Shown: positions 1-64,000 of the stretch, one piece after another
Layout: each line of letters starts with the position of its first letter
Position numbering within the stretch: the stretch's first letter is position 1
Assembly (NCBI GenBank): GCA_913031035.1
Contig: CAJWGN010000002.1
Location: 39,471-103,470 of the forward strand
DNA length: 64,000 bases
Reading direction: 5' to 3'
Source of the DNA: an uncultured Gammaproteobacteria bacterium
Lineage (GTDB): Bacteria; Pseudomonadota; Gammaproteobacteria; Pseudomonadales; Pseudohongiellaceae
Notes under the pieces: generated by a model
Database searches by the model: none
What the model saw: only the letters and a program-made list of their open reading frames with translations
What the model was told of the DNA's origin: nothing
Position numbers and translations under genes: made by a program

Positions 1-1614
1 AGGAAGCCAGTTTGCGCCGTACCGAGAATCTTTCAGCAGAGGCAAATATTCAAGTTTGTCGTTAAAGACTATTTCTAAGAATGCACTGAAGTAAACTCTT
101 GCCACATCACGTTGCGCTTCTCTCGGCATTAGCCTGCTAGTATCCAGTGACCAAGCTATAAAAGGCCGTGTATCCCTATTTTCCCATGTGGTATTAAATT
201 GCCCATGATTGGCACCCACAATATAAAGACTTGAACGGAATCGGTAGTCCTTGCCGGTAAACCCAACGCGAGAGTACTGACCTACCCCCTCAAAAGACTG
301 CACGTCGCCATCCATGTTCCCGTGAACGGTCAAATAATTCACATCAGTAACAGGAGTTGGCCGTTCGCGGGGCTCATATTGCCCATAAACTGGTGCGATG
401 GCGATTACCCCTTTAAGATTGAAATTGAAATCAAATTCTAGGGACGCATCATCAGGATAACGACTAAGAGAGTTAAATGCAGCAGCAACACCCACCGCTT
501 CTCCTCCACGTGAATGACCAATTAAGGCAAGATTGTTCATGTCTATTTTGCCTGAGAAGAAATTTCCAGGAGTTGAATTCCAATCTCTAATCTGTGACAA
601 ATGTTCCAATAAAAGCCAGCCACGAGCGTCATTTTCTTCTTTTAAGCCAGGCCGGCTCGCTAAGAAATCTACCCCGGCAGAAAACGTTCCGTTGATGAAA
701 TTCTCATCTACCGAAGCCAGAATAATTCCGCGGCTAGCAAACAACTCCCCAAGATAGTCGTAGCCTGGATCCGAGTAGTCCTCCATACCATGATTTCCGT
801 GCACAACAAGCACAAGAGGAAATGGTCCCTTCCCCTCTGGATACCAAACCCTCGCCTGTAGTGGCAATTCAGTAACATCGAAACCCCAATAGCTTGTTCG
901 TAGCCAACCGGACATCCCATCCCAGTTGTCAATTAGCTTAGAGCCATCTACTGACCGTGTTTGCAAATCGACGTCTTCGCCAAATTCACTTCGGCGAATA
1001 TCCTTGCCACTGCCGTAGGTCATTTTTCCAACTGTATAGCTTCCTGGAAGACCAGGGTTTGGTAGGGCTAGCGTTTTGTCACCTAACACGTAGTCTTGCA
1101 GGTTTGGGTTAGCGATATCCTTGGCACTAAACACTGAGTATAGACCCATAGAGAGTCCCGAGACTCCAAGCACGACCGCTAGCAAAGCCAGAGGGTGCTT
1201 AACATAATCGAACCTGTACCGCAGAAGAATTCCAGAGCCTGCGCCAATTAGTGAAAATGCCAACAAAACTGCCGCACCGGCAAAATAGCCAGTGGTGTCC
1301 CCTCCCGGAAAAACAGAAAGTGTGAGAATAGGCGCTATCAGAGCCAGTCTCAAACGATAACGTTTCGGTAGGCTCATGAGAACGTAAGCGGCCATTAAAA
1401 AAGCCAGGCCTAACGCTACCGGAAGGCCAACCCAGACAAAAAAAGCTGGTAACTTTTGAAACGAAAAACTCGCGACATTTGATAAATAAAAGAATAGTCC
1501 AACAACAATAAGACCAACGGACAGAATGCCGTCGGCAGCGCCATGCCAGGCCAAAGATGATGGCGTTACTTTGGAAATGAAGAACCCGAGTTTCCCTCTG
1601 AGAATTTTTAACAT
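1..1614 (-). CDS. Membrane-anchored alpha/beta hydrolase (partial, C-terminus beyond window edge)
   Basis: Open minus frame from ATG at 1614 to window edge; N-terminal hydrophobic segments then VVHGNHG and GHSRGGEA nucleophile elbow. Absent from ORF track because it is cut by the edge. Confidence 0.8.
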   Translation of the reverse strand, partial: MLKILRGKLGFFISKVTPSSLAWHGAADGILSVGLIVVGLFFYLSNVASFSFQKLPAFFVWVGLPVALGLAFLMAAYVLMSLPKRYRLRLALIAPILTLSVFPGGDTTGYFAGAAVLLAFSLIGAGSGILLRYRFDYVKHPLALLAVVLGVSGLSMGLYSVFSAKDIANPNLQDYVLGDKTLALPNPGLPGSYTVGKMTYGSGKDIRRSEFGEDVDLQTRSVDGSKLIDNWDGMSGWLRTSYWGFDVTELPLQARVWYPEGKGPFPLVLVVHGNHGMEDYSDPGYDYLGELFASRGIILASVDENFINGTFSAGVDFLASRPGLKEENDARGWLLLEHLSQIRDWNSTPGNFFSGKIDMNNLALIGHSRGGEAVGVAAAFNSLSRYPDDASLEFDFNFNLKGVIAIAPVYGQYEPRERPTPVTDVNYLTVHGNMDGDVQSFEGVGQYSRVGFTGKDYRFRSSLYIVGANHGQFNTTWENRDTRPFIAWSLDTSRLMPREAQRDVARVYFSAFLEIVFNDKLEYLPLLKDSRYGANWLP

Positions 1615-1966
1615 ATTAAGACGCCTTCCGACATTGAAAATCTAAGCCGCACCACCAACAATTAAATCCAACCTATACCGCAAGGCACGACGCTAACATC
1701 TCTTGAAGAATCAGAAAAGGAGAACAAGAGGTATAACGAAACCCCCTATAGACAGTAAAGCGATTGATGACCCTGCAGTTTTCACGGCCCAAGACAGATC
1801 TCAGCGGCATGCACGAAATACGAACTGTCCAAGCGGGAGGGGTACAACGCAACCAGACGGCTTTTCTATATGGCAAACTTCGTCAACCAAGTGATAGAGC
1901 CTCCTACTATTAACTGCCCCAAAAGCGATTTTCAATGACTGCTGGCAAGCCCTGTCGCCTTTCTTT

Positions 1967-2055
1967 CCCACATTTTGCACGACTGTATTTTTTGCCAGGG
2001 CCGACTTAACTACAAAGGGAAAAAATACAACCGTCTTTGTCTGATGAAGTGTGGG
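1967..2055. repeat. Imperfect long inverted repeat
   Basis: CCCACA (1967-1972) / TGTGGG (2050-2055) outer arms and TGTATTTTTT (1984-1993) / AAAAAATACA (2020-2029) inner arms. Confidence 0.5.
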
Positions 2056-2288
2056 AGCAGCTTAAACACCTAGAATGCAAGTGCGAACGTTAAACCTACT
2101 GTAAACGACAATACCAGTCTTTACATAAACCCCCTCCTATGTATTTTTCAAGGTCTCTAATATTCAGTATCAAACCGATTGCTCGTAATTGCATTCGGCT
2201 TGAAAATACAGGCGCAGGAATAGTTAAATGGTTGACAGACAGAGGGAAAAAAACAGGAGGCGAAAGAAGAGGAACAAGGAGGAAAGGA

Positions 2289-2315
2289 GAGAGCAGAGAG
2301 CAGAGAGCAGAGAGA
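2289..2315. repeat. Heptanucleotide tandem repeat (GAGAGCA)x~3.9
   Basis: Read directly: gagagca gagagca gagagca gagaga. Confidence 0.9.
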
Positions 2316-2384
2316 TATTTACAGCCTCTTGAAGCCAACGACCAAAGATCACAGCAGCTAAGAGGCCATTATCGAGGGCCGTGG

Positions 2385-2726
2385 TCAGACTTTTTTAACG
2401 AACTCCGACTTCAGTTTCATTGCCCCGATACCATCTATCTTGCAGTCGATGTCGTGGTCTCCATCCGTAAGCCGGATATTTTTTACTTTAGTACCAACTT
2501 TCACCACCAAAGAAGAGCCTTTCACTTTTAGGTCTTTAATGACTGTGATCGTGTCCCCATCAGCTAATGGTTTGCCGTTAGCATCGACAATTTTTTTGTC
2601 GTCGCTGCCATCCTCGGCTTCTTCGCTTTGATTCCATTCATGGGCACACTCCGGGCATATCAACAATGCGCCGTCTTGGTAGGCAAACTCCGAGCTGCAT
2701 TCGGGGCAATTAGGTAGAACACTCAA
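2385..2726 (-). CDS. PhnA/YjdM-type zinc-ribbon protein
   Basis: [29 protein letters not shown] zinc ribbon followed by [23 protein letters not shown]...[23 protein letters not shown]. Confidence 0.85.
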
Positions 2727-2753
2727 GAGTTAGCCCAATCCAGAAACACCACC

Positions 2754-3791
2754 TTAATTTGACTCATCAAGACTCTCTTGGTAACGCGCTCCGCGCAAAA
2801 TATTCACCATGCCATAGTTGCCTTCGTGGCAAGCGTACTCATAGACTTGACCGGCTACCTTTGTCATTGGAACAACAGCCATAACCTTGTCGGTGAAGGT
2901 TGACGGATCGTCGATAGTGAACTCGTAGTTCACGGTGTCTGAACTCATGCGGGAGAAACGTTCGGTGAGCACTTTATCAACTGATGTTCCTGTGGAACCA
3001 AAGCTTGCTGCCAGACCGTTAAAATTCCGAGTTTCTACAACTAACGTATTGCCGTCGAAATAACCCCGTGAATCGCCAGTCCAAAGCCTTATATCGTCGC
3101 TTAGCCAATTGATATCACCGGGGGAATCGTAAAGCTTTACCACTCTGGCATCGTGAATCATCTCGGTCATTATCACCACATGACCATTGCTTTGAACTAT
3201 TTGCACGTTGTTATTGTAAAGGCTTGGGATGAACGGGGGACCTGCGTTAAAACCAATAATACAGCGTTCAGAAAGCCCGCGATCTTCCGGTCCGCTGGTG
3301 CCAATTCCACCCGCGGCTATTCTCACCGGTCGCGATTCTCCTGTTGTTCCACCACCATAAACACCCTGGTCTGCAATAGCCCCGCTTACTAATGGCGGAA
3401 GTTGACCGTTAGTGGGATACACAACATGGGAGGTGCGGACTTCGTCTCCAATACCTGCGTTCTCTATCCAGAAATCATTATAAGACTCATCTACCCCCTC
3501 AATTGCGAGAGCTCCGTCTGAACTTGCATCAAGAGCGGCCTGCTGAACCTTTACTTCCTCAACTTCAGCTGCGGATAGAAATTGACGCTCTCCATATTCA
3601 GACAATCGCTGCATAGGAGTATCAGAAGAAAAGTTCCAAACTCCTTGTAAGTCTGGTTGCCCCCATTGAGTTTGCGGCACCGAATAATTATCTGCAGCAA
3701 TAGCAAAGACGGGTAAGCACATTGAGGCCAGCGGTATCAGTGATTTGGCTATATTCATGAGGAACTCCGAAGAGATGGCTTTTAAGCTCAT
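2754..3791 (-). CDS. Exported hypothetical protein (WGQPDLQGVWNF-type)
   Basis: 345-aa ORF with N-terminal signal peptide; conserved-looking TQWGQPDLQGVWNFSSDTPMQR motif. Confidence 0.7.
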   Translation of the reverse strand: MSLKAISSEFLMNIAKSLIPLASMCLPVFAIAADNYSVPQTQWGQPDLQGVWNFSSDTPMQRLSEYGERQFLSAAEVEEVKVQQAALDASSDGALAIEGVDESYNDFWIENAGIGDEVRTSHVVYPTNGQLPPLVSGAIADQGVYGGGTTGESRPVRIAAGGIGTSGPEDRGLSERCIIGFNAGPPFIPSLYNNNVQIVQSNGHVVIMTEMIHDARVVKLYDSPGDINWLSDDIRLWTGDSRGYFDGNTLVVETRNFNGLAASFGSTGTSVDKVLTERFSRMSSDTVNYEFTIDDPSTFTDKVMAVVPMTKVAGQVYEYACHEGNYGMVNILRGARYQESLDESN

Positions 3792-3953
3792 TATTATTTT
3801 GACGATCTTCTCTAGATTACTAGGCTAATCCATTTCATCCAACAGAAATTAGCAATTAATTGTGAGCGATTAGAGATTGAGCTGTAATAATACAACTTTG
3901 TTCAACCAGCTAATAACAGATAAACTGTCAAAAACCCTTTGCCGAGCCATTCC

Positions 3954-5111
3954 ATGTTCAGACGCCTAAAAAATTGCCACAACGTTGAAGACCTCCGCCT
4001 ATTGGCTAAACAACGCCTCCCAGGACCCATTTTCCACTACATTGACGGGGCCGCAGATGACGAAATCACTTATCGACGCAACACCTCAGCTTTTGATGAC
4101 TGCGACCTTGTGCCGAATGTACTGGCCGGCGTCCAAGACATAGACATGTCGGTCACGGTAATGGGGCAAAAGCTCGCAATGCCGATATATTGCTCACCAA
4201 CAGCGCTTCAGAGGCTGTTTCATCATGATGGAGAGCGTGCGGTAGCTCGTGCTGCAGAAAAGTTTGGCACCATGTTCGGCGTATCTGCCTTGGGTACGGT
4301 AAGTCTTGCGGAAATTGGAGAGATGATTTCTACGCCTAAGCTGTTTCAGTTTTATTTTCACAAAGATCGCGGTTTAAATGATGCAATGGTCGACCGCGCA
4401 AAAGCTGCAGGCTTTAACACCCTCGCCCTCACGGTAGATACTATTACCGGCGGTAATCGCGAACGTGACTTGTACACCGGCTTTACCTCGCCGCCACGGC
4501 TCACGCTGAAAAGCTTAATGAGCTTTGCTACGCACCCTAGTTGGGCTCTAAATTATTTTTTGAGAGATCCTTTTGAACTAGCAGAGCTCAAAGATTTTGT
4601 TCAACAAGGATCAAATGTCGCCGTCTCTATTGGCGACTATTTCTCCCAGATGCTTGATCAATCCATGGACTGGTCAGATGCCGAAGCTCTGCGTGCCCAA
4701 TGGGGCGGACCGTTCTGCTTAAAAGGCATTATGAGCGTTGCCGACGCCAAGAAAGCCGTAGACATCGGTGCAGATGCGATTATGGTTTCCAATCACGGCG
4801 GTCGCCAGCTAGACGGCTCACGCTCTCCGTTCGATCAGATCGCCGAAATTGCAGATGCGGTTGGTGATGACATTGACATAATTATGGACGGCGGCGTCAG
4901 GCGTGGCACTCATGTAGTGAAGGCATTAGCAGCAGGCGCCAAGGCTTGCTCAGGCGGCAGAATGTACCTCTATGCCCTGGCTGCGGCAGGCCAGCCAGGT
5001 GTTGAGCGAGCGTTACAAAACATGAAGACTGAAATCGAGCGTGACATGAAACTAATGGGAGTTACCAAAGTATCTCAACTAAACCGAGAGATGCTTAGAT
5101 ACCGCCGTTAA
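3954..5111 (+). CDS. FMN-dependent alpha-hydroxy-acid oxidizing protein (L-lactate dehydrogenase-like)
   Basis: FHYIDGAADDEITYRRN, LTVDTITGGNRERD, VSNHGGRQLDGSRS, DGGVRRGTHVVKALAAGA signatures. Confidence 0.9.
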   Translation: MFRRLKNCHNVEDLRLLAKQRLPGPIFHYIDGAADDEITYRRNTSAFDDCDLVPNVLAGVQDIDMSVTVMGQKLAMPIYCSPTALQRLFHHDGERAVARAAEKFGTMFGVSALGTVSLAEIGEMISTPKLFQFYFHKDRGLNDAMVDRAKAAGFNTLALTVDTITGGNRERDLYTGFTSPPRLTLKSLMSFATHPSWALNYFLRDPFELAELKDFVQQGSNVAVSIGDYFSQMLDQSMDWSDAEALRAQWGGPFCLKGIMSVADAKKAVDIGADAIMVSNHGGRQLDGSRSPFDQIAEIADAVGDDIDIIMDGGVRRGTHVVKALAAGAKACSGGRMYLYALAAAGQPGVERALQNMKTEIERDMKLMGVTKVSQLNREMLRYRR

Positions 5112-5165
5112 AACGATCCGCCAAGAACTTCTATTACATCGAATACTTTTTCGAGTTAGGCAAAT

Positions 5166-5198
5166 TTCTAGAGAAGGCTTTCCAGCCTTTCTCTAGAA
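5166..5198 (+). terminator. Strong hairpin downstream of the alpha-hydroxy-acid dehydrogenase
   Basis: TTCTAGAGAAGGC-tttcca-GCCTTTCTCTAGAA, one bulge; no clear T-tract. Confidence 0.5.
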
Positions 5199-5545
5199 TG
5201 GAAGTGCTATTTTCAGCAGACCCGTCGAACCGTATGGGTGGTCGTTCTTTTTTCGTGCCGGTCTTTCTAGCCCCAGTGATCTGCTCGCAGAGACCTGCTG
5301 CTACTGATCTGTTCACACTGAAACACAGCGAACACTTAACTATTGATAAAGGCAACATTGGTATACAGATTAATGTCGATAAATTAACCACCGACATTGC
5401 TATAACAGGTTGAACTTAAAAAACCCGTTAATCTGCAACTTGCTTAGGTCTAAAAATAATTCTGTACTCTTTGACCCTGCCAGAAAAGGAAGTAAGTTTT
5501 ACAAGCTAACTTGTCGCTCCCAAATGTTTTTATTATGCGCTTTTT

Positions 5546-6139
5546 TCAATGTGTAACGTCATCCCCCCAAAGCTCTTCTAGCCGTCTGTCACGACCACAG
5601 TTCCAACGATAAACCTTATAGCGAATCGAGCTTTTCTTGTAGAAATCTTGGTGATAGCTTTCATCACCTTTAATAGGGTACATAGTCGACGCGTTTAAAA
5701 TTGGCGTAATGACTTTCCTGTTGGGAAATTTTCTTTCAACTTCCTTTTTAGACTGTTCAGCAATTTTCCTTTCTTCTTCGTTTCCAACGAAAATCGCACT
5801 TAAATAACTTGGCCCTTTATCACAAAACTGGCCTCTTGCATCAAAGGGATCAATGTTAACCCAGTAATAATCTAACAACTCTTTGTAACTTACCTTTTCA
5901 GGGTCATACGTTATTTCAACAACTTCAAAATGGCCTTCATGGTTACCATTGTATGTAGGTTCTTTTAAGGCTCCACCTGAGAATCCTGATATGACATCGG
6001 TTACCCCTTCTAACTTTTCAAAATCTGCTTCCATACACCAGAAACATCCTCCGGCCAAAATGGTTTTATCTACTGCAGCATTAGAAGAATAGGACAGTAG
6101 GCATGCAGCAAAAATCAGTAGTGCTAATACGTTTTTCAT
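5546..6139 (-). CDS. msrA: Exported peptide-methionine (S)-S-oxide reductase
   Basis: Signal peptide then AGGCFWCMEADFEKLEGVTDVISGFSGG, YDPEKVSYKELLDYYWVNIDPFDARGQFCDKGPSY. Confidence 0.92.
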   Translation of the reverse strand: MKNVLALLIFAACLLSYSSNAAVDKTILAGGCFWCMEADFEKLEGVTDVISGFSGGALKEPTYNGNHEGHFEVVEITYDPEKVSYKELLDYYWVNIDPFDARGQFCDKGPSYLSAIFVGNEEERKIAEQSKKEVERKFPNRKVITPILNASTMYPIKGDESYHQDFYKKSSIRYKVYRWNCGRDRRLEELWGDDVTH

Positions 6140-6511
6140 AGAACTCACTCCTATATTTTTTGATATTAAAATTTACTATATTACTATTTCGGCACAGCTC
6201 ATTAATGTATGGAATCAGCACTTTTCCTTTTAGCTTGTCAGTTTAGTCCCCCAAGCTCCCGGAATGAAACACTTTGCCACGTGCCTTTATGAGCATCTAC
6301 GGGCACTGTCTATATGAAAATAAGAGAGCATGTGATTCGAGTTTTTCGCTACTTTAAGATCTAGACAAAAGGGACTCGTTACTTGAGTATTCCGCCCGAC
6401 GATAACTCAAGAGCCCTAGCGCCAAGGTTTCTAAATGCTAACTAACTTAGATTATCTACACGTTATCAATTGCTGAGTCATTTTCTTTTCATGCATCTTA
6501 ACCGAGCGCCA

Positions 6512-6640
6512 GCTGACCTAGACCGTGTTCACGTTGATGAAGTCACATAACCGGGATAGCCTAACTCGCGACGGTAGCCAGACACCTTTATGCCACCAAA
6601 CAGCAAGCGCTTAAGCATCTGCGCGCGATGATTTAATTCG
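6512..6640 (-). pseudogene. Aldehyde dehydrogenase C-terminal remnant
   Basis: Minus translation FGGIKVSGYRRELGYPGYV then, one frame over, DFINVNTV*V; matches ALDH C-terminus PFGGIKxSGYGRELG...EFxNxKTVW. Confidence 0.65.
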
Positions 6641-6830
6641 TCAAGGTAATTACAGCATTATCTTTATATTAAGCGTAACCAAAGCGCCGATAACCGATGT
6701 GAGTCTTAAATTCTGTAAGATCGCTTACTTCCCCTCCCCTGTGTAGGATCTTATTATCCGCAGGAAAATCAAGAATAAGGAACTTTTGATGGTTATTAGT
6801 TTAACTAGTGTTTTGAGGTTTCTCCATACC

Positions 6831-7410
6831 TTAATTTGTCGGGCCTAACATTTTGCTCAGATTAACTTGGCTGCTGAAATCGTCGGCGCTCATAAGCCCA
6901 AGGTCTAGAACCGTATCCCCTAGGCTTAGTCCATTTTCATGGGCTTGATGTCCTGCCTCAGCCGCCGTGTCATAACCTGACAGCGGGGTAAGCGCGTGGC
7001 ATACATATGCGAACGCTGAGCGTATAGCTCTAGCTGTTGGGAGCCTGCCTCTATGCCTTTGACACAGTATTGCGTAAGCGCGACACAGGAGTCCGAAAGC
7101 AACTCAATCAATTCGAGAACTGAATGGATTATTAATCGCTTATAAGTGCTCAGTTGAAATTGCCCTTGTGTATTAGCGATAGTTACAGCTGTGCTGTTTC
7201 CAGTTACTCGGAGACAAACCGTAATAAGTGCTTCAATCTGGAGTGGGTTCGCCGTCCCAGGCATCATAGAGCTACCAGGCTCGTTCTCTGGAATCTGTAT
7301 TTCGCCTAGGCCACAGCGGGACCCGGAATTCATTATCCGAATATCATTATCTACCTTGCATAAGGCTGTTGCCAGACCAGTTAACTGCGCATGAGCATTA
7401 GACAATATTA
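6831..7410 (-). pseudogene. Class II fumarase C-terminal remnant, N-terminus missing, frameshifted
   Basis: IQIPENEPGSSMMPGTANPLQIEALITVCLRVTGNSTAVTIANTQGQFQL in one frame; LTPLSGYDTAAEAGHQAHENGLSLGDTVLDLGLMSADDFSSQVNLSKMLGPTN* in another. Confidence 0.85.
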
Positions 7411-7473
7411 GAGTGGTTGGATCTTTTTTTAAAAATGCTAACGTTGCTGCGGGGAAGGCTTTTAAGCCTCAAA

Positions 7474-8328
7474 CTAATGACATACTAGCTTAACTTTTAA
7501 CGAGTCCGACTCAGCATGTTTAAGACTTGGCAATAACACTAATCCACTCATTTGCTGATCGCAGTAAGCCACTGATTGTGCAAGATCTTCCCAAAACACA
7601 AAGGCTGGATAGCCGCTTTCATCCACCACAGCTTTAAAATAAGCGGCAGGATTAAATTCGGCAGCGGTGGAATTAATATTCAAAGACTCGGTTATCAAAA
7701 ACAGGGGGCCGTAATAACGTATAGCTCATCCCCTAGAGCCGAAAGTGTATTTAAAGATTGTCCAACCTTAACCCACGCACCTAATCTCAGAAGGGGCGCA
7801 TAGGCACCATATTGGTCAAGTTGTTAAGGTCTCGCCAATAAGGTGTATTCGCAAAGCTCGTAAATAGCGCAAAATGCACGCGATTTTCAGGTTGCTACGG
7901 GGGCAGGGTGCCTCCTCCATAAGGGTTATCACTTTGGCTAATACGCGCTAAAGAGACCTGAGCTGCCGCTGATTCCATGATTTCCAATTCGTCAGGGATT
8001 TTTACTAAGCGATCAGGTTGCCAACTCCGAGAAAGCAACGATGCAACACCCACAGCCTCTTTGGTCATTCTATAGGCAACCCAATCCGCGAGACCTGTTT
8101 GGCTATTAAGCCCAGCCGCATAGACATCATGAATTACTAATTTCGATTTTCGAATTTCGAGTTCCGATTTCCGAGTTCCGAGTTTCTAGAGGCGCCCACA
8201 GCTCGATATATTGGACATCGTCACTAACTCTGCGCAACAACCACAGCTTGGGATACCGCTGCCTGCGCAAATAAAGTCGGTAATGCTAGCCGCAATCGGG
8301 CGACGAGAGGAGTAGGTGTCTGTTTCAT
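7474..8328 (-). pseudogene. DNA/RNA non-specific endonuclease (NUC1/Endonuclease_NS type), multiply disrupted
   Basis: Signal-peptide-like MKQTPTPLVARLRLALPTLFAQA; VIHDVYAAGLNSQTGLADWVAYRMTKEAVG; in-frame TAG; FTSFANTPYWRDLNNLTNMVP; LRLGAWVKVGQSLNTLSALGDELYVITAP; PAAYFKAVVDESGYPAFVF, spread over several frames. Confidence 0.75.
8141..8189. repeat. Degenerate heptanucleotide tandem repeat (TTYCGAN)x7
   Basis: tttcgat tttcgaa tttcgag ttccgat ttccgag ttccgag tttctag, read directly; inside the endonuclease pseudogene. Confidence 0.9.
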
Positions 8329-8523
8329 TAGTTTCAGATTTTTGTCTGTATCGACTAATTTTTGAGTAGAATAGCGCAAGCAGAACGAACGCAACTTGAT
8401 CAGAATCGATCCATATCAACGTCTACGGTGGTCTCACATCATGAAATCTTCAGTTCAACGGCTAATGAAACTAGACAAGGAATTTCAGTTAGCTTATCAA
8501 TCAACCAGTGAGATAAACCGTCA

Positions 8524-8949
8524 ATGAAGGCGACTGTCTGCTGCTGTGACTCAGGCAAACCCTTCAAGCAATGCTGCGGCCTTTTACTAGAAGGCTCTGT
8601 ACTTCCTAAAACAGCTAAAAAGCTAATGCGATCGCGCTATACAGCCTATGCTCTTGGAGGGTACGGCGACTATTTGCTAGCAACGTGGCACCCAGATCAT
8701 CGCGCTGGGCTCGATGCTGCTTCTCTCTCCATGCAGACTACGAACTGGCAATCCCTCAAAATTATTGAGTCTAACCAGGACCATAATGAAGCAGTGGTTG
8801 AATTCATAGCCTACTTTCTAGAATTTAGTGGAGAGATAGGCCTTCACCGCGAACGCTCTCGCTTTCAACGAATAAAAGGGTGCTGGTACTATGTTGACGA
8901 ATCAAAAGACCGCGCAGACCATAATGAGCAAGTCGTTAATGTGAGTTAA
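8524..8949 (+). CDS. YchJ family SEC-C motif protein
   Basis: CCCDSGKPFKQCCGLLL...AKKLMRSRYTAYALGGYGDYLLATWHP...NWQSLKI. Confidence 0.88.
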   Translation: MKATVCCCDSGKPFKQCCGLLLEGSVLPKTAKKLMRSRYTAYALGGYGDYLLATWHPDHRAGLDAASLSMQTTNWQSLKIIESNQDHNEAVVEFIAYFLEFSGEIGLHRERSRFQRIKGCWYYVDESKDRADHNEQVVNVS

Positions 8950-9134
8950 CACCAAAATCGAGCAAGCGCACCCGTTGCGCACCAATATGGCTCGAACAGC
9001 TTGCCAACCCCCTCTTGCCACCTCCAAAAACAGGTACCTCAGCTTGGCATAGTTAATGCTTTGTGTGGGTAGACTAGAAACACATTTGTGTTGTCCGAAA
9101 CCCAGTCGCACTCTAATCCAAAGCTGGACCCAAC

Positions 9135-10022
9135 ATGCAATTTCAACATCGCGGCCTTCGTACATTTTGTACCGCCGCCGAGTTACTTAGTTTCAAAAAA
9201 GCAGCAAGCGAACTCTGCCTTACCGCCAGTGCTGTCAGTCACCAAATCAGCGATTTGGAAAATGATTTGGGCACAAAGCTGTTTCAACGAAAAACTCGCT
9301 CAGTCTCACTTACCAATGAAGGCTGCCATTTGTTCGAAGAAATACATCCCTATCTTGAGGCAATTGATCAGGCACTGGACACCGTAAAGCAAAACTCAGG
9401 CAAGCAGCGCCTACTAATTCAAATGCCTGAATTCTTCGCCAGTGAATTGCTCATACCCAGAATCAGTGAATTCTCTAAGCAGCATGAGAATATTGATCTG
9501 CGTATCGAGTCCATGGAGACCAGTGAGTCCCTTAACCCAATAGCGGATATCAATATTGTTCTCTCACAGCACACCCCTCCTGCATCCCATGTTAAGAAAT
9601 TATTCCCAATAAGCTATATACCGGCTTGCAGTCGCAAGCAGTTCGCACAATGGCAAAGCAACGGGATCGACCCTGTGGACGCCTTAGAGTCTGCAACGAT
9701 ATTGCTTCACAAGGCTCGACCTAATGCCTGGACTCAATGGGCGAAGCGCGCGGGAATATCGAAACGCAAAACCAAGCAAATTATTTTTGTAGATAGCATG
9801 TTCGCTCTAGCAAGGGCCGCGGAGAAAGGAGTTGGTGTAGCTTTAGTGCCCATGCCGGTAAGTCAGGCATGGTTCGATACAGGTGCTTTGAAGCCGCTTC
9901 ATAAAACCAATCTGGTGACAAAAGATTATTACTGGATGGTTTTGAACGATAATTCTAAAGACAATAAATCTGTCAACATTCTATGGAATTGGATTGCTGA
10001 GATATTCCCACAACATGGATGA
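9135..10022 (+). CDS. LysR-family transcriptional regulator (GcvA-like)
   Basis: RTFCTAAELLSFKKAASELCLTASAVSHQISDLENDLGTKLFQRKTRSVSLTNEG HTH; LysR substrate-binding domain. Confidence 0.88.
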   Translation: MQFQHRGLRTFCTAAELLSFKKAASELCLTASAVSHQISDLENDLGTKLFQRKTRSVSLTNEGCHLFEEIHPYLEAIDQALDTVKQNSGKQRLLIQMPEFFASELLIPRISEFSKQHENIDLRIESMETSESLNPIADINIVLSQHTPPASHVKKLFPISYIPACSRKQFAQWQSNGIDPVDALESATILLHKARPNAWTQWAKRAGISKRKTKQIIFVDSMFALARAAEKGVGVALVPMPVSQAWFDTGALKPLHKTNLVTKDYYWMVLNDNSKDNKSVNILWNWIAEIFPQHG

Positions 10023-10143
10023 ATTTTATTCATCCATTAAGTGATTATTCATACTTTGTCGAAACTCATTTCACTCACTACTATCAGTACAAGCTACTTA
10101 TTTATTTCCTTTGTTTGTTTTATTTACCTTCTTGGAGAACGAC

Positions 10144-10647
10144 ATGAAACGTACGAAAGCTAGATCACGCATTGCTTCACTATTGATTGCCGGCGCTTTA
10201 TCTATAACAGCTGCAGGCTCAGTCCTAGCAGAATACCGACTAACCGCCTTTGGAGACACTATAGGATTCCGTAGCCTTATCTCTGCGGATATCGAAAGCA
10301 TCGAGTCAACATTTAGCGGAGTCAGCCTAACCGGCCTTGACCATTTTGAAGCCAACAACCTCTGTGTTGCACAGATTTTGCTTAAAGACTTCGACCAAGC
10401 AATTAGTACCTGTAACGCAGCCATTAACAAGACTAAAAAAGCATTTGCAGTAAGTCCAATGGCTATCAATTCAGCGACCGCTTCAATTTATTCCAATATG
10501 GCTATTGCCAAAGCCATGAGCGGTGATAAAGACAGTGCGATTAAAGACCTAGAATTAGCAATGTCCTACAACAGTAAAGATAAAAATGTGAACACAAATT
10601 ATGATCGGTTATCACCTATAGCAAACCTTACTGCGGCACTTCCGTAG
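10144..10647 (+). CDS. Exported small TPR-like protein
   Basis: Signal peptide RIASLLIAGALSITAAGSVLAE; FEANNLCVAQILLKDFDQAISTCNAAI and SNMAIAKAMSGDKDSAIKDLELAM repeats. Confidence 0.7.
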   Translation: MKRTKARSRIASLLIAGALSITAAGSVLAEYRLTAFGDTIGFRSLISADIESIESTFSGVSLTGLDHFEANNLCVAQILLKDFDQAISTCNAAINKTKKAFAVSPMAINSATASIYSNMAIAKAMSGDKDSAIKDLELAMSYNSKDKNVNTNYDRLSPIANLTAALP

Positions 10648-10719
10648 CAAGACTTTAGCGACACTTTAGTAACACCTGTTTTTTTTGAGAACTAGCTGCC
10701 TCTCCAGTGGCTCTCCCTC

Positions 10720-10757
10720 GGCCGAGTAATTTTAACTAACTACTCGGCCTTTTTTTC
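10720..10757 (+). terminator. Rho-independent terminator
   Basis: GGCCGAGTA-attttaactaac-TACTCGGCC-TTTTTTT. Confidence 0.92.
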
Positions 10758-10826
10758 ACACGTTATCCTGACTTTGTTTCCAGCCCTATTATTTAGATCG
10801 AGCTTTCGCAAAGGAAAAAATGAAAC

Positions 10827-11792
10827 TTAAGAGGATAGAACTTTAGCTTTAGCCGCTTCATACTCAGCTCTGAGCTTTGCCACTAGATCTCCAGTAGCCT
10901 GAACTTCCTTAATCGCGTTAATTCCCTGACCGCAGCCCCAAATATCTTTCCAGGCTTTTGCCTTTGAACTACTGCCGGAACCAAAATTCATTTTTGAGGG
11001 GTCGCTTTCAGGAAGGTTATCTGGATCTAAGCCAGCGGCCTCAATCGATGGCTTCAAGTAATTGCCGTGAACACCGGTAAATAAATTCGTATAAACAATG
11101 TCGCTCGATGCGAAGTCAACCAAGGCTTGTTTATAAGCCGGATCTGCATTTGCCTCCTTCGTCGCGATAAAGGAAGATCCCATATAGGCAAGGTCAGCGC
11201 CCATAGCCTGAGCTGCTAACACGCTTTGACCAGTAGAAATGGCACCGGATAGCAACACAGGACCGTCAAACCACTCACGCACTTCTTGGATAAAAGCCAT
11301 TGGAGAAAGAGTTCCCGCATGGCCTCCAGCACCGGCTGCTACACAAATAAGTCCATCAGCTCCTTTCTCGATCGCTTTTTTAGCAAAACGATTGTTGATA
11401 ACATCATGCAAACAAATGCCACCATAAGAATGAATCGCATCGAACACTTCTGGCCTTGCGCCCAGTGATGTAATCACAATCGGCACCTTGTGTTTGACGC
11501 ACATTTCCACATCATGCATCAGTCGGTCATTAGAGTTATGGACTATTTGATTTACCGCGAATGGTGCAGCAGGAGAGTCTGGATTAGCTTGATTATATGC
11601 ATCGAGCTCTTCGTTGATTTGGGTAAGCCAAGTATCAAGCATCTCAGCTGGACGAGCATTGAGTGAAGGGAACGATCCAACCACTCCAGCCTTACATTGG
11701 CTAATCACGAGTTCTGGGCCAGAAATAATAAACAGAGGTGCCCCAACTACTGGTATTGAAAGGCGATCTTGCATAATGGTAGGTATAGACAT
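10827..11792 (-). CDS. Nitronate monooxygenase / 2-nitropropane dioxygenase-like
   Basis: IVGAPLFIISGPELVISQCKAGVVGSFP, AAGAGGHAGTLSPMAF, LSGAISTGQSVLAAQAMGADLAYMGSSFIAT. Confidence 0.88.
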   Translation of the reverse strand: MSIPTIMQDRLSIPVVGAPLFIISGPELVISQCKAGVVGSFPSLNARPAEMLDTWLTQINEELDAYNQANPDSPAAPFAVNQIVHNSNDRLMHDVEMCVKHKVPIVITSLGARPEVFDAIHSYGGICLHDVINNRFAKKAIEKGADGLICVAAGAGGHAGTLSPMAFIQEVREWFDGPVLLSGAISTGQSVLAAQAMGADLAYMGSSFIATKEANADPAYKQALVDFASSDIVYTNLFTGVHGNYLKPSIEAAGLDPDNLPESDPSKMNFGSGSSSKAKAWKDIWGCGQGINAIKEVQATGDLVAKLRAEYEAAKAKVLSS

Positions 11793-11852
11793 TGATAACT
11801 CACTACTTAAATTGAGGGGTATTTAGAATCTAAATACCCGGTTGCTGTTTGC

Positions 11853-12293
11853 TTAATGAAGCGGTGAAAAATTAGTTGGATCTAAGAACATGTTTTGAAC
11901 GTCAGTGACGATCGGACCGTCTTCTACCGACGCGGCTCGCATGGGAGGCCATAGAGGATCAGCACCAAATGCTTTCCATGAGGCTGCAGCAGCTTCACGG
12001 CTGTCATGAGCCAGCATATATACCAAGGTATTCTCGGATAGCTCATCATTATCTGGGACCCAATAGCCCACGCTGGTCATACCGTGCTTAACGAAGAGAT
12101 CCACTTCTCCGCCAGAAAATCGTTTAAGCAGCGCAGGAAGACGTCCTGGCGCAACAGTGTAAGTTCTCATTTCATAGACTTTTTGGTCCTGTGCATGAAC
12201 CACAGAGTTCGGTTGCAGCACAGAGCTTGCCAACAGAATTAGACAGAGCATTCCTGCTGTTGCGGCGATTTTTGTCACTATTTTGATTCTCAT
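11853..12293 (-). CDS. Exported NIPSNAP-family protein
   Basis: VYEMRTYTVAPGRLPALLKRF...GYWVPD...LVYMLAHDSREAAAASWKAFGADPLW. Confidence 0.85.
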   Translation of the reverse strand: MRIKIVTKIAATAGMLCLILLASSVLQPNSVVHAQDQKVYEMRTYTVAPGRLPALLKRFSGGEVDLFVKHGMTSVGYWVPDNDELSENTLVYMLAHDSREAAAASWKAFGADPLWPPMRAASVEDGPIVTDVQNMFLDPTNFSPLH

Positions 12294-12478
12294 ACTCTTC
12301 CCTCATTTATGATGTTAGGTGTGCGAAGACTAAAGTAGATGCTGGGCGAGGAACAGAATTAATTGCACCCCTCGCATTTCTTTAAGGCAACCTGATAAAC
12401 GTTGCCTTCATTATAATTGCTCTTTAGCTGAAGTACATTTTACTGCTTTACGCTTCGTTGCTTTATTCTGCTTTCGGT

Positions 12479-13360
12479 TTAATCGGTTACCTGAGCATCC
12501 AATTTGTCCTGAGTTCGGTTCTCAAAATCAGCAGCACTGTGCCTCTCACGTAGCTGCTTATCTAGCGGCCCCCAGGCTCTATTGACTATTCTTCCTCTTT
12601 TTACCGCTTCTCTCTGAGAGATTTCATCTGCCCATCGACCCAAATTGCTATAGGATTTTGTGTCGAGAAACTCTGCGGCATCGTATACCGCTCCGGTATA
12701 AACAGCTCCATACCAAGGCCAAATCGCGATATCAGCAATCGAATACTCATCCCCACACATGTAGCGGTTGTTAGCCAAGTGGCGATCCAACACATCTAGC
12801 TGGCGCTTTACTTCCATTGCAAAGCGGTCGATGCAGTACTCAATTTTTATAGGCGCATAGGCGTAGAAATGGCCAAAACCCCCGCCTAAATAAGGAGCGC
12901 TGCCCATTTGCCAAAATAACCACGACATACACTCCGCTCGAAGCATCGGCTCACTAGGAATTAATACACCAAATTTCTCGGCCAAATGAAGCAGTATGGC
13001 ACCTGACTCAAATAGACGAATCGGCGTTGACGCGCTGTTGTCAATAAGCGCTGGGATTTTGGAATTTGGATTGGCACCGACAAACCCGCTGCCAAACTGA
13101 TCTCCTTCGGATATATTAATTAGATAGGCATCATACTCGGCGCCTTCAAAACCGAGCGCTAGCAGCTCCTCTAGCATTACCGTTACTTTGACGCCATTTG
13201 GAGTAGCCAAAGAATGCAACTGCAATGGATGCTTGCCCACTGGGAGTTCTTTGTCATGCGTAGCACCGGCGGTTGGCTTATTTATTTTTGAAAAAGCACC
13301 ACCGTTTTCGGAATCCCACTTCCAAACCTTGGGGGGGACGTATGAAGTTGGCTCAGCCAT
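12479..13360 (-). CDS. YghU-like glutathione S-transferase family protein
   Basis: YVPPKVWKWDSENGGAFSKINKPTAGATHDKELPVGKHPLQLHSLATPNGVKVTVMLEEL; NPNSKIPALID. Confidence 0.9.
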   Translation of the reverse strand: MAEPTSYVPPKVWKWDSENGGAFSKINKPTAGATHDKELPVGKHPLQLHSLATPNGVKVTVMLEELLALGFEGAEYDAYLINISEGDQFGSGFVGANPNSKIPALIDNSASTPIRLFESGAILLHLAEKFGVLIPSEPMLRAECMSWLFWQMGSAPYLGGGFGHFYAYAPIKIEYCIDRFAMEVKRQLDVLDRHLANNRYMCGDEYSIADIAIWPWYGAVYTGAVYDAAEFLDTKSYSNLGRWADEISQREAVKRGRIVNRAWGPLDKQLRERHSAADFENRTQDKLDAQVTD

Positions 13361-13742
13361 CTAATTCTCCCTGCGTTTCAGCAGTCTTTACAATTTTCAG
13401 CTGGTCGTCATTATAAATAACCACAAACCATTAACGCTCGATGAACTTCGATGAACGGATACGGAGCTTAACCTATGTAGCAATTCTTGCAAGCAGCCAT
13501 ACCCGATAGTCCCCCTATCTCTTTGGTAAAGATCAACATCAGCTTAGCATTGAGAGTTACTCTGAACCGACTTAATACACCCTTAAACCTTACCAACACT
13601 TAGTAACACTGGTGGATATCACTACACTTAGCAGAGGCTTGAATTTGACTCAGGTCACTCTTTACGGCCCTGGCAATATTCTCGGCGCTGGTATCCATGT
13701 ATTGATTGGCAAAGTGTTATAATAAGCAGGCTACCTTGCGCC

Positions 13743-13770
13743 TTTCTCATTTCTCATTTCTCATTTCTAA
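13743..13770. repeat. Heptanucleotide tandem repeat (TTTCTCA)x4
   Basis: tttctca tttctca tttctca tttctaa read directly. Confidence 0.9.
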
Positions 13771-14777
13771 TCGCAACCATGGATGCAGTAATGACAGCTT
13801 GCTCATTTGCGAGCTGTTCGCGCGCCATTTTGTTAGCGCCATAGGTCCGAGCTATGTGAGTCACAGTACCAACCACCCGGAACTTGCGGCTCTTAGAGAT
13901 CCAAAAAACTAGGGGCTTGGTCAATGACAAAAAAGCTGCCGAATCAATTTTATGCTGTGTTGCTTTTCAAAAAGTATTTGCACAGTGATTTTCTTAGACT
14001 CGATTTCAATCAAATACAAAGAAGTCTCAAATACTGCGACCGAACAATTCAAAACGTGGACGGCCCATCCACTAGGCTGCGTGCAGATGGGTATAATTCT
14101 TCTAGCGACGCTGATTGGCCTTACCTCGCTATGGATTAATTGCTAGCAAAGCAACCTGAATATACGCGGACATTGTTATTGCCCATTGCCGAGGCTTTGG
14201 TGCCGTAGAATTTCATGATCGGGGTAACAGCAGCTGACAATTAGTTCAACATTGCCCGGGCTCCCCTCCCTCTGATTAAAACCCGTAGTTGAAATGGAAA
14301 CCATGTTGTTCTTGCCGCCGAGATAATTTAAACAGCACATCCCAAGTCAATGGACGAATTACTGTCCGCTTATCCCGCAACTGCCAACCAGCCTCACTTG
14401 CTAGATGAAACACCGACAGTTGTTTTGGAGAAAAGGGAAGAAAAACCTTCTATCGACGTTCTAGTGATGAGTGCCATTTCAAGGTCAAGACTGTTAAAAA
14501 TGCTTATTGGTTGCACTGCAAAAAAGTGTCTTGATTTCATGGATACCTATATATTGGTGATCAAACTGCTAATGTCCCAGCATCGTAATACCTCACGTGC
14601 CACCTCAATAGTGGCGCTATAATTAGAGATCGCGCCATTTGTTATGTTTACGCTAATATATAGCCTTGCTAGAGTCCCTGCAGGGCTTAGTTATTATACT
14701 TAGGTATTGTGCTTAGCAGGCGAACACAATTAAGCTGGGTCAGCTCGGCTTTAATTGAACTCACCTTTGGACCACCC

Positions 14778-16487
14778 ATGAAATTCTGTCTTCCCTTCAT
14801 TGTATCTGCTTATGCACTCTTACAAGGTTGCGCAACCAACCCATCCTTAAACCCGGTAACAGCTGTTTCCAGCGGTGAACTGACTGCGCTGCAAGCGCTT
14901 TACGATGTGAAGCATTACCAGCTTGAGATTGAAGTTGTTCCAGAGCAAAAAACTATTATCGGTAATGTCAGTATGACAGCGCTCGCTTTAGGGGAGATAA
15001 CTCAGATTGAACTGGATTTCGATCCGCGCTTTAAGATTGCGATGGTCACCGTTAACGAACGCCAAGCCGACTTCGAGTCGTTTAATGGCAAGCTGCTAAT
15101 CACTACTGACGTTCTAGCGCGCGGGTCAGAATTCACAACCTCAGTTTCTTACAAGGGCAGACCCTATGAAGCTGAGAACCCACCTTGGGATGGTGGTTTT
15201 GTGTGGAATCGAACCGAATCAGGACAGCATTGGGTTGCCACCGCAGTGCAAGGCAGAGGCTGCGATTTGTATTGGCCCTGCAAAGACCATATCTCTGACA
15301 AACCAGAGCGCGGCGCCGATATGCTCATTACCGTGCCAAATGATCTTGTCGCTGTAATGAATGGCGTCTTAGTCTCTGAGCAATCGATAAAGAATAAAAC
15401 GCGTTACCACTGGCAAACCACTAACCCTATCTCTGCGTATCATTTGGCAATTAATATCGGACCATTTAAAACGTTCGAACTTGAGCATCAAAGTTTGATA
15501 GGCACTGGCGATGAATCGCCAAGCACTTTTCCAATAGTGTTCTATCACATCACTGAGGACATGGGGAAAATCGAAAATCTGATCAAAACGGATTTTTTAT
15601 CACAGCTGGATTTTTACGAGCGCACTCTTGGCCCTTACCCTTGGGGCAACGAAAAAATCGGCATTGTTGAGATCCCTTATCTAGGAATGGAACACCAGAC
15701 CATGAACGGTTACGGCAATAAGTTTCGACAAGACCCTGACGGATTTGACTGGCTAATGCAGCATGAGTTCGCTCACGAATGGTTTGGCAATCTCATGACT
15801 CAAGAAGCAAGTCGCGACTTTTGGCTGCACGAGGGATTTGCTAATTATATGCAGCCAATCTATGCACAGGATGTTATCGGAGATGCGGGGTTTTGGAGCA
15901 AAATGTGGCGAAACTACAATGCTATTGCTAGCTGCAAGCCTGTCATTCCTGAAGAAGATGTATCCATGGATTATTTTGATTCCAACGACCCTTATTTCAA
16001 AGGTAGCTGGACCTTGCATACACTGCGCTGGATGATGGGGGAGGAGAAATTTTGGAATGCAGTTAGGCGATTAATTTATGATACGCCTGACCCTTGGTCA
16101 CTAAGCTATCCAATCACACCAACCAAACGCAGTAGCGAGGATTTTATCACCATAGCAAGCGATGAGTACGGCGAGGATTTACGCTGGTTTTTTGATGCGT
16201 ATTTGTTCTCGAAAGACATTCCGACGTTGGAAGTTGATCGCAGTAATGACGAATTACGTTTATCTTTTAAAGACTTACCAAACCTAATATTGGATATACC
16301 GGTGGTCTTATATGAAGACGGTGCAGTTGAAAGCGGTAGACATAACGTGAGCAGGTCCACCACTCTGTCAATACGCAGCGATGGCTCAAGTCATGCGGTG
16401 CAAAGCAGTGCACGAATTCAGATTGACCCAGAAGTCAAAATATTCAGGGAGTTCAGCACAGCTCAGCGCTGCCAAATAAGTCAATAA
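14778..16487 (+). CDS. M1-family aminopeptidase, lipoprotein
   Basis: Lipobox ALLQGC; GMEHQTMNGYG and HEFAHEWFGNLMTQEASRDFWLHEGFANY zinc-peptidase motifs. Confidence 0.92.
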   Translation: MKFCLPFIVSAYALLQGCATNPSLNPVTAVSSGELTALQALYDVKHYQLEIEVVPEQKTIIGNVSMTALALGEITQIELDFDPRFKIAMVTVNERQADFESFNGKLLITTDVLARGSEFTTSVSYKGRPYEAENPPWDGGFVWNRTESGQHWVATAVQGRGCDLYWPCKDHISDKPERGADMLITVPNDLVAVMNGVLVSEQSIKNKTRYHWQTTNPISAYHLAINIGPFKTFELEHQSLIGTGDESPSTFPIVFYHITEDMGKIENLIKTDFLSQLDFYERTLGPYPWGNEKIGIVEIPYLGMEHQTMNGYGNKFRQDPDGFDWLMQHEFAHEWFGNLMTQEASRDFWLHEGFANYMQPIYAQDVIGDAGFWSKMWRNYNAIASCKPVIPEEDVSMDYFDSNDPYFKGSWTLHTLRWMMGEEKFWNAVRRLIYDTPDPWSLSYPITPTKRSSEDFITIASDEYGEDLRWFFDAYLFSKDIPTLEVDRSNDELRLSFKDLPNLILDIPVVLYEDGAVESGRHNVSRSTTLSIRSDGSSHAVQSSARIQIDPEVKIFREFSTAQRCQISQ

Positions 16488-16559
16488 ATTGGGATTTTCT
16501 CAACAAAATTGGCAAGCTAGAGGTCATCAACCTTCGTCATTACCGAGCGTCTGCGAAAT

Positions 16560-17420
16560 ATGAAACTACAAAGCAAATCTTTGTTATCTATCACCGCGGT
16601 AATCGTGACAACGCTTATCGTCTTAAGCAGCTGCATTTCTTTTGAAGTTGACCCAATTAGCGTACTCGATAGCAACGGAAATCCTGCTATCGAGCAGACC
16701 GTTCAGCTAGATCATACCGCTCTGCACTACCTAGAAAGTGGCAATAGCGCTGGCACAGCCTTAGTGTTCATTCATGGCACGCCGGGTAGTATGGGTTTCT
16801 TCTCTGGATACATTACTGACCCAAGACTGGCACAAACACGAAATATCACTATCGATCGGCCAGGATGGGGAAGGTCGATTGTAAATGGCCGCTTTGATCC
16901 TACCTTAACTTTCCAGTCATCCGCACTAGGGGACTGGCTCTGTGACATAAAGCAGGCGTCCCTGAACAATAAATTAGTAATTGTGGCTCATTCTTATGGA
17001 GCTACGTTAACTCCTAAACTTGCTATGGACCACCCACAGTGTATTTCTGCTGCGCTTTTATTGGCCGGAGCCGCCGACCCGAACTTAACCGCGCCTCGCT
17101 GGTACAATAATTTGACCCATTACCCGCCAGTATCTTGGTTGGCGAGCCTATCTCGTATGGGCCTCAAACGTTCGAACAATGAAATGATGACTGTTAAATC
17201 TGAGTTAGAAAAGATTCAGGAAAATTGGAAAAATCTAAACTTGCCGATTACCGTGATACAGGGCGAAGAAGACGGCTTGGTCCATCCAGATAATGCTGAT
17301 TTCATTGAAATCCAACTTGCTCACATACCCGCTAAAGTCATTCGTATCGAGGGGGCTGGGCATGTTCTCCGGGAAAGTCACAGGGATTTGATCATAGATG
17401 AAATTCTCAAGCTGCTTTAG
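16560..17420 (+). CDS. Alpha/beta hydrolase
   Basis: VFIHGTPGSMGFF, IDRPGWGRS, VAHSYGATL, GAGHVLRE. Confidence 0.88.
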   Translation: MKLQSKSLLSITAVIVTTLIVLSSCISFEVDPISVLDSNGNPAIEQTVQLDHTALHYLESGNSAGTALVFIHGTPGSMGFFSGYITDPRLAQTRNITIDRPGWGRSIVNGRFDPTLTFQSSALGDWLCDIKQASLNNKLVIVAHSYGATLTPKLAMDHPQCISAALLLAGAADPNLTAPRWYNNLTHYPPVSWLASLSRMGLKRSNNEMMTVKSELEKIQENWKNLNLPITVIQGEEDGLVHPDNADFIEIQLAHIPAKVIRIEGAGHVLRESHRDLIIDEILKLL

Positions 17421-17573
17421 AGCCGCACCGCCCCACTCGTAAATACACGCGGGGCTTATCGTTTGGCATAATCTCTCATCATCTGGCAATGTCATAGACA
17501 ACGCTGTGGTGAACTCTTATTCTGTGGTTTCCTTCTCTCTAATAAGTGACTCAAAGATCACAAGCCATCATCT

Positions 17574-19514
17574 ATGAATATTCTAAAAGTACTTCTAAGC
17601 AATGTGGCATTTCAGCCTTCGCTCAAAATGAAACTATTTCTTGGTCTTAGTTTTCTCTCCATCCCCTCGGCTTTAGTTTACGGCGCCGACGATCTCGCTA
17701 TGAGTGAATGGAGAAATTACGGCAACACTCTGCAATCCACAAAGTATTCTCCTCTGCAACAAATTGACGCAAGCAACGTGGGCGAGCTAGAAATTGCATG
17801 GATGTGGAACACCCCAGACAACGAGATTTTTAGAACTGATACTCGTGCAACCGCGGCCGAATACAAAGTCACTCCCATTATGGTCAATGGCATTTTGTAT
17901 GTAAGTACATCGCTTGGGGTAGTTGCGGCTATCGATGCAAAATCCGGCGAACAACTATGGCAGTTTGATACCGAGTCTTGGGCACACGGCAGGCACCCAA
18001 ACTTTAATAACAATCACCGGGGTGTGAGCTACTGGGGTAATGACGAGCAAGCTCGTATTCTAATGCCTGGCAACGATGGGATTTTTTGGTCCTTAGACGC
18101 CAGCACTGGATTGCCGGACCCACAGTTTGGGGACGGTGGCAGCATCGATCTTAAAAAAGGACTTGGCCGTGACTTTGACGACAGCGTCTATGGCGTTGTC
18201 TCGGCGCCGCTGGTTATAAACGATATTGTTGTAGTTGGTTCTTCGATTAGTGACGGGCCACGAAATTATGACGATGCGCCCCCCGGTCATGTTCGAGCAT
18301 TCTCACTACCAAGCGGTGAGTTAAAGTGGCAGTTCAACACCATCCCTCAGGCTGGCGAATACGGCGTGGAAAGCTGGGAGGAAGACTCTTGGGAATACTC
18401 TGGCGCCACCAATGTGTGGACGCTAATGAGCGCCGACCCTGAATTAGGTTACATCTATATGCCGACCGGAACTCCTACCAATGATTGGTATGGTGGGCAT
18501 CGGCTGGGCGACAATCTGTTTGCCGAAAGCTTGATTTGCATCGACGCGATGACCGGAGAACGAGTTTGGCATTTCCAAATGGTTCACCATGGCATTTGGG
18601 ATTATGATTTACCGGCAGCCCCCGTGCTTGCTGATATCGAAGTAGATGGCAAAGTCATTAAGGCGGTCGTTCAAACCTCAAAGCAAGGCTATGTCTATGT
18701 GTTTGATCGCGAAAACGGCGAACCAGTTTGGCCAATTGTCGAGCGTCCAGTGCCGGCCTCTTCCGTCCCAGGAGAGCGACTTTCCCCTACTCAGCCTATT
18801 CCAACTAAACCCCCTCCGTTTGAAGCACAGGGGATCACTGACGCGACCCTCATCGATTTCACCGATGAGTTACGCGCTGAAGCTTTGGATATCATTAGCG
18901 ATCTTGACTATGGCCCTCTATTCACCCCTCTAAGCGAGAGAGGTACTATTATATTCCCGGGCTACAGCGGCGGCGGAAACTGGTCTGGGGGCGCGATAGA
19001 CCCTGAAACCAATATCCTATATCTCTCCTCTATGTCGGTGCCTCGCTATGTGCGCATGGTTCGTCCCGAAGACCCGGCGGTATCTAATTTTAGATTTGAC
19101 GGCGAACGCTTTAACGTAGACGGGCCCCAAGGCCTGCCAATCATCAAACCGCCCTATTCACGAATCACCGCAATTAATTTAAACAGAGGCGAACAGGAGT
19201 GGATGATTCCTCACGGAGAGGGCATTCGCCAGCGGATTATCGACATGGGAATTGAAGATCCTGGCCCGGTTGGCTCATTTGGTCGCAATGGGCCGCTGTT
19301 AACAAAGTCCCTGTTATTTTTTGGTCAGTACGACAATGGCAGATCACTCATTCGCGCCTACAATAAGGCGACGGGGGACATCATCAGCGAACTAGAAATT
19401 CCTTTGCCACCGATGGGTACGCCGATGACTTATGCTGTGGATGGTAAACAGTATATTGCTATGGCGGTGGGAGCGGGCCCTGACACAAGAATATTAGCCC
19501 TAGCGCTGCCTTAA
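17574..19514 (+). CDS. Pyrroloquinoline-quinone-dependent dehydrogenase (quinoprotein glucose dehydrogenase-like)
   Basis: EWRNYGNTLQSTKYSPLQQIDASNVGELEIAWMW; GERVWHFQMVHHGIWDYDLPAAPVL. Confidence 0.9.
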   Translation: MNILKVLLSNVAFQPSLKMKLFLGLSFLSIPSALVYGADDLAMSEWRNYGNTLQSTKYSPLQQIDASNVGELEIAWMWNTPDNEIFRTDTRATAAEYKVTPIMVNGILYVSTSLGVVAAIDAKSGEQLWQFDTESWAHGRHPNFNNNHRGVSYWGNDEQARILMPGNDGIFWSLDASTGLPDPQFGDGGSIDLKKGLGRDFDDSVYGVVSAPLVINDIVVVGSSISDGPRNYDDAPPGHVRAFSLPSGELKWQFNTIPQAGEYGVESWEEDSWEYSGATNVWTLMSADPELGYIYMPTGTPTNDWYGGHRLGDNLFAESLICIDAMTGERVWHFQMVHHGIWDYDLPAAPVLADIEVDGKVIKAVVQTSKQGYVYVFDRENGEPVWPIVERPVPASSVPGERLSPTQPIPTKPPPFEAQGITDATLIDFTDELRAEALDIISDLDYGPLFTPLSERGTIIFPGYSGGGNWSGGAIDPETNILYLSSMSVPRYVRMVRPEDPAVSNFRFDGERFNVDGPQGLPIIKPPYSRITAINLNRGEQEWMIPHGEGIRQRIIDMGIEDPGPVGSFGRNGPLLTKSLLFFGQYDNGRSLIRAYNKATGDIISELEIPLPPMGTPMTYAVDGKQYIAMAVGAGPDTRILALALP

Positions 19515-19559
19515 GCAATTTAGTCCCCTATTCACGCTCTCCACCTGATAGGAAAAACG

Positions 19560-20330
19560 ATGGCGAACAAGCGAACCAAAATTGAATTTAACAGCAACGA
19601 TATTAAGCTTGCCGGGCTGTTAGAGGCCCCCGAGGACGTCAATATTAAAGCCTATGCGCTCTTTGCCCACTGCTTCACCTGCGGCAAAGATATTGCCGCA
19701 GCCTCTCGAATAGCACGATCTCTGGTGAACCTAGGTTTCGGTGTTTTACGGTTCGACTTTACCGGTCTTGGCAACAGTGACGGGGACTTTGCAAATACGA
19801 ACTTCTCCTCTAACGTGGAAGACCTAATTGCTGCAGCAGATTTTTTGCGAAAAAACTACAAGGCACCGAGCATGGTCATCGGTCATAGCCTCGGCGGAGC
19901 TGCTGTACTAAAAGCCGCCGGCCACATTCCTGAAATTGCCGCCGTAGTCACCATCGGAGCACCTTTCCAAACTCACCACGTCAGCAAGCAGTTTGGCGAA
20001 GACGTTGAGAAAATTCAAAAAGAAGGTGAAGCCGAAGTATGTTTGGCTGGCCGCAAGTTTAAGGTTAAAAAGCAATTTCTGGACGATATCGGATCACAGT
20101 CCAGCGATCACATTAAAAAGTTAGATAAGGCCCTTTTGATATTGCATTCACCAGTGGACGCGACAGTTGGTATCGCCGAAGCAGAAAAAATTTATAAAGA
20201 AGCGCTCCACCCTAAAAGCTTTATCAGTCTAGACAACGCCGACCACCTACTAAGTAAGGCCGCTGACTCACAGTATGCGGCGACTTGCATCGCCGCATGG
20301 TCTTCTCGGTTTTTACCAACCTCCGGCTAA
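19560..20330 (+). CDS. Alpha/beta hydrolase
   Basis: [67 protein letters not shown]. Confidence 0.88.
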
Positions 20331-20372
20331 GGGATAAGCGGAAGTTGGATAATCAACTAATCGCGAATACTT

Positions 20373-22517
20373 TTACATTCTGTATCTAAGACTTATCTCA
20401 AAAGCACGTGGGTCACCAAAGATCCACTGATTTGGGACATACGGCGCCAGTACAAAGTCTTCTTCATTGGTTAAATTTCTGACTCGGCCGGTAACCGTAA
20501 GATTATCAGTGGCCATCCAGTTAACACTGGCATCAAATACTGTGTACGCAGGCATTTCTTCTGTATTTTGATCGTTAGCAAACCGAGAGTCTACATAGCG
20601 AAAGCCACCACCTATTTGCACGTTATTTATCGGTGACCAGTTCAACCAGAGATTGGCAGTATTCTCAGGAACATTACGCGGAGTATTCCCCACAAGTGAA
20701 AAACCTCTAGAGAAAAACTCGTCGAATTCTGCATTAATACTCGAGACATTAAAATCGACACTCAAAGTATCTATTGGGTTCACTCGAAGAGTAAATTCAG
20801 TACCATTTGAACTTTGCTGTCCTATCTGCTCATCAATCATCGACGCTGGCAGACGAGTTACGATGTCGTTTTTCTCAATATCAAAATAAGCCAAAGTGTA
20901 TTCACCTTTGCCACCAAGGAACTGCTGCTTAACGCCAATTTCATATTGGCGTCCAGTGGCAAGGTCAAAGTCAGCATTGCCTGCACTAATCGAAATGGGC
21001 GAGGTTACTGGGTCCGCAGCGGTGCTAGCTTGGGCGTAAAAACTCAACTGCTCAGAGGGCTGATAAACTAAACCCGCGCGCCAGGTGAGTTCTGAAAACT
21101 TAGCATCAAAAGCTGCTGCTGGATTGCCACCAATAGCTAAATCAAACCGATCAAAATCGATGTCATCAAACCTAGCTCCGATTACCACACTCAGTTTATC
21201 TGTGATTTGGAGAATGTCATCGATAAAAATTGCGACCTGACGCGTGTCGGTTTGGTAATCAAGAATTGTCGGGATCGCAGTTTCCGGTCGCAGGTCAGGA
21301 TTGAATCCAAACACTTGCACACTGTCACCAAAGCCAAAACCGCCGGTACTAAAATTATTAGCGTAGTCTAAATCTATTTCATTAATCTCGGCACCAATAC
21401 TAAACTTGTTATTCATGCCACCCAACTCTGACTCAATCAAAAAGTCGGAACGAGAGCCTAGCTGCTCCTGTTTTTGAACAATGCCAAGATAGGCCGCCCT
21501 ATCAATCAAGCCTGTGCCCTGATTTAATGAATACTCCTCTAAATTCTGCCATTCTCGGTCGGCTTTTATTAAGTAAGTGTCGTTGCGGAAGGTAACGCTG
21601 TCCGAAAGACTCCATTGCACATGCACTCGAGACCAGATGTCCTCATATTTGACCTTGCCATCTTGAAAATTGTAATTATTCTGCCTATGCGATCGGCTTG
21701 CCTCACCGTTGATCAGCGGCGTACCCCAGTAAGGAGCCGCATCAACATCTGCATAGTCCACACTTAATCGAACACTTAAATCTTCATTCGGCTGAAACAA
21801 CAGTGAGCCGGCTATCACTTCCCGCTTTTCTGCGGCGCGGTCTACAAAGCCATCTTCTTCTTGCCGTGAAGCGTCCAAGCGTAACGCTACTGACTCAGAA
21901 ATTTGAGCGCCGCCACCGAGGGCGATTCTGTTCATGCCGAAGCTGCCACCAGCGACAACAGCTTGAAAATCACTATCGCCGAGCTTGGGTTTTTTGGGCA
22001 CATAGTTGATGGTGCTGCCCAGTGCACCTACGCCGTTAATCACCGAACCCGCGCCCCTGAGCACTTCCACCCGCTCTAGAGTCCACGTGTCAGCGGGAAA
22101 GGTGACCGTGCCCGCAGTGATATACAGGCGAGTCCCGTCGTAAGTGTACACAGTGGAATTGTGCCCATTAAAGCCTCGAGAAGAAATAGATGTGCCACCA
22201 TTGCCCGGACTAGCGCTGGCTGAAACTCCAGCGGTCCGGGTCACCGCATCCAGCGCACCGTAGTCTCCCTTGGTAGCGATCTCTTCCCGAGTAATGATGC
22301 CGACACTGGCCGGCGTATCCAGCGCTGAGAGTCCTAGCCTGCTACCGGCATCATTCCTGACACCTAATCGAATGCTGCCAACACCGCCTTGACCTTTAAC
22401 AACAATTTCATCCACGATTTTTTGGGCGCTTACGTTCCCGCTTGCGACAAGTACGCTTATAGCGAAAGCGAGGCATGAACATTTGCTAACACCATTACTA
22501 CTTGGAGTTACAAGCAT
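20373..22517 (-). CDS. TonB-dependent siderophore receptor
   Basis: Signal peptide; plug TPASVGIITREEI...RGFNGHNSTVYTYDGTRL..ERVEVLRGAGSVINGVGALGSTINYVPKKP; C-terminal SLRYRM. Confidence 0.92.
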   Translation of the reverse strand: MLVTPSSNGVSKCSCLAFAISVLVASGNVSAQKIVDEIVVKGQGGVGSIRLGVRNDAGSRLGLSALDTPASVGIITREEIATKGDYGALDAVTRTAGVSASASPGNGGTSISSRGFNGHNSTVYTYDGTRLYITAGTVTFPADTWTLERVEVLRGAGSVINGVGALGSTINYVPKKPKLGDSDFQAVVAGGSFGMNRIALGGGAQISESVALRLDASRQEEDGFVDRAAEKREVIAGSLLFQPNEDLSVRLSVDYADVDAAPYWGTPLINGEASRSHRQNNYNFQDGKVKYEDIWSRVHVQWSLSDSVTFRNDTYLIKADREWQNLEEYSLNQGTGLIDRAAYLGIVQKQEQLGSRSDFLIESELGGMNNKFSIGAEINEIDLDYANNFSTGGFGFGDSVQVFGFNPDLRPETAIPTILDYQTDTRQVAIFIDDILQITDKLSVVIGARFDDIDFDRFDLAIGGNPAAAFDAKFSELTWRAGLVYQPSEQLSFYAQASTAADPVTSPISISAGNADFDLATGRQYEIGVKQQFLGGKGEYTLAYFDIEKNDIVTRLPASMIDEQIGQQSSNGTEFTLRVNPIDTLSVDFNVSSINAEFDEFFSRGFSLVGNTPRNVPENTANLWLNWSPINNVQIGGGFRYVDSRFANDQNTEEMPAYTVFDASVNWMATDNLTVTGRVRNLTNEEDFVLAPYVPNQWIFGDPRAFEISLRYRM

Positions 22518-22731
22518 AAAATTTTTCCTTTAAGAGCGACATGGCCCGATTAGAAAGTGACTGATCTTCAGTTCAGTTGAATTTGATAAATAGAAGCTTA
22601 GTCAAAACCCAGCGGTTACGGCAGTTTAAAACCGTTTTTTAACGTTAACCGAATGAAGAAACTGATAATTTCTTGCCCCATATGTTGTTAACCTCCTACC
22701 ATTGAGCTTTCACGCAACATTGGAGTCACAA

Positions 22732-23232
22732 ATGCAGAAAACAAGAATCATTGATTTGGCATGCAAATTTAGGGTTGCCTTTAAAGTTGGTTTGTTTTTT
22801 TGTTTAAGCCTTATTCTTATTGACTGCTCGAGTGAAGACATTGATTGGATAGATATCCCATTACCTGACAGTGTCTTCTACGATGAACAGGCAGAGTTTC
22901 GCAGCGATGTGATTGAAATACCGGTTTATGCCTTGAAAGACTTAGAGTACACACTCAATATGAAACAGGGCCATGCGATTACCTACAGTTGGGAGGCTGT
23001 TGGTTTGAATGATCCCGAGAAACTGCTGATAGAGTTTCATGGACATACTATTCGAGAAACAGAAGCGCCGGGGGATCTCATGTTTTATAAAGTAGGCCGC
23101 AGCGATTCTTCCAGCGGCTATCTGGTAGCGCCATTCGAAGGTATCCATGGCTGGTATTTCTCAAACGAAACCGGTGAAGACATCAATGTGATTTTGACTG
23201 TAAGTGGCTTCTATGAACTTGAAGAAAGCTAA
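22732..23232 (+). CDS. Hypothetical lipoprotein ('transmembrane anchor protein'-like)
   Basis: Signal with lipobox LILIDC; IPVYALKDLEYTLNMKQGHAITYSWEA...IEFHGHT...GYLVAPFEGIHGWYFSNETGEDINVILTVSGFY. Confidence 0.65.
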   Translation: MQKTRIIDLACKFRVAFKVGLFFCLSLILIDCSSEDIDWIDIPLPDSVFYDEQAEFRSDVIEIPVYALKDLEYTLNMKQGHAITYSWEAVGLNDPEKLLIEFHGHTIRETEAPGDLMFYKVGRSDSSSGYLVAPFEGIHGWYFSNETGEDINVILTVSGFYELEES

Positions 23233-24670
23233 GACCGCACTGTTTGTCATGCATCGCTGGCTTGGCATTGGCATGTGTCTACTTTTTGCTATGTGGTTTG
23301 CCAGCGGCATAGTGATGATGTACGTAGAATATCCTGAGCTGACCACAGCAGAAAGGCTAGATAACTTACCGACTCTAAAAACAGATCAGATCCGGCTCTC
23401 CCCTTTTGAAGCTGCCAAGTCTGTCACCGAAAGTGTTTTTAGCGGCGTTAAGCTAACCACTGTTTTGGGCCGCCCAAGCTATCAGTTCACGACACCAAGC
23501 AGTCGGGATTATTTCGTTTTTGCCGACAGCGGCGAGTTACTAACCTCAATCGGTAATAAACAAGCGTTACTCGCTGCCACGCAGTCTGGTTTTCATCATT
23601 CTGACGAGACCCCTACCCATGCAGGTTTAGTCGATCTCGATCAATGGACACTGTCAGCGGGTCTAGACAAACACCGCCCTCTGCATAAAATTGAACTCAA
23701 TAACGCCGGTCGCGGCGTACTGTATATATCCAGCAGCAGTGGTCAGGTTGTGCGCGACACCGCGCGAGGCGAGCGCTTCTGGAACTGGCTGGGTTCAACT
23801 TTGCACTGGATCTATCCGGCTGCGCTTAGGCAAAACAATTCTCTTTGGCGCGATGTAGTCGTCTACGTTTCACTGATCGGGATTGTGTCTGTGGTCAGCG
23901 GGGCAGTGATTGGTTTTATGAGACTACGTATTAGAAACCCTTACCGTGAAGGGAAAGACTGCAGCCCCTATCGCGGCTGGATGAAGTGGCATCACATTCT
24001 TGGCTTACTCACTTTAGTCTTTGTTTCCACCTTCATTTTTAGCGGCCTTATGTCAATGGGCCCGTGGGGTGTATTTAGCTCAAACGTATCACCACGCGAT
24101 CAGCTGATCCGCTATGCTGGTAATCCCGCGCTGCGTCTTTCCAACTTAACCATGCCCGCGCTAGTGGCCTCCAATGATCCTGTCAAAGAAATTCGCTGGC
24201 ATCAAATTCACTCACAGCCACACTACAGCCTGGTTCGTTCTGCATCAGATAGGGCGGTCGGAAACAATAAAGGTGATAAAGCGCAATGGCTATCGAGCAA
24301 AATTGAAAAGGCTACACCGTCACTCATACCAAGCGCATCGCTTACCAGTTTAGAGTTAATCACCGAGGAAGATGATTATTATTACTCTCGCCATAACCGT
24401 TATCGGCCCCTTCCGATGTATCGCGCTAAGTTTAATGACGCCAACGATTCGTGGTTTCACATTGATGCTGCCAACGGCGAAGTTCTAAATAGAGTTGATA
24501 ACGCCAGCAGACGAGAGCGTTGGCTATTTAACGGATTGCACAGCTTGGATTTTCAACTACTTTGGAAACACAGGCCGCTGTGGGATATTCTAGTTATTGC
24601 TCTCAGTTTAATTGGGCTTGGTTTTTCGGTTACATCAGTAGTGGTGGGGTGGCGGCGGCTTATTAGCTAG
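23213..24670 (+). CDS. PepSY-associated TM helix domain protein
   Basis: HRWLGIGMCLLFAMWFASGIVMMYVEYPEL; KWHHILGLLTLVFVSTFIFSGLMSMGPWG; C-terminal GLHSLDFQLLWKHRPLWDILVIALSLIG. Overlaps the upstream CDS end. Confidence 0.88.
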   Translation: MNLKKAKTALFVMHRWLGIGMCLLFAMWFASGIVMMYVEYPELTTAERLDNLPTLKTDQIRLSPFEAAKSVTESVFSGVKLTTVLGRPSYQFTTPSSRDYFVFADSGELLTSIGNKQALLAATQSGFHHSDETPTHAGLVDLDQWTLSAGLDKHRPLHKIELNNAGRGVLYISSSSGQVVRDTARGERFWNWLGSTLHWIYPAALRQNNSLWRDVVVYVSLIGIVSVVSGAVIGFMRLRIRNPYREGKDCSPYRGWMKWHHILGLLTLVFVSTFIFSGLMSMGPWGVFSSNVSPRDQLIRYAGNPALRLSNLTMPALVASNDPVKEIRWHQIHSQPHYSLVRSASDRAVGNNKGDKAQWLSSKIEKATPSLIPSASLTSLELITEEDDYYYSRHNRYRPLPMYRAKFNDANDSWFHIDAANGEVLNRVDNASRRERWLFNGLHSLDFQLLWKHRPLWDILVIALSLIGLGFSVTSVVVGWRRLIS

Positions 24671-24695
24671 GCAAAGCTAGTAAGCCGGGCTTAGC

Positions 24696-25883
24696 CTAAA
24701 CAATTTCATCTTTGTAAAAACCGTCGATTTCTTCATCTGAAAAACCCAAACCCAGAAGAATCTCACGGCTGTGTTCGCCAATGTCAGGCACCGGATTCAA
24801 AGTCGGCTCAAATTGATTATTGTTTCCCGGAGGTAAAAAACTTTTAACAGTACCCCCAGGAGTCTTCGTTTCAACGATTCGATTTAGGGCCTGCAACTGC
24901 GGGTGATTCCAAGCGTCCTGCATTTCATTGACGTCAGCATAGGCAATCTTGGCTCGATCGAGTTTCTGCTTTATCTCAGCAACATTAAACTGCAAAAAAA
25001 TCGATTCGATTATTTTCTTCAATACATCTCGATTGCGAGACCTCAGCTGATTGTTGGCAAAGCGTCCGTCGCAAGCCAAGGCTTCATCCCCTAGTACGAC
25101 TGAGCAAAAGTCTAACCATTCTCGCTCGTTCTGAAGACCAATCATTATTGCCTTATTATCGCCGCTGGCAAACGCGCCGTAGGGATAAATACTAGCGTGA
25201 TCGGCGCCAAATCTTTGCGGAGGCTCCGCGCCATCGTAGGCATAGTTCAACGGAAAGCCCATCCACTCAACCATTGCCTCCAACATCGAAATGTCTATTT
25301 TGCTGCCAAGACCGGTGTTCGCTCGCAGAATAAGCGCCGCCAAAATTGCCGACTGTGCCTGCATACCTGCTGCAATATCGGCTATAGAAATGCCACTCTT
25401 GACGGCAGATTCTGGCGTGCCGGTAATAGACAAAAACCCAGATTCCGCCTGCACTAAAAGATCGTACGCCTTTTTGTCTTTGTATGGCCCTTCGTCCCCG
25501 TAACCTGAGATATTGCAAAATATCAGTTTTTCAAACTGAGAGTGCAGCGCTTCATAGGACAATCCCATTCTCGATGCCGCTGAAGGCGCAAGATTTTGCA
25601 CAAGGACATCGGCTTGCCCGAGCAAGCGCTGCAAAATTGGCTTTGCCCCGGGATGCTTTAAATCAAGGGTTAAACTTTCCTTTGAACGGTTCACCCACAC
25701 AAAATGGGAGGATTGACCCTTGATGCGGCTATCATAGTGACGAGCAAAGTCGCCGCTGCCTCGGCGTTCTACTTTGATTACTTTAGCGCCGAGTTCAGCC
25801 AATTGACGCGTGCAAAGAGGCGCTGCTATTGCATGCTCAAAAGAGAGAACTGTGATGCCACTGAGAGGAGATTCGTTTTGCAT
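24696..25883 (-). CDS. CaiB/BaiF family CoA transferase
   Basis: LSGITVLSFEHAIAAPLCTRQLAELGAKVIKVERRGSGDFARHYD; FVWVNRSKESLTLDLK. Confidence 0.93.
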   Translation of the reverse strand: MQNESPLSGITVLSFEHAIAAPLCTRQLAELGAKVIKVERRGSGDFARHYDSRIKGQSSHFVWVNRSKESLTLDLKHPGAKPILQRLLGQADVLVQNLAPSAASRMGLSYEALHSQFEKLIFCNISGYGDEGPYKDKKAYDLLVQAESGFLSITGTPESAVKSGISIADIAAGMQAQSAILAALILRANTGLGSKIDISMLEAMVEWMGFPLNYAYDGAEPPQRFGADHASIYPYGAFASGDNKAIMIGLQNEREWLDFCSVVLGDEALACDGRFANNQLRSRNRDVLKKIIESIFLQFNVAEIKQKLDRAKIAYADVNEMQDAWNHPQLQALNRIVETKTPGGTVKSFLPPGNNNQFEPTLNPVPDIGEHSREILLGLGFSDEEIDGFYKDEIV

Positions 25884-26263
25884 AGCTGAGCTTTTGCTGT
25901 GGTTGAGAGAATACTGGTAAAAAACTATTGGAGCTTAACCGCAAATCTGATTTGTGAACAAGTCTCGATTAAGCAGTGCCCTAAGCTACCCCCCAAACAA
26001 GCCCGAAAAAAGCCCGAAATATCCAAAGACATAGTCAAAAGTCCTCTGTTGGCAGGGGTTTCTTATCCCCCTCCCCCAGCCGAATACTACCGTTAAATAG
26101 ACCCAAAGCAGCCCGCGCCTCTCTCCAAAATCCTTATAAGATCTTGGATATTAGCTCATATTATGTAAAAAATATCACGACCATCACAAGGCCCTTCTGC
26201 AAATAGTTTTAGGTAACTGCTTTGAAGGATTTTTTTTGAACCGAGTTAAAACGCCGTAACGTA

Positions 26264-26888
26264 GTGCGAGTTGCGCTTGTCTGCGCGGTGGTCAGCTGGG
26301 TAATTACGCAGGTAGCAGACGTTCTCGAAAGCGTTCTTCTTTTACCTGAATGGTTTACTACAGCTATTGTTGCGGCCCTCTTTTTAGGCTTTCCAGTAGC
26401 ACTTATTATCTCTTGGGCTTATGAGCTAACTCCAGAAGGAATGATACCCACAGCCGAAATAGATGCTACTGATTCGGTCATCCACAAGACTGGCAAGCGA
26501 CTAGATATTGTTACCATCGGCGCAGTGTGTGTGGCGGTTGTCCTGATGTTTTTTCGCCCCTACATTGTGCCAGAGGGGCCATCAGAAAAAACGTCGTTGC
26601 CAGAGAATAGTCGAGTTGCCGAGCTGATCGCAGAGGCAAGCTAGAACGCTTTTGGCGCCGGGGAATATTGATTCAGCTTTTATGAGACTTAAAGTCGCGG
26701 TGCAAGGAGGTGTACTAATACTCAAAAACTATACCCTCGCTTCAGAAATAGCTTTTCGTGATTTAGCGGAAGATCCTCGCCTACAAGAAGTCTTTGAAAT
26801 TGCACATTCCCAATCTAACGAAGTGCTAGCTGTGCTCTTCACTGCCGTTTGCGCCCAACCCCCGATGGAATTTTTGGCAGCCCTCTGA
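26264..26888 (+). pseudogene. Remnant of a membrane-anchored TPR/cyclase-type protein, middle apparently deleted
   Basis: N-terminal fragment (ELKRRNV)VRVAL...VADVLESVLLLPEWFTTAIVAALFLGFPVALIISWAYELTPEGMIPTAEID...HKTGKRLDIVTIG; then a fragment resembling a TPR C-terminal end (AFRDLAEDPRLQEV). Confidence 0.6.
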
Positions 26889-27106
26889 GGCTACATGCCA
26901 GCGTGCCGCCGCCGAATTTGAGCTGGCGGAAATTTAGAGTCTCAATTAAGTGTGCAAGCTAAGGCTTTCACTATGACTTTCTGAATCCAAGCTTGGAATC
27001 GCTCTTTTCTACGAGCTCGTTCTCAACCGTCATTCTTACCTTACTTATCACCGCCTATTTTTCTAAGAATGCGTTTTGAAATCGAAAGCCCAGTTTGAAA
27101 GCTCAA

Positions 27107-27271
27107 CTAAGAGCGTGTAGGAATAAACGCTCCTGCGAATCCAACGTTCGGACTGACAGAGACTATTTTCCAACCATCAAAGTTTAGCTCATCGATTTTT
27201 TCCTTGAGCTTTGTTAAATCCCGTTCCCCCGACCAAAAGCTCTCATGCGAAAGCTGAATTATCTTCTGCAT
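27107..27271 (-). CDS. Small 54-aa protein, DUF4177-like (not in ORF track)
   Basis: MQKIIQLSHESFWSGERDLTKLKEKIDELNFDGWKIVSVSPNVGFAGAFIPTRS*; 17 bp downstream of the YeeE/YedE gene, same strand. Confidence 0.6.
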   Translation of the reverse strand: MQKIIQLSHESFWSGERDLTKLKEKIDELNFDGWKIVSVSPNVGFAGAFIPTRS

Positions 27272-27288
27272 CCCATTCCCTTTAAGTC

Positions 27289-28467
27289 TTAAGCAAGACC
27301 AAAAACTGGGCGCAGTCGTGTGCCTAAAGTGCTACCTATAAACGCAGCGACGAACCAGAGCCAGCCATGCATGCTGGTAGAAGATATACCACCGAAGTAA
27401 GCACCAATGTTACAGCCGTAGGCTATACGTGCTCCATAACCAAGAAGTAGCCCGCCAATAACTGCAGCCACTAATGACCGCATAGGCAGTTTAAATGATG
27501 GCGCGAACTTTCCTGCCATACTGGCGGCAAACAGAGCCCCTAAGATAATACCAAAGTTCATTACTGAGGTGATGTTGCTGTATACGCTGGCATCGAGCGA
27601 CGCGGCCTGACCGGCCCGCTCCCAGTAAGCCCAACCGGATACATCAAGGCCGAAAACACTACCAAGCTTTGCCCCCCATAGAGCGAACCCTGAAGTCACT
27701 CCCCACGGCCTGCCAGCGAGTAAAAGTGTCGACGCATTGACCACCGCTAGGGCCAAGGCACCTGCGATAAGCGTCCAAGGACCACGCAATAACGAAAAGG
27801 CCGGTTTAGTTTCTTCAGACAAAGAGCTGTGACGATGCTTTTCATAAGCCGCTGATGCAAACCAGACCACGCTAAACATAATAAGACTTATACCAATAGC
27901 TCCTACGCCACCGTAGTTTTCTAATAAGGAAAAGGGGGCGAGGCTTGGTCCGTTTTGCCACGAGCCCCAGTGCAATGTTCCAAGCACTGAACCCACAATA
28001 AAAAATACAAGTGTGACTAACATGCGTGCATTGCCGCCACCAACGGTGAACAAGGTGCCCGACGCACAGCCACCACCCAATTGCATACCAATACCAAACA
28101 TAAAGGCGCCGCAAACAACTCCCAAACTTAAGGGATTGACGTTACCTCGCAGACTTGTTCCGGCAAACTCGCCTTGGGAGATAAGGGGGACAAAGATTAC
28201 GACCGTCACCGCCAGCATAATCATTTGCGCACGCAGGCCAGCACCGCGCCCGGTGGTAACTATATTTCGCCAAGCAGCAGTGAAACCAAAGGCGGCGTGA
28301 TAAAGAATAATACCCGCGGTCAGACCCACCACGAAAAGCGCAGCTTGGCGCCAGCCATAGTTGATTGTCAAAAAGAAAAAAAGTACTGAACTGATAATGA
28401 GAGAAAAACCAACGCCGCGACGATTTCGGATTTCAGCGAAACTAGAACTATCAGTAGCTGTGGCCAT
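27289..28467 (-). CDS. YeeE/YedE family (sulfur-compound) transporter
   Basis: Multi-TM; FMFGIGMQLGGGCASGTLFTVGGGNARML and LLLGYGARIAYGCNIGAYFGGISSTSMHGWLWFV. Confidence 0.9.
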   Translation of the reverse strand: MATATDSSSFAEIRNRRGVGFSLIISSVLFFFLTINYGWRQAALFVVGLTAGIILYHAAFGFTAAWRNIVTTGRGAGLRAQMIMLAVTVVIFVPLISQGEFAGTSLRGNVNPLSLGVVCGAFMFGIGMQLGGGCASGTLFTVGGGNARMLVTLVFFIVGSVLGTLHWGSWQNGPSLAPFSLLENYGGVGAIGISLIMFSVVWFASAAYEKHRHSSLSEETKPAFSLLRGPWTLIAGALALAVVNASTLLLAGRPWGVTSGFALWGAKLGSVFGLDVSGWAYWERAGQAASLDASVYSNITSVMNFGIILGALFAASMAGKFAPSFKLPMRSLVAAVIGGLLLGYGARIAYGCNIGAYFGGISSTSMHGWLWFVAAFIGSTLGTRLRPVFGLA

Positions 28468-28586
28468 TTATGATCTCCTTTAGAGATTCTGATTATTGTA
28501 ACTATCTAGTGTGCTGGCCAGACTAGCCGCTAAAGTATGGAAAAAGGGAGCTCGAACTACGGTACATAGTACGCCTATTTCTTTTA

Positions 28587-28980
28587 TTAAATCCAAACAT
28601 CATTTTCTGCAGTTCGCACTCCACCACCTTCATCACCGGTATTAACAACGGCACGGGGCTCTGTAAGTAGCATTTCTACCTCTAACTCGGCGTAAGGCTT
28701 GTGTTCAACACCCTCCGGTAATACCTACATTTCGCCTTTAGCTAAGTCTACGTGGCAGTCTCTAAGATCAATTCGAAGATTGCCCTGCAGAACCATAAAG
28801 GTCGCGCCCGTGTCCTGGTGACTGTGCCAGATAAAAGTCTCCTTCGATCTTAACTGTCTTAACTGTCTTAACTGTCTTAACTGTCTTAACTGTCTTAACT
28901 TGATGGTCGTTCATCTGGACAATTACTAATGGTAGCCATTGCTCCCTAAACAACCTCAGCTTAGTTTCAAAAGAGATTCC
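28587..28980 (-). pseudogene. Cupin-domain protein, frameshifted and with in-frame stop
   Basis: LRLFREQWLPLVIVQMNDHQVK(TVK)nIEGD then +1 frame FIWHSHQDTGATFMVLQGNLRIDLRDCHVDLAKGEM*VLPEGVEHKPYAELEVEMLLTEPRAVVNTGDEGGGVRTAENDVWI*. Confidence 0.82.
28850..28900. repeat. Nonanucleotide tandem repeat (TTAACTGTC)x5.7
   Basis: Five perfect copies plus 6 nt; on the minus strand encodes repeated V-K-T within the cupin pseudogene. Confidence 0.95.
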
Positions 28981-29023
28981 GTAAAAATTGATAATTCACC
29001 TACTAGAAAAGTTCCTCCAAGGG

Positions 29024-29470
29024 CTAGTCTGAACCGACCTGTCGAACCATTTCATTGGCCAGCACTGGAATACCATTGTAGGCGGTTTCAAATTCACTGG
29101 CGATTGCAAAACCAACAGCTTCGTAGAAACCAACGGCCAAATGATTCGATTTGACAACAAACAGTATTGCGAGGGAGCCAACCTGTTTAAGCAGATAATC
29201 TAACAATATCCGTCCTATTCCCTTGCCACGGCAATCTGGATGAACAAAAAACCCAGTGAGCTCGCTGCCTTTATAGGAACCGAATCCAACTATACCCTCA
29301 ATATCAAAGACAACAATATTAGAATCTTGTAGACTTTTTAGACGCTCTTTATCCAACTTCAAAGGAAGTAGTTCAAAGTCGTTATTTTCGTTTGAAAGTT
29401 CATCTTATTTCGACACACTGTAAATGTTAGAAATCGCGTCAAAATCCGTATCGTTAGACGTCCTGATCAT
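29024..29470 (-). pseudogene. GNAT acetyltransferase with in-frame TAA near the N-terminus
   Basis: MIRTSNDTDFDAISNIYSVSK*DELSNENNDFELLPLKLDKERL...FFVHPDCRGKGIGRILLDYLL in one frame; TAA at 29405-29407. A downstream 112-aa ORF (29024..29362) could be an internal-start product. Confidence 0.7.
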
Positions 29471-29753
29471 TTGGCGCCTTCTTAATTATTTTCGTGCGAA
29501 TGGCGTAGCTGGTAATGCTTAGAATCAAAGGAGTGAGCACGAAAGCTTAACTATCCTTTGGTTTTTCACATCATTTGCGGGGGACTCTCCGTTGAGCATC
29601 CTATTGTAAAGGTCGGCAAAAATGCGATCGCTCACAATCGGCATTGTCATTGATTCAAGCTCGAAGATAAGGTCTTGATAAGCAGCCGCTTCAAGAACAC
29701 AGGGATGCAAAGCGGTCCATTGGGAACTCTATCTAATTTATAGGCCAATCAAT

Positions 29754-29824
29754 ATCAACATTTAAAATGACCGCGGTGCCACCTATTATTTCGGCGATCA
29801 TAGCTAGTCATTTTAAATGTTGAT
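29754..29824. repeat. Perfect 18-bp inverted repeat, 35-bp spacer
   Basis: ATCAACATTTAAAATGAC (29754-29771) / GTCATTTTAAATGTTGAT (29807-29824). Confidence 0.92.
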
Positions 29825-29918
29825 TTTTCATTATTGCTCTGTCACGGTAAATTCACCTTTAAAGATCGAAGATACTTTTAGCAACAATGGCATTGAGCGG
29901 CTTCATTACCAGCGCCTG

Positions 29919-29948
29919 ATGGCTATGGCTATGGCTATGGCTATGGCA
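29919..29948. repeat. Hexanucleotide tandem repeat (ATGGCT)x5
   Basis: atggct x4 plus atggca, read directly. Confidence 0.92.
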
Positions 29949-30214
29949 GGATAAGTAGAGAAAAACAATTTACGAAAAACTCGACATGAAACCGAACATT
30001 CCTTTGCGGTTCCACTACGTGAACAATAGTAGGCTTGACCACATCGAATTTTTCACAAGATAAAGGTAACTCTTCAAATTCTGGCTCTAGAATTCTATAA
30101 GTTAGATTGCCGCCGGTTAGCTTAAGTTTATCTCAGGTTCCTTCCTTAGTCTGATGTGCTTTCAGCATACCAGCGGGAACTGTCTCCCCGGTGAACTCAG
30201 GCACTTTTTATAAG
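29941..30214 (-). pseudogene. DUF1971/YeaR-like domain remnant
   Basis: VPEFTGETVPAGMLKAHQTKEGT*DKLKLTGGNLTYRILEPEFEELPLSCEKFDVVKPTIVHVVEPQRNVRFHVEFFVN; TGA where the family typically has Trp (GxWGK). Confidence 0.75.
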
Positions 30215-30346
30215 ACTGGACAGACGAATGAATTTCTTTCACAAGCTATCTCACTCCCTATAAAAAGTTATTTTATTCCTATTGTTTTGTGAAGAGTTAA
30301 GAAGTGGGTTAGCCCTGATATGTATTCGCTGATGCTTCGCAGCTCA

Positions 30347-30365
30347 GGCGCTCAATTTGAGCGCC
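30347..30365. terminator. Compact perfect hairpin downstream of the penicillin acylase gene
   Basis: GGCGCTCAA-T-TTGAGCGCC. Confidence 0.45.
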
Positions 30366-30401
30366 ATGTTAAAATCATTTCTGTTTGCTTACCTTGAAGA
30401 A

Positions 30402-32750
30402 CTAAAATCTTAAAATTTGCTCACTCACTAGATCTTGCTCAATTTCACTCTCTGTAAATGGCAGTTTGATCCATTCGCTATTGGAATAGAGCTTGGTTAA
30501 ATCCGAATAGTGAGGAGAGTCAGGCTCAGGAGATTGGGAGTAAGTAAGCACCGCTTCAGCATTTGGCGTGCCGTCGTCATTCCAAGTTACGGTTTGAATA
30601 TAGCTGTTACCGTGCGTAATTGGGCTATAACCTTTTGACTCTTCGTTTAGTCGCGCAGTTATAACGCTGAACATGCCGGCGCGGCCTGAGCCTCCCGGTA
30701 TGCCTATTTTTTCGCCGTTTCGCACTGCAAACTGAACATCGCCCCATTTGGCATCAATGGGTATATCGAGTTCATTTAGTGATTCAACAGCCGTACTCAA
30801 TGCCCCTGCGACAAGCTCAAGCGTCGCCGGGTTTTCAAGGGTCAGTCCACGAGGCGTATTGATTGGGTCATCCAAATCAAAGGGCACTGCATAATGTTGA
30901 TTTAGCCCTTTTGCTGCGGTCCAAAACTCATTGAAAATGTGGGCGCCGACGCTGTCTATGTCTTGGCGCCGATCCCATTGGCTTAGTACTTCACAGGCCT
31001 CACTTACCTGCGTATCCGTCTGGGCTTTACAAACCGTTAATACATCGTCTAGAAAAAGCTCAGCGCCATAGTGGCGATGACTAAACAGTAAATCCTCTAC
31101 CGATTGTTGGCTGAATTTGTCGCCGGTTTTTAATAGTTCACCTACAAATTTGAGTCCAGCTCGGGTGCGCAAGGAACGAGATGATTGTTCGTTACCAATT
31201 ATTGGTGAATAGCCTTCTAGGCGGTTTTCAGGATTTGATAGCCAATAGGAGTCATTCATATTGCTAACGTAGTTTTCAGTAATCAGGCTAGGCTGTTGGG
31301 TAGGAGGCATCAATCCTGGATGGGCGGCACTGGGGTCTACCTGCCAATCACAGCTTGGATCTGATCCATTTAATGTGATTGCTCTGCGGCCGCCAGCTCC
31401 TTCTTGACCAACCTCACAGCGCTCAATTAGCTCTGCTGATACATTAGGAATAGCAGACATATCAGCGTAAAGCGCACCACCGGAGCTGTCGGCAGCAATT
31501 GTATTAACGAAAGCGGCTGCTTGATACTGACCAAGCGCATCTCGAAGTTCTGACACGTTCTGTGCATTTTGCATTGCTCTATACTGATCGCCACTGCGGT
31601 AGTTTTCATAATTCACATCGCGCATGACATAAACATAGCGATCTGACCAAGGCGTAGTTTTACTCACTACCACCGGGCCTAGGTGAGTCATATAGACGGT
31701 GCGGTTAACCAAGCCGTTTTCAGTTTCCACATCAACATTAATCGGCTCTATTGCGCGTACTTCATCACCTAACCGGTAAGACAGTGAATCACCTGCCACC
31801 AGATCTAGGCGAAACATAGTGAAACGAAGTGCTGTGGACACGGTATGAGTCCACGCTACTTTTTCGGTAAAACCTATGGCTATTCGCTGAGTAGAAATGA
31901 GGCCAACACCCATTACATCCATTTCACCTGGCAAAGTAAGATGCGCCATATGAAACCGTGACGCTCCATGCCAAGGATAGTGGGGGTTGCCTAATAACAC
32001 GCCGCGGCCATTCTCAGTTAATTCACTGCCGAATGCTAAGGCGTTGCTGCCAACCATATCTGGGTCAACAAATAGATCCATGGTATCCAGTGATGCTAAT
32101 TCCATGCCCGGCGCAGCAGTTGCTATCTCGGCTGTAACGCGGCCCAAGCCATAGCGGATGCCAGAGCCTAACGCGAGCTTAGCGAGATCGTTTACATCGA
32201 TAGGTTTAACCCAGTCGGCCCCGTTACAAGAGGCCGGTAGCTGGCCTTTTTTCACCTCTAAAAAGTTGTTGTAACCGGCCGCATAGCCTTTATCCATTTC
32301 TTTGTTATCTTGGCTGGAACTGGCTAAGTATTCGTCAATTTTACCGGGATGAAGCAAGGCTTTATGGAACGCATCGCCATTAATATTTCGCTCAGAATCA
32401 CCAAAGTATTTGGCCTTTTCTCCACGTACAGTGATCAATTCTTTTGCAAGCACGCAAACAGTATTAGTTGCTACAGCATGAGCAAATCCATAGCCCAAGC
32501 CTTCCCATGATTCAGCCTTTACATGAGGTATACCATGGCTAGTAAATCGCAGCTGCACTTCGTTTTGAATAGTAGTGACAGTAGATTCGGCTTGGGCAAT
32601 TGTTAGGTCATTATCCACTGCAGCCTGCTCCATCGCTGGTTGCTCTGAACACGCCGCCAACAAAAAAGCAAAATTGAGTAAGGTGAGCTTACCAACGCGA
32701 ATGAAAAACCGGCTTTTGGTTTGCTTAAATTGTCTAAGTAATGGAATCAT
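30402..32750 (-). CDS. Penicillin acylase family protein (acylase, possibly AHL/amide acylase), lipoprotein-like
   Basis: TSHGIPHVKAESWEGLGYGFAHA; GSNALAFGSELTENGRGVLLGNPHYPWHGASRFHMAHLTLPGEMDVMGVG, with predicted beta-subunit N-terminal Ser (GSNA). Confidence 0.9.
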   Translation of the reverse strand: MIPLLRQFKQTKSRFFIRVGKLTLLNFAFLLAACSEQPAMEQAAVDNDLTIAQAESTVTTIQNEVQLRFTSHGIPHVKAESWEGLGYGFAHAVATNTVCVLAKELITVRGEKAKYFGDSERNINGDAFHKALLHPGKIDEYLASSSQDNKEMDKGYAAGYNNFLEVKKGQLPASCNGADWVKPIDVNDLAKLALGSGIRYGLGRVTAEIATAAPGMELASLDTMDLFVDPDMVGSNALAFGSELTENGRGVLLGNPHYPWHGASRFHMAHLTLPGEMDVMGVGLISTQRIAIGFTEKVAWTHTVSTALRFTMFRLDLVAGDSLSYRLGDEVRAIEPINVDVETENGLVNRTVYMTHLGPVVVSKTTPWSDRYVYVMRDVNYENYRSGDQYRAMQNAQNVSELRDALGQYQAAAFVNTIAADSSGGALYADMSAIPNVSAELIERCEVGQEGAGGRRAITLNGSDPSCDWQVDPSAAHPGLMPPTQQPSLITENYVSNMNDSYWLSNPENRLEGYSPIIGNEQSSRSLRTRAGLKFVGELLKTGDKFSQQSVEDLLFSHRHYGAELFLDDVLTVCKAQTDTQVSEACEVLSQWDRRQDIDSVGAHIFNEFWTAAKGLNQHYAVPFDLDDPINTPRGLTLENPATLELVAGALSTAVESLNELDIPIDAKWGDVQFAVRNGEKIGIPGGSGRAGMFSVITARLNEESKGYSPITHGNSYIQTVTWNDDGTPNAEAVLTYSQSPEPDSPHYSDLTKLYSNSEWIKLPFTESEIEQDLVSEQILRF

Positions 32751-33043
32751 GTCGTTGACCTTTTTTTGAAAGCATCGTATATCGCAGCACTTTTATAGCG
32801 CTGTTAGTGCTTCTGCATAATGAGAAAGTTAATTGCCCTTTCATTTGAGCTTACGCCTTATTTGTATTGGTTAAAAGATTTAGACATTCCTCTTCAATTC
32901 CTAGCATTCAGCTAAATCCGCCCTTCAAGCCTTTCACTCATAGAAATTAGCCTGATTTACTAATTATGCGGAGTCTCTAGCCGTTTATGCCACTGCCTGT
33001 ATAATCTCGTCTCAACAGAATTTTGCACAAAGTGAGACTTGCT

Positions 33044-34231
33044 ATGAGTGATACAAATGACCCGATAGTTATCGTTGGCCAGGCCCGCACCCCGATTGGG
33101 GGGCTTGTAGGAGATTTATCTGGGGTTAGCGCCACCGCTCTTGGCTCTACCGCGATAAGTGCGGCAGTTTCCCGCGCCGGATTGGAAGCCGATGCCGTAG
33201 ACGAAGTGATAATGGGCTGCGTGCTACCCGCCGGTGTCGGTCAGGCACCTGCTCGGCAAGCCGCCTTAGGCGCAGGCCTGCCCAAATCTGCTGGTTGCAC
33301 CACGATAAATAAAGTCTGCGGCTCTGGCATGAAATCAATAATGCTTGCCCACGACCTACTGATAGCGGGCACTAACAAGGTTATGGTTGCCGGCGGCATG
33401 GAAAGCATGAGTCGGGCCCCTCATCTTATCCCTCAGGCCCGAACAGGCTATCGTTTTGGCCATGGCAAGCTGCTAGACCACATGGCATTCGATGGGCTAG
33501 AAGACGCCTATGAGGGCGAGGCGATGGGTGTATACGCAGAATCATGCGCAGACAAATACAGCTTCACTCGTGAAGCACAGGATGAGTACGCTATCACCTC
33601 GTTAAAGCGTGCCCAAGCTGCTATCGAATCTGGTGCCTTTGAAGAAGAGATCACGCCTGTTAGTTATACTAGTCGCGGCAAAGAAATTAGAGTGACTCAA
33701 GACGAGCAGCCTATGAAGGCTAGCTTCGATAAGATTCCAAAGTTACGACCAGCTTTCAAGAAAGATGGAACTGTGACCGCGGCGAATGCCAGCTCAATTT
33801 CAGACGGAGCGGCGGCGGTCGTGTTAATGAAGCTGTCAGAGGCTACTGCGAGAGGCTTAACCCCCTTGGCAAAAATCATAGCCCATACCTCTCATTCACA
33901 GCTACCTAGTGAATTTACGATGGCACCGATTGGAGCCTTAAGTGCGCTGTTTAAGAAAACAGGCTGGGACAAAGATTCAGTCGACCTGTTTGAAATAAAC
34001 GAAGCATTTGCTGTCGTGCCCATGGCCGCAATGGAAGAGCACAAGCTTGATCACAACAAGGTGAACGTCAATGGTGGGGCCTGCGCCCTAGGTCACCCTA
34101 TTGGCTGTTCTGGAACTCGCATTGTGGTCACGCTGATCGCAGCACTTGCCAAACGAAATAAAAAACGTGGCATCGCCTCCCTGTGTATCGGTGGAGGGGA
34201 GGCGACGGCTTTGGCTGTTGAACTTTTTTAG
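33044..34231 (+). CDS. Acetyl-CoA C-acetyltransferase (thiolase)
   Basis: VGQARTPIGGL; KVCGSGMKSIMLA; GGMESMSRAPHL; NEAFAVVPMAA; NVNGGACALGHPIGCSGTRI. Confidence 0.95.
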   Translation: MSDTNDPIVIVGQARTPIGGLVGDLSGVSATALGSTAISAAVSRAGLEADAVDEVIMGCVLPAGVGQAPARQAALGAGLPKSAGCTTINKVCGSGMKSIMLAHDLLIAGTNKVMVAGGMESMSRAPHLIPQARTGYRFGHGKLLDHMAFDGLEDAYEGEAMGVYAESCADKYSFTREAQDEYAITSLKRAQAAIESGAFEEEITPVSYTSRGKEIRVTQDEQPMKASFDKIPKLRPAFKKDGTVTAANASSISDGAAAVVLMKLSEATARGLTPLAKIIAHTSHSQLPSEFTMAPIGALSALFKKTGWDKDSVDLFEINEAFAVVPMAAMEEHKLDHNKVNVNGGACALGHPIGCSGTRIVVTLIAALAKRNKKRGIASLCIGGGEATALAVELF

Positions 34232-34314
34232 AGTTTAAAATCTGCACCTAAACTTACATCAGAGCCTACCGTCAAACCATACAATAGCAACTTTTCTTGA
34301 GGTGATCCTACGCC

Positions 34315-35442
34315 ATGATTTTTAACGAAGAACAAAGCCTAATCCAGCAGACAGCCCGTCAGTATGTGGCCGAGAAAATCACTCCGTTTGCTGCTGGCTG
34401 GGACCAACAAAAAACTTTTCCTCGCGATGCGCTAAACGGATTAGCCCAGCTCGGCTTCTATGGCATGCTGGTACCCGAGCAATGGGGTGGTTGTGATATT
34501 GGCTATACCTCTGCGGCGATTGTGTTAGAAGAAATTGCAGCTGGTGATGCAGCTTGCTCAACCATTATCAGTGTTACCAACTCTGTTGGCTGTATGCCTA
34601 TTTTTGAATTTGGTGATGAGTGGCAAAAAAATGAATTTCTTAAGCCTCTTGCATCCGGTGAAAAATTAGCCGCGTTTTGTTTAACAGAGCCACAGGCTGG
34701 TAGTGATGCCGCAAATATAAAAACCAAGGCCGTTCTCGATGCTAGCGAATATGTTCTTAACGGCACAAAACAATTTATTACATCTGGCAAGAATGCAGAC
34801 ATTGCGATTGTCTTTGCTGTAACCGACCCAGAGGCCGGAAAAAGAGGCATTAGCGCATTTATTGTTCCAACCAATACACCTGGCTATATTGTAAGCAGTG
34901 TTGAAGACAAGCTTGGTCAACATGCCTCTGACACCTGTCAAATAACGTTTGAGGACTGCCGTATTCCATCGACTAACCTGTTGGGGGAAGAAGGCCAAGG
35001 CTATAAAATTGCCTTAGCTAACTTAGAAGGCGGGCGAATTGGCATAGCGGCCCAGTGCGTGGGCATTGCGCGTGCAGCACTCGAGGCGGCACTATTGTTT
35101 TCCAAAGAGCGCTCAGCTTTTGGAAATCCCATTGCTGATTATCAGAGCATTTCGTTTAAACTTGCTGAAATGGCCACTCAAATAGAAGCCGCTAGGCAGC
35201 TTATATTTCATGCGGCTCAGCTCAAAGATCAGGGCTTGCCCTGTTTGACCCAAGCGTCAATGGCAAAGCTATTTGCCTCCGAAATTTCTGAAAAAGTGTG
35301 CTCCGAAGCGATTCATATTCATGGCGGCTATGGCTACCTTAAAGACTTCCCGGTAGAACGTTTTTTTCGCGACGTAAAAGTTTGTCAGATATATGAAGGC
35401 ACCAACGAAGTTCAAAAGATGGTGATTAGCCGATCTCTTTAA
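34315..35442 (+). CDS. Acyl-CoA dehydrogenase
   Basis: LVPEQWGGCDIGYTSAAIVLEEIAAGDAA; FCLTEPQAGSDAANIKTKA; IHGGYGYLKDFPVERFFRDVKVCQIYEGTNEVQKMVI. Confidence 0.95.
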   Translation: MIFNEEQSLIQQTARQYVAEKITPFAAGWDQQKTFPRDALNGLAQLGFYGMLVPEQWGGCDIGYTSAAIVLEEIAAGDAACSTIISVTNSVGCMPIFEFGDEWQKNEFLKPLASGEKLAAFCLTEPQAGSDAANIKTKAVLDASEYVLNGTKQFITSGKNADIAIVFAVTDPEAGKRGISAFIVPTNTPGYIVSSVEDKLGQHASDTCQITFEDCRIPSTNLLGEEGQGYKIALANLEGGRIGIAAQCVGIARAALEAALLFSKERSAFGNPIADYQSISFKLAEMATQIEAARQLIFHAAQLKDQGLPCLTQASMAKLFASEISEKVCSEAIHIHGGYGYLKDFPVERFFRDVKVCQIYEGTNEVQKMVISRSL

Positions 35443-35494
35443 CTCCGATTATCCGAGATGTATTTATCTCTAAGTTACTATAAAATTATCCAAA

Positions 35495-35530
35495 AAACCG
35501 ATGACATAGAGACACGTCTCTCCTCGGTTT
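35495..35530. terminator. Two-part hairpin between convergent genes
   Basis: AAACCGA-tgacat-AGAGAC-ac-GTCTCT-cc-TCGGTTT. Confidence 0.6.
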
Positions 35531-35624
35531 AGTACCAAGGCCCGACTGGCACAAACAACCAAAACGCCACAGCGATTACAGCAGGAATTACCATTAAGAT
35601 TACCATTGTTTTTACCCTGATCAT
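35529..35624 (-). CDS. Putative 31-aa single-pass membrane peptide
   Basis: MIRVKTMVILMVIPAVIAVAFWLFVPVGPWY*; one hydrophobic helix; GGGG-containing upstream sequence. Not in ORF track. Confidence 0.45.
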   Translation of the reverse strand: MIRVKTMVILMVIPAVIAVAFWLFVPVGPWY

Positions 35625-35790
35625 TTTTTTACCCCGGTTTGTATACTATTTATTCAGATTTATCTTTCACTGATTTTTTACCCTTCAATTAATCTCTGTT
35701 TTATCTTTAGCTCATCTATTAACTCCATTTATCCGTTACCTGCCTTTGCTAATTCTGTCATTGAATCGGCACACCATTAGCACCGAGCAG

Positions 35791-35886
35791 TCATTGGACG
35801 CGCCCAGTCACATCACCAAAAATAAACATGGCCAATATGACAATAGCGCAAGTGATTGCTTTGAACTCCCAGCCATTACCTAGCAC
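35791..35886 (-). CDS. Putative 31-aa single-pass membrane peptide (GTG start)
   Basis: VLGNGWEFKAITCAIVILAMFIFGDVTGRVQ*; GTG overlaps the 3' end of the preceding PNPOx-like ORF. Not in ORF track. Confidence 0.4.
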   Translation of the reverse strand: MLGNGWEFKAITCAIVILAMFIFGDVTGRVQ

Positions 35887-36453
35887 CCGTTTCGTCTAGA
35901 GTATTCATCTCCACAAACTCTTCACGACTGAACCTTGGCGTAATATGCGCGGGACAGTTCCAGTCGAATGCGTGCACGTCAATGAAGAAAACCCGCTCAC
36001 ACGTTGCCTGATAATCAGGCAAGGCTAGCATTTCCAAAATCTCTGAACTCACTAAAGACACATCTTGAACACGAACATGTCCAAGAAGTTTTAATCTCCG
36101 CCTTCTTACATAGTCCATCAAAATAATGGAACAGCGGTCATTACCCGCAAGGTGCCAGTGCTAACCAATTGTCTGTTTCCCCGAAAATCTGGATAAGCTA
36201 AAAGGTTGCCGCCCAAGGTTTTTAGAAAGCCTTTTGGACCCCCACGATGTTGAACATAGGGCCAGCCTGTCTCACTTACCGACGCTAGGTAGAATGAATC
36301 CCTTTGCGATATAAACTCAGCTTCCCTAAGCCTTAGCTGCGCATTAGGACCAAAGCTTTTCTCAAGGTTTTCATTTTGCTCAATCGAACCAGACGCTAAC
36401 TGGGCAGCCTTTACATTAGCTGTGAGCATGGTTTGCGCGAATTTATGTGTCAT
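35876..36453 (-). pseudogene. Pyridoxamine 5'-phosphate oxidase-like FMN-binding protein split by one frameshift
   Basis: ORF A (36118..36453) ends ..LLAYPDFRGNRQLVSTGTLRVMTAVPLF*; ORF B (35876..36121) begins MMDYVRRRRLKLLGHVRV; the family reads ..FRGNRQ..VALFLMDY..R.RLK.LG. Break in TATTTTGATGG. Confidence 0.7.
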
Positions 36454-36470
36454 AGCACCTTCCCTCTCAT

Positions 36471-36917
36471 TTACGCCTCAGCGCTGCGCTGATTCACAAC
36501 GATCAAACCTATGCGACGCTCACCTGATGAAATCGGTACATCATTTGCACTCATATCTCGGCGCTGCATGTACCCATTCTCGTCAAATTCCCAATGCTCG
36601 TTTCCATGGGTTCTAAACCACTGGCCTGTTTTTGCATCCTGCCACTCATATTCAAACCGCACCGATATGCGATTGCTGCTATAGGCCCATAGCTCTTTCA
36701 TTAATTTGTAATGAAGCTCTTGCTTCCATTTTTCGGTCAAGAATGTCTCTATAGCTTCTCTACCGACAAAAAAGAGATCTCTGTTTCGCCACTGGGACCG
36801 GTCTGAATAAGCTTTAGCTACGCGCTTCGGGTCGCGGGAATTCCAAGCGTCTTCTGCCGCTTGCACCTTGGCTTTAGCTGATGCTAAGTCAAATGGGGGG
36901 AGTGGATGTCTCTGCAT
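36471..36917 (-). CDS. DUF1348 / NTF2-like protein
   Basis: PLPPFDLASAKAKVQAAEDAWNSRDPKRVAKAYSDRSQWRNRDLFFVGREAIETFLTEKWKQELHYKLMKELWAYSSNRISVRFEYEWQD. Confidence 0.88.
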   Translation of the reverse strand: MQRHPLPPFDLASAKAKVQAAEDAWNSRDPKRVAKAYSDRSQWRNRDLFFVGREAIETFLTEKWKQELHYKLMKELWAYSSNRISVRFEYEWQDAKTGQWFRTHGNEHWEFDENGYMQRRDMSANDVPISSGERRIGLIVVNQRSAEA

Positions 36918-37025
36918 AATTTTTCCTCAAATTCTGGCTATCTCTACTTCTTAACAATCAGACTTGTTACTCTTAGAACAGTCTTGAAATATTGGTTCAT
37001 TTCTAGTTAGCTGTTATGTTTAGCT

Positions 37026-37053
37026 ATATCAAGTGGTTGCACCTATCGTGCCA
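37026..37053 (-). promoter_or_regulatory. Putative sigma54 (-24/-12) promoter for the DUF1348 operon
   Basis: Minus strand TTGGCACGATAGGTGCAA: GG-N10-GC spacing, near consensus TGGCAC-N5-TTGCA. Confidence 0.7.
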
Positions 37054-37094
37054 AAATTTAATATGTTAGATATCAGTGACTTAAGCGTTAATTT

Positions 37095-37131
37095 AACCAC
37101 AATAAATTGTGGCCCTCAGTTTATTGTGGTT
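37095..37131. promoter_or_regulatory. Putative activator binding site (UAS/operator)
   Basis: AACCACAATAAA-N13-TTTATTGTGGTT perfect inverted repeat, plus internal CCACAA-taaa-TTGTGG. Confidence 0.65.
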
Positions 37132-37156
37132 TATCCTTAAAAAATTGAGGTTAAAA

Positions 37157-39451
37157 ATGGACAGTGAATTCGGTAGAGAAGACGAGAAAATAAGCGAGAA
37201 AGTAAACAGCGCAAAAACCGGCCCGACAGATGAATCACCAGCACTGTTACTGCGCCTGAATTCTTCTTTACTAGTTCAGGGGCTTAGCCGTGCCTGGCGT
37301 GACAAACTCTCCTTATCTGAAGATCAAAAATTGCAGCTACCCCTAGATCAGCTGATAAATTTAGAGCGCAGCCACAAACTAGAACAACAGCTGAAAACCG
37401 TCATCAATACCGGCGAAGCTATCACCGGCCATGTAACCGAGCTGCTGACCCCGGATGGCTTTGAGCTCATCTCACTAACCGCATGGCGTGACACAGATTC
37501 AAAAACTAACGCAACTAGCATTCTAATTCTCGCGAAAGACGAAAAAATAGCAAAAAGCGAGTCCGAGGAGCTTTCTCAGCTTCGCACCCAACATCAATTG
37601 ATTCTCGATAGTGCCGGTGAGGGCATCTGGGGCTTGGACAAAGACGGTAAAATTACCTTTGGCAACAAAGCCGCTGTGGAGATTCTAGGCTGGGAATTGG
37701 ACAAGGTTTTAGGAAGATCTTCCCATGAAGTACATCACCACTCACACGAAGACGGCAGCCCCTATCATCGATCTGAGTGCCCCATCTTTGCTTCATTGCA
37801 AGATGGTGAAGTTCATCATGTCGATAATGAAGTGTTTTGGCACACCAACGGCGACTCGATTCCAGTGGAGTATGTAAGCACTCCAATTTTAAAAGACGGT
37901 AAACCGAACGGCGCTGTTATTGTGTTTAGGGATAATACCCAGCGCCGGGAAAGCGAACTTCTTAGACAGCAAGCCTATGCTGCGCTTGAGCAGTTACAGA
38001 ACACTTATCAACTCATTCTTGATGCCGCCGGCGAAGGTATTTACGGCCTAGATAAAGATGGCCTTATTACGTTCAGCAACATGGCTTCAACTGAAATTCT
38101 CGGCTGGAAAGGCGAGCATGTGCTGGGTAAGCTGTCGCACGAAGTACACCACCACTCCCATGCTGACGGCTCAAGTTACCCAAGAGGCGATTGCCCCATC
38201 TACGCGTCTATAAAAGATGGTGAAGTGCACCGAGTAGAAAATGAAGTGTTTTGGCACACCGACGGTTCAGCAGTTCCAATAGAATACACTAGCACCCCGA
38301 TTCTGCGCGATGGCAGACCTGATGGCGCAGTGGTTATCTTTAGGGACGTCTCCGACCGTAAAGAAATCGAGAAACAACGGGAACTAGCCCACGCTGAGAT
38401 TAGTATTCTCAAAGAAAAGCTTGAGTTAGAGCGGGACTACCTAAGAGATGAAGTAAATTCCTCCGGCAACTTTAACGACATTATAGGGACTAGCGATTCA
38501 CTTAAACGCACGCTCGCTCAAGTCGATGCTGTAGCAGCAACTCCAGCAAGTGTTCTGATTTTAGGTGAATCTGGCGTTGGCAAGGAAATGGTTGCGCGCG
38601 CCATACATACCCAATCTAATCGCTCTCAAGACGCTCTCGTTAAAGTAAACTGCGCATCTATTCCCTCAGAATTATTTGAAAGTGAGTTTTTCGGCCACGT
38701 CAAAGGCTCTTTTACAGGCGCTCACAAAGACCGTATTGGCAGACTGCAATTAGCCGATGGAGGAACACTCTTCCTAGACGAGGTCGGTGAAATACCAATT
38801 TCACAGCAAGGCAAACTGCTCCGAGCATTGCAAGAAAATGAGTTTGAACGGGTAGGAGATGATCACACTGTAAAAGTAGATGTTCGGGTCATTGCCGCCA
38901 CCAACCGCGATCTTGTAGCTGAAATTAAGGCCGGACGCTTCAGAGAGGATTTATTCTATCGCTTAAGTGTTTTTCCTATTCAAGTCCCGCCACTTCGAGA
39001 GCGTATTAACGATATAGCGCCATTGGCGGCTAGCTTTCTTGATCGAGCTTGCAGAGAATTAGGTAAAGAAGCACACAGCCTTACCAAGGGAAATATTGAA
39101 CAGTTAAAATCTCACAGCTGGCCAGGAAATATTCGCGAACTCAAAAATACTATTGAGCGTGCAGTCATATCTTCAAACAGCAAAAAACTAAATCTGGACC
39201 TTGCCATCGTCACCCCGGCTAACGTGCGGCAAGATATATCAAGTGAAACGATGGCTGGGTCCACAGACTTTCTCACCAACATTGAGTTTAAAGCGCTTGA
39301 AAAAGAAAACATATATGCTGCGCTTCGCGCTGCAAATTGGAAAACATGGGGTAGCGGCGGCGCCGCGGAATTACTTGGTATAAAACCTTCGACTCTAGCT
39401 TATCAAATGAAGCAATTTGGCATTGAAAAATTAAAGGTAGGCTCTAGCTAA
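37157..39451 (+). CDS. Sigma54-dependent Fis-family regulator with two PAS domains
   Basis: GESGVGKEMVARAIH, ESEFFGHVKGSFTGAHKDRIG (GAFTGA-like), ADGGTLFLDEVGEIP, Fis-type HTH; two closely similar PAS modules. ATG at 37157 with GAGG upstream. Confidence 0.93.
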   Translation: MDSEFGREDEKISEKVNSAKTGPTDESPALLLRLNSSLLVQGLSRAWRDKLSLSEDQKLQLPLDQLINLERSHKLEQQLKTVINTGEAITGHVTELLTPDGFELISLTAWRDTDSKTNATSILILAKDEKIAKSESEELSQLRTQHQLILDSAGEGIWGLDKDGKITFGNKAAVEILGWELDKVLGRSSHEVHHHSHEDGSPYHRSECPIFASLQDGEVHHVDNEVFWHTNGDSIPVEYVSTPILKDGKPNGAVIVFRDNTQRRESELLRQQAYAALEQLQNTYQLILDAAGEGIYGLDKDGLITFSNMASTEILGWKGEHVLGKLSHEVHHHSHADGSSYPRGDCPIYASIKDGEVHRVENEVFWHTDGSAVPIEYTSTPILRDGRPDGAVVIFRDVSDRKEIEKQRELAHAEISILKEKLELERDYLRDEVNSSGNFNDIIGTSDSLKRTLAQVDAVAATPASVLILGESGVGKEMVARAIHTQSNRSQDALVKVNCASIPSELFESEFFGHVKGSFTGAHKDRIGRLQLADGGTLFLDEVGEIPISQQGKLLRALQENEFERVGDDHTVKVDVRVIAATNRDLVAEIKAGRFREDLFYRLSVFPIQVPPLRERINDIAPLAASFLDRACRELGKEAHSLTKGNIEQLKSHSWPGNIRELKNTIERAVISSNSKKLNLDLAIVTPANVRQDISSETMAGSTDFLTNIEFKALEKENIYAALRAANWKTWGSGGAAELLGIKPSTLAYQMKQFGIEKLKVGSS

Positions 39452-39464
39452 AAAGGTAAACACT

Positions 39465-39611
39465 CTGTCTAGTGAAAAACTTAAGCCAGCGACACTTGAC
39501 GCAGCAACAAATAGCTTTGATATTATAGCCGTTTCCATAAGCGTATGTGCTTTAGCGCTAATAGGGGTAAGCGCCGCGATCTATTTTTTACTCACTGGCG
39601 GCGCTAATTAA
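39465..39611 (+). CDS. Putative 48-aa membrane peptide with no ATG/GTG/TTG start
   Basis: (L)SSEKLKPATLDAATNSFDIIAVSISVCALALIGVSAAIYFLLTGGAN*; only a CTG follows AAAAGG just after the regulator stop. Confidence 0.35.
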   Translation: MSSEKLKPATLDAATNSFDIIAVSISVCALALIGVSAAIYFLLTGGAN

Positions 39612-39714
39612 ATTCTTAAAAATACTATTTATTTCTCTTAAGCGTTGCACAGCAGCATGCTATAAAAACATCGGAGTCCCTTAAACGATTTCCGCTCGTA
39701 AACATGACTTGCAA

Positions 39715-41259
39715 CTAACTCTTTTTTCTTTGCATCTTCTTTATTAATATCAGCCCTACTATTTGCGCCATGACTGCGCCAATCACAATGAGACTAGACC
39801 CAGTTATCCCCGCTATAGAAAAACCGACCAAGCTGATAACTCCATTATACAAAGCATAAGGTAGCTGGGTTCTGAAATGCTCTATTTGAGGACAGCTGGC
39901 ACCTGTAGACGCAAGAATAGTTGTTTCTGAAATTGGCGAACTATGATCACCAAACAACCCCCCAGAAAGTACGGCTCCAATGCACGCATACATTGGCGCC
40001 TCAATTCCATAGGCGGTAGGAATTACCAACGGCAACATGATTGCGAACGTTCCCCAAGACGATCCAGTAGCAAAAGAGATAATCGCCGAGAGCAAAAATG
40101 CCACCATTGGAAACATCCAAGCAGGCAAACCTGCTTTAGCAACTTCTGCTATGTATTCGGCAGCCCCGAGCTCTCTACCAATATCGCTCAAAGCCCAGGC
40201 AAGTAGCAAAGTGATCGCTACCAACATCATTCCGCTGACGCCTTTAAGATAAATATCTATGCTGCTCAGAAATCCTCTTACTTTGTAGATCGACATTAGG
40301 GCAATGAGAAAAACCGCGGCAAAAAAATAAGATGTGGACAAGCCTGCTCTAAAATCTGTTCCTGAAACTTGCTCCAACGGAAAGCCTAATGGCACCAACA
40401 TAAGAGCCAATACACTAGCCATGACTAATAGAGGGCCCCAAACAAATATCGGTTTTGCGTTGGGGTGAGAAAACGCTTTTACCTGATCTGTCGAGCTATG
40501 GTCTGCTTGATCTTTCTGCTCATTAGTAATCTGTCCTTTTGCCGCTATAGCACTTTCCACATTAGCTGTATTAGCTTCAGCCTGATCCACCTTAGCCATA
40601 GCACCGAAGTCCAACCTTAAAACAGCCAACAAAGGCACCATCAATACTGCAAGCCAAGCATAGAGCTGGAAAGGTATGGTTAGAACAAATGCGGTGAACT
40701 CGCTTTCCTCGATACCTAGGGCTTCATATTCCTGATAAATCAAACTCATGATGTAAACGCCCCAGCCTATAAAAGGAACTAAGATCGCGACCGGAGATGC
40801 TGTGGAATCAATAATGTAAGCCAATTTTTGCCGAGACACTTTAAGTCTATCCATCAAAGGTCTAAACACCGGCCCGACTATTAAGGGTGTACCTAGGTCT
40901 GAAAAGAAAATAGAAATGCCACCGAGCCAAGCTGCAATTTGCGCCTGCATAGGCGTTTTCACCCAATGATTAATCCGCCTGGCAAAAGCAGCCCCGCCAC
41001 CACTTTGCTCAACCAGCGCTACAAACCCACCAATAAATGCCAAAAGCACTAGTACGCCCGCGTTATAACTATCAGTAAGCTCTGGAATCAGGTGCGATTT
41101 AACCATTATGCCAAGTGCAGCGAATGGCTGCGGCCCATTGATCATCAATACACCAGCCAGTACCCCGGTAAATAAACCCACTATGACATTACGTGTAGTC
41201 AGGGACAGTACCAGTGCAACTCCAATGGGAATCAGCGAAGTAATTTCAGTTTCATTCAT
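39715..41259 (-). CDS. NhaC-type Na+/H+ antiporter family protein
   Basis: LVPFIGWGVYIMSLIYQ; SFATGSSWGTFAIMLPLVIPTAYGI; GAVLSGGLFGDHSSPISETTILASTGASC. Confidence 0.9.
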   Translation of the reverse strand: MNETEITSLIPIGVALVLSLTTRNVIVGLFTGVLAGVLMINGPQPFAALGIMVKSHLIPELTDSYNAGVLVLLAFIGGFVALVEQSGGGAAFARRINHWVKTPMQAQIAAWLGGISIFFSDLGTPLIVGPVFRPLMDRLKVSRQKLAYIIDSTASPVAILVPFIGWGVYIMSLIYQEYEALGIEESEFTAFVLTIPFQLYAWLAVLMVPLLAVLRLDFGAMAKVDQAEANTANVESAIAAKGQITNEQKDQADHSSTDQVKAFSHPNAKPIFVWGPLLVMASVLALMLVPLGFPLEQVSGTDFRAGLSTSYFFAAVFLIALMSIYKVRGFLSSIDIYLKGVSGMMLVAITLLLAWALSDIGRELGAAEYIAEVAKAGLPAWMFPMVAFLLSAIISFATGSSWGTFAIMLPLVIPTAYGIEAPMYACIGAVLSGGLFGDHSSPISETTILASTGASCPQIEHFRTQLPYALYNGVISLVGFSIAGITGSSLIVIGAVMAQIVGLILIKKMQRKKS

Positions 41260-41612
41260 AGTGTATTTGGCACATAAGGGGCAGCAATTAGCCGCCTTTC
41301 AATAAAAATTAAATAACAGACAAACCATTGTGACTCATAGGGTCCGCGCATACCAAACCAGCCTCCTAAATCAGCATCAATCCTCTAGTCATTCTTTGTT
41401 TACTTCATCTATTAATCGGTTTTTACGAAGTATTTAACAGCTATTTACGAAGGGATTTTCGAGCCGCAATGGGTGATCCTTCGCTTTATACGAATAGTTA
41501 ACAAGAAAATCACTGAGCTGAAAATGGTATCAGGGAATAGTCAACGCTAATTATTCTTATTTATTACAATAAGTTCCAAAAATCAACGTTCGATACCGAG
41601 GACAAAATATCT

Positions 41613-43190
41613 ATGCTCAATTCTTTAAAAAGCGACCTGCCTGCCAGCATCGTCGTGTTTTTTGTAGCCTTACCCCTGTGTTTGGGCATCGCTTTGGCCA
41701 GTGGCGCACCACTGTTTTCTGGATTAATCGCCGGAATTATCGGAGGCATCGTGGTTGGTATACTAAGCGGCTCCCAAATTGGAGTCAGTGGCCCTGCGGC
41801 AGGCTTGGCGGCGATCGTATTGGCGGCTATATCCTCCCTTGGTAGTTTCGAGAATTTTCTTATGGCGGTCGTGCTTGGCGGCGTCATCCAAATCGTATTA
41901 GGTATCTTGAAAGCTGGCATTATCGGCTATTACTTTCCCTCATCTGTCATTAAGGGCATGCTGACAGGCATAGGTATCATTATTATCCTAAAACAGATTC
42001 CCCATTTTTTCGGTTACGATGCTGACCCAGAAGGTGATTTTGCATTCTTTCAAGTAGACGGTGGCAACACCTTCTCTAGCATCATCAATACCATCGACAA
42101 TGTCAGCCCAGGGGCCACTCTAATCGCCATGATTAGCATGGGGATCTTATTGCTTTGGGATATAGTGCTATCCAAAAAATCGAGGGTCTTCCAGTTGGTC
42201 CAAGGCCCTTTGGTAGTCGTCGCGGCAGGTATCATTTTTTATCTGCTCACGCGCAATAACGAGACATTTTCAATATCCGCCGAGCACCTTGTAAGCGTGC
42301 CCACGCCGGATAGCGTGTCTTCGTTTTTTGGTCAATTTATAACACCTAATTTTGGTGCTATTACCAATCCCCAAGTTTGGCTAACCGCATTTACGATCGC
42401 TTTAGTCGCCAGTCTCGAGACCCTACTTTGCGTCGAGGCTACCGACAAATTAGACACCCAAAAGCGGGTAACACCAACCAACAGAGAATTACTGGCACAG
42501 GGTACAGGGAACATTCTTTCAGGAATGATCGGCGGCCTTCCTATCACTCAGGTAATAGTTCGCAGCTCAGCCAACGTTCAGTCTGGTGGTCGCACCAAGA
42601 TCTCAGCCATTGTTCATGGCATTTTCTTGTTAATTTTCGTGGTGATGGCGCCCGGGCTACTCAATATGATTCCTTTGTCTGTACTGGCGGCGATTCTCTT
42701 CACTGTGGGATACAAGCTTGCTAAGCCTGTGCTGTTTAAAACAATGTATGCTTTAGGCTGGAAGCAGTTTTTGCCCTTCGCGGTGACTGTATTTGGAATA
42801 ATCTTTACTGACTTACTTTTCGGCATAGGCATGGGCTTGGCAGTTGGAGTCGTTGTTATTCTCATTAAGAGCTACCAAAACTCATTTTTCCTGCACAAAG
42901 AAGACGGCCAGGGCTCTGGACGAATTAAAATGACCTTCGCTGAAGAAGTGACTTTTTTCAACAAAGGCGCCATTTTAAAAGAACTGGACAGCCTCCCAAG
43001 CGGCACTTTTCTTGAGCTGGACATAAGCAACAATCGCTATCTTGACCATGACATCATAGAGATCTTGGATGACTTCTCCCACAAAGCGAAGCTAAGAGAC
43101 ATCACTATTCAAATCATTTCCGAAAAAGGCGCAGTGGAAAACCCGGCAAGTTATTTGGAATACTTCAAATCGAGCCCTCAAACAGCTTAA
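41613..43190 (+). CDS. SulP-family anion (possibly bicarbonate) transporter with short STAS region
   Basis: LPASIVVFFVALPLCLGIALASGAPLFSGLIAGIIGGIVVGILSGSQIGVSGPAAGLA; SLETLLCVEATDKLD; NILSGMIGGLPITQVIVRSSANVQSGGRTK. Confidence 0.93.
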   Translation: MLNSLKSDLPASIVVFFVALPLCLGIALASGAPLFSGLIAGIIGGIVVGILSGSQIGVSGPAAGLAAIVLAAISSLGSFENFLMAVVLGGVIQIVLGILKAGIIGYYFPSSVIKGMLTGIGIIIILKQIPHFFGYDADPEGDFAFFQVDGGNTFSSIINTIDNVSPGATLIAMISMGILLLWDIVLSKKSRVFQLVQGPLVVVAAGIIFYLLTRNNETFSISAEHLVSVPTPDSVSSFFGQFITPNFGAITNPQVWLTAFTIALVASLETLLCVEATDKLDTQKRVTPTNRELLAQGTGNILSGMIGGLPITQVIVRSSANVQSGGRTKISAIVHGIFLLIFVVMAPGLLNMIPLSVLAAILFTVGYKLAKPVLFKTMYALGWKQFLPFAVTVFGIIFTDLLFGIGMGLAVGVVVILIKSYQNSFFLHKEDGQGSGRIKMTFAEEVTFFNKGAILKELDSLPSGTFLELDISNNRYLDHDIIEILDDFSHKAKLRDITIQIISEKGAVENPASYLEYFKSSPQTA

Positions 43191-43209
43191 ATATTTTCTA
43201 AACCTAGAA

Positions 43210-43243
43210 AGGCCCCAAACCTAAAAGCTGGGGCCTATTTTTT
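43210..43243 (+). terminator. Rho-independent terminator after SulP
   Basis: AGGCCCCA-aacctaaaagc-TGGGGCCT-ATTTTTT. Confidence 0.92.
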
Positions 43244-43438
43244 AACTGAGTTTACATCGTTCGATTCCCTCTCAAGCCCTGCTCAGCAAAAGCTTAGGCC
43301 ATGCAAGCGCCTCACCGATCCTCAAAGAATCATGGCAGTTTGTAACAAACGCTAATTATTACGGACTATTCCAAGTACAATCTCGTTCTCTTTAAATCCG
43401 GTGGCTATAAGTTCGCCCCTTAATTATTAAAACAGGCC

Positions 43439-45616
43439 TTGGTTGTGTTTCCATTACGTATTATCCGCAGTGCTTCTCTATTATTACCGTCGATTCTCAC
43501 CTTATTCCTCGCCACTTCAAACTCAGCATTAGCTCAGGTTAGCGAAGATGGGAACTCAACGATTGTCTACCCCGCGTCTTTCTTTGATCAGTTTGTTCCA
43601 ATTACAGCTTTGGACATGCTGGATCGAATCCCGGGACAGGAAACTTCAGCAAGTCCAGGTCCAGGCCCCGGCGGCAACCCATCATCCGGAGGGCGTGGCC
43701 TAGGCAGTGGTAGCGGCGAAAACCAGATCCTAATCAATGGCAAACGCGTCGCCGGCAAGAGCAATCAAGCTAGCGAGCAGTTAAATCGAATCACCGCCGA
43801 CCAAGTGAAAGAGTTTCAAATTATTCGCGGCACCTCCGGCGATTTGGATGTCCGCGGCAGCGGGCAAGTTGTTAACGTCATTTTGTTCGAAGAACTGTCT
43901 TCTACCAGCATTTCCTATCAGGCAAGTTTAGATGCCTACCAAGATGGCGAAATCAAACCTGGCGCCGTGTTCTCTATCAGCGGCCAAGGCCGCGGGTTTA
44001 ATTATTTAATCAGCGCAACTAGCGAGCCTCGCTACAACAACTCCATCGGCAGAGAGACCAGTATTCTCGGCGATTTCTTACCTAACGATTTAGTTCGTGA
44101 AGAATTTACCGTCGATCGAACCAATAACGAACTTAGTCTGAATATTGGCTACGACATCGCCAGCAACAGTAGCATCAGATTCAATGCTCTTTATGGTAAC
44201 AACGACAATCCAACGGATGTCGACCGGGTGACTGCCAACCTAAGAACAACTCCCAACGGCATTAAGCTTGAGCGCGAGGACGTGCCCGGCGAACGCGACA
44301 ATTGGGAGATTGGCGGTGACTACGAATTCACCAGAGACAATGGCCATCGGTTCAAGCTTTTGGCGATAGCGAACCAAGACAACAGAGATACCACTAGAAA
44401 TCGATTTCTAACACTGGGTGATGGCTCGGAGGAGCAAAATTTATTTTTAAATACGGGTGCCATCACAGAAGAGCGGATCGTCCGGGCCGCCTACACCTTA
44501 GACCTTTTTGATAGCCAAGACTTAGAATTTGGCATAGAAGGAGCCCAGACAACATTAGACGCTTCCCTAGCCTTAGGGCTTATTGATGCAACAGGCACTC
44601 CGTCACCTAACTTCGGCGGCCTTGTTCCTCAAACTGTTAGCAATGCAAATTCTACTGTTGAGGAAATAAGATTCGAGCCTTTCTTGATTCATAACTGGAG
44701 AATAGATCCAAAACTATCCGTTGAATCAACATTGTTGTACGAAGAGTCTGAAATATCCCAATCCGGCGACGTCTCAAACCAGCGAGATTTTAGCTTCATA
44801 AAACCAAAAATTGATATTCGTTACGACCTCACACCAACATTGCAACTTCGAGGCGGCGTTGAACGAATTGTAAGCCAACTGAGTTTTCGTGATTTCGTGG
44901 CCGCTAATGACGAAACTGACAATGATGTAAACACTCTTGGCGGCAATGCCGAGCTAAGACAACAAACTCAATGGCGCTATACCTTAAACACTGAATATCG
45001 TCTTCCAAATGACATCGGTGTATTGAGTGGCGAATTTTTCTATGCTGATCATCAGGATGTTATAGACAGGGTCGATGCTTCCACGTCGGAGGATAATTTA
45101 CTGTCTGCCAACGGAAATATAGGTGACGGAATAGAATACGGCATGAACCTTAATGCCAGTATGCGCATGAATATGCTCAACTTACCGAATCTACAGCTAA
45201 CCTCTGCTTTTACTCTTCAAGACTCTGAAGTAACTGATCCATTTTTAGGAGTTAAGCGCCGTTTTCAGCTTTATAACCGCGGCCGATTTACCTTTGCCTT
45301 TAGGCATGACATACCCAAATGGAGGATGAACTGGGGCATGCAATATTTTGACCGCATAGATGGCGGAGTGTTCCGCTATGAGGTTAACGACGTCGAGTTT
45401 CAAGTAGGCGAACCAAGAGTGAATTTCTTTTCTGAATTTATAGACAGCCGCGGCATTACTTACAGATTCGACGCTGGCGCCTTAACAAATGGCGCCCAGA
45501 TAAGAAGGAGAACGCGCTTCATCGGCAGAACTGCAGCTGGCATCCTTGAAGAGATTGAATACCGTGACATCACTACAGGCTTAGAGTTGGGTTTAACTAT
45601 CAATGGAACTTTCTAA
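43439..45616 (+). CDS. TonB-dependent receptor-like outer membrane protein
   Basis: Signal peptide; GRGLGSGSGENQILINGKRVAGKSNQASEQLNRITADQVKEFQIIRGTSGDLDVRGSGQVVNVIL; C-terminal beta-strand ending GTF. Confidence 0.88.
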   Translation: MVVFPLRIIRSASLLLPSILTLFLATSNSALAQVSEDGNSTIVYPASFFDQFVPITALDMLDRIPGQETSASPGPGPGGNPSSGGRGLGSGSGENQILINGKRVAGKSNQASEQLNRITADQVKEFQIIRGTSGDLDVRGSGQVVNVILFEELSSTSISYQASLDAYQDGEIKPGAVFSISGQGRGFNYLISATSEPRYNNSIGRETSILGDFLPNDLVREEFTVDRTNNELSLNIGYDIASNSSIRFNALYGNNDNPTDVDRVTANLRTTPNGIKLEREDVPGERDNWEIGGDYEFTRDNGHRFKLLAIANQDNRDTTRNRFLTLGDGSEEQNLFLNTGAITEERIVRAAYTLDLFDSQDLEFGIEGAQTTLDASLALGLIDATGTPSPNFGGLVPQTVSNANSTVEEIRFEPFLIHNWRIDPKLSVESTLLYEESEISQSGDVSNQRDFSFIKPKIDIRYDLTPTLQLRGGVERIVSQLSFRDFVAANDETDNDVNTLGGNAELRQQTQWRYTLNTEYRLPNDIGVLSGEFFYADHQDVIDRVDASTSEDNLLSANGNIGDGIEYGMNLNASMRMNMLNLPNLQLTSAFTLQDSEVTDPFLGVKRRFQLYNRGRFTFAFRHDIPKWRMNWGMQYFDRIDGGVFRYEVNDVEFQVGEPRVNFFSEFIDSRGITYRFDAGALTNGAQIRRRTRFIGRTAAGILEEIEYRDITTGLELGLTINGTF

Positions 45617-45631
45617 CCTGGAATTTGTAAT

Positions 45632-47062
45632 CTAGATATTTGGATGCCTTAAATGCCAATTGCTTGCTTGCTCGTATGCGTAAGCAATTCGGCATAAGAT
45701 TGCCTCGGACATACTCCTGCCAAGAAATTGAACAGCGTAGGGAGTATTAGCCTCTGAAAACCCGCAAGGAACCGTTATAGTAGGTGTTCCAGCCAAATCT
45801 GCAGGTATTGTAAATTGCCCCTGAAAATTTTGAATGACCGGTTTCAGGGTGCCCATATCACCATACTGCAGCTGCGCCTCCAACTCAAAAACAGAACCCC
45901 CCGACGGACAAATTACCGCATCAACATCGGCCAACTGTTTTTCGAAACGACTTGTGATCTCAGCGCGAAGAACCATTGCGGCCCTATAGTCGGCCTCAGT
46001 CATATTCAGACCCAACTCTAACACGTCGCCCAAATAGCCTCCGTAATCCTTGGCCCGGGAGGGATAGGTTTCCCGGTGCGCCTGCAACGCTTCAAAAGCC
46101 GTGATCGGAAGCCAAGCTGCTCTGAGCTCCACAGGGCCATCTTCAGGCATAGAAACCGGAACCAACTTTGCACCCAAATGCACAAGAGTCTCTATCACTT
46201 TAGTAATTGCTGAAACTAAACCAGGATTTGTTCCTTCGCTAATATAGCGTTCATCCACACCAATTTTTATGCCGCTCAAGCTCAGACTCAATGAATCTAC
46301 AATATTTGGAACCGCAGCCTGCAAACTTGTTTCGTCACGATGATCGAAACCTGCTATTGCTTCGAACACCACCGCTGTGTCTTTTACAGTACGAGTCATC
46401 GGCCCCACATGATCAAGCGATTGCGCTAAGGCCATAACTCCAAAACGACTCACTCGCCCATAAGTAGGTTTTAAACCAACAATACCATTTGCCATAGCAG
46501 GATAACGTATTGAACCACCTGTGTCTGTGCCAAGGCTAGCGAAGCAAAGACCCCCTGCCGTTGCAACTCCGGAACCGCTGGACGACACGCCCGCCCAAAG
46601 ATGGGCACCCCATGGATTTATGGGAATGTCGAAGTCTCTGTTATATCCTGAAAGCGCGCCTTCAGTGAGGTTGAGTTTCCCTAACAATACAGCGCCGGCA
46701 GTTTCTAGCTTTTCCACAACGCTCGCATCAAAGCTCGGCACAAAGTCTTTTCGGACTTTAAGCCCACCCATGGTTCTAATATCTTTAGTAAAACAGAGAT
46801 CTTTTACGGCGATAGGGATGCCATGAAGCAAACCTCTATAATTCCCTGCCCCAATTTCTACTTCTGCTTTCTTGGCTGCAAGCATTGCCCGATCAGCTGT
46901 CACGGTTGCATAACTAAGCAAGGTCTTATCGACCTCGTAAATACGTCTCAGCATTAGTTCAGTCAATTCGACAGGGGAAAGCTCCCCTTGCTGAATCAAT
47001 TTAGCAACCTGACTTAAACTATCGTAGTGAATGGAATTTGCCATATTAAGTTGGGTCGCCAC
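45632..47062 (-). CDS. Amidase signature family protein
   Basis: LLHGIPIAVKDLCFTKDIRTMGG; GVSSSGSGVATAGGLCFASLGTDTGGSIRYPA. Confidence 0.94.
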   Translation of the reverse strand: MATQLNMANSIHYDSLSQVAKLIQQGELSPVELTELMLRRIYEVDKTLLSYATVTADRAMLAAKKAEVEIGAGNYRGLLHGIPIAVKDLCFTKDIRTMGGLKVRKDFVPSFDASVVEKLETAGAVLLGKLNLTEGALSGYNRDFDIPINPWGAHLWAGVSSSGSGVATAGGLCFASLGTDTGGSIRYPAMANGIVGLKPTYGRVSRFGVMALAQSLDHVGPMTRTVKDTAVVFEAIAGFDHRDETSLQAAVPNIVDSLSLSLSGIKIGVDERYISEGTNPGLVSAITKVIETLVHLGAKLVPVSMPEDGPVELRAAWLPITAFEALQAHRETYPSRAKDYGGYLGDVLELGLNMTEADYRAAMVLRAEITSRFEKQLADVDAVICPSGGSVFELEAQLQYGDMGTLKPVIQNFQGQFTIPADLAGTPTITVPCGFSEANTPYAVQFLGRSMSEAILCRIAYAYEQASNWHLRHPNI

Positions 47063-47150
47063 GCATTAGAGGATGACCTTGTAGGCCATAGGTAAAAAAT
47101 TGAACGTAAATTTAAAGCCCACAGCTGCTTTTTCCAAGCCTGAGACTCGT

Positions 47151-47597
47151 TTAGGGTGTTGGAATCGCATGGCCAATCATCTTGCTTCCCTCAAACACAG
47201 CTAAATCCATAACATTGCGATCATCTACGAATACGAAATCCAAGACTTCGTTAGTGTTGCTATCTGAATGCAGCATTACAAAAAACATTTCACCTGGCGC
47301 TAAGCCCATAAATACCTCTATGTCGACATTAGTGTTTATGCCGTTGTTGAGAAATGTAGAGGCAATATACTTATCACCATTCGCGGCTCCATCCTCGAAC
47401 GGATGAATAACCAGCCAACCGTCACCATCAATCTGCACTTCAGAGAAAGTAAGAATAGTGCCGTCTCTACGAACATCCTCGACGTTGATCCAGTTTTTAT
47501 CGCCGTTACCCATACTCATCGCTTGAGCGAGAACAGTCATTGGGATAAACAAGACAACAAGCGCTGCTGTGACGATTTTGATAGCAACAAAATTCAT
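47151..47597 (-). CDS. Exported protein with DUF7282-like domain
   Basis: Signal peptide; VQIDGDGWLVIHPFEDGAANGDKYIASTFLNNGINTNVDIEV...MFFVMLHSDSNTNEVLDF. Confidence 0.65.
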   Translation of the reverse strand: MNFVAIKIVTAALVVLFIPMTVLAQAMSMGNGDKNWINVEDVRRDGTILTFSEVQIDGDGWLVIHPFEDGAANGDKYIASTFLNNGINTNVDIEVFMGLAPGEMFFVMLHSDSNTNEVLDFVFVDDRNVMDLAVFEGSKMIGHAIPTP

Positions 47598-47662
47598 AGC
47601 CCCTCCTCTTTTCAGACTCAAATTATTTTTGTTATGTTAGCAAACAGGACACTACCATTTTT

Positions 47663-48676
47663 CTACTCGATACTGCCAATATGCCCCAACACCTGTGGGA
47701 TTATCGAATCGGCATGGGTAGTCATTAACCAATGCTCACCGTCAGTTTCAACGACCTTATAAGGACCTTTCATATACTGTGCTTGATCAAGCACTGCGGA
47801 CTTTCCCACGGCAGGGTCATTTGCCCCCCAAACGAATAAGGTTGGCACTGAAGTTTCAGGTGAGGCCGTTAGTCTATCGCTTAAATTTCCCATTTGGCGG
47901 TACCAGTTAAGCGCTGACGACAAGGCTTTCGGCTCTGAAAACACCGCCAAATATTCAGCTATATTCTCAGCGTCCATACCCTCATAAACGCTCTTCAAAA
48001 GTGCTAGACCGTTAAATGTAAAGAGCACCTCGGGGACGATAGGGGTGTTAAATAAAGTAAAGTAACTGCTTTTGGATTGCTGGTCCGGGTCGTTTTGCAG
48101 GGCGTCTGAAAATGCCTGCGGGTGAGCTATAGATATACCTGTCCAGCTAAGCACTCGATCTGGGTGCTCAAGCACCGTTGCCCAACCAACCGCGGCGCCC
48201 CAGTCATGGCCTATTAAATGAAAGGTTTCCGCATTCAGCACATCGGCTATTTCCAATACATCGCTCACTAAGTTGGCCAGCGCATACTCAGTCGCATCGC
48301 CCGGTCTCGCCCCCGGGCTATAGCCGCGCTGATCAAAGGCAATCACACGATAGCCATTATCAGCCAGGACTTGAATAAGGGGTTTCCACATTGCGGAAGT
48401 GACAGGAAAACCGTGCAACAAGATTACGGTTGGCCGTTCTGGCCCATCACCTGCAACTCTCGCTCTGAATTCAAGCCCATTTGCTTGGATTCTTAGCAAG
48501 GGATTATCGATAAACAGCGAGTTTTGCGTATACAAAGGCAACGCTTCGGTCTGTTTGGTATGGCTAAAACCGGAATCCAAAGATAAAAAGGACCCCATTC
48601 CAGCAATTAAGACCATCAGTAGCGTTAGCCCGACTAGGCCCACTCCTGTTTTCTTTAGCAGCTTAATCAGCATCAC
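47663..48676 (-). CDS. Alpha/beta hydrolase (epoxide hydrolase-like)
   Basis: VILLHGFPVTSAMWKPLIQVLADNGYRVIAFDQRGYSPGARP; LIGHDWGAAVGW; DGEHWLM. Confidence 0.92.
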   Translation of the reverse strand: MMLIKLLKKTGVGLVGLTLLMVLIAGMGSFLSLDSGFSHTKQTEALPLYTQNSLFIDNPLLRIQANGLEFRARVAGDGPERPTVILLHGFPVTSAMWKPLIQVLADNGYRVIAFDQRGYSPGARPGDATEYALANLVSDVLEIADVLNAETFHLIGHDWGAAVGWATVLEHPDRVLSWTGISIAHPQAFSDALQNDPDQQSKSSYFTLFNTPIVPEVLFTFNGLALLKSVYEGMDAENIAEYLAVFSEPKALSSALNWYRQMGNLSDRLTASPETSVPTLFVWGANDPAVGKSAVLDQAQYMKGPYKVVETDGEHWLMTTHADSIIPQVLGHIGSIE

Positions 48677-48769
48677 TACTTTCCTTATAACAACTTACCC
48701 TGTTGCTAATTGGCTCGCTTTAACTCACAAAGAAACTGCGTTTCGCAGCTTATCTTAATGGCCTCTGTC

Positions 48770-50149
48770 CTAGGTAACGTCAAGCTCTAACGCCATCTCT
48801 GCATCCGGCTTTAAATTTTTAAGCTTGATCGCCAACTCTCTTCGCACTAGCAAATAGCTTACCACCCCTTGAACGGTGACGGAGAGAATTGATACGTACC
48901 AAACTTGCTCAATAGTAAATCCTGGCTGGTACTTTAAATAAACTGCAATCGGAATAAAAATGCTTAATCGAATGACAGAACTAAGCAACGCAGGCCTAGT
49001 ATTGCCTAGTCCTTGAAATACCCCAGAGCAAGTGAAGACTATTCCTTGCGCGATGAAGTTAAGAGAAATCAACTGCAGAAAGCCAGCACCCACCATGATC
49101 ACTTCTTCATCACTGGTAAAAAATGTCATTAAGAGCTCTGGGCGCAGTAGTAGCAACACTGTTGTTACTGCCATGACTATACTAGAAAGTAATATCCCCT
49201 TATTAAAAGTATCCCGCACCCGTCCCCCAAACCCAGCACCAAAATTTTGACCAATAATAGGACCAACAGCAAAAGCAATTGCCATGGTTGGCATAAAGAT
49301 AGACTGCATAATCCGCCCGCCAATGCTAAAGCCGGCCTGAGCGGCGGCGCCAAAATCCTGAATTAACCAATAAACCATTGAGAAGTAGAGAAATAAAATC
49401 GCCATTTCCCCGCCGGCTGGCAAACCAATATCAAACATCTTGCGCCAAATATCAAAGCGAGGACGCCAAAGGCTGCGCTCGAATGACACATACTTTTCCA
49501 TTTTGAAAAAATAGAGAGCGAGAAGCGCGACTCCGACTGATATAGAAATTGTACTTGCTAAGCCAGCACCTAGAACACCGAGCGCTGGACCCGGACCCCA
49601 GCCGGCAATCAGTATTGGTGCCAGAATAGTATTAAGAACCACGGTTAACACTTGAATTATCATTGCAGGCTTAACTATTCCTGTCGCCCGCAAAGACGAC
49701 GACATCGCCATCATCGCAAACTGCAAAGCCATGCCCGGTAAAAACCAAAAAAGGAAAACCACCCCTTCGTTTAAAGCGGCTTCATCTGCTGTAATTGCCC
49801 CAAGATAGGGCTTCGAAAAAGCGTAGCCCAAGACCAAAGTGATAACAGCGCAAATAGCGGACAACACCAATGACTGATTGAAAACCAAATTAGCTCCAGC
49901 CTGATCTTTCCGTCCGACCGATTGCGAGATCATCGCAACCGCACTAACGCCGAGAACTTGAGTGAGAGCCATAATCATAAAGAGAATAGTGCCAGCGGCC
50001 CCAACACCGGCGACAGCATCATCACTAATGGCTGCTACAAAGTACAAATCAACTAACAAATAAAGTGTTTGAAAGATCATTCCAGCAGCGACAGGAATTG
50101 CCATCGCCAGAATTATTTTTGTAGAAGAACCTTTGGTAAGGTCTTTCAT
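48770..50149 (-). CDS. MATE-family efflux transporter
   Basis: SSTKIILAMAIPVAAGMIFQTLYLLVDLYFVAAISDDAVAGVGAAGTI; GPIIGQNFGAG. Confidence 0.93.
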   Translation of the reverse strand: MKDLTKGSSTKIILAMAIPVAAGMIFQTLYLLVDLYFVAAISDDAVAGVGAAGTILFMIMALTQVLGVSAVAMISQSVGRKDQAGANLVFNQSLVLSAICAVITLVLGYAFSKPYLGAITADEAALNEGVVFLFWFLPGMALQFAMMAMSSSLRATGIVKPAMIIQVLTVVLNTILAPILIAGWGPGPALGVLGAGLASTISISVGVALLALYFFKMEKYVSFERSLWRPRFDIWRKMFDIGLPAGGEMAILFLYFSMVYWLIQDFGAAAQAGFSIGGRIMQSIFMPTMAIAFAVGPIIGQNFGAGFGGRVRDTFNKGILLSSIVMAVTTVLLLLRPELLMTFFTSDEEVIMVGAGFLQLISLNFIAQGIVFTCSGVFQGLGNTRPALLSSVIRLSIFIPIAVYLKYQPGFTIEQVWYVSILSVTVQGVVSYLLVRRELAIKLKNLKPDAEMALELDVT

Positions 50150-50661
50150 AAGTGCTTAGCCTCGCAAGGTTTACGTGGCTGTAGATAAGCCAAGGGTTTT
50201 GAGCCGATTTTAACGGCATAAATTTTTTACTAACTTATTGAAATAGTGCCGAAAATTAGAAATTTGGTTGTATATTTTTGTCGCCTATTGCAAGCCAAAC
50301 AAAATTAGGATCAACCATTGGCTAGTGAGTTGCAGTCCATTTCAATGGGGTTTAATTAACCTATCACGCTTACTGCAATCCAAATATAGCGGGGGTGGAG
50401 CTGAAGATAGAGCTTACATCCTACCTCACCAGTGTCACCCGGCCGCATATCTAGCCTGCCCTAACGTATCTCACCATAGGCCCCCATTCCGTACTCTTAT
50501 TCTAATGTAACGAGGCACTTATATCAGCCTAGATGATACTCCGTTAACCGGTTCTAAAGGTTGGGTGTCTTTTTTGGTTGGACCTGAGGCACAATGACCG
50601 CAATAATGAACCCGCTAACGATTAGCGCTCACCGTGTTCGCCAAAAAGTGTCAACTACAAA

Positions 50662-51978
50662 ATGCCCGCTAAAAAATTCCGTCATATCACCGTTACAGCC
50701 GTAGTCATCGCCAATATGGTCGGTACAGGCGTGTTTACCAGCCTCGGGTTTCAGCTACTGGATATTCGATCCGGATTTGTTTTATTAATGCTTTGGGCTG
50801 TTGGCGGCCTAGCCGCCTTGTGCGGGGCCATGACTTACGCTGAACTAGGTGCTGCGATGCCGCGCTCGGGCGGGGAATACAATTTTTTGACACGCATCTA
50901 TCACCCGGCCGCTGGCTTCGTATCGGGATGGGTCTCTGTGACGGTTGGCTTTGCCGGCCCCGTCGCGCTAGCTGCCATGACTTTTGCGGCCTATGCCACC
51001 ACGGTTATACCTGGCGAGCCGTCGGCGATCTTAGAAAAATCCTTAGCAGCTGGGCTACTCATAGTTCTTACCTGTGTGCATGCAACCAGTCGCCGCAACA
51101 GTGGCGCCATTCAACTGATATTCACCATCTTAAAAGTCGCCGTCATAGTATTGTTTTGCATTGCTGCGATTGTCTTAGTTGACTCCCCGCAGCCGGTCAA
51201 TTTTTTCCCAAGCGAGGGCGACGGCGCCTTGCTCACCAGTAGCGAATTTGCTGTTGCACTAATTTATGTTAGTTATGCGTACGCGGGTTGGAACGCCGCG
51301 ACCTATTTAAGCAGCGAGCTGGAGGAACCACAGCGAACATTGCCTTGGATTCTAATGACCGGCACTCTTGTTGTAATGACCCTTTATGTGGCGCTGAATT
51401 TTGTCTTTCTCTATGCTGCACCCATGGACTCGATGGCAGGCGAACTGGAAGTTGGCTACATAGCCGCCGAGGTTGCTTTCGGCGATGTTGGCGGCCGTTT
51501 CACGGGGATTGTTCTTGCCATGCTTCTCGTCTCTACGGTCAGCGCAATGACCATGGCAGGCCCCCGAGTTATCCAAGTTATTGGTGAAGATTTTCCTACT
51601 ATAGGCATTTTAGGGCGGAAGAATAAGGATGGCATTCCAGCCAATGCAATTATCCTCCAATCCTCAATTGCAATGCTGTTCATACTCTCCTCAACCTTCG
51701 AATCTATACTTGTGTTTGCCGGATTCACTATAGCGCTTAATAGCTTTGCTACAGTGCTGGGAATCTTTATTTTGCGCTGGAAACAACCCGACTTAGAGAG
51801 GCCCTACAGAACATTTCTTTACCCTTTGCCACCGCTGATTTATCTCACATTAACAGGCTGGACTCTTTGGTTTGTTTTACTGTCTCGACCAATTGAAGGT
51901 CTGTTCGGATTAGGAATTATCGGCTCTGGATTACTGCTCTACTTTTTTTCTTCGTTTAAAAAAGCAACCGCTTCCTAA
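50662..51978 (+). CDS. APC-family amino acid permease
   Basis: VVIANMVGTGVFTSLGFQ; AELGAAMPRSGGEYNFLTRIYHPAAGFVSGW; YAGWNAATYLSSELEEPQRTLP. Confidence 0.93.
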   Translation: MPAKKFRHITVTAVVIANMVGTGVFTSLGFQLLDIRSGFVLLMLWAVGGLAALCGAMTYAELGAAMPRSGGEYNFLTRIYHPAAGFVSGWVSVTVGFAGPVALAAMTFAAYATTVIPGEPSAILEKSLAAGLLIVLTCVHATSRRNSGAIQLIFTILKVAVIVLFCIAAIVLVDSPQPVNFFPSEGDGALLTSSEFAVALIYVSYAYAGWNAATYLSSELEEPQRTLPWILMTGTLVVMTLYVALNFVFLYAAPMDSMAGELEVGYIAAEVAFGDVGGRFTGIVLAMLLVSTVSAMTMAGPRVIQVIGEDFPTIGILGRKNKDGIPANAIILQSSIAMLFILSSTFESILVFAGFTIALNSFATVLGIFILRWKQPDLERPYRTFLYPLPPLIYLTLTGWTLWFVLLSRPIEGLFGLGIIGSGLLLYFFSSFKKATAS

Positions 51979-52859
51979 TGGAATTTACTCTGTTCTTAGA
52001 AGACCCAAAAATGAATCCTACGCGCGCCAAAAAACTCTCAGCGACGTTAATCTCACTTATCCTTTGCGGGGTTGGCATGAACGCATGGGGCGATGAATCT
52101 GTGGCCCACTATATGGCCAATGAAGCCCTGATGGTCGTACATGGGAACACTAAGGTCATGTTTGACCCTATCTACAAGAATAGTTACAGTAACTACATGT
52201 TATTGCCCCAAGAAATGGAAGACGCCCTATTCGCAGGCGACCCCCCCTACGATGGGCTAGACGCCATATTCATCAGCCACTACCACGGTGACCATTTCAC
52301 TCCTGAAGACGTGCTTCGCTTCATGAATGCTAGACCCGATGTGGATATGTATGCCCCTAGCCAAGCAGTAGTAGCGCTGCGCACTATAGCCACTGCTGCA
52401 GACCAGAATATTTTCGATAGAGTGAAGTCGGTAGACCTTGAATATAAGGATGCACCTATTTCTTTAGTGGTAGAAAACCTTGAGATCGAAGCGTTAAGAA
52501 TTCCTCATAGTGGCTGGCCAACTGGCCGACTCGATGTTGCCAACATTGTTTGGCGGGTGACCCTTGATGAGGCTACCACAGTGATTCACTTGGGTGATGC
52601 CGACGCTAACGACATTCACTTTTCTACCGACCCAGAATTTTGGAGTAGCAAACAACCCGATATTGCCTTTCCTCCTTACTGGTTTTACTCTTCTAACGAT
52701 GGTTTAAATATACTCAGCAGCAAAATAGGAGCACAGCAAAGTGTTGGCATTCATGTCCCCACAGCAATGTCTAACGACGCCAGTTTGCGGCCAGCGGAAT
52801 TACGCGATGTAGACCTGTTTACAGTACCTGGTGAAACACGGCCGATTTCAAGTCATTAG
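51978..52859 (+). CDS. Exported MBL-fold metallo-hydrolase
   Basis: DAIFISHYHGDHFTPEDVL; VIHLGDADAND. Start codon overlaps the APC stop (TAATGG); alternative start at 52011. Confidence 0.85.
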   Translation: MEFTLFLEDPKMNPTRAKKLSATLISLILCGVGMNAWGDESVAHYMANEALMVVHGNTKVMFDPIYKNSYSNYMLLPQEMEDALFAGDPPYDGLDAIFISHYHGDHFTPEDVLRFMNARPDVDMYAPSQAVVALRTIATAADQNIFDRVKSVDLEYKDAPISLVVENLEIEALRIPHSGWPTGRLDVANIVWRVTLDEATTVIHLGDADANDIHFSTDPEFWSSKQPDIAFPPYWFYSSNDGLNILSSKIGAQQSVGIHVPTAMSNDASLRPAELRDVDLFTVPGETRPISSH

Positions 52860-53070
52860 GCTTTAATCTGATAGCGCGCAGCGTATCAAAACTATGAGAC
52901 AATCCTTCCGGCCTAGTTCCGAGCCAGCTTCGAAGTTCACAAACACCTCAGTACAAATTTAGACACATCAAGTACAACTTGTTTTTCTCTTGCTGAAAAA
53001 TCGCTTAACTTTACGGTTTAAAAAATATCCGATTACATTGTTATCCTTTGCCGCAGTCTATTGTTTGAAT

Positions 53071-53082
53071 ACCCCATGGGGT
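53071..53082. promoter_or_regulatory. 12-bp perfect palindrome upstream of acnA
   Basis: ACCCCATGGGGT, 38 bp before the ATG. Confidence 0.4.
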
Positions 53083-53120
53083 TACATAACATCGCGACCA
53101 CAAATTAAGGAGCCCAACCA

Positions 53121-55769
53121 ATGAGCGCAACCAGAAAGCAGTCAAAAAGCACCTTGCTGAGCAATGGCAAAGACTACAGCTACTACAGCCTGAAAGCGTT
53201 AGCGGCGCAGGGTTATCCAACGGTTGGTAGCTTGCCAATATCAATAAAAATATTGTTAGAAAATCTACTTCGGCACTGCGATAACAAAGTCGTAAGCACT
53301 CAGCACATTGCCGATCTCGCCGATTGGGCTAACACTCAATACCAAGGTAAAGAAATTTTGTTTCACCCCGTACGGGTTCTCATGCAAGACTTCACCGGTG
53401 TGCCGGCAGTGGTTGACCTTGCAGCAATGCGGGATGCCGTCGCCAAAGCCGGTGGAGACCCCAGCCTAGTCAATCCTATCAATCAGGTTGATTTAGTTAT
53501 TGATCATTCCGTAATGGTTGATAAGTATGCCAGCGACTCTGCGTTCAAAGAAAACGTAGAAATTGAAATGGAGAGAAACCGAGAACGCTATCAATTCTTG
53601 CGCTGGGGCCAAGATGCCTTCGATAATTTTCGAGTTGTGCCTCCAGGCACAGGGATCTGCCACCAAGTCAATTTGGAATATCTCGCCAAGTCGGTCTGGC
53701 ATGAAGAAATAGAGGGTGAATTTTTTGCCTTCCCCGACACGGTTGTAGGCACAGACAGTCACACCACGATGATCAATGGACTTGCTGTTCTCGGCTGGGG
53801 AGTAGGCGGCATAGAAGCCGAGGCCGCCATGCTTGGCCAACCTATATCAATGAATATCCCTGAGGTCGTTGGGTTTAAGCTCGAAGGCGATTTACTGGAA
53901 GGACTAACCGCCACCGATTTAGTTCTCACCATAACCGAGATGCTGAGAAACCATGGAGTGGTTGGTAAGTTTGTCGAATTCCATGGCTCCGGCCTTAATA
54001 ATCTGAGCTTGGCCGACAAAGCCACAATCGCCAATATGACGCCAGAATACGGCGCGACCTGCACGTTCTTCCCTGTGGATCAAACAACCTTGGAATACCT
54101 AGAGCTGACTGGAAGGGATAGTGACACAGTCGATCTCGTCAGGACCTACAGCAAAGCTCAAGGCCTTTGGCGAGATGATGATGCCGAAACTCAATTTAGT
54201 AGCGAACTAAACCTGAACATGGATACAGTCGTTCCATGTGTCGCTGGGCCTAAACGCCCACAAGATCGAGTGCCGGTGACTGAACTTAAGAACGCCTTAG
54301 TAGACTTGCTTGAAAACAAGCCTCCGAAAACTCACCCAATCTCCGGAAAAGACGATTCTTTAAGCGATGGTGATGTCGTTATCGCCGCGATCACTTCGTG
54401 TACCAATACGTCCAATCCCGAGGTTATGATGGCGGCAGGATTAGTTGCAAAAAATGCAATAAGCAAAGGCCTGACGACAAAGCCTTGGGTGAAAACATCT
54501 TTGGCTCCTGGTTCAAAAGTTGTTACAGACTACCTTGCTAAAGCCGGACTCCAAGCACCTTTAGACGCCATGGGCTTTAACCTAGTAGGCTATGGCTGCA
54601 CCACCTGCATAGGAAACTCAGGACCACTAGCTGTTGAGATAGAAGACGCTATTGAAAAGGGTGAGCTTACAGTCTGTTCAGTGCTTTCTGGAAATCGAAA
54701 CTTTGAGGGCCGAATTCATCAAAAAACAAAGGGAAACTGGCTCGCTTCGCCCCCCCTTGTAGTCGCCTATGCCATCACCGGCACCATCAATATCGATCTC
54801 AGCACAGAGTCACTTGGTGTCGACAGCAACGCCAATCCAGTTTTTCTAAAAGACATTTGGCCCAGTAATCATGAAATTCAAGAAGCTGTGCAATTAGTTA
54901 AAATGAAAATGTTTGCCAAAAGTTACGCTGAAGTGTTCGACGGCGATGAAGAGTGGAACGCACTGCCATTGGTTAAAAGCAAAACCTATAATTGGAACGA
55001 TGACTCTACTTATATTAAAAACCCCCCTTACTTTAGCGACACCGTAGTTAGGGTTGAAGGAGATATTCGCGATGCCAAAATCCTTGCGGTTCTCGGCGAT
55101 TCAGTCACTACAGACCATATTTCCCCTGCCGGCTCGATCGCTGTTAAAAGTCCGGCCGGTGAGTATTTAACCGATAACGGAATCGCTAAAACTGATTTCA
55201 ATTCCTATGGTTCCAGACGAGGCAATCACGAAGTAATGATGCGAGGCACCTTTGCTAATATCCGCATAAAGAACGAGATGCTCGGAGGAATTGAAGGCGG
55301 TTACACACGAATGTCCGGCAAACAAGAAGCGCTGCCCATTTATGACGCCGCCATGAAATACCAGGCTCAAAGAACGCCACTAATCATTATTGCAGGTAAA
55401 GAATACGGCACCGGCTCAAGTCGTGACTGGGCGGCAAAGGGAACTATGCTCCTGGGAGTTAAAGCTGTAATAGCAGAGAGTTTTGAACGCATTCACCGAT
55501 CTAACCTAGCAGGTATGGGCGTACTCCCCTTGCAGTTTGAAGAAGGCGTAACGAGAAAAACACTAGGGTTAACTGGCGATGAGACTGTTAGCCTTACCGG
55601 CCTTAGTGATATGGCAGTTGGAATAGCAGTGACTTTAAAAATACAAGCGACCAGTGGATCGATCCAAGAATGCGAACTCCTGTGCCGGCTGGACACTGCT
55701 CTGGAAGTCGATTACTTTAAATTTGGCGGCATCATGCCTTACGTGGTTTCTCAGCTACTTGAAACCTAA
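53121..55769 (+). CDS. acnA: Aconitate hydratase A
   Basis: VGTDSHTTMINGLAVLGWGVGGIEAEAAMLGQP; ITSCTNTSNPEVMMAAGLVAKNA; GYGCTTCIGNSGPL; YGTGSSRDWAAKGT. Confidence 0.97.
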   Translation: MSATRKQSKSTLLSNGKDYSYYSLKALAAQGYPTVGSLPISIKILLENLLRHCDNKVVSTQHIADLADWANTQYQGKEILFHPVRVLMQDFTGVPAVVDLAAMRDAVAKAGGDPSLVNPINQVDLVIDHSVMVDKYASDSAFKENVEIEMERNRERYQFLRWGQDAFDNFRVVPPGTGICHQVNLEYLAKSVWHEEIEGEFFAFPDTVVGTDSHTTMINGLAVLGWGVGGIEAEAAMLGQPISMNIPEVVGFKLEGDLLEGLTATDLVLTITEMLRNHGVVGKFVEFHGSGLNNLSLADKATIANMTPEYGATCTFFPVDQTTLEYLELTGRDSDTVDLVRTYSKAQGLWRDDDAETQFSSELNLNMDTVVPCVAGPKRPQDRVPVTELKNALVDLLENKPPKTHPISGKDDSLSDGDVVIAAITSCTNTSNPEVMMAAGLVAKNAISKGLTTKPWVKTSLAPGSKVVTDYLAKAGLQAPLDAMGFNLVGYGCTTCIGNSGPLAVEIEDAIEKGELTVCSVLSGNRNFEGRIHQKTKGNWLASPPLVVAYAITGTINIDLSTESLGVDSNANPVFLKDIWPSNHEIQEAVQLVKMKMFAKSYAEVFDGDEEWNALPLVKSKTYNWNDDSTYIKNPPYFSDTVVRVEGDIRDAKILAVLGDSVTTDHISPAGSIAVKSPAGEYLTDNGIAKTDFNSYGSRRGNHEVMMRGTFANIRIKNEMLGGIEGGYTRMSGKQEALPIYDAAMKYQAQRTPLIIIAGKEYGTGSSRDWAAKGTMLLGVKAVIAESFERIHRSNLAGMGVLPLQFEEGVTRKTLGLTGDETVSLTGLSDMAVGIAVTLKIQATSGSIQECELLCRLDTALEVDYFKFGGIMPYVVSQLLET

Positions 55770-56121
55770 AAAACGCAGCGCTGATCCAAGGGTTTAAGCC
55801 CTAGCCAGCGCCTGACTTTATCAGCTGGCAGAACAAATCCAAGTGCTAAATAATTTATGCCCACTCAAGAAGTGTTAAAACAGGCATTTACGTATGTACC
55901 AGAAATTTTGGTTAGAAATCTTGTAATTTAAAATCCTGTTCCAGAACGCCGTTCATATAGACAGAGGCCTGACTCTTTTTTCTCTGCGTTAGTTTTTAGC
56001 AGAAGGACCGGATAAACGCGATGGCTTTTGTGCCCGCGGCGTTAAAGACCCTGCTCATGGAAGTAACTGATCTCATCGACAGCTATCATAGAGTAGGTTC
56101 CTTCTGTTGGTTTTATAGGTT

Positions 56122-56165
56122 GCACGATATTGTAAAAACACTATTTTGACTTGCAATTATCGTGC
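56122..56165. repeat. Imperfect inverted repeat
   Basis: GCACGATA-TTG / CAAT-TATCGTGC with one bulge. Confidence 0.5.
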
Positions 56166-56183
56166 TATTGATCCGCTTCAACC

Positions 56184-56521
56184 GTGCATCTAAGGACGGC
56201 ACATCACAATAATTTCAAAAATTCGCGCTTTGCGATATCCCGATCTTTGAATCCATTTACTTCACAGAGATTTAGGCATGCAATCGATAAGGCAGCACAC
56301 GAAAAGGGATTTGGATGCTGTTTTTTTATCTTGAAAAGATGCCGTGAAAATAGTTCAGCTATTTATCAACCAGAACTTCTAGACGCAGAGCGCTAGACCA
56401 TCCCGAATGTTTATTTTCCGAATACGGATGCCTGGGTGGCAGGAGCAGATAGGGAGGTTGGCGGATTTATAGCGCTAATGGGAAATGAAGTAGGAGCAAT
56501 ATTCTTAAGCCTAACGCTTTA
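56184..56521 (+). pseudogene. GNAT acetyltransferase fragment with in-frame TAG, C-terminus missing
   Basis: Same frame either side of TAG: ..YQPELLDAER*TIPNVYFPNTDAWVAGADREVGGFIALMGNEVGAIFLSLTL*; the Q/RxxGxG motif is absent. Confidence 0.65.
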
Positions 56522-56791
56522 GAGCATAAACGTCTTGCGATTATGGATTCAATTTTCTATCAAAGTTAATTTCTGAGGCCACGGGACAAGCTGTACTATG
56601 GCTAAAATTTTGGCCAGAGTCGACCCACAACCATATCCGGACACACAAAATGACGGACCAATATCATGAGCAGGACCCTCAGTGATGGCAGCGGTGAAAG
56701 CTATTGTGGCGGAGTTAGTTATTTTTTACAGGCCCGCTCTGCAATGTTCAGTCATGCCATTGCTCTTGTTGTCGAAAAGCATTGAGCGCAC

Positions 56792-56827
56792 ATGCTTATG
56801 CTTATGCTTATGCTTATGCTTATGCTT
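56792..56827. repeat. Hexanucleotide tandem repeat (ATGCTT)x6
   Basis: Six perfect copies. Confidence 0.95.
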
Positions 56828-57406
56828 TAGTCGATGATGAATTCTTTCATTGAAAAAAAGGAGAGAACCTGTCAATTGACTATTTAAATCGGCAAGGCTT
56901 TGGGTTACATTTTTGTAAAATTTGTGACTCAACTTTGCCGGGGTCGTTGTATGGTTAAATCTATGGAGTGGCTTTGGGGCGAGTAAATGGCGAGTCGAAT
57001 ATTGAGATAAGTAAGCACATTTTTACTGCCTCAAAAGAAAAATGGGGAGTTATCCCTGAAGGTGTTGTTTAATGCAATGGGTGGGGGGGGGAAGGCCGTC
57101 CAGCGGCTAACCAGCAGGACAAACAGTAAGACAAATAGTATGAAAATGCAAAAGACCACACAGGCAATCCTAGCGATTATTAAGTGGCTCTAATATCGGA
57201 TTGCTTCTCGGGCGTCTTTTACGTGCACGATTTTTATGTGGTTAATATTGAACAGCCAAACGATTACAAAAAAATGTGAACCAATAGAGGCGGCTCTTGA
57301 AAGAGCACGGCGACCCCATCTTTGAATAAGATTCCACCCTGCCTCTATTTTCATTATTATGACGCTGGGCTTCTCGAATCTAACATTACAAGCAAGGGGT
57401 AAGACC

Positions 57407-57784
57407 ATGATACTTGGAAGAACTGTTTTAGGAACTTCAGCCGTAGTCTTTATTGCCTACGGAGTAGTAAGTTTAGTATCCCCCGCCATTCCCTCCGGAC
57501 TCGCCGGCTTGGAGATGACGACAGGCGATGCATATGCCGAAATAGGCGCAATGTATGGTGGACTCCAAACAGGTATTGGGTTTTTCTGCCTACTGGCATT
57601 GCTGAAAGCGGAATTTTACAGAGCAGGCCTTGCTCTTCTCGCACTAGCCATAGGAACCTTGGCAGTAGCTCGACTGCTGTCTTTTTTGTTGGCAACAGAT
57701 GCTGTCGGCGCATATACCTATGGGGCATTAGTTTACGAATTTGCTACCGCGATACTGGCATCGATAGCCTTCTCGAGAAAATGA
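57407..57784 (+). CDS. DUF4345-like integral membrane protein
   Basis: Four hydrophobic segments; ATTGDAYAEIGAMYGGLQTGIG-like segment (EMTTGDAYAEIGAMYGGLQTGIGFF). Confidence 0.75.
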   Translation: MILGRTVLGTSAVVFIAYGVVSLVSPAIPSGLAGLEMTTGDAYAEIGAMYGGLQTGIGFFCLLALLKAEFYRAGLALLALAIGTLAVARLLSFLLATDAVGAYTYGALVYEFATAILASIAFSRK

Positions 57785-57785
57785 A

Positions 57786-58325
57786 ATGACTCAACACGAA
57801 TACATCTTTATTGCAGTCTCAATAATCCTTGGCCTCGCGATCACCCGCCTCTTACATACCATGGCAATGCAAATACGCGCCCACAGTCGGGTTGTATTCC
57901 ACTGGTCCTCGGCACTATGGGCATTCAGCATCATGCTTTATATTTTACAACTCTGGTGGGTTGGTTGGGGACTGCGCACCATAGTGCAGTGGACATTTTT
58001 AGACTTCATAGTGCTGGTATTTGGGTCTTCATGTATCTACGGCGCGGCCGAGATGGCGCTGTCCGCGCCAGAAGAAAACACCCTCGACATGTTACAAGAA
58101 AGTCAGCATCTAGGTCGTCTTTCAGCATTGTCCATGCTGCTGTATTTCTTGGTAGGGCCCTACGTCAACATTGTCATGTACAAAAACGCAATCATCCCAT
58201 CCTTAGCGGTGCCTTCGGTGGGCATCTTATTGATGGTGCTTGTTATCGTTTTCCCAGAGCGTTTTAGGCTGTGGTCAGTTTTATTCGCGCTGTATTCTGT
58301 AACCATAATTGCACTCACGGTGTGA
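57786..58325 (+). CDS. Integral membrane protein, unknown function
   Basis: 179-aa multi-TM ORF starting 2 nt after the preceding stop. Confidence 0.75.
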   Translation: MTQHEYIFIAVSIILGLAITRLLHTMAMQIRAHSRVVFHWSSALWAFSIMLYILQLWWVGWGLRTIVQWTFLDFIVLVFGSSCIYGAAEMALSAPEENTLDMLQESQHLGRLSALSMLLYFLVGPYVNIVMYKNAIIPSLAVPSVGILLMVLVIVFPERFRLWSVLFALYSVTIIALTV

Positions 58326-58636
58326 GCCAACATTGTAAAACACACCCTGCGGCTAGAAACACGCAAGATTTTTTAAGGCTAACTCCCGGTTGTTGGCATA
58401 AAATTCCTTGATAGACGTTGCCAACCATAAATTAAGCACAAATTTGACGCATAACTCTCTAGACGGCCAATAACTAAAAAACTCCCTGCATTTGCGAGGA
58501 CATGCGACCATCAGCCGACCCAATCGGCTAGTCAGAGGTTGGGGAAATCTGAATAGGGTGCCATAGCCGTGCTTTTTTGAAAATGCTAGATACAGTAAGC
58601 CAAAGAGGGACAATTCGAGTTAGCAATGCCGACAAA

Positions 58637-58756
58637 TCAAAGATTTGGAAGCGCAGACTTAATCGCGTCTTGACTGCAAGTACAGATAAGTAAGAGAACG
58701 AAAACAATCAATATTCTCAGACGATTTTTGGGTGTGTTACTCCCAATTTTTGCCAA
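58637..58756 (-). CDS. Possible 39-aa lipoprotein (TTG start)
   Basis: LAKIGSNTPKNRLRILIVFVLLLICTCSQDAIKSALPNL*; hydrophobic core followed by Cys. Confidence 0.25.
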   Translation of the reverse strand: MAKIGSNTPKNRLRILIVFVLLLICTCSQDAIKSALPNL

Positions 58757-58980
58757 TTCCCATATGAAAACTCGGTGGTTAGTCACCCACCTCAGCCCAA
58801 ATCGAAAAAGAATCCAACAAATAACGCCTAAATCAAGAAGAATCCTGCATTCTTCGCCTATTAGTAGGAGTATTATGCGTTCGTGAGTGACATAATAGGG
58901 GTATTAGAACTAATGGGCCGATATTCGACCTTTTTGGTTCTAGGTGCACATTTTTAATCATCAGTATAGGAAAGCAAGCA

Positions 58981-59187
58981 ATGAGCAAAGGTACAGTTAA
59001 GTGGTTTAACGCGGACAAAGGTTTCGGCTTTATAACACCAGAAGATGGAGGAAAAGATCTATTCGTTCATTTCTCTGAAATCAAAAGCAATGGCGAGTTT
59101 GCAACATTGAACGACGGCCAGTCTGTAGAGTTTGAAGTTGGCGAAGGCCAAAAAGGACCATGCGCTACTGGTGTCGTACCGTTATAG
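58981..59187 (+). CDS. Cold-shock protein, CspA family
   Basis: [60 protein letters not shown]. Confidence 0.95.
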
Positions 59188-59280
59188 TCCCGTTATAGCA
59201 CCCGTATAGTATCGTTCGAGCACTATTATAGGTGTTGCTGCTTGTTTGGTGATGTTTCACAACACATAACAATCAGATCA

Positions 59281-59316
59281 AATAAGAATCAGAGTCCTGC
59301 TCTGATTCTTATTATT
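59281..59316 (+). terminator. Hairpin terminator after cold-shock gene
   Basis: AATAAGAATCAGAG-tcctg-CTCTGATTCTTATT-ATTT. Confidence 0.8.
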
Positions 59317-59344
59317 TAGGGTGCACAATCCTGAATAGCAGTAT

Positions 59345-59584
59345 TTACTCCTTTATGCGCAGCATTGTAACCAATGCTTGCGCATGTTCTGCTGCCTCCA
59401 CACCCAGTGGCGTCAAAAATCCACCGTCTTCCAATGTAACGATATTCTTTCCAAAAAGTCGCTTGCCGGCTGCAATTCGCCCAGGGGCTGCTTCGTGGTG
59501 AATTTTTAGACCTTCTAGCGAACTGTGCAGATCGAATAGGTTGAGTAGCTCTACTTCTTCTAAAAATTCTTGGCTTAAATTCAT
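59345..59584 (-). CDS. TIGR02647-like small conserved protein
   Basis: LLNLFDLHSSLEGLKIHHEAAPGRIAAGKRLFGKNIVTLEDGGFLTPLGVEAAEHAQAL. Confidence 0.8.
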   Translation of the reverse strand: MNLSQEFLEEVELLNLFDLHSSLEGLKIHHEAAPGRIAAGKRLFGKNIVTLEDGGFLTPLGVEAAEHAQALVTMLRIKE

Positions 59585-59662
59585 TTTCTTGTCTCTTTTA
59601 AATTGTTGAAGCCACAATCAGTGGCACTGCTCTTATCTGCAAATAAACTGTCGAAAATCATA

Positions 59663-60316
59663 CTAACGCTTAAACTTACCTGCCAATCGTTTTCTCCAAC
59701 CTTCATCTAAGTAGGGTAATAACTCTAAAGCCTTTTTAGCAATCGCCCTATCGCCACCTGCAGTGAAGGTAGCTCGCCATAAATCAAAAACAGTAACCCC
59801 AGAATGCCCCCTTTGCAACAAACTAAAGCTATCACCCAATTTGATTTCACCTGACCGCTCAACCCGAAGGTAAAACCCTAGCCTGCCTGAGGCAAGAAAC
59901 TGCGCGGGGAAAGTCTCTTGTCGCAACCTAACACCCAGTTTAAAGCAGGGGATCCGCGGCTGCGTTACTTCTACGATAACGGAACCAGCTTGATAGCGGT
60001 CTCCGATAAATACACTTTCATCGTCCAAAAGGCTTATATTTAGGTTCTCACCAAATTGCGAATCCTCTAGCGGTGATTGCTTTAACTTCTGCTCCCAAAA
60101 ACGGTAATGTTTATCAGGATAAGCATACACCGCCTTATCTGCTCCTCCGTGAAACCTTAAATCAACCTGCACGTCACCTTCAATACCCAGTGCATTTACC
60201 TTTACTGTAGACCCAGGAGATGACTTGAAAATACCGGTAGAAACTATTTGTCCTTCGTGAATAATTTGCTTAGGACCTCCAACGAAAATACCTGTAATTA
60301 CCGGACCCATCGTCAT
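59663..60316 (-). CDS. MOSC-domain protein (YiiM-like)
   Basis: GIEGDVQVDLRFHGGADKAVYAYPDKHYRFWEQ; FGENLNI; VTQPRIPCFKLGVRL. Confidence 0.92.
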   Translation of the reverse strand: MTMGPVITGIFVGGPKQIIHEGQIVSTGIFKSSPGSTVKVNALGIEGDVQVDLRFHGGADKAVYAYPDKHYRFWEQKLKQSPLEDSQFGENLNISLLDDESVFIGDRYQAGSVIVEVTQPRIPCFKLGVRLRQETFPAQFLASGRLGFYLRVERSGEIKLGDSFSLLQRGHSGVTVFDLWRATFTAGGDRAIAKKALELLPYLDEGWRKRLAGKFKR

Positions 60317-60374
60317 GCTCCTTACGTCATATCCAAACCAATGAATATCTAGTTGTTGGCACCATAAAAGCCAC

Positions 60375-61100
60375 CTAACTCTTTTTGTTTAAGAATGCTT
60401 TGTCTATAGCCTTTTCAACTGCGGCATGCGCGCCTGCCTCAAGCAAAGTCCCATGGGCTGCCAATAAACTATCAAACTCTAAATTCAATAGCTTTCGAAA
60501 CTCAGCTTCTAAACTTTGGTTTTCTGGGGTCATAAACTTCAACCAAATTGGACCGACAATAGTCGCTCTAGGAAACCCAATCAGTGGCATCAATAACTTC
60601 GCCAGAAGATTGTTATAACTATAATCGCCATAGTTTTGAATCGCATCACAGGTGAGCAGCAAGCCCTTGCCTACTTTAAGCAACAAGACACATTCAGACT
60701 GCATGCTCCCGTTAAACTCTATTATCTCAGCATTTAGAAATGGCAACTGACATCCTGCAGAAATTTCGTTATCAATTTTTGGGACTGTATAAGTACTGCC
60801 GCCGGACTGTGCCCACATCGATGCAGAATACTTTTCACTATAGTAAGGGTCATCTATTCCATGAAATGCTCCCAATCGGACAATATGCTTTATTGAACCT
60901 AACGCTTCAATTTGCAACTCAACCTCGCGACTAACACGAATAGGGTTGATCAAAGACAGCTCATCACCCTGACGCACAATCGCCATGTTTCGTGTAATGC
61001 GCATCAAAGGATTCATCTTTATGCTGCCGCGTACCATAAAAATATTTTCATCTATTTTCTCAACTTTGCCGTGCGGATAAATTTTCGATTTCTCTGACAT
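60375..61100 (-). CDS. DUF4336-like (metallo-beta-lactamase-fold-related) protein
   Basis: ENIFMVRGSIKMNPLMRITRNMAIVRQGDELSLINPIRVSREVELQIEALGSIKHIVRLGAFHGIDDPYY. Confidence 0.65.
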   Translation of the reverse strand: MSEKSKIYPHGKVEKIDENIFMVRGSIKMNPLMRITRNMAIVRQGDELSLINPIRVSREVELQIEALGSIKHIVRLGAFHGIDDPYYSEKYSASMWAQSGGSTYTVPKIDNEISAGCQLPFLNAEIIEFNGSMQSECVLLLKVGKGLLLTCDAIQNYGDYSYNNLLAKLLMPLIGFPRATIVGPIWLKFMTPENQSLEAEFRKLLNLEFDSLLAAHGTLLEAGAHAAVEKAIDKAFLNKKS

Positions 61101-62071
61101 GTTTTTTATTCTCTTTTTATTGTTAGAAATTTTTGGGAACCCTGTTCTGACGGTATTAAGGCGACCACTTGCATGCCGCCAAATCCTCGTCACACGGATA
61201 GTTGTCGCTCCCTTAAGTGTCTCACAGTTACCGAAAAGTCTACCTAGTTTGTAGTCGACTGTTTTAATCAGCCTTTATTAACATGAAGATTTATAGCAAG
61301 AGTAATTTGATAGGCAAAATCAGCCACCCTTTTGAATTTTTCTAAGCCAGTGAATAACCGAGACAGTAGCCCAAGAACCTTCAGCGCTAGAGCGTTGCTC
61401 ACATCCGAGCTATCGCATCATTCGAATCGGGTTAATGGCTTCGAAAGGCATGGCCCTGCAGGAAGACCAAAACCCAAAACGACGTTGCTCTTTACGGGGA
61501 TAGAAGCTGAAGCGAATGCTATTGAGGTAAGTAGTTTAGCTGCCTCACTAGGGCAAGCAAAGGCACCCTAACCAAAGCCATCAACTTAAAAGGCCGGTCT
61601 TGGGTCTCAACAACACAGGGCCCAGGTCGACTAGGCGAGCTTGAGCAGAAACCATTAAGCGCCTTTGAACTCTTTACCGCGCACCCGGTCAGCTCGGGCA
61701 ATATAAGAGGATGACCTAGTTCTTTACGACCACCCACTCTAGGCTTTTGTAAATCTTACGATTGAGCTTGTGACGAATTCCTACAAACAGGACTAGCATT
61801 GCGCAGCTTTGCCGTTTGGCACGCTCACTGAGCCAAATTAAATTCAAGCATTTTTTCTATAGCTCCAAGGCCTACAAGCTTGTAGATTTAAGCGACAAAA
61901 CTCTATTTACAGATGCATTAAAGGTTGTCCGAAAACAGCCTCAGCGACATTAGCCCTTGCTGGAAATTCCTTATCTAGGCCATTCCTCTCATCGTAAAAA
62001 GCCCCGCATAGCCTCGAAGATAATTCTCACCCAACGTGAATTACATCGCTAACGGAGGCTTATTTTTTGAC

Positions 62072-62098
62072 AAAAAAAAACAGCCTCAGAGAGGCTGC
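62072..62098 (-). terminator. Rho-independent terminator of the carbonic anhydrase gene
   Basis: Minus strand: CAGCCTC-tct-GAGGCTG followed by TTTTTTTTT. Confidence 0.93.
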
Positions 62099-62172
62099 AA
62101 AAATCTGGAAGCAATCCAGGGGAATAGGGTTTGAACTTTTAAGCGTGCAACGTGTAAAACGTCAGCACTTAT

Positions 62173-62847
62173 TTATGCACCTTTATTTTCTTTAGCCTCT
62201 TCAGCTGCGTTCGCAGCAATCAATGAGGCATAGCGCTCTTCGACAGACACGAATTTATCTTGATCCTCGTCGTAAGCATTAACTGAGCCGTATTCAATAT
62301 CGTAAACCCAGCCGTGTAAATCGACTTTTCCAGTGCTCATTTTGGCCAAGACAGCTGGGTGAGTGCGCAGGTGTTGCAGCTGAAGAAGCACGTTTTCTTC
62401 AGTAACACTGCTTAATTCATTTTCAGCAGCATCACCAAGCTTTGCTCTCACTACGTCAACGGCAGCACGAGTATGCTCTAACCACTCCTGAACATGAGGA
62501 AGGTCGCCGAGGGCTGAAACATTTAGCGCGCCTTTCATGGCGCCGCAGTCGGTATGCCCGCATACCACGATGTGTTTAACGCCTAAAGCCGATACTGCGA
62601 ATTCTATAGATGCGGTTACGCCACCCGCTACTCGCTCATGAGGGGGAACAATATTCCCTGCATTTCGAATGATAAATAATTCGCCTGGCTCTGTCTGGGT
62701 AATCAAATTGGGGTCGATTCTAGAGTCAGAGCAGGTAATAAAAAGCACTTCAGGACTTTGCCCGTTGGCTAGTTCTGCAAACAATTTCTTACGCTCTTCG
62801 AAAGAAGTCGACTTAAATTTAACAACACCTGAAATAACTTTTTCCAT
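62173..62847 (-). CDS. Beta-class carbonic anhydrase
   Basis: FITCSDSRIDPNLITQTEPGELFIIRNAGNIVPP; ASIEFAVSALGVKHIVVCGHTDCGAMKGAL. Confidence 0.95.
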   Translation of the reverse strand: MEKVISGVVKFKSTSFEERKKLFAELANGQSPEVLFITCSDSRIDPNLITQTEPGELFIIRNAGNIVPPHERVAGGVTASIEFAVSALGVKHIVVCGHTDCGAMKGALNVSALGDLPHVQEWLEHTRAAVDVVRAKLGDAAENELSSVTEENVLLQLQHLRTHPAVLAKMSTGKVDLHGWVYDIEYGSVNAYDEDQDKFVSVEERYASLIAANAAEEAKENKGA

Positions 62848-62940
62848 CTTAAATCTCCTATCTTTTAGCAAATGTCTAACATGCGAGCAATGTTAGGGTG
62901 TTTTTATTGAAAAAAGTTAGGTAATATTCTGTTATTAGTT

Positions 62941-62955
62941 ATAGCTTTATACTAT
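62941..62955. promoter_or_regulatory. OxyR-type half-operator between divergent genes
   Basis: ATAG-ctttata-CTAT (ATAG-N7-CTAT). Confidence 0.55.
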
Positions 62956-62978
62956 CACCATAGTTGGGGGAGTTTGAC

Positions 62979-63926
62979 ATGGAAGCCGCAGATAAACTGA
63001 GCCTGAGACAACTTCGCTACTTTGCTGCAGTAGCGGAATACGGGAGCTTTCGGCAGGCGGCATTCAAGTTGAATATAACCCAACCAACTCTGAGCAATCA
63101 GATTTCTGTCTTGGAAGAGCTGTTGGGTCTCCAATTATTCGAGCGATCTCGCAGCGGCACAAGTACCACTGTTGAAGGGCGTGAGTTGTTGATCAGTGCT
63201 CGCCGAGTAATAGAAGAGGCGCAAGGATTCTCCACCCAAGCAGGCTCTCTCTCCGGCGGCGGAGTCGGCACCTACAGACTCGGGGTCACACCTACTTTAG
63301 GGCCCTATTTACTCCCTCATATTTTGAGCCCAATACACAGCCGCTATAAAGATCTAAAACTCTATGTAAGAGAGGAAGCACCGAGTGATTTGGAGAGTGG
63401 GTTAATCAATAGTCAATTTGATTTCATATTGAGCACGCTGCCAATTATGTCCAAAGAACTCGTCGTCATGCCACTATTCAGAGAACCCTTAAAATTGGCA
63501 ATCACCAAAGATCACAAGCTTGCCAGCAAGGTTCGAATTAATCGAATGGATTTGCTCGGAGAGCAGGTGTTAACCATTAGTGAGCATCATTTATTTCACC
63601 GTCAAATTTCCGAGTTATGCGAAAAGGTCGGCGCATCAGTACGCAGAGACTACGAAGGAACGAGTCTGGATACCCTCAGACAAATGGTAGTCATGGGGAT
63701 GGGGATGGCATTTCTGCCAGCTCTTTACGTGCGCTCTGAGATCCGCCAAGAAAGTGAACTACGCATAGCCGATGTAGAAGGCGTAAATGTAGTACGCAAT
63801 CACGCACTGGTTTGGCGAAATACTTCGCCGGCCAGAAATTTTTATCGTCAGTTGGCTTTAGAAATCAGGGAAATTATTAGGGAAAAGCTTAGCGATGTTG
63901 TGATTCCAATAGAAGCAGTCAGCTAA
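62979..63926 (+). CDS. OxyR-like LysR-family regulator
   Basis: LSLRQLRYFAAVAEYGSFRQAAFKLNITQPTLSNQISVLEELLGLQLFERSR; TSLDTLRQMVVMGMGMAFLPALYV. ATG at 62979 with GGGGAG upstream. Confidence 0.88.
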   Translation: MEAADKLSLRQLRYFAAVAEYGSFRQAAFKLNITQPTLSNQISVLEELLGLQLFERSRSGTSTTVEGRELLISARRVIEEAQGFSTQAGSLSGGGVGTYRLGVTPTLGPYLLPHILSPIHSRYKDLKLYVREEAPSDLESGLINSQFDFILSTLPIMSKELVVMPLFREPLKLAITKDHKLASKVRINRMDLLGEQVLTISEHHLFHRQISELCEKVGASVRRDYEGTSLDTLRQMVVMGMGMAFLPALYVRSEIRQESELRIADVEGVNVVRNHALVWRNTSPARNFYRQLALEIREIIREKLSDVVIPIEAVS

Positions 63927-63940
63927 AAAAGTAAGTGGCC

Positions 63941-63972
63941 GTAGGTAGGTAGGTAGGTAGGTAGGTAGGTAG
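63941..63972. repeat. Tetranucleotide tandem repeat (GTAG)x8
   Basis: Eight perfect copies starting 15 bp after the LysR stop. Confidence 0.95.
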
Positions 63973-64000
63973 GCAGGTACAAAACTGGTAAAAATAAAAT

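Follow-up and report, generated by a model that had tools for sequence, protein, structure and literature searches.

CcmR/NdhR and CmpR of cyanobacteria are LysR-type regulators of inorganic-carbon uptake, and Acidithiobacillus ferrooxidans, an organism with the LysR-type regulator CbbR, carries a can2-sulP cluster in its genome (PMC6458275). CO2 and bicarbonate sensing and regulation are poorly known in heterotrophic bacteria compared with autotrophs; in the literature searched, with most subscription journals outside its coverage, we found no LysR regulator of SulP or carbonic anhydrase (CA) genes outside autotrophs. OxyR, a LysR-type regulator of peroxide defence genes, recognizes in E. coli a motif of four ATAG elements (PMC3953959), and its residues T129 and C199 belong to the H2O2 site (PMC7038661). 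Here, we analyzed a window of 64,000 nucleotides from an uncultured gammaproteobacterium of the Pseudohongiellaceae, near the end of which an OxyR-like gene diverges from a beta-CA gene (Table 1). We find that inorganic-carbon uptake, not oxidative stress, is the most likely role of this regulator.

Table 1. Features of the regulator locus, in window positions.
Feature	Position	Strand	Remarks
Beta-carbonic anhydrase, divergent from regulator	62173..62847	-	PF00484, 172.8 bits; CSDSR and HTDC motifs
Shared intergenic (promoter) region, 131 bp	62848..62978		between beta-CA and regulator
Place of second, weaker half-site (TGATAG...)	62910..62924	+	conserved in relatives; window position inferred
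Predicted operator TTATAGCTTTATACTATCA	62939..62957	+	1 mismatch to clade palindrome TGATAG-N7-CTATCA
LysR-type regulator, OxyR-sister clade, 315 aa	62979..63926	+	ATG at 62979, stop at 63926

The regulator contains HTH_1 (76.7 bits) and LysR_substrate (144 bits) domains, each above cut-off, and among solved structures it matches OxyR of P. aeruginosa best (4x6g, E 3e-39). Among curated family models, OxyR scores best (194.7 bits), followed by CidR (140.8) and CynR (136); the OxyR score lies below the equivalog cut-off of 329 bits, as does that of the two-cysteine OxyR encoded in the same genome (238.9). The CbbR model NF045990 reaches 114 bits against a cut-off of 450. An AlphaFold2 model of the regulator (mean pLDDT 87.6) retrieved OxyR structures at ranks 1-9 in a Foldseek search, with CcmR, of the cyanobacterial CO2-concentrating mechanism, next. 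Sequence, family models and fold thus agree on a LysR architecture with OxyR as the best homologue.

The main new result is the gene context of the clade to which the regulator belongs: a divergent CA, SulP or both. In the window, the divergent gene had been called a beta-CA in the initial annotation, and its family match and intact CxDxR and HxxC active-site motifs bear this out; its top PDB match is the carbonic anhydrase 5swc (200 bits), and no other PF00484 gene was found in the assembly. Scanning named genomes, we confirmed at least 533 relatives of the regulator, and we counted the neighbourhoods of 80 named-genome loci. A divergent CA and/or SulP is found in 77 of the 80 loci, and both in most: beta-CA with SulP in 51, a 159-aa COG4337-type iota-CA with SulP in 5, and a 123- to 162-aa CaMKII_AD/HHSS-type protein with SulP in 11, besides SulP without CA in 7 and beta-CA without SulP in 3. 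Three loci have neither, one of them ending at a contig edge; L053 and L145 lack the CA/SulP genes and the operator alike. Relatives of the window from its own genus show the same CA/SulP context beside the regulator.

The identity of the alternative CAs follows from several matches. The 159-aa protein matches PDB 7c5v with 161 bits, which makes it a COG4337-type iota-CA, and scores 189 bits, below cut-off, with NF047901. The shorter protein matches CaMKII_AD (PF08332, 69.7 bits) and SgcJ/EcaC (TIGR02246, 49.2 bits), both above cut-off, and its C-terminal end reads HHSS-AMPEG; a CaMKII_AD-type annotation and an HHSS motif are features of bacterial iota-CAs (PMC8425729). Beta, COG4337 iota and CaMKII_AD/HHSS iota-like proteins form an apparent replacement series among related genomes, with examples in L024 (861-1340, minus strand) and its relatives, and in L111 and other Halieaceae loci. 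The exchange of such distant CA types at the same place beside the regulator is an argument for CO2 hydration as the controlled function.

The best NCBIfam model for the main partner SulP is BicA (540 bits, below the curated cut-off of 880); the DauA and sulP models match too, with scores of 306 and 282 bits for the other models. We therefore call the protein BicA-like and regard it as a putative bicarbonate transporter. In a subgroup, the genes divergent from the regulator encode another type of SulP and, after it, DabA (PF10070, 54.6 bits); this arrangement is seen in L050 (3827-6000), with similar ones in L054, L059 and L062. Among 84 genus members, 30 have both the regulator and the BicA-like SulP, 2 the regulator only, 1 SulP only and 51 neither (Fisher p 3e-19, a value that, like the shuffle statistics given below, overstates independence because the compared genomes are related). 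Both regulator-only members look like assembly or frameshift problems. As SulP proteins carry many anions and the partner falls under the BicA cut-off, one might suppose that it moves sulfate, a C4-dicarboxylate or some other anion, that the regulator senses this anion or pH, and that CA is an accessory of pH control. We consider this improbable, as the BicA model leads the others clearly in bits, and the linkage to three kinds of CA, and in the subgroup to DabA, points to CO2/HCO3-.

If the regulator sensed peroxide as OxyR does, then the residues of the H2O2 site should be in place. The initial annotation, made by eye, had read an OxyR-like protein with Leu at the Cys199 position and Cys at the Cys208 position. 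The alignment to 4x6g gives the same residues, as does a multiple alignment with E. coli OxyR and the OxyR of the same genome; Leu stands at 199 in every alignment, and none restores a cysteine there. In window numbering these are Leu205 and Cys214. As Cys214 is the sole cysteine of the protein, the OxyR disulfide cannot form and, judging from its residues, the regulator cannot sense peroxide through the OxyR disulfide mechanism. The pattern extends across the clade, where position 199 is Leu in 33 and His in 29 of 69 members and Cys in none, as against Cys in 16/16 OxyR proteins. The Thr129 position is Pro in 63/69 members, compared with Thr/Ser in 16/16 OxyR, and R201 (usually His) and D202 are lost. 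Among the new invariant or near-invariant residues of the clade, in window numbering, are R131, R223-D224-x-E226, M239, F245, Y250 and H275. We also considered and rejected a metal site rich in histidines (HHLFHRQ...C): its histidines are not universal and are mostly missing in L051 and L057.

A peroxide or thiol-redox sensor might still dispense with Cys199 and act through Cys214 alone, by sulfenylation, persulfidation or an intermolecular disulfide, and so couple CO2 supply to oxidative stress. Cysteine is indeed kept at the 208 position in 67/69 members, most members retain T100 and H198 of OxyR, and the operator is OxyR-like. However, 36/69 members, like the window protein, have a single cysteine and hence no intramolecular disulfide, T129 is replaced by Pro and R201/D202 are lost, and CynR, which is not known to sense peroxide, has the same cysteine. 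Moreover, the genome encodes a separate, canonical OxyR with both cysteines (GHCLRDHALEAC), and the listed neighbourhoods showed no antioxidant genes. Taken together, we give a redox sensor only a slight chance.

Orthologs with 69-80% identity to the regulator occur in 32 of the 84 genus members searched, and relatives with 48-54% identity in other genera. The best 80 of the at least 533 relatives include Alteromonas, Paraglaciecola, Microbulbifer, Zhongshania, Spongiibacter, Pseudoalteromonas, Halieaceae/Luminiphilus and Pseudohongiella. The hosts span a wide spread of bacteria, marine for the most part, several members from distant phyla being MAGs in which misbinning is possible. In L055, part of a regulator copy with 77% identity (4644-4865) adjoins transposase-like sequence; next to it is a copy with 50% identity that has CA and SulP, a possible trace of one regulator subfamily replaced by another.

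In maximum-likelihood trees the regulators form a single clade (support 100/99 and 100/100) that is sister to the canonical OxyR group (joint support 99/95), with E. coli CynR as the nearest outgroup to both (89/68). The phylogeny of Cys199-lacking homologues proposed in the initial annotation as a check thus places them beside OxyR (monophyletic at 90/82), not nested inside it. We had initially assumed that the clade lost Cys199; with CynR and five further E. coli LTTRs in the tree, a loss was no longer the simplest direction. The five have no Cys at 199 or at 208, and as the outgroup CynR has Cys at 208 with Ala at 199, a gain of Cys199 in OxyR takes fewer steps and would explain the sequences more simply than a loss in the regulator clade. 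Of the earlier idea of a repurposed OxyR that senses something other than H2O2, the absence of peroxide chemistry stands on the residues, and an origin from OxyR is not supported, in view of the sister position (100/100) and Ala199 of CynR.

The likeness to CynR raises a further reading, already disfavoured, in which the regulator controls cyanate detoxification and CA provides bicarbonate to a cyanase. E. coli CynR is likewise divergent from a beta-CA and is both the nearest outgroup and the third-best NCBIfam model, but the score of 136 bits is far under the CynR cut-off of 277, and OxyR is the closer relative in the tree (99/95). Furthermore, we noticed no cyanase by inspection of neighbouring ORFs in the listed loci, where SulP transporters are the partners and iota-CAs can take the place of the beta-CA. 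We consider this reading very improbable.

The shared intergenic region contains ATAG-N7-CTAT exactly at 62941-62955, where the initial annotation had pointed to it. By itself a single such match is unremarkable, as 0.8 are expected in the window and the genome-wide count equals that of a reversed-pattern control; it is significant because it is conserved in the same intergenic region across relatives. In 102 non-identical upstream regions, ATAG-N7-CTAT is the top enriched spaced dyad, exact in 57 against 0.55 expected, and the clade operator extends to TGATAG-N7-CTATCA, found with at most one mismatch in 46/102 regions; shuffles gave 0.06 and reversed sequences 1. TGATAA-N7-TTATCA is frequent in regions without the exact core. 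Motif conservation thus supports an ATAG-type operator, its site predicted from sequence. Relatives also have an asymmetric second TGATAG half-site 31 bp from the main site, toward the CA/SulP gene; in the window this half-site is badly preserved and the main site good. As the operator lies near the regulator start, it is likely to be autoregulatory too. A scan for sigma-70 promoters gave none above chance. Just upstream of the CA start lies a perfect inverted repeat, CTAACAT-N7-ATGTTAG (62876-62896), which we rejected as the clade operator, as it is absent from the enriched dyads of the upstream regions. That the LysR gene is linked to CA/SulP by inheritance without regulating them has a negligible probability, given that families at about 50% protein identity conserve a palindromic operator of LTTR type between the divergent genes and that the partner gene varies while the regulator is constant. 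Gene context, phylogenetic profile and operator conservation lend strong support to the link to CO2/bicarbonate raised in the initial annotation.

We propose, with a probability of about 80%, that the protein is a regulator of dissolved-inorganic-carbon (DIC) acquisition with an OxyR-type operator, and a putative functional analogue in heterotrophs of CcmR, CmpR and CbbR. As a dimer or tetramer, it would bind the TGATAG-N7-CTATCA operator next to the start of its own gene, and also the weaker half-site, which lies some three helical turns away in the direction of the divergent promoter. Its targets would be CA and the BicA-like SulP bicarbonate transporter in most relatives, and the second SulP type with DabA in some; it would repress or limit its own expression. 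Low CO2/HCO3- would be read via a small-molecule ligand in the effector pocket, upon which the regulator would switch its DNA contacts and activate the CA/SulP module. The activated module may supply bicarbonate for anaplerotic carboxylation, which would fit a genome with a rhodopsin gene in which RuBisCO was not detected (assembly about 92% complete); on a link between rhodopsin and anaplerotic CO2 we found little in the literature searched. More tentatively, and at somewhat under even odds, this widespread and previously undescribed OxyR-sister family may be the switch by which heterotrophic marine gammaproteobacteria, some of them with rhodopsin, respond to inorganic-carbon limitation. The pocket that binds H2O2 in OxyR would then sense bicarbonate, or a metabolite linked to carboxylation, directly, and an OxyR-type operator would be used in cells that also contain true OxyR.

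In the window genome, the CA-SulP operon of the relatives is split, by rearrangement or misassembly, the BicA-like SulP lying on contig C40 apart from the regulator and CA. We found no exact operator upstream of the SulP, katG or oxyR genes of this genome. Thus, CA is the only clear local target here, and operator cross-talk with canonical OxyR gets no support. A second SulP-family transporter, of a type different from the BicA-like one, is encoded at 41613-43190 of the window. Elsewhere in the genome (locus L199, contig C201), katG is divergent from a SulP-like gene cut at the contig end. At the extreme end of the window's own contig is a GTAG tandem repeat (63938-63973), which is probably why the assembly stops there.

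The regulator family is defined, its operator predicted and its set of targets compact, so that the sensing and regulation of CO2/bicarbonate supply in heterotrophs becomes a testable question; Alteromonas, Microbulbifer, Zhongshania and Pseudoalteromonas are cultured genera that carry the family. The clade also suggests an origin for OxyR peroxide chemistry, as the sister family lacks Cys199 but has the Cys208 position in common with OxyR, along with its fold and ATAG operator. Proteins of this kind may be labelled OxyR, or 'hydrogen peroxide-inducible genes activator', by automatic annotation.

Among known systems, cynTSX of E. coli shares with our locus a LysR regulator with Cys at 208 that is divergent from a beta-CA gene, but it is a cyanate system with cyanase and without SulP, and CynR is less closely related than OxyR. 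The OxyR proteins of E. coli, P. aeruginosa (4x6g) and C. glutamicum (6g1b) are the closest relatives in sequence and fold; the regulator differs from them in its single cysteine, the missing peroxidatic Cys199, Pro in place of Thr129, its sister-clade position, and its CA/SulP targets in place of peroxide defence genes. Both have ATAG-based operators, with elements at 10-bp intervals in E. coli OxyR and conserved half-sites 31 bp apart in the clade, a spacing that may resemble the non-adjacent arrangement of OxyR elements. CbbR is likewise a CO2-related LysR regulator, accompanied in A. ferrooxidans by a CA-SulP cluster in the same organism, but governs the RuBisCO/CBB operons of autotrophs. 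CcmR/NdhR (5y2v) matches the regulator with 93 bits, compared with 138 for OxyR, and with RuBisCO not detected, the RuBisCO-linked ligands of CcmR and CmpR would be unlikely here. What the regulator shares with CbbR, CmpR and CcmR is its linkage to inorganic-carbon genes.
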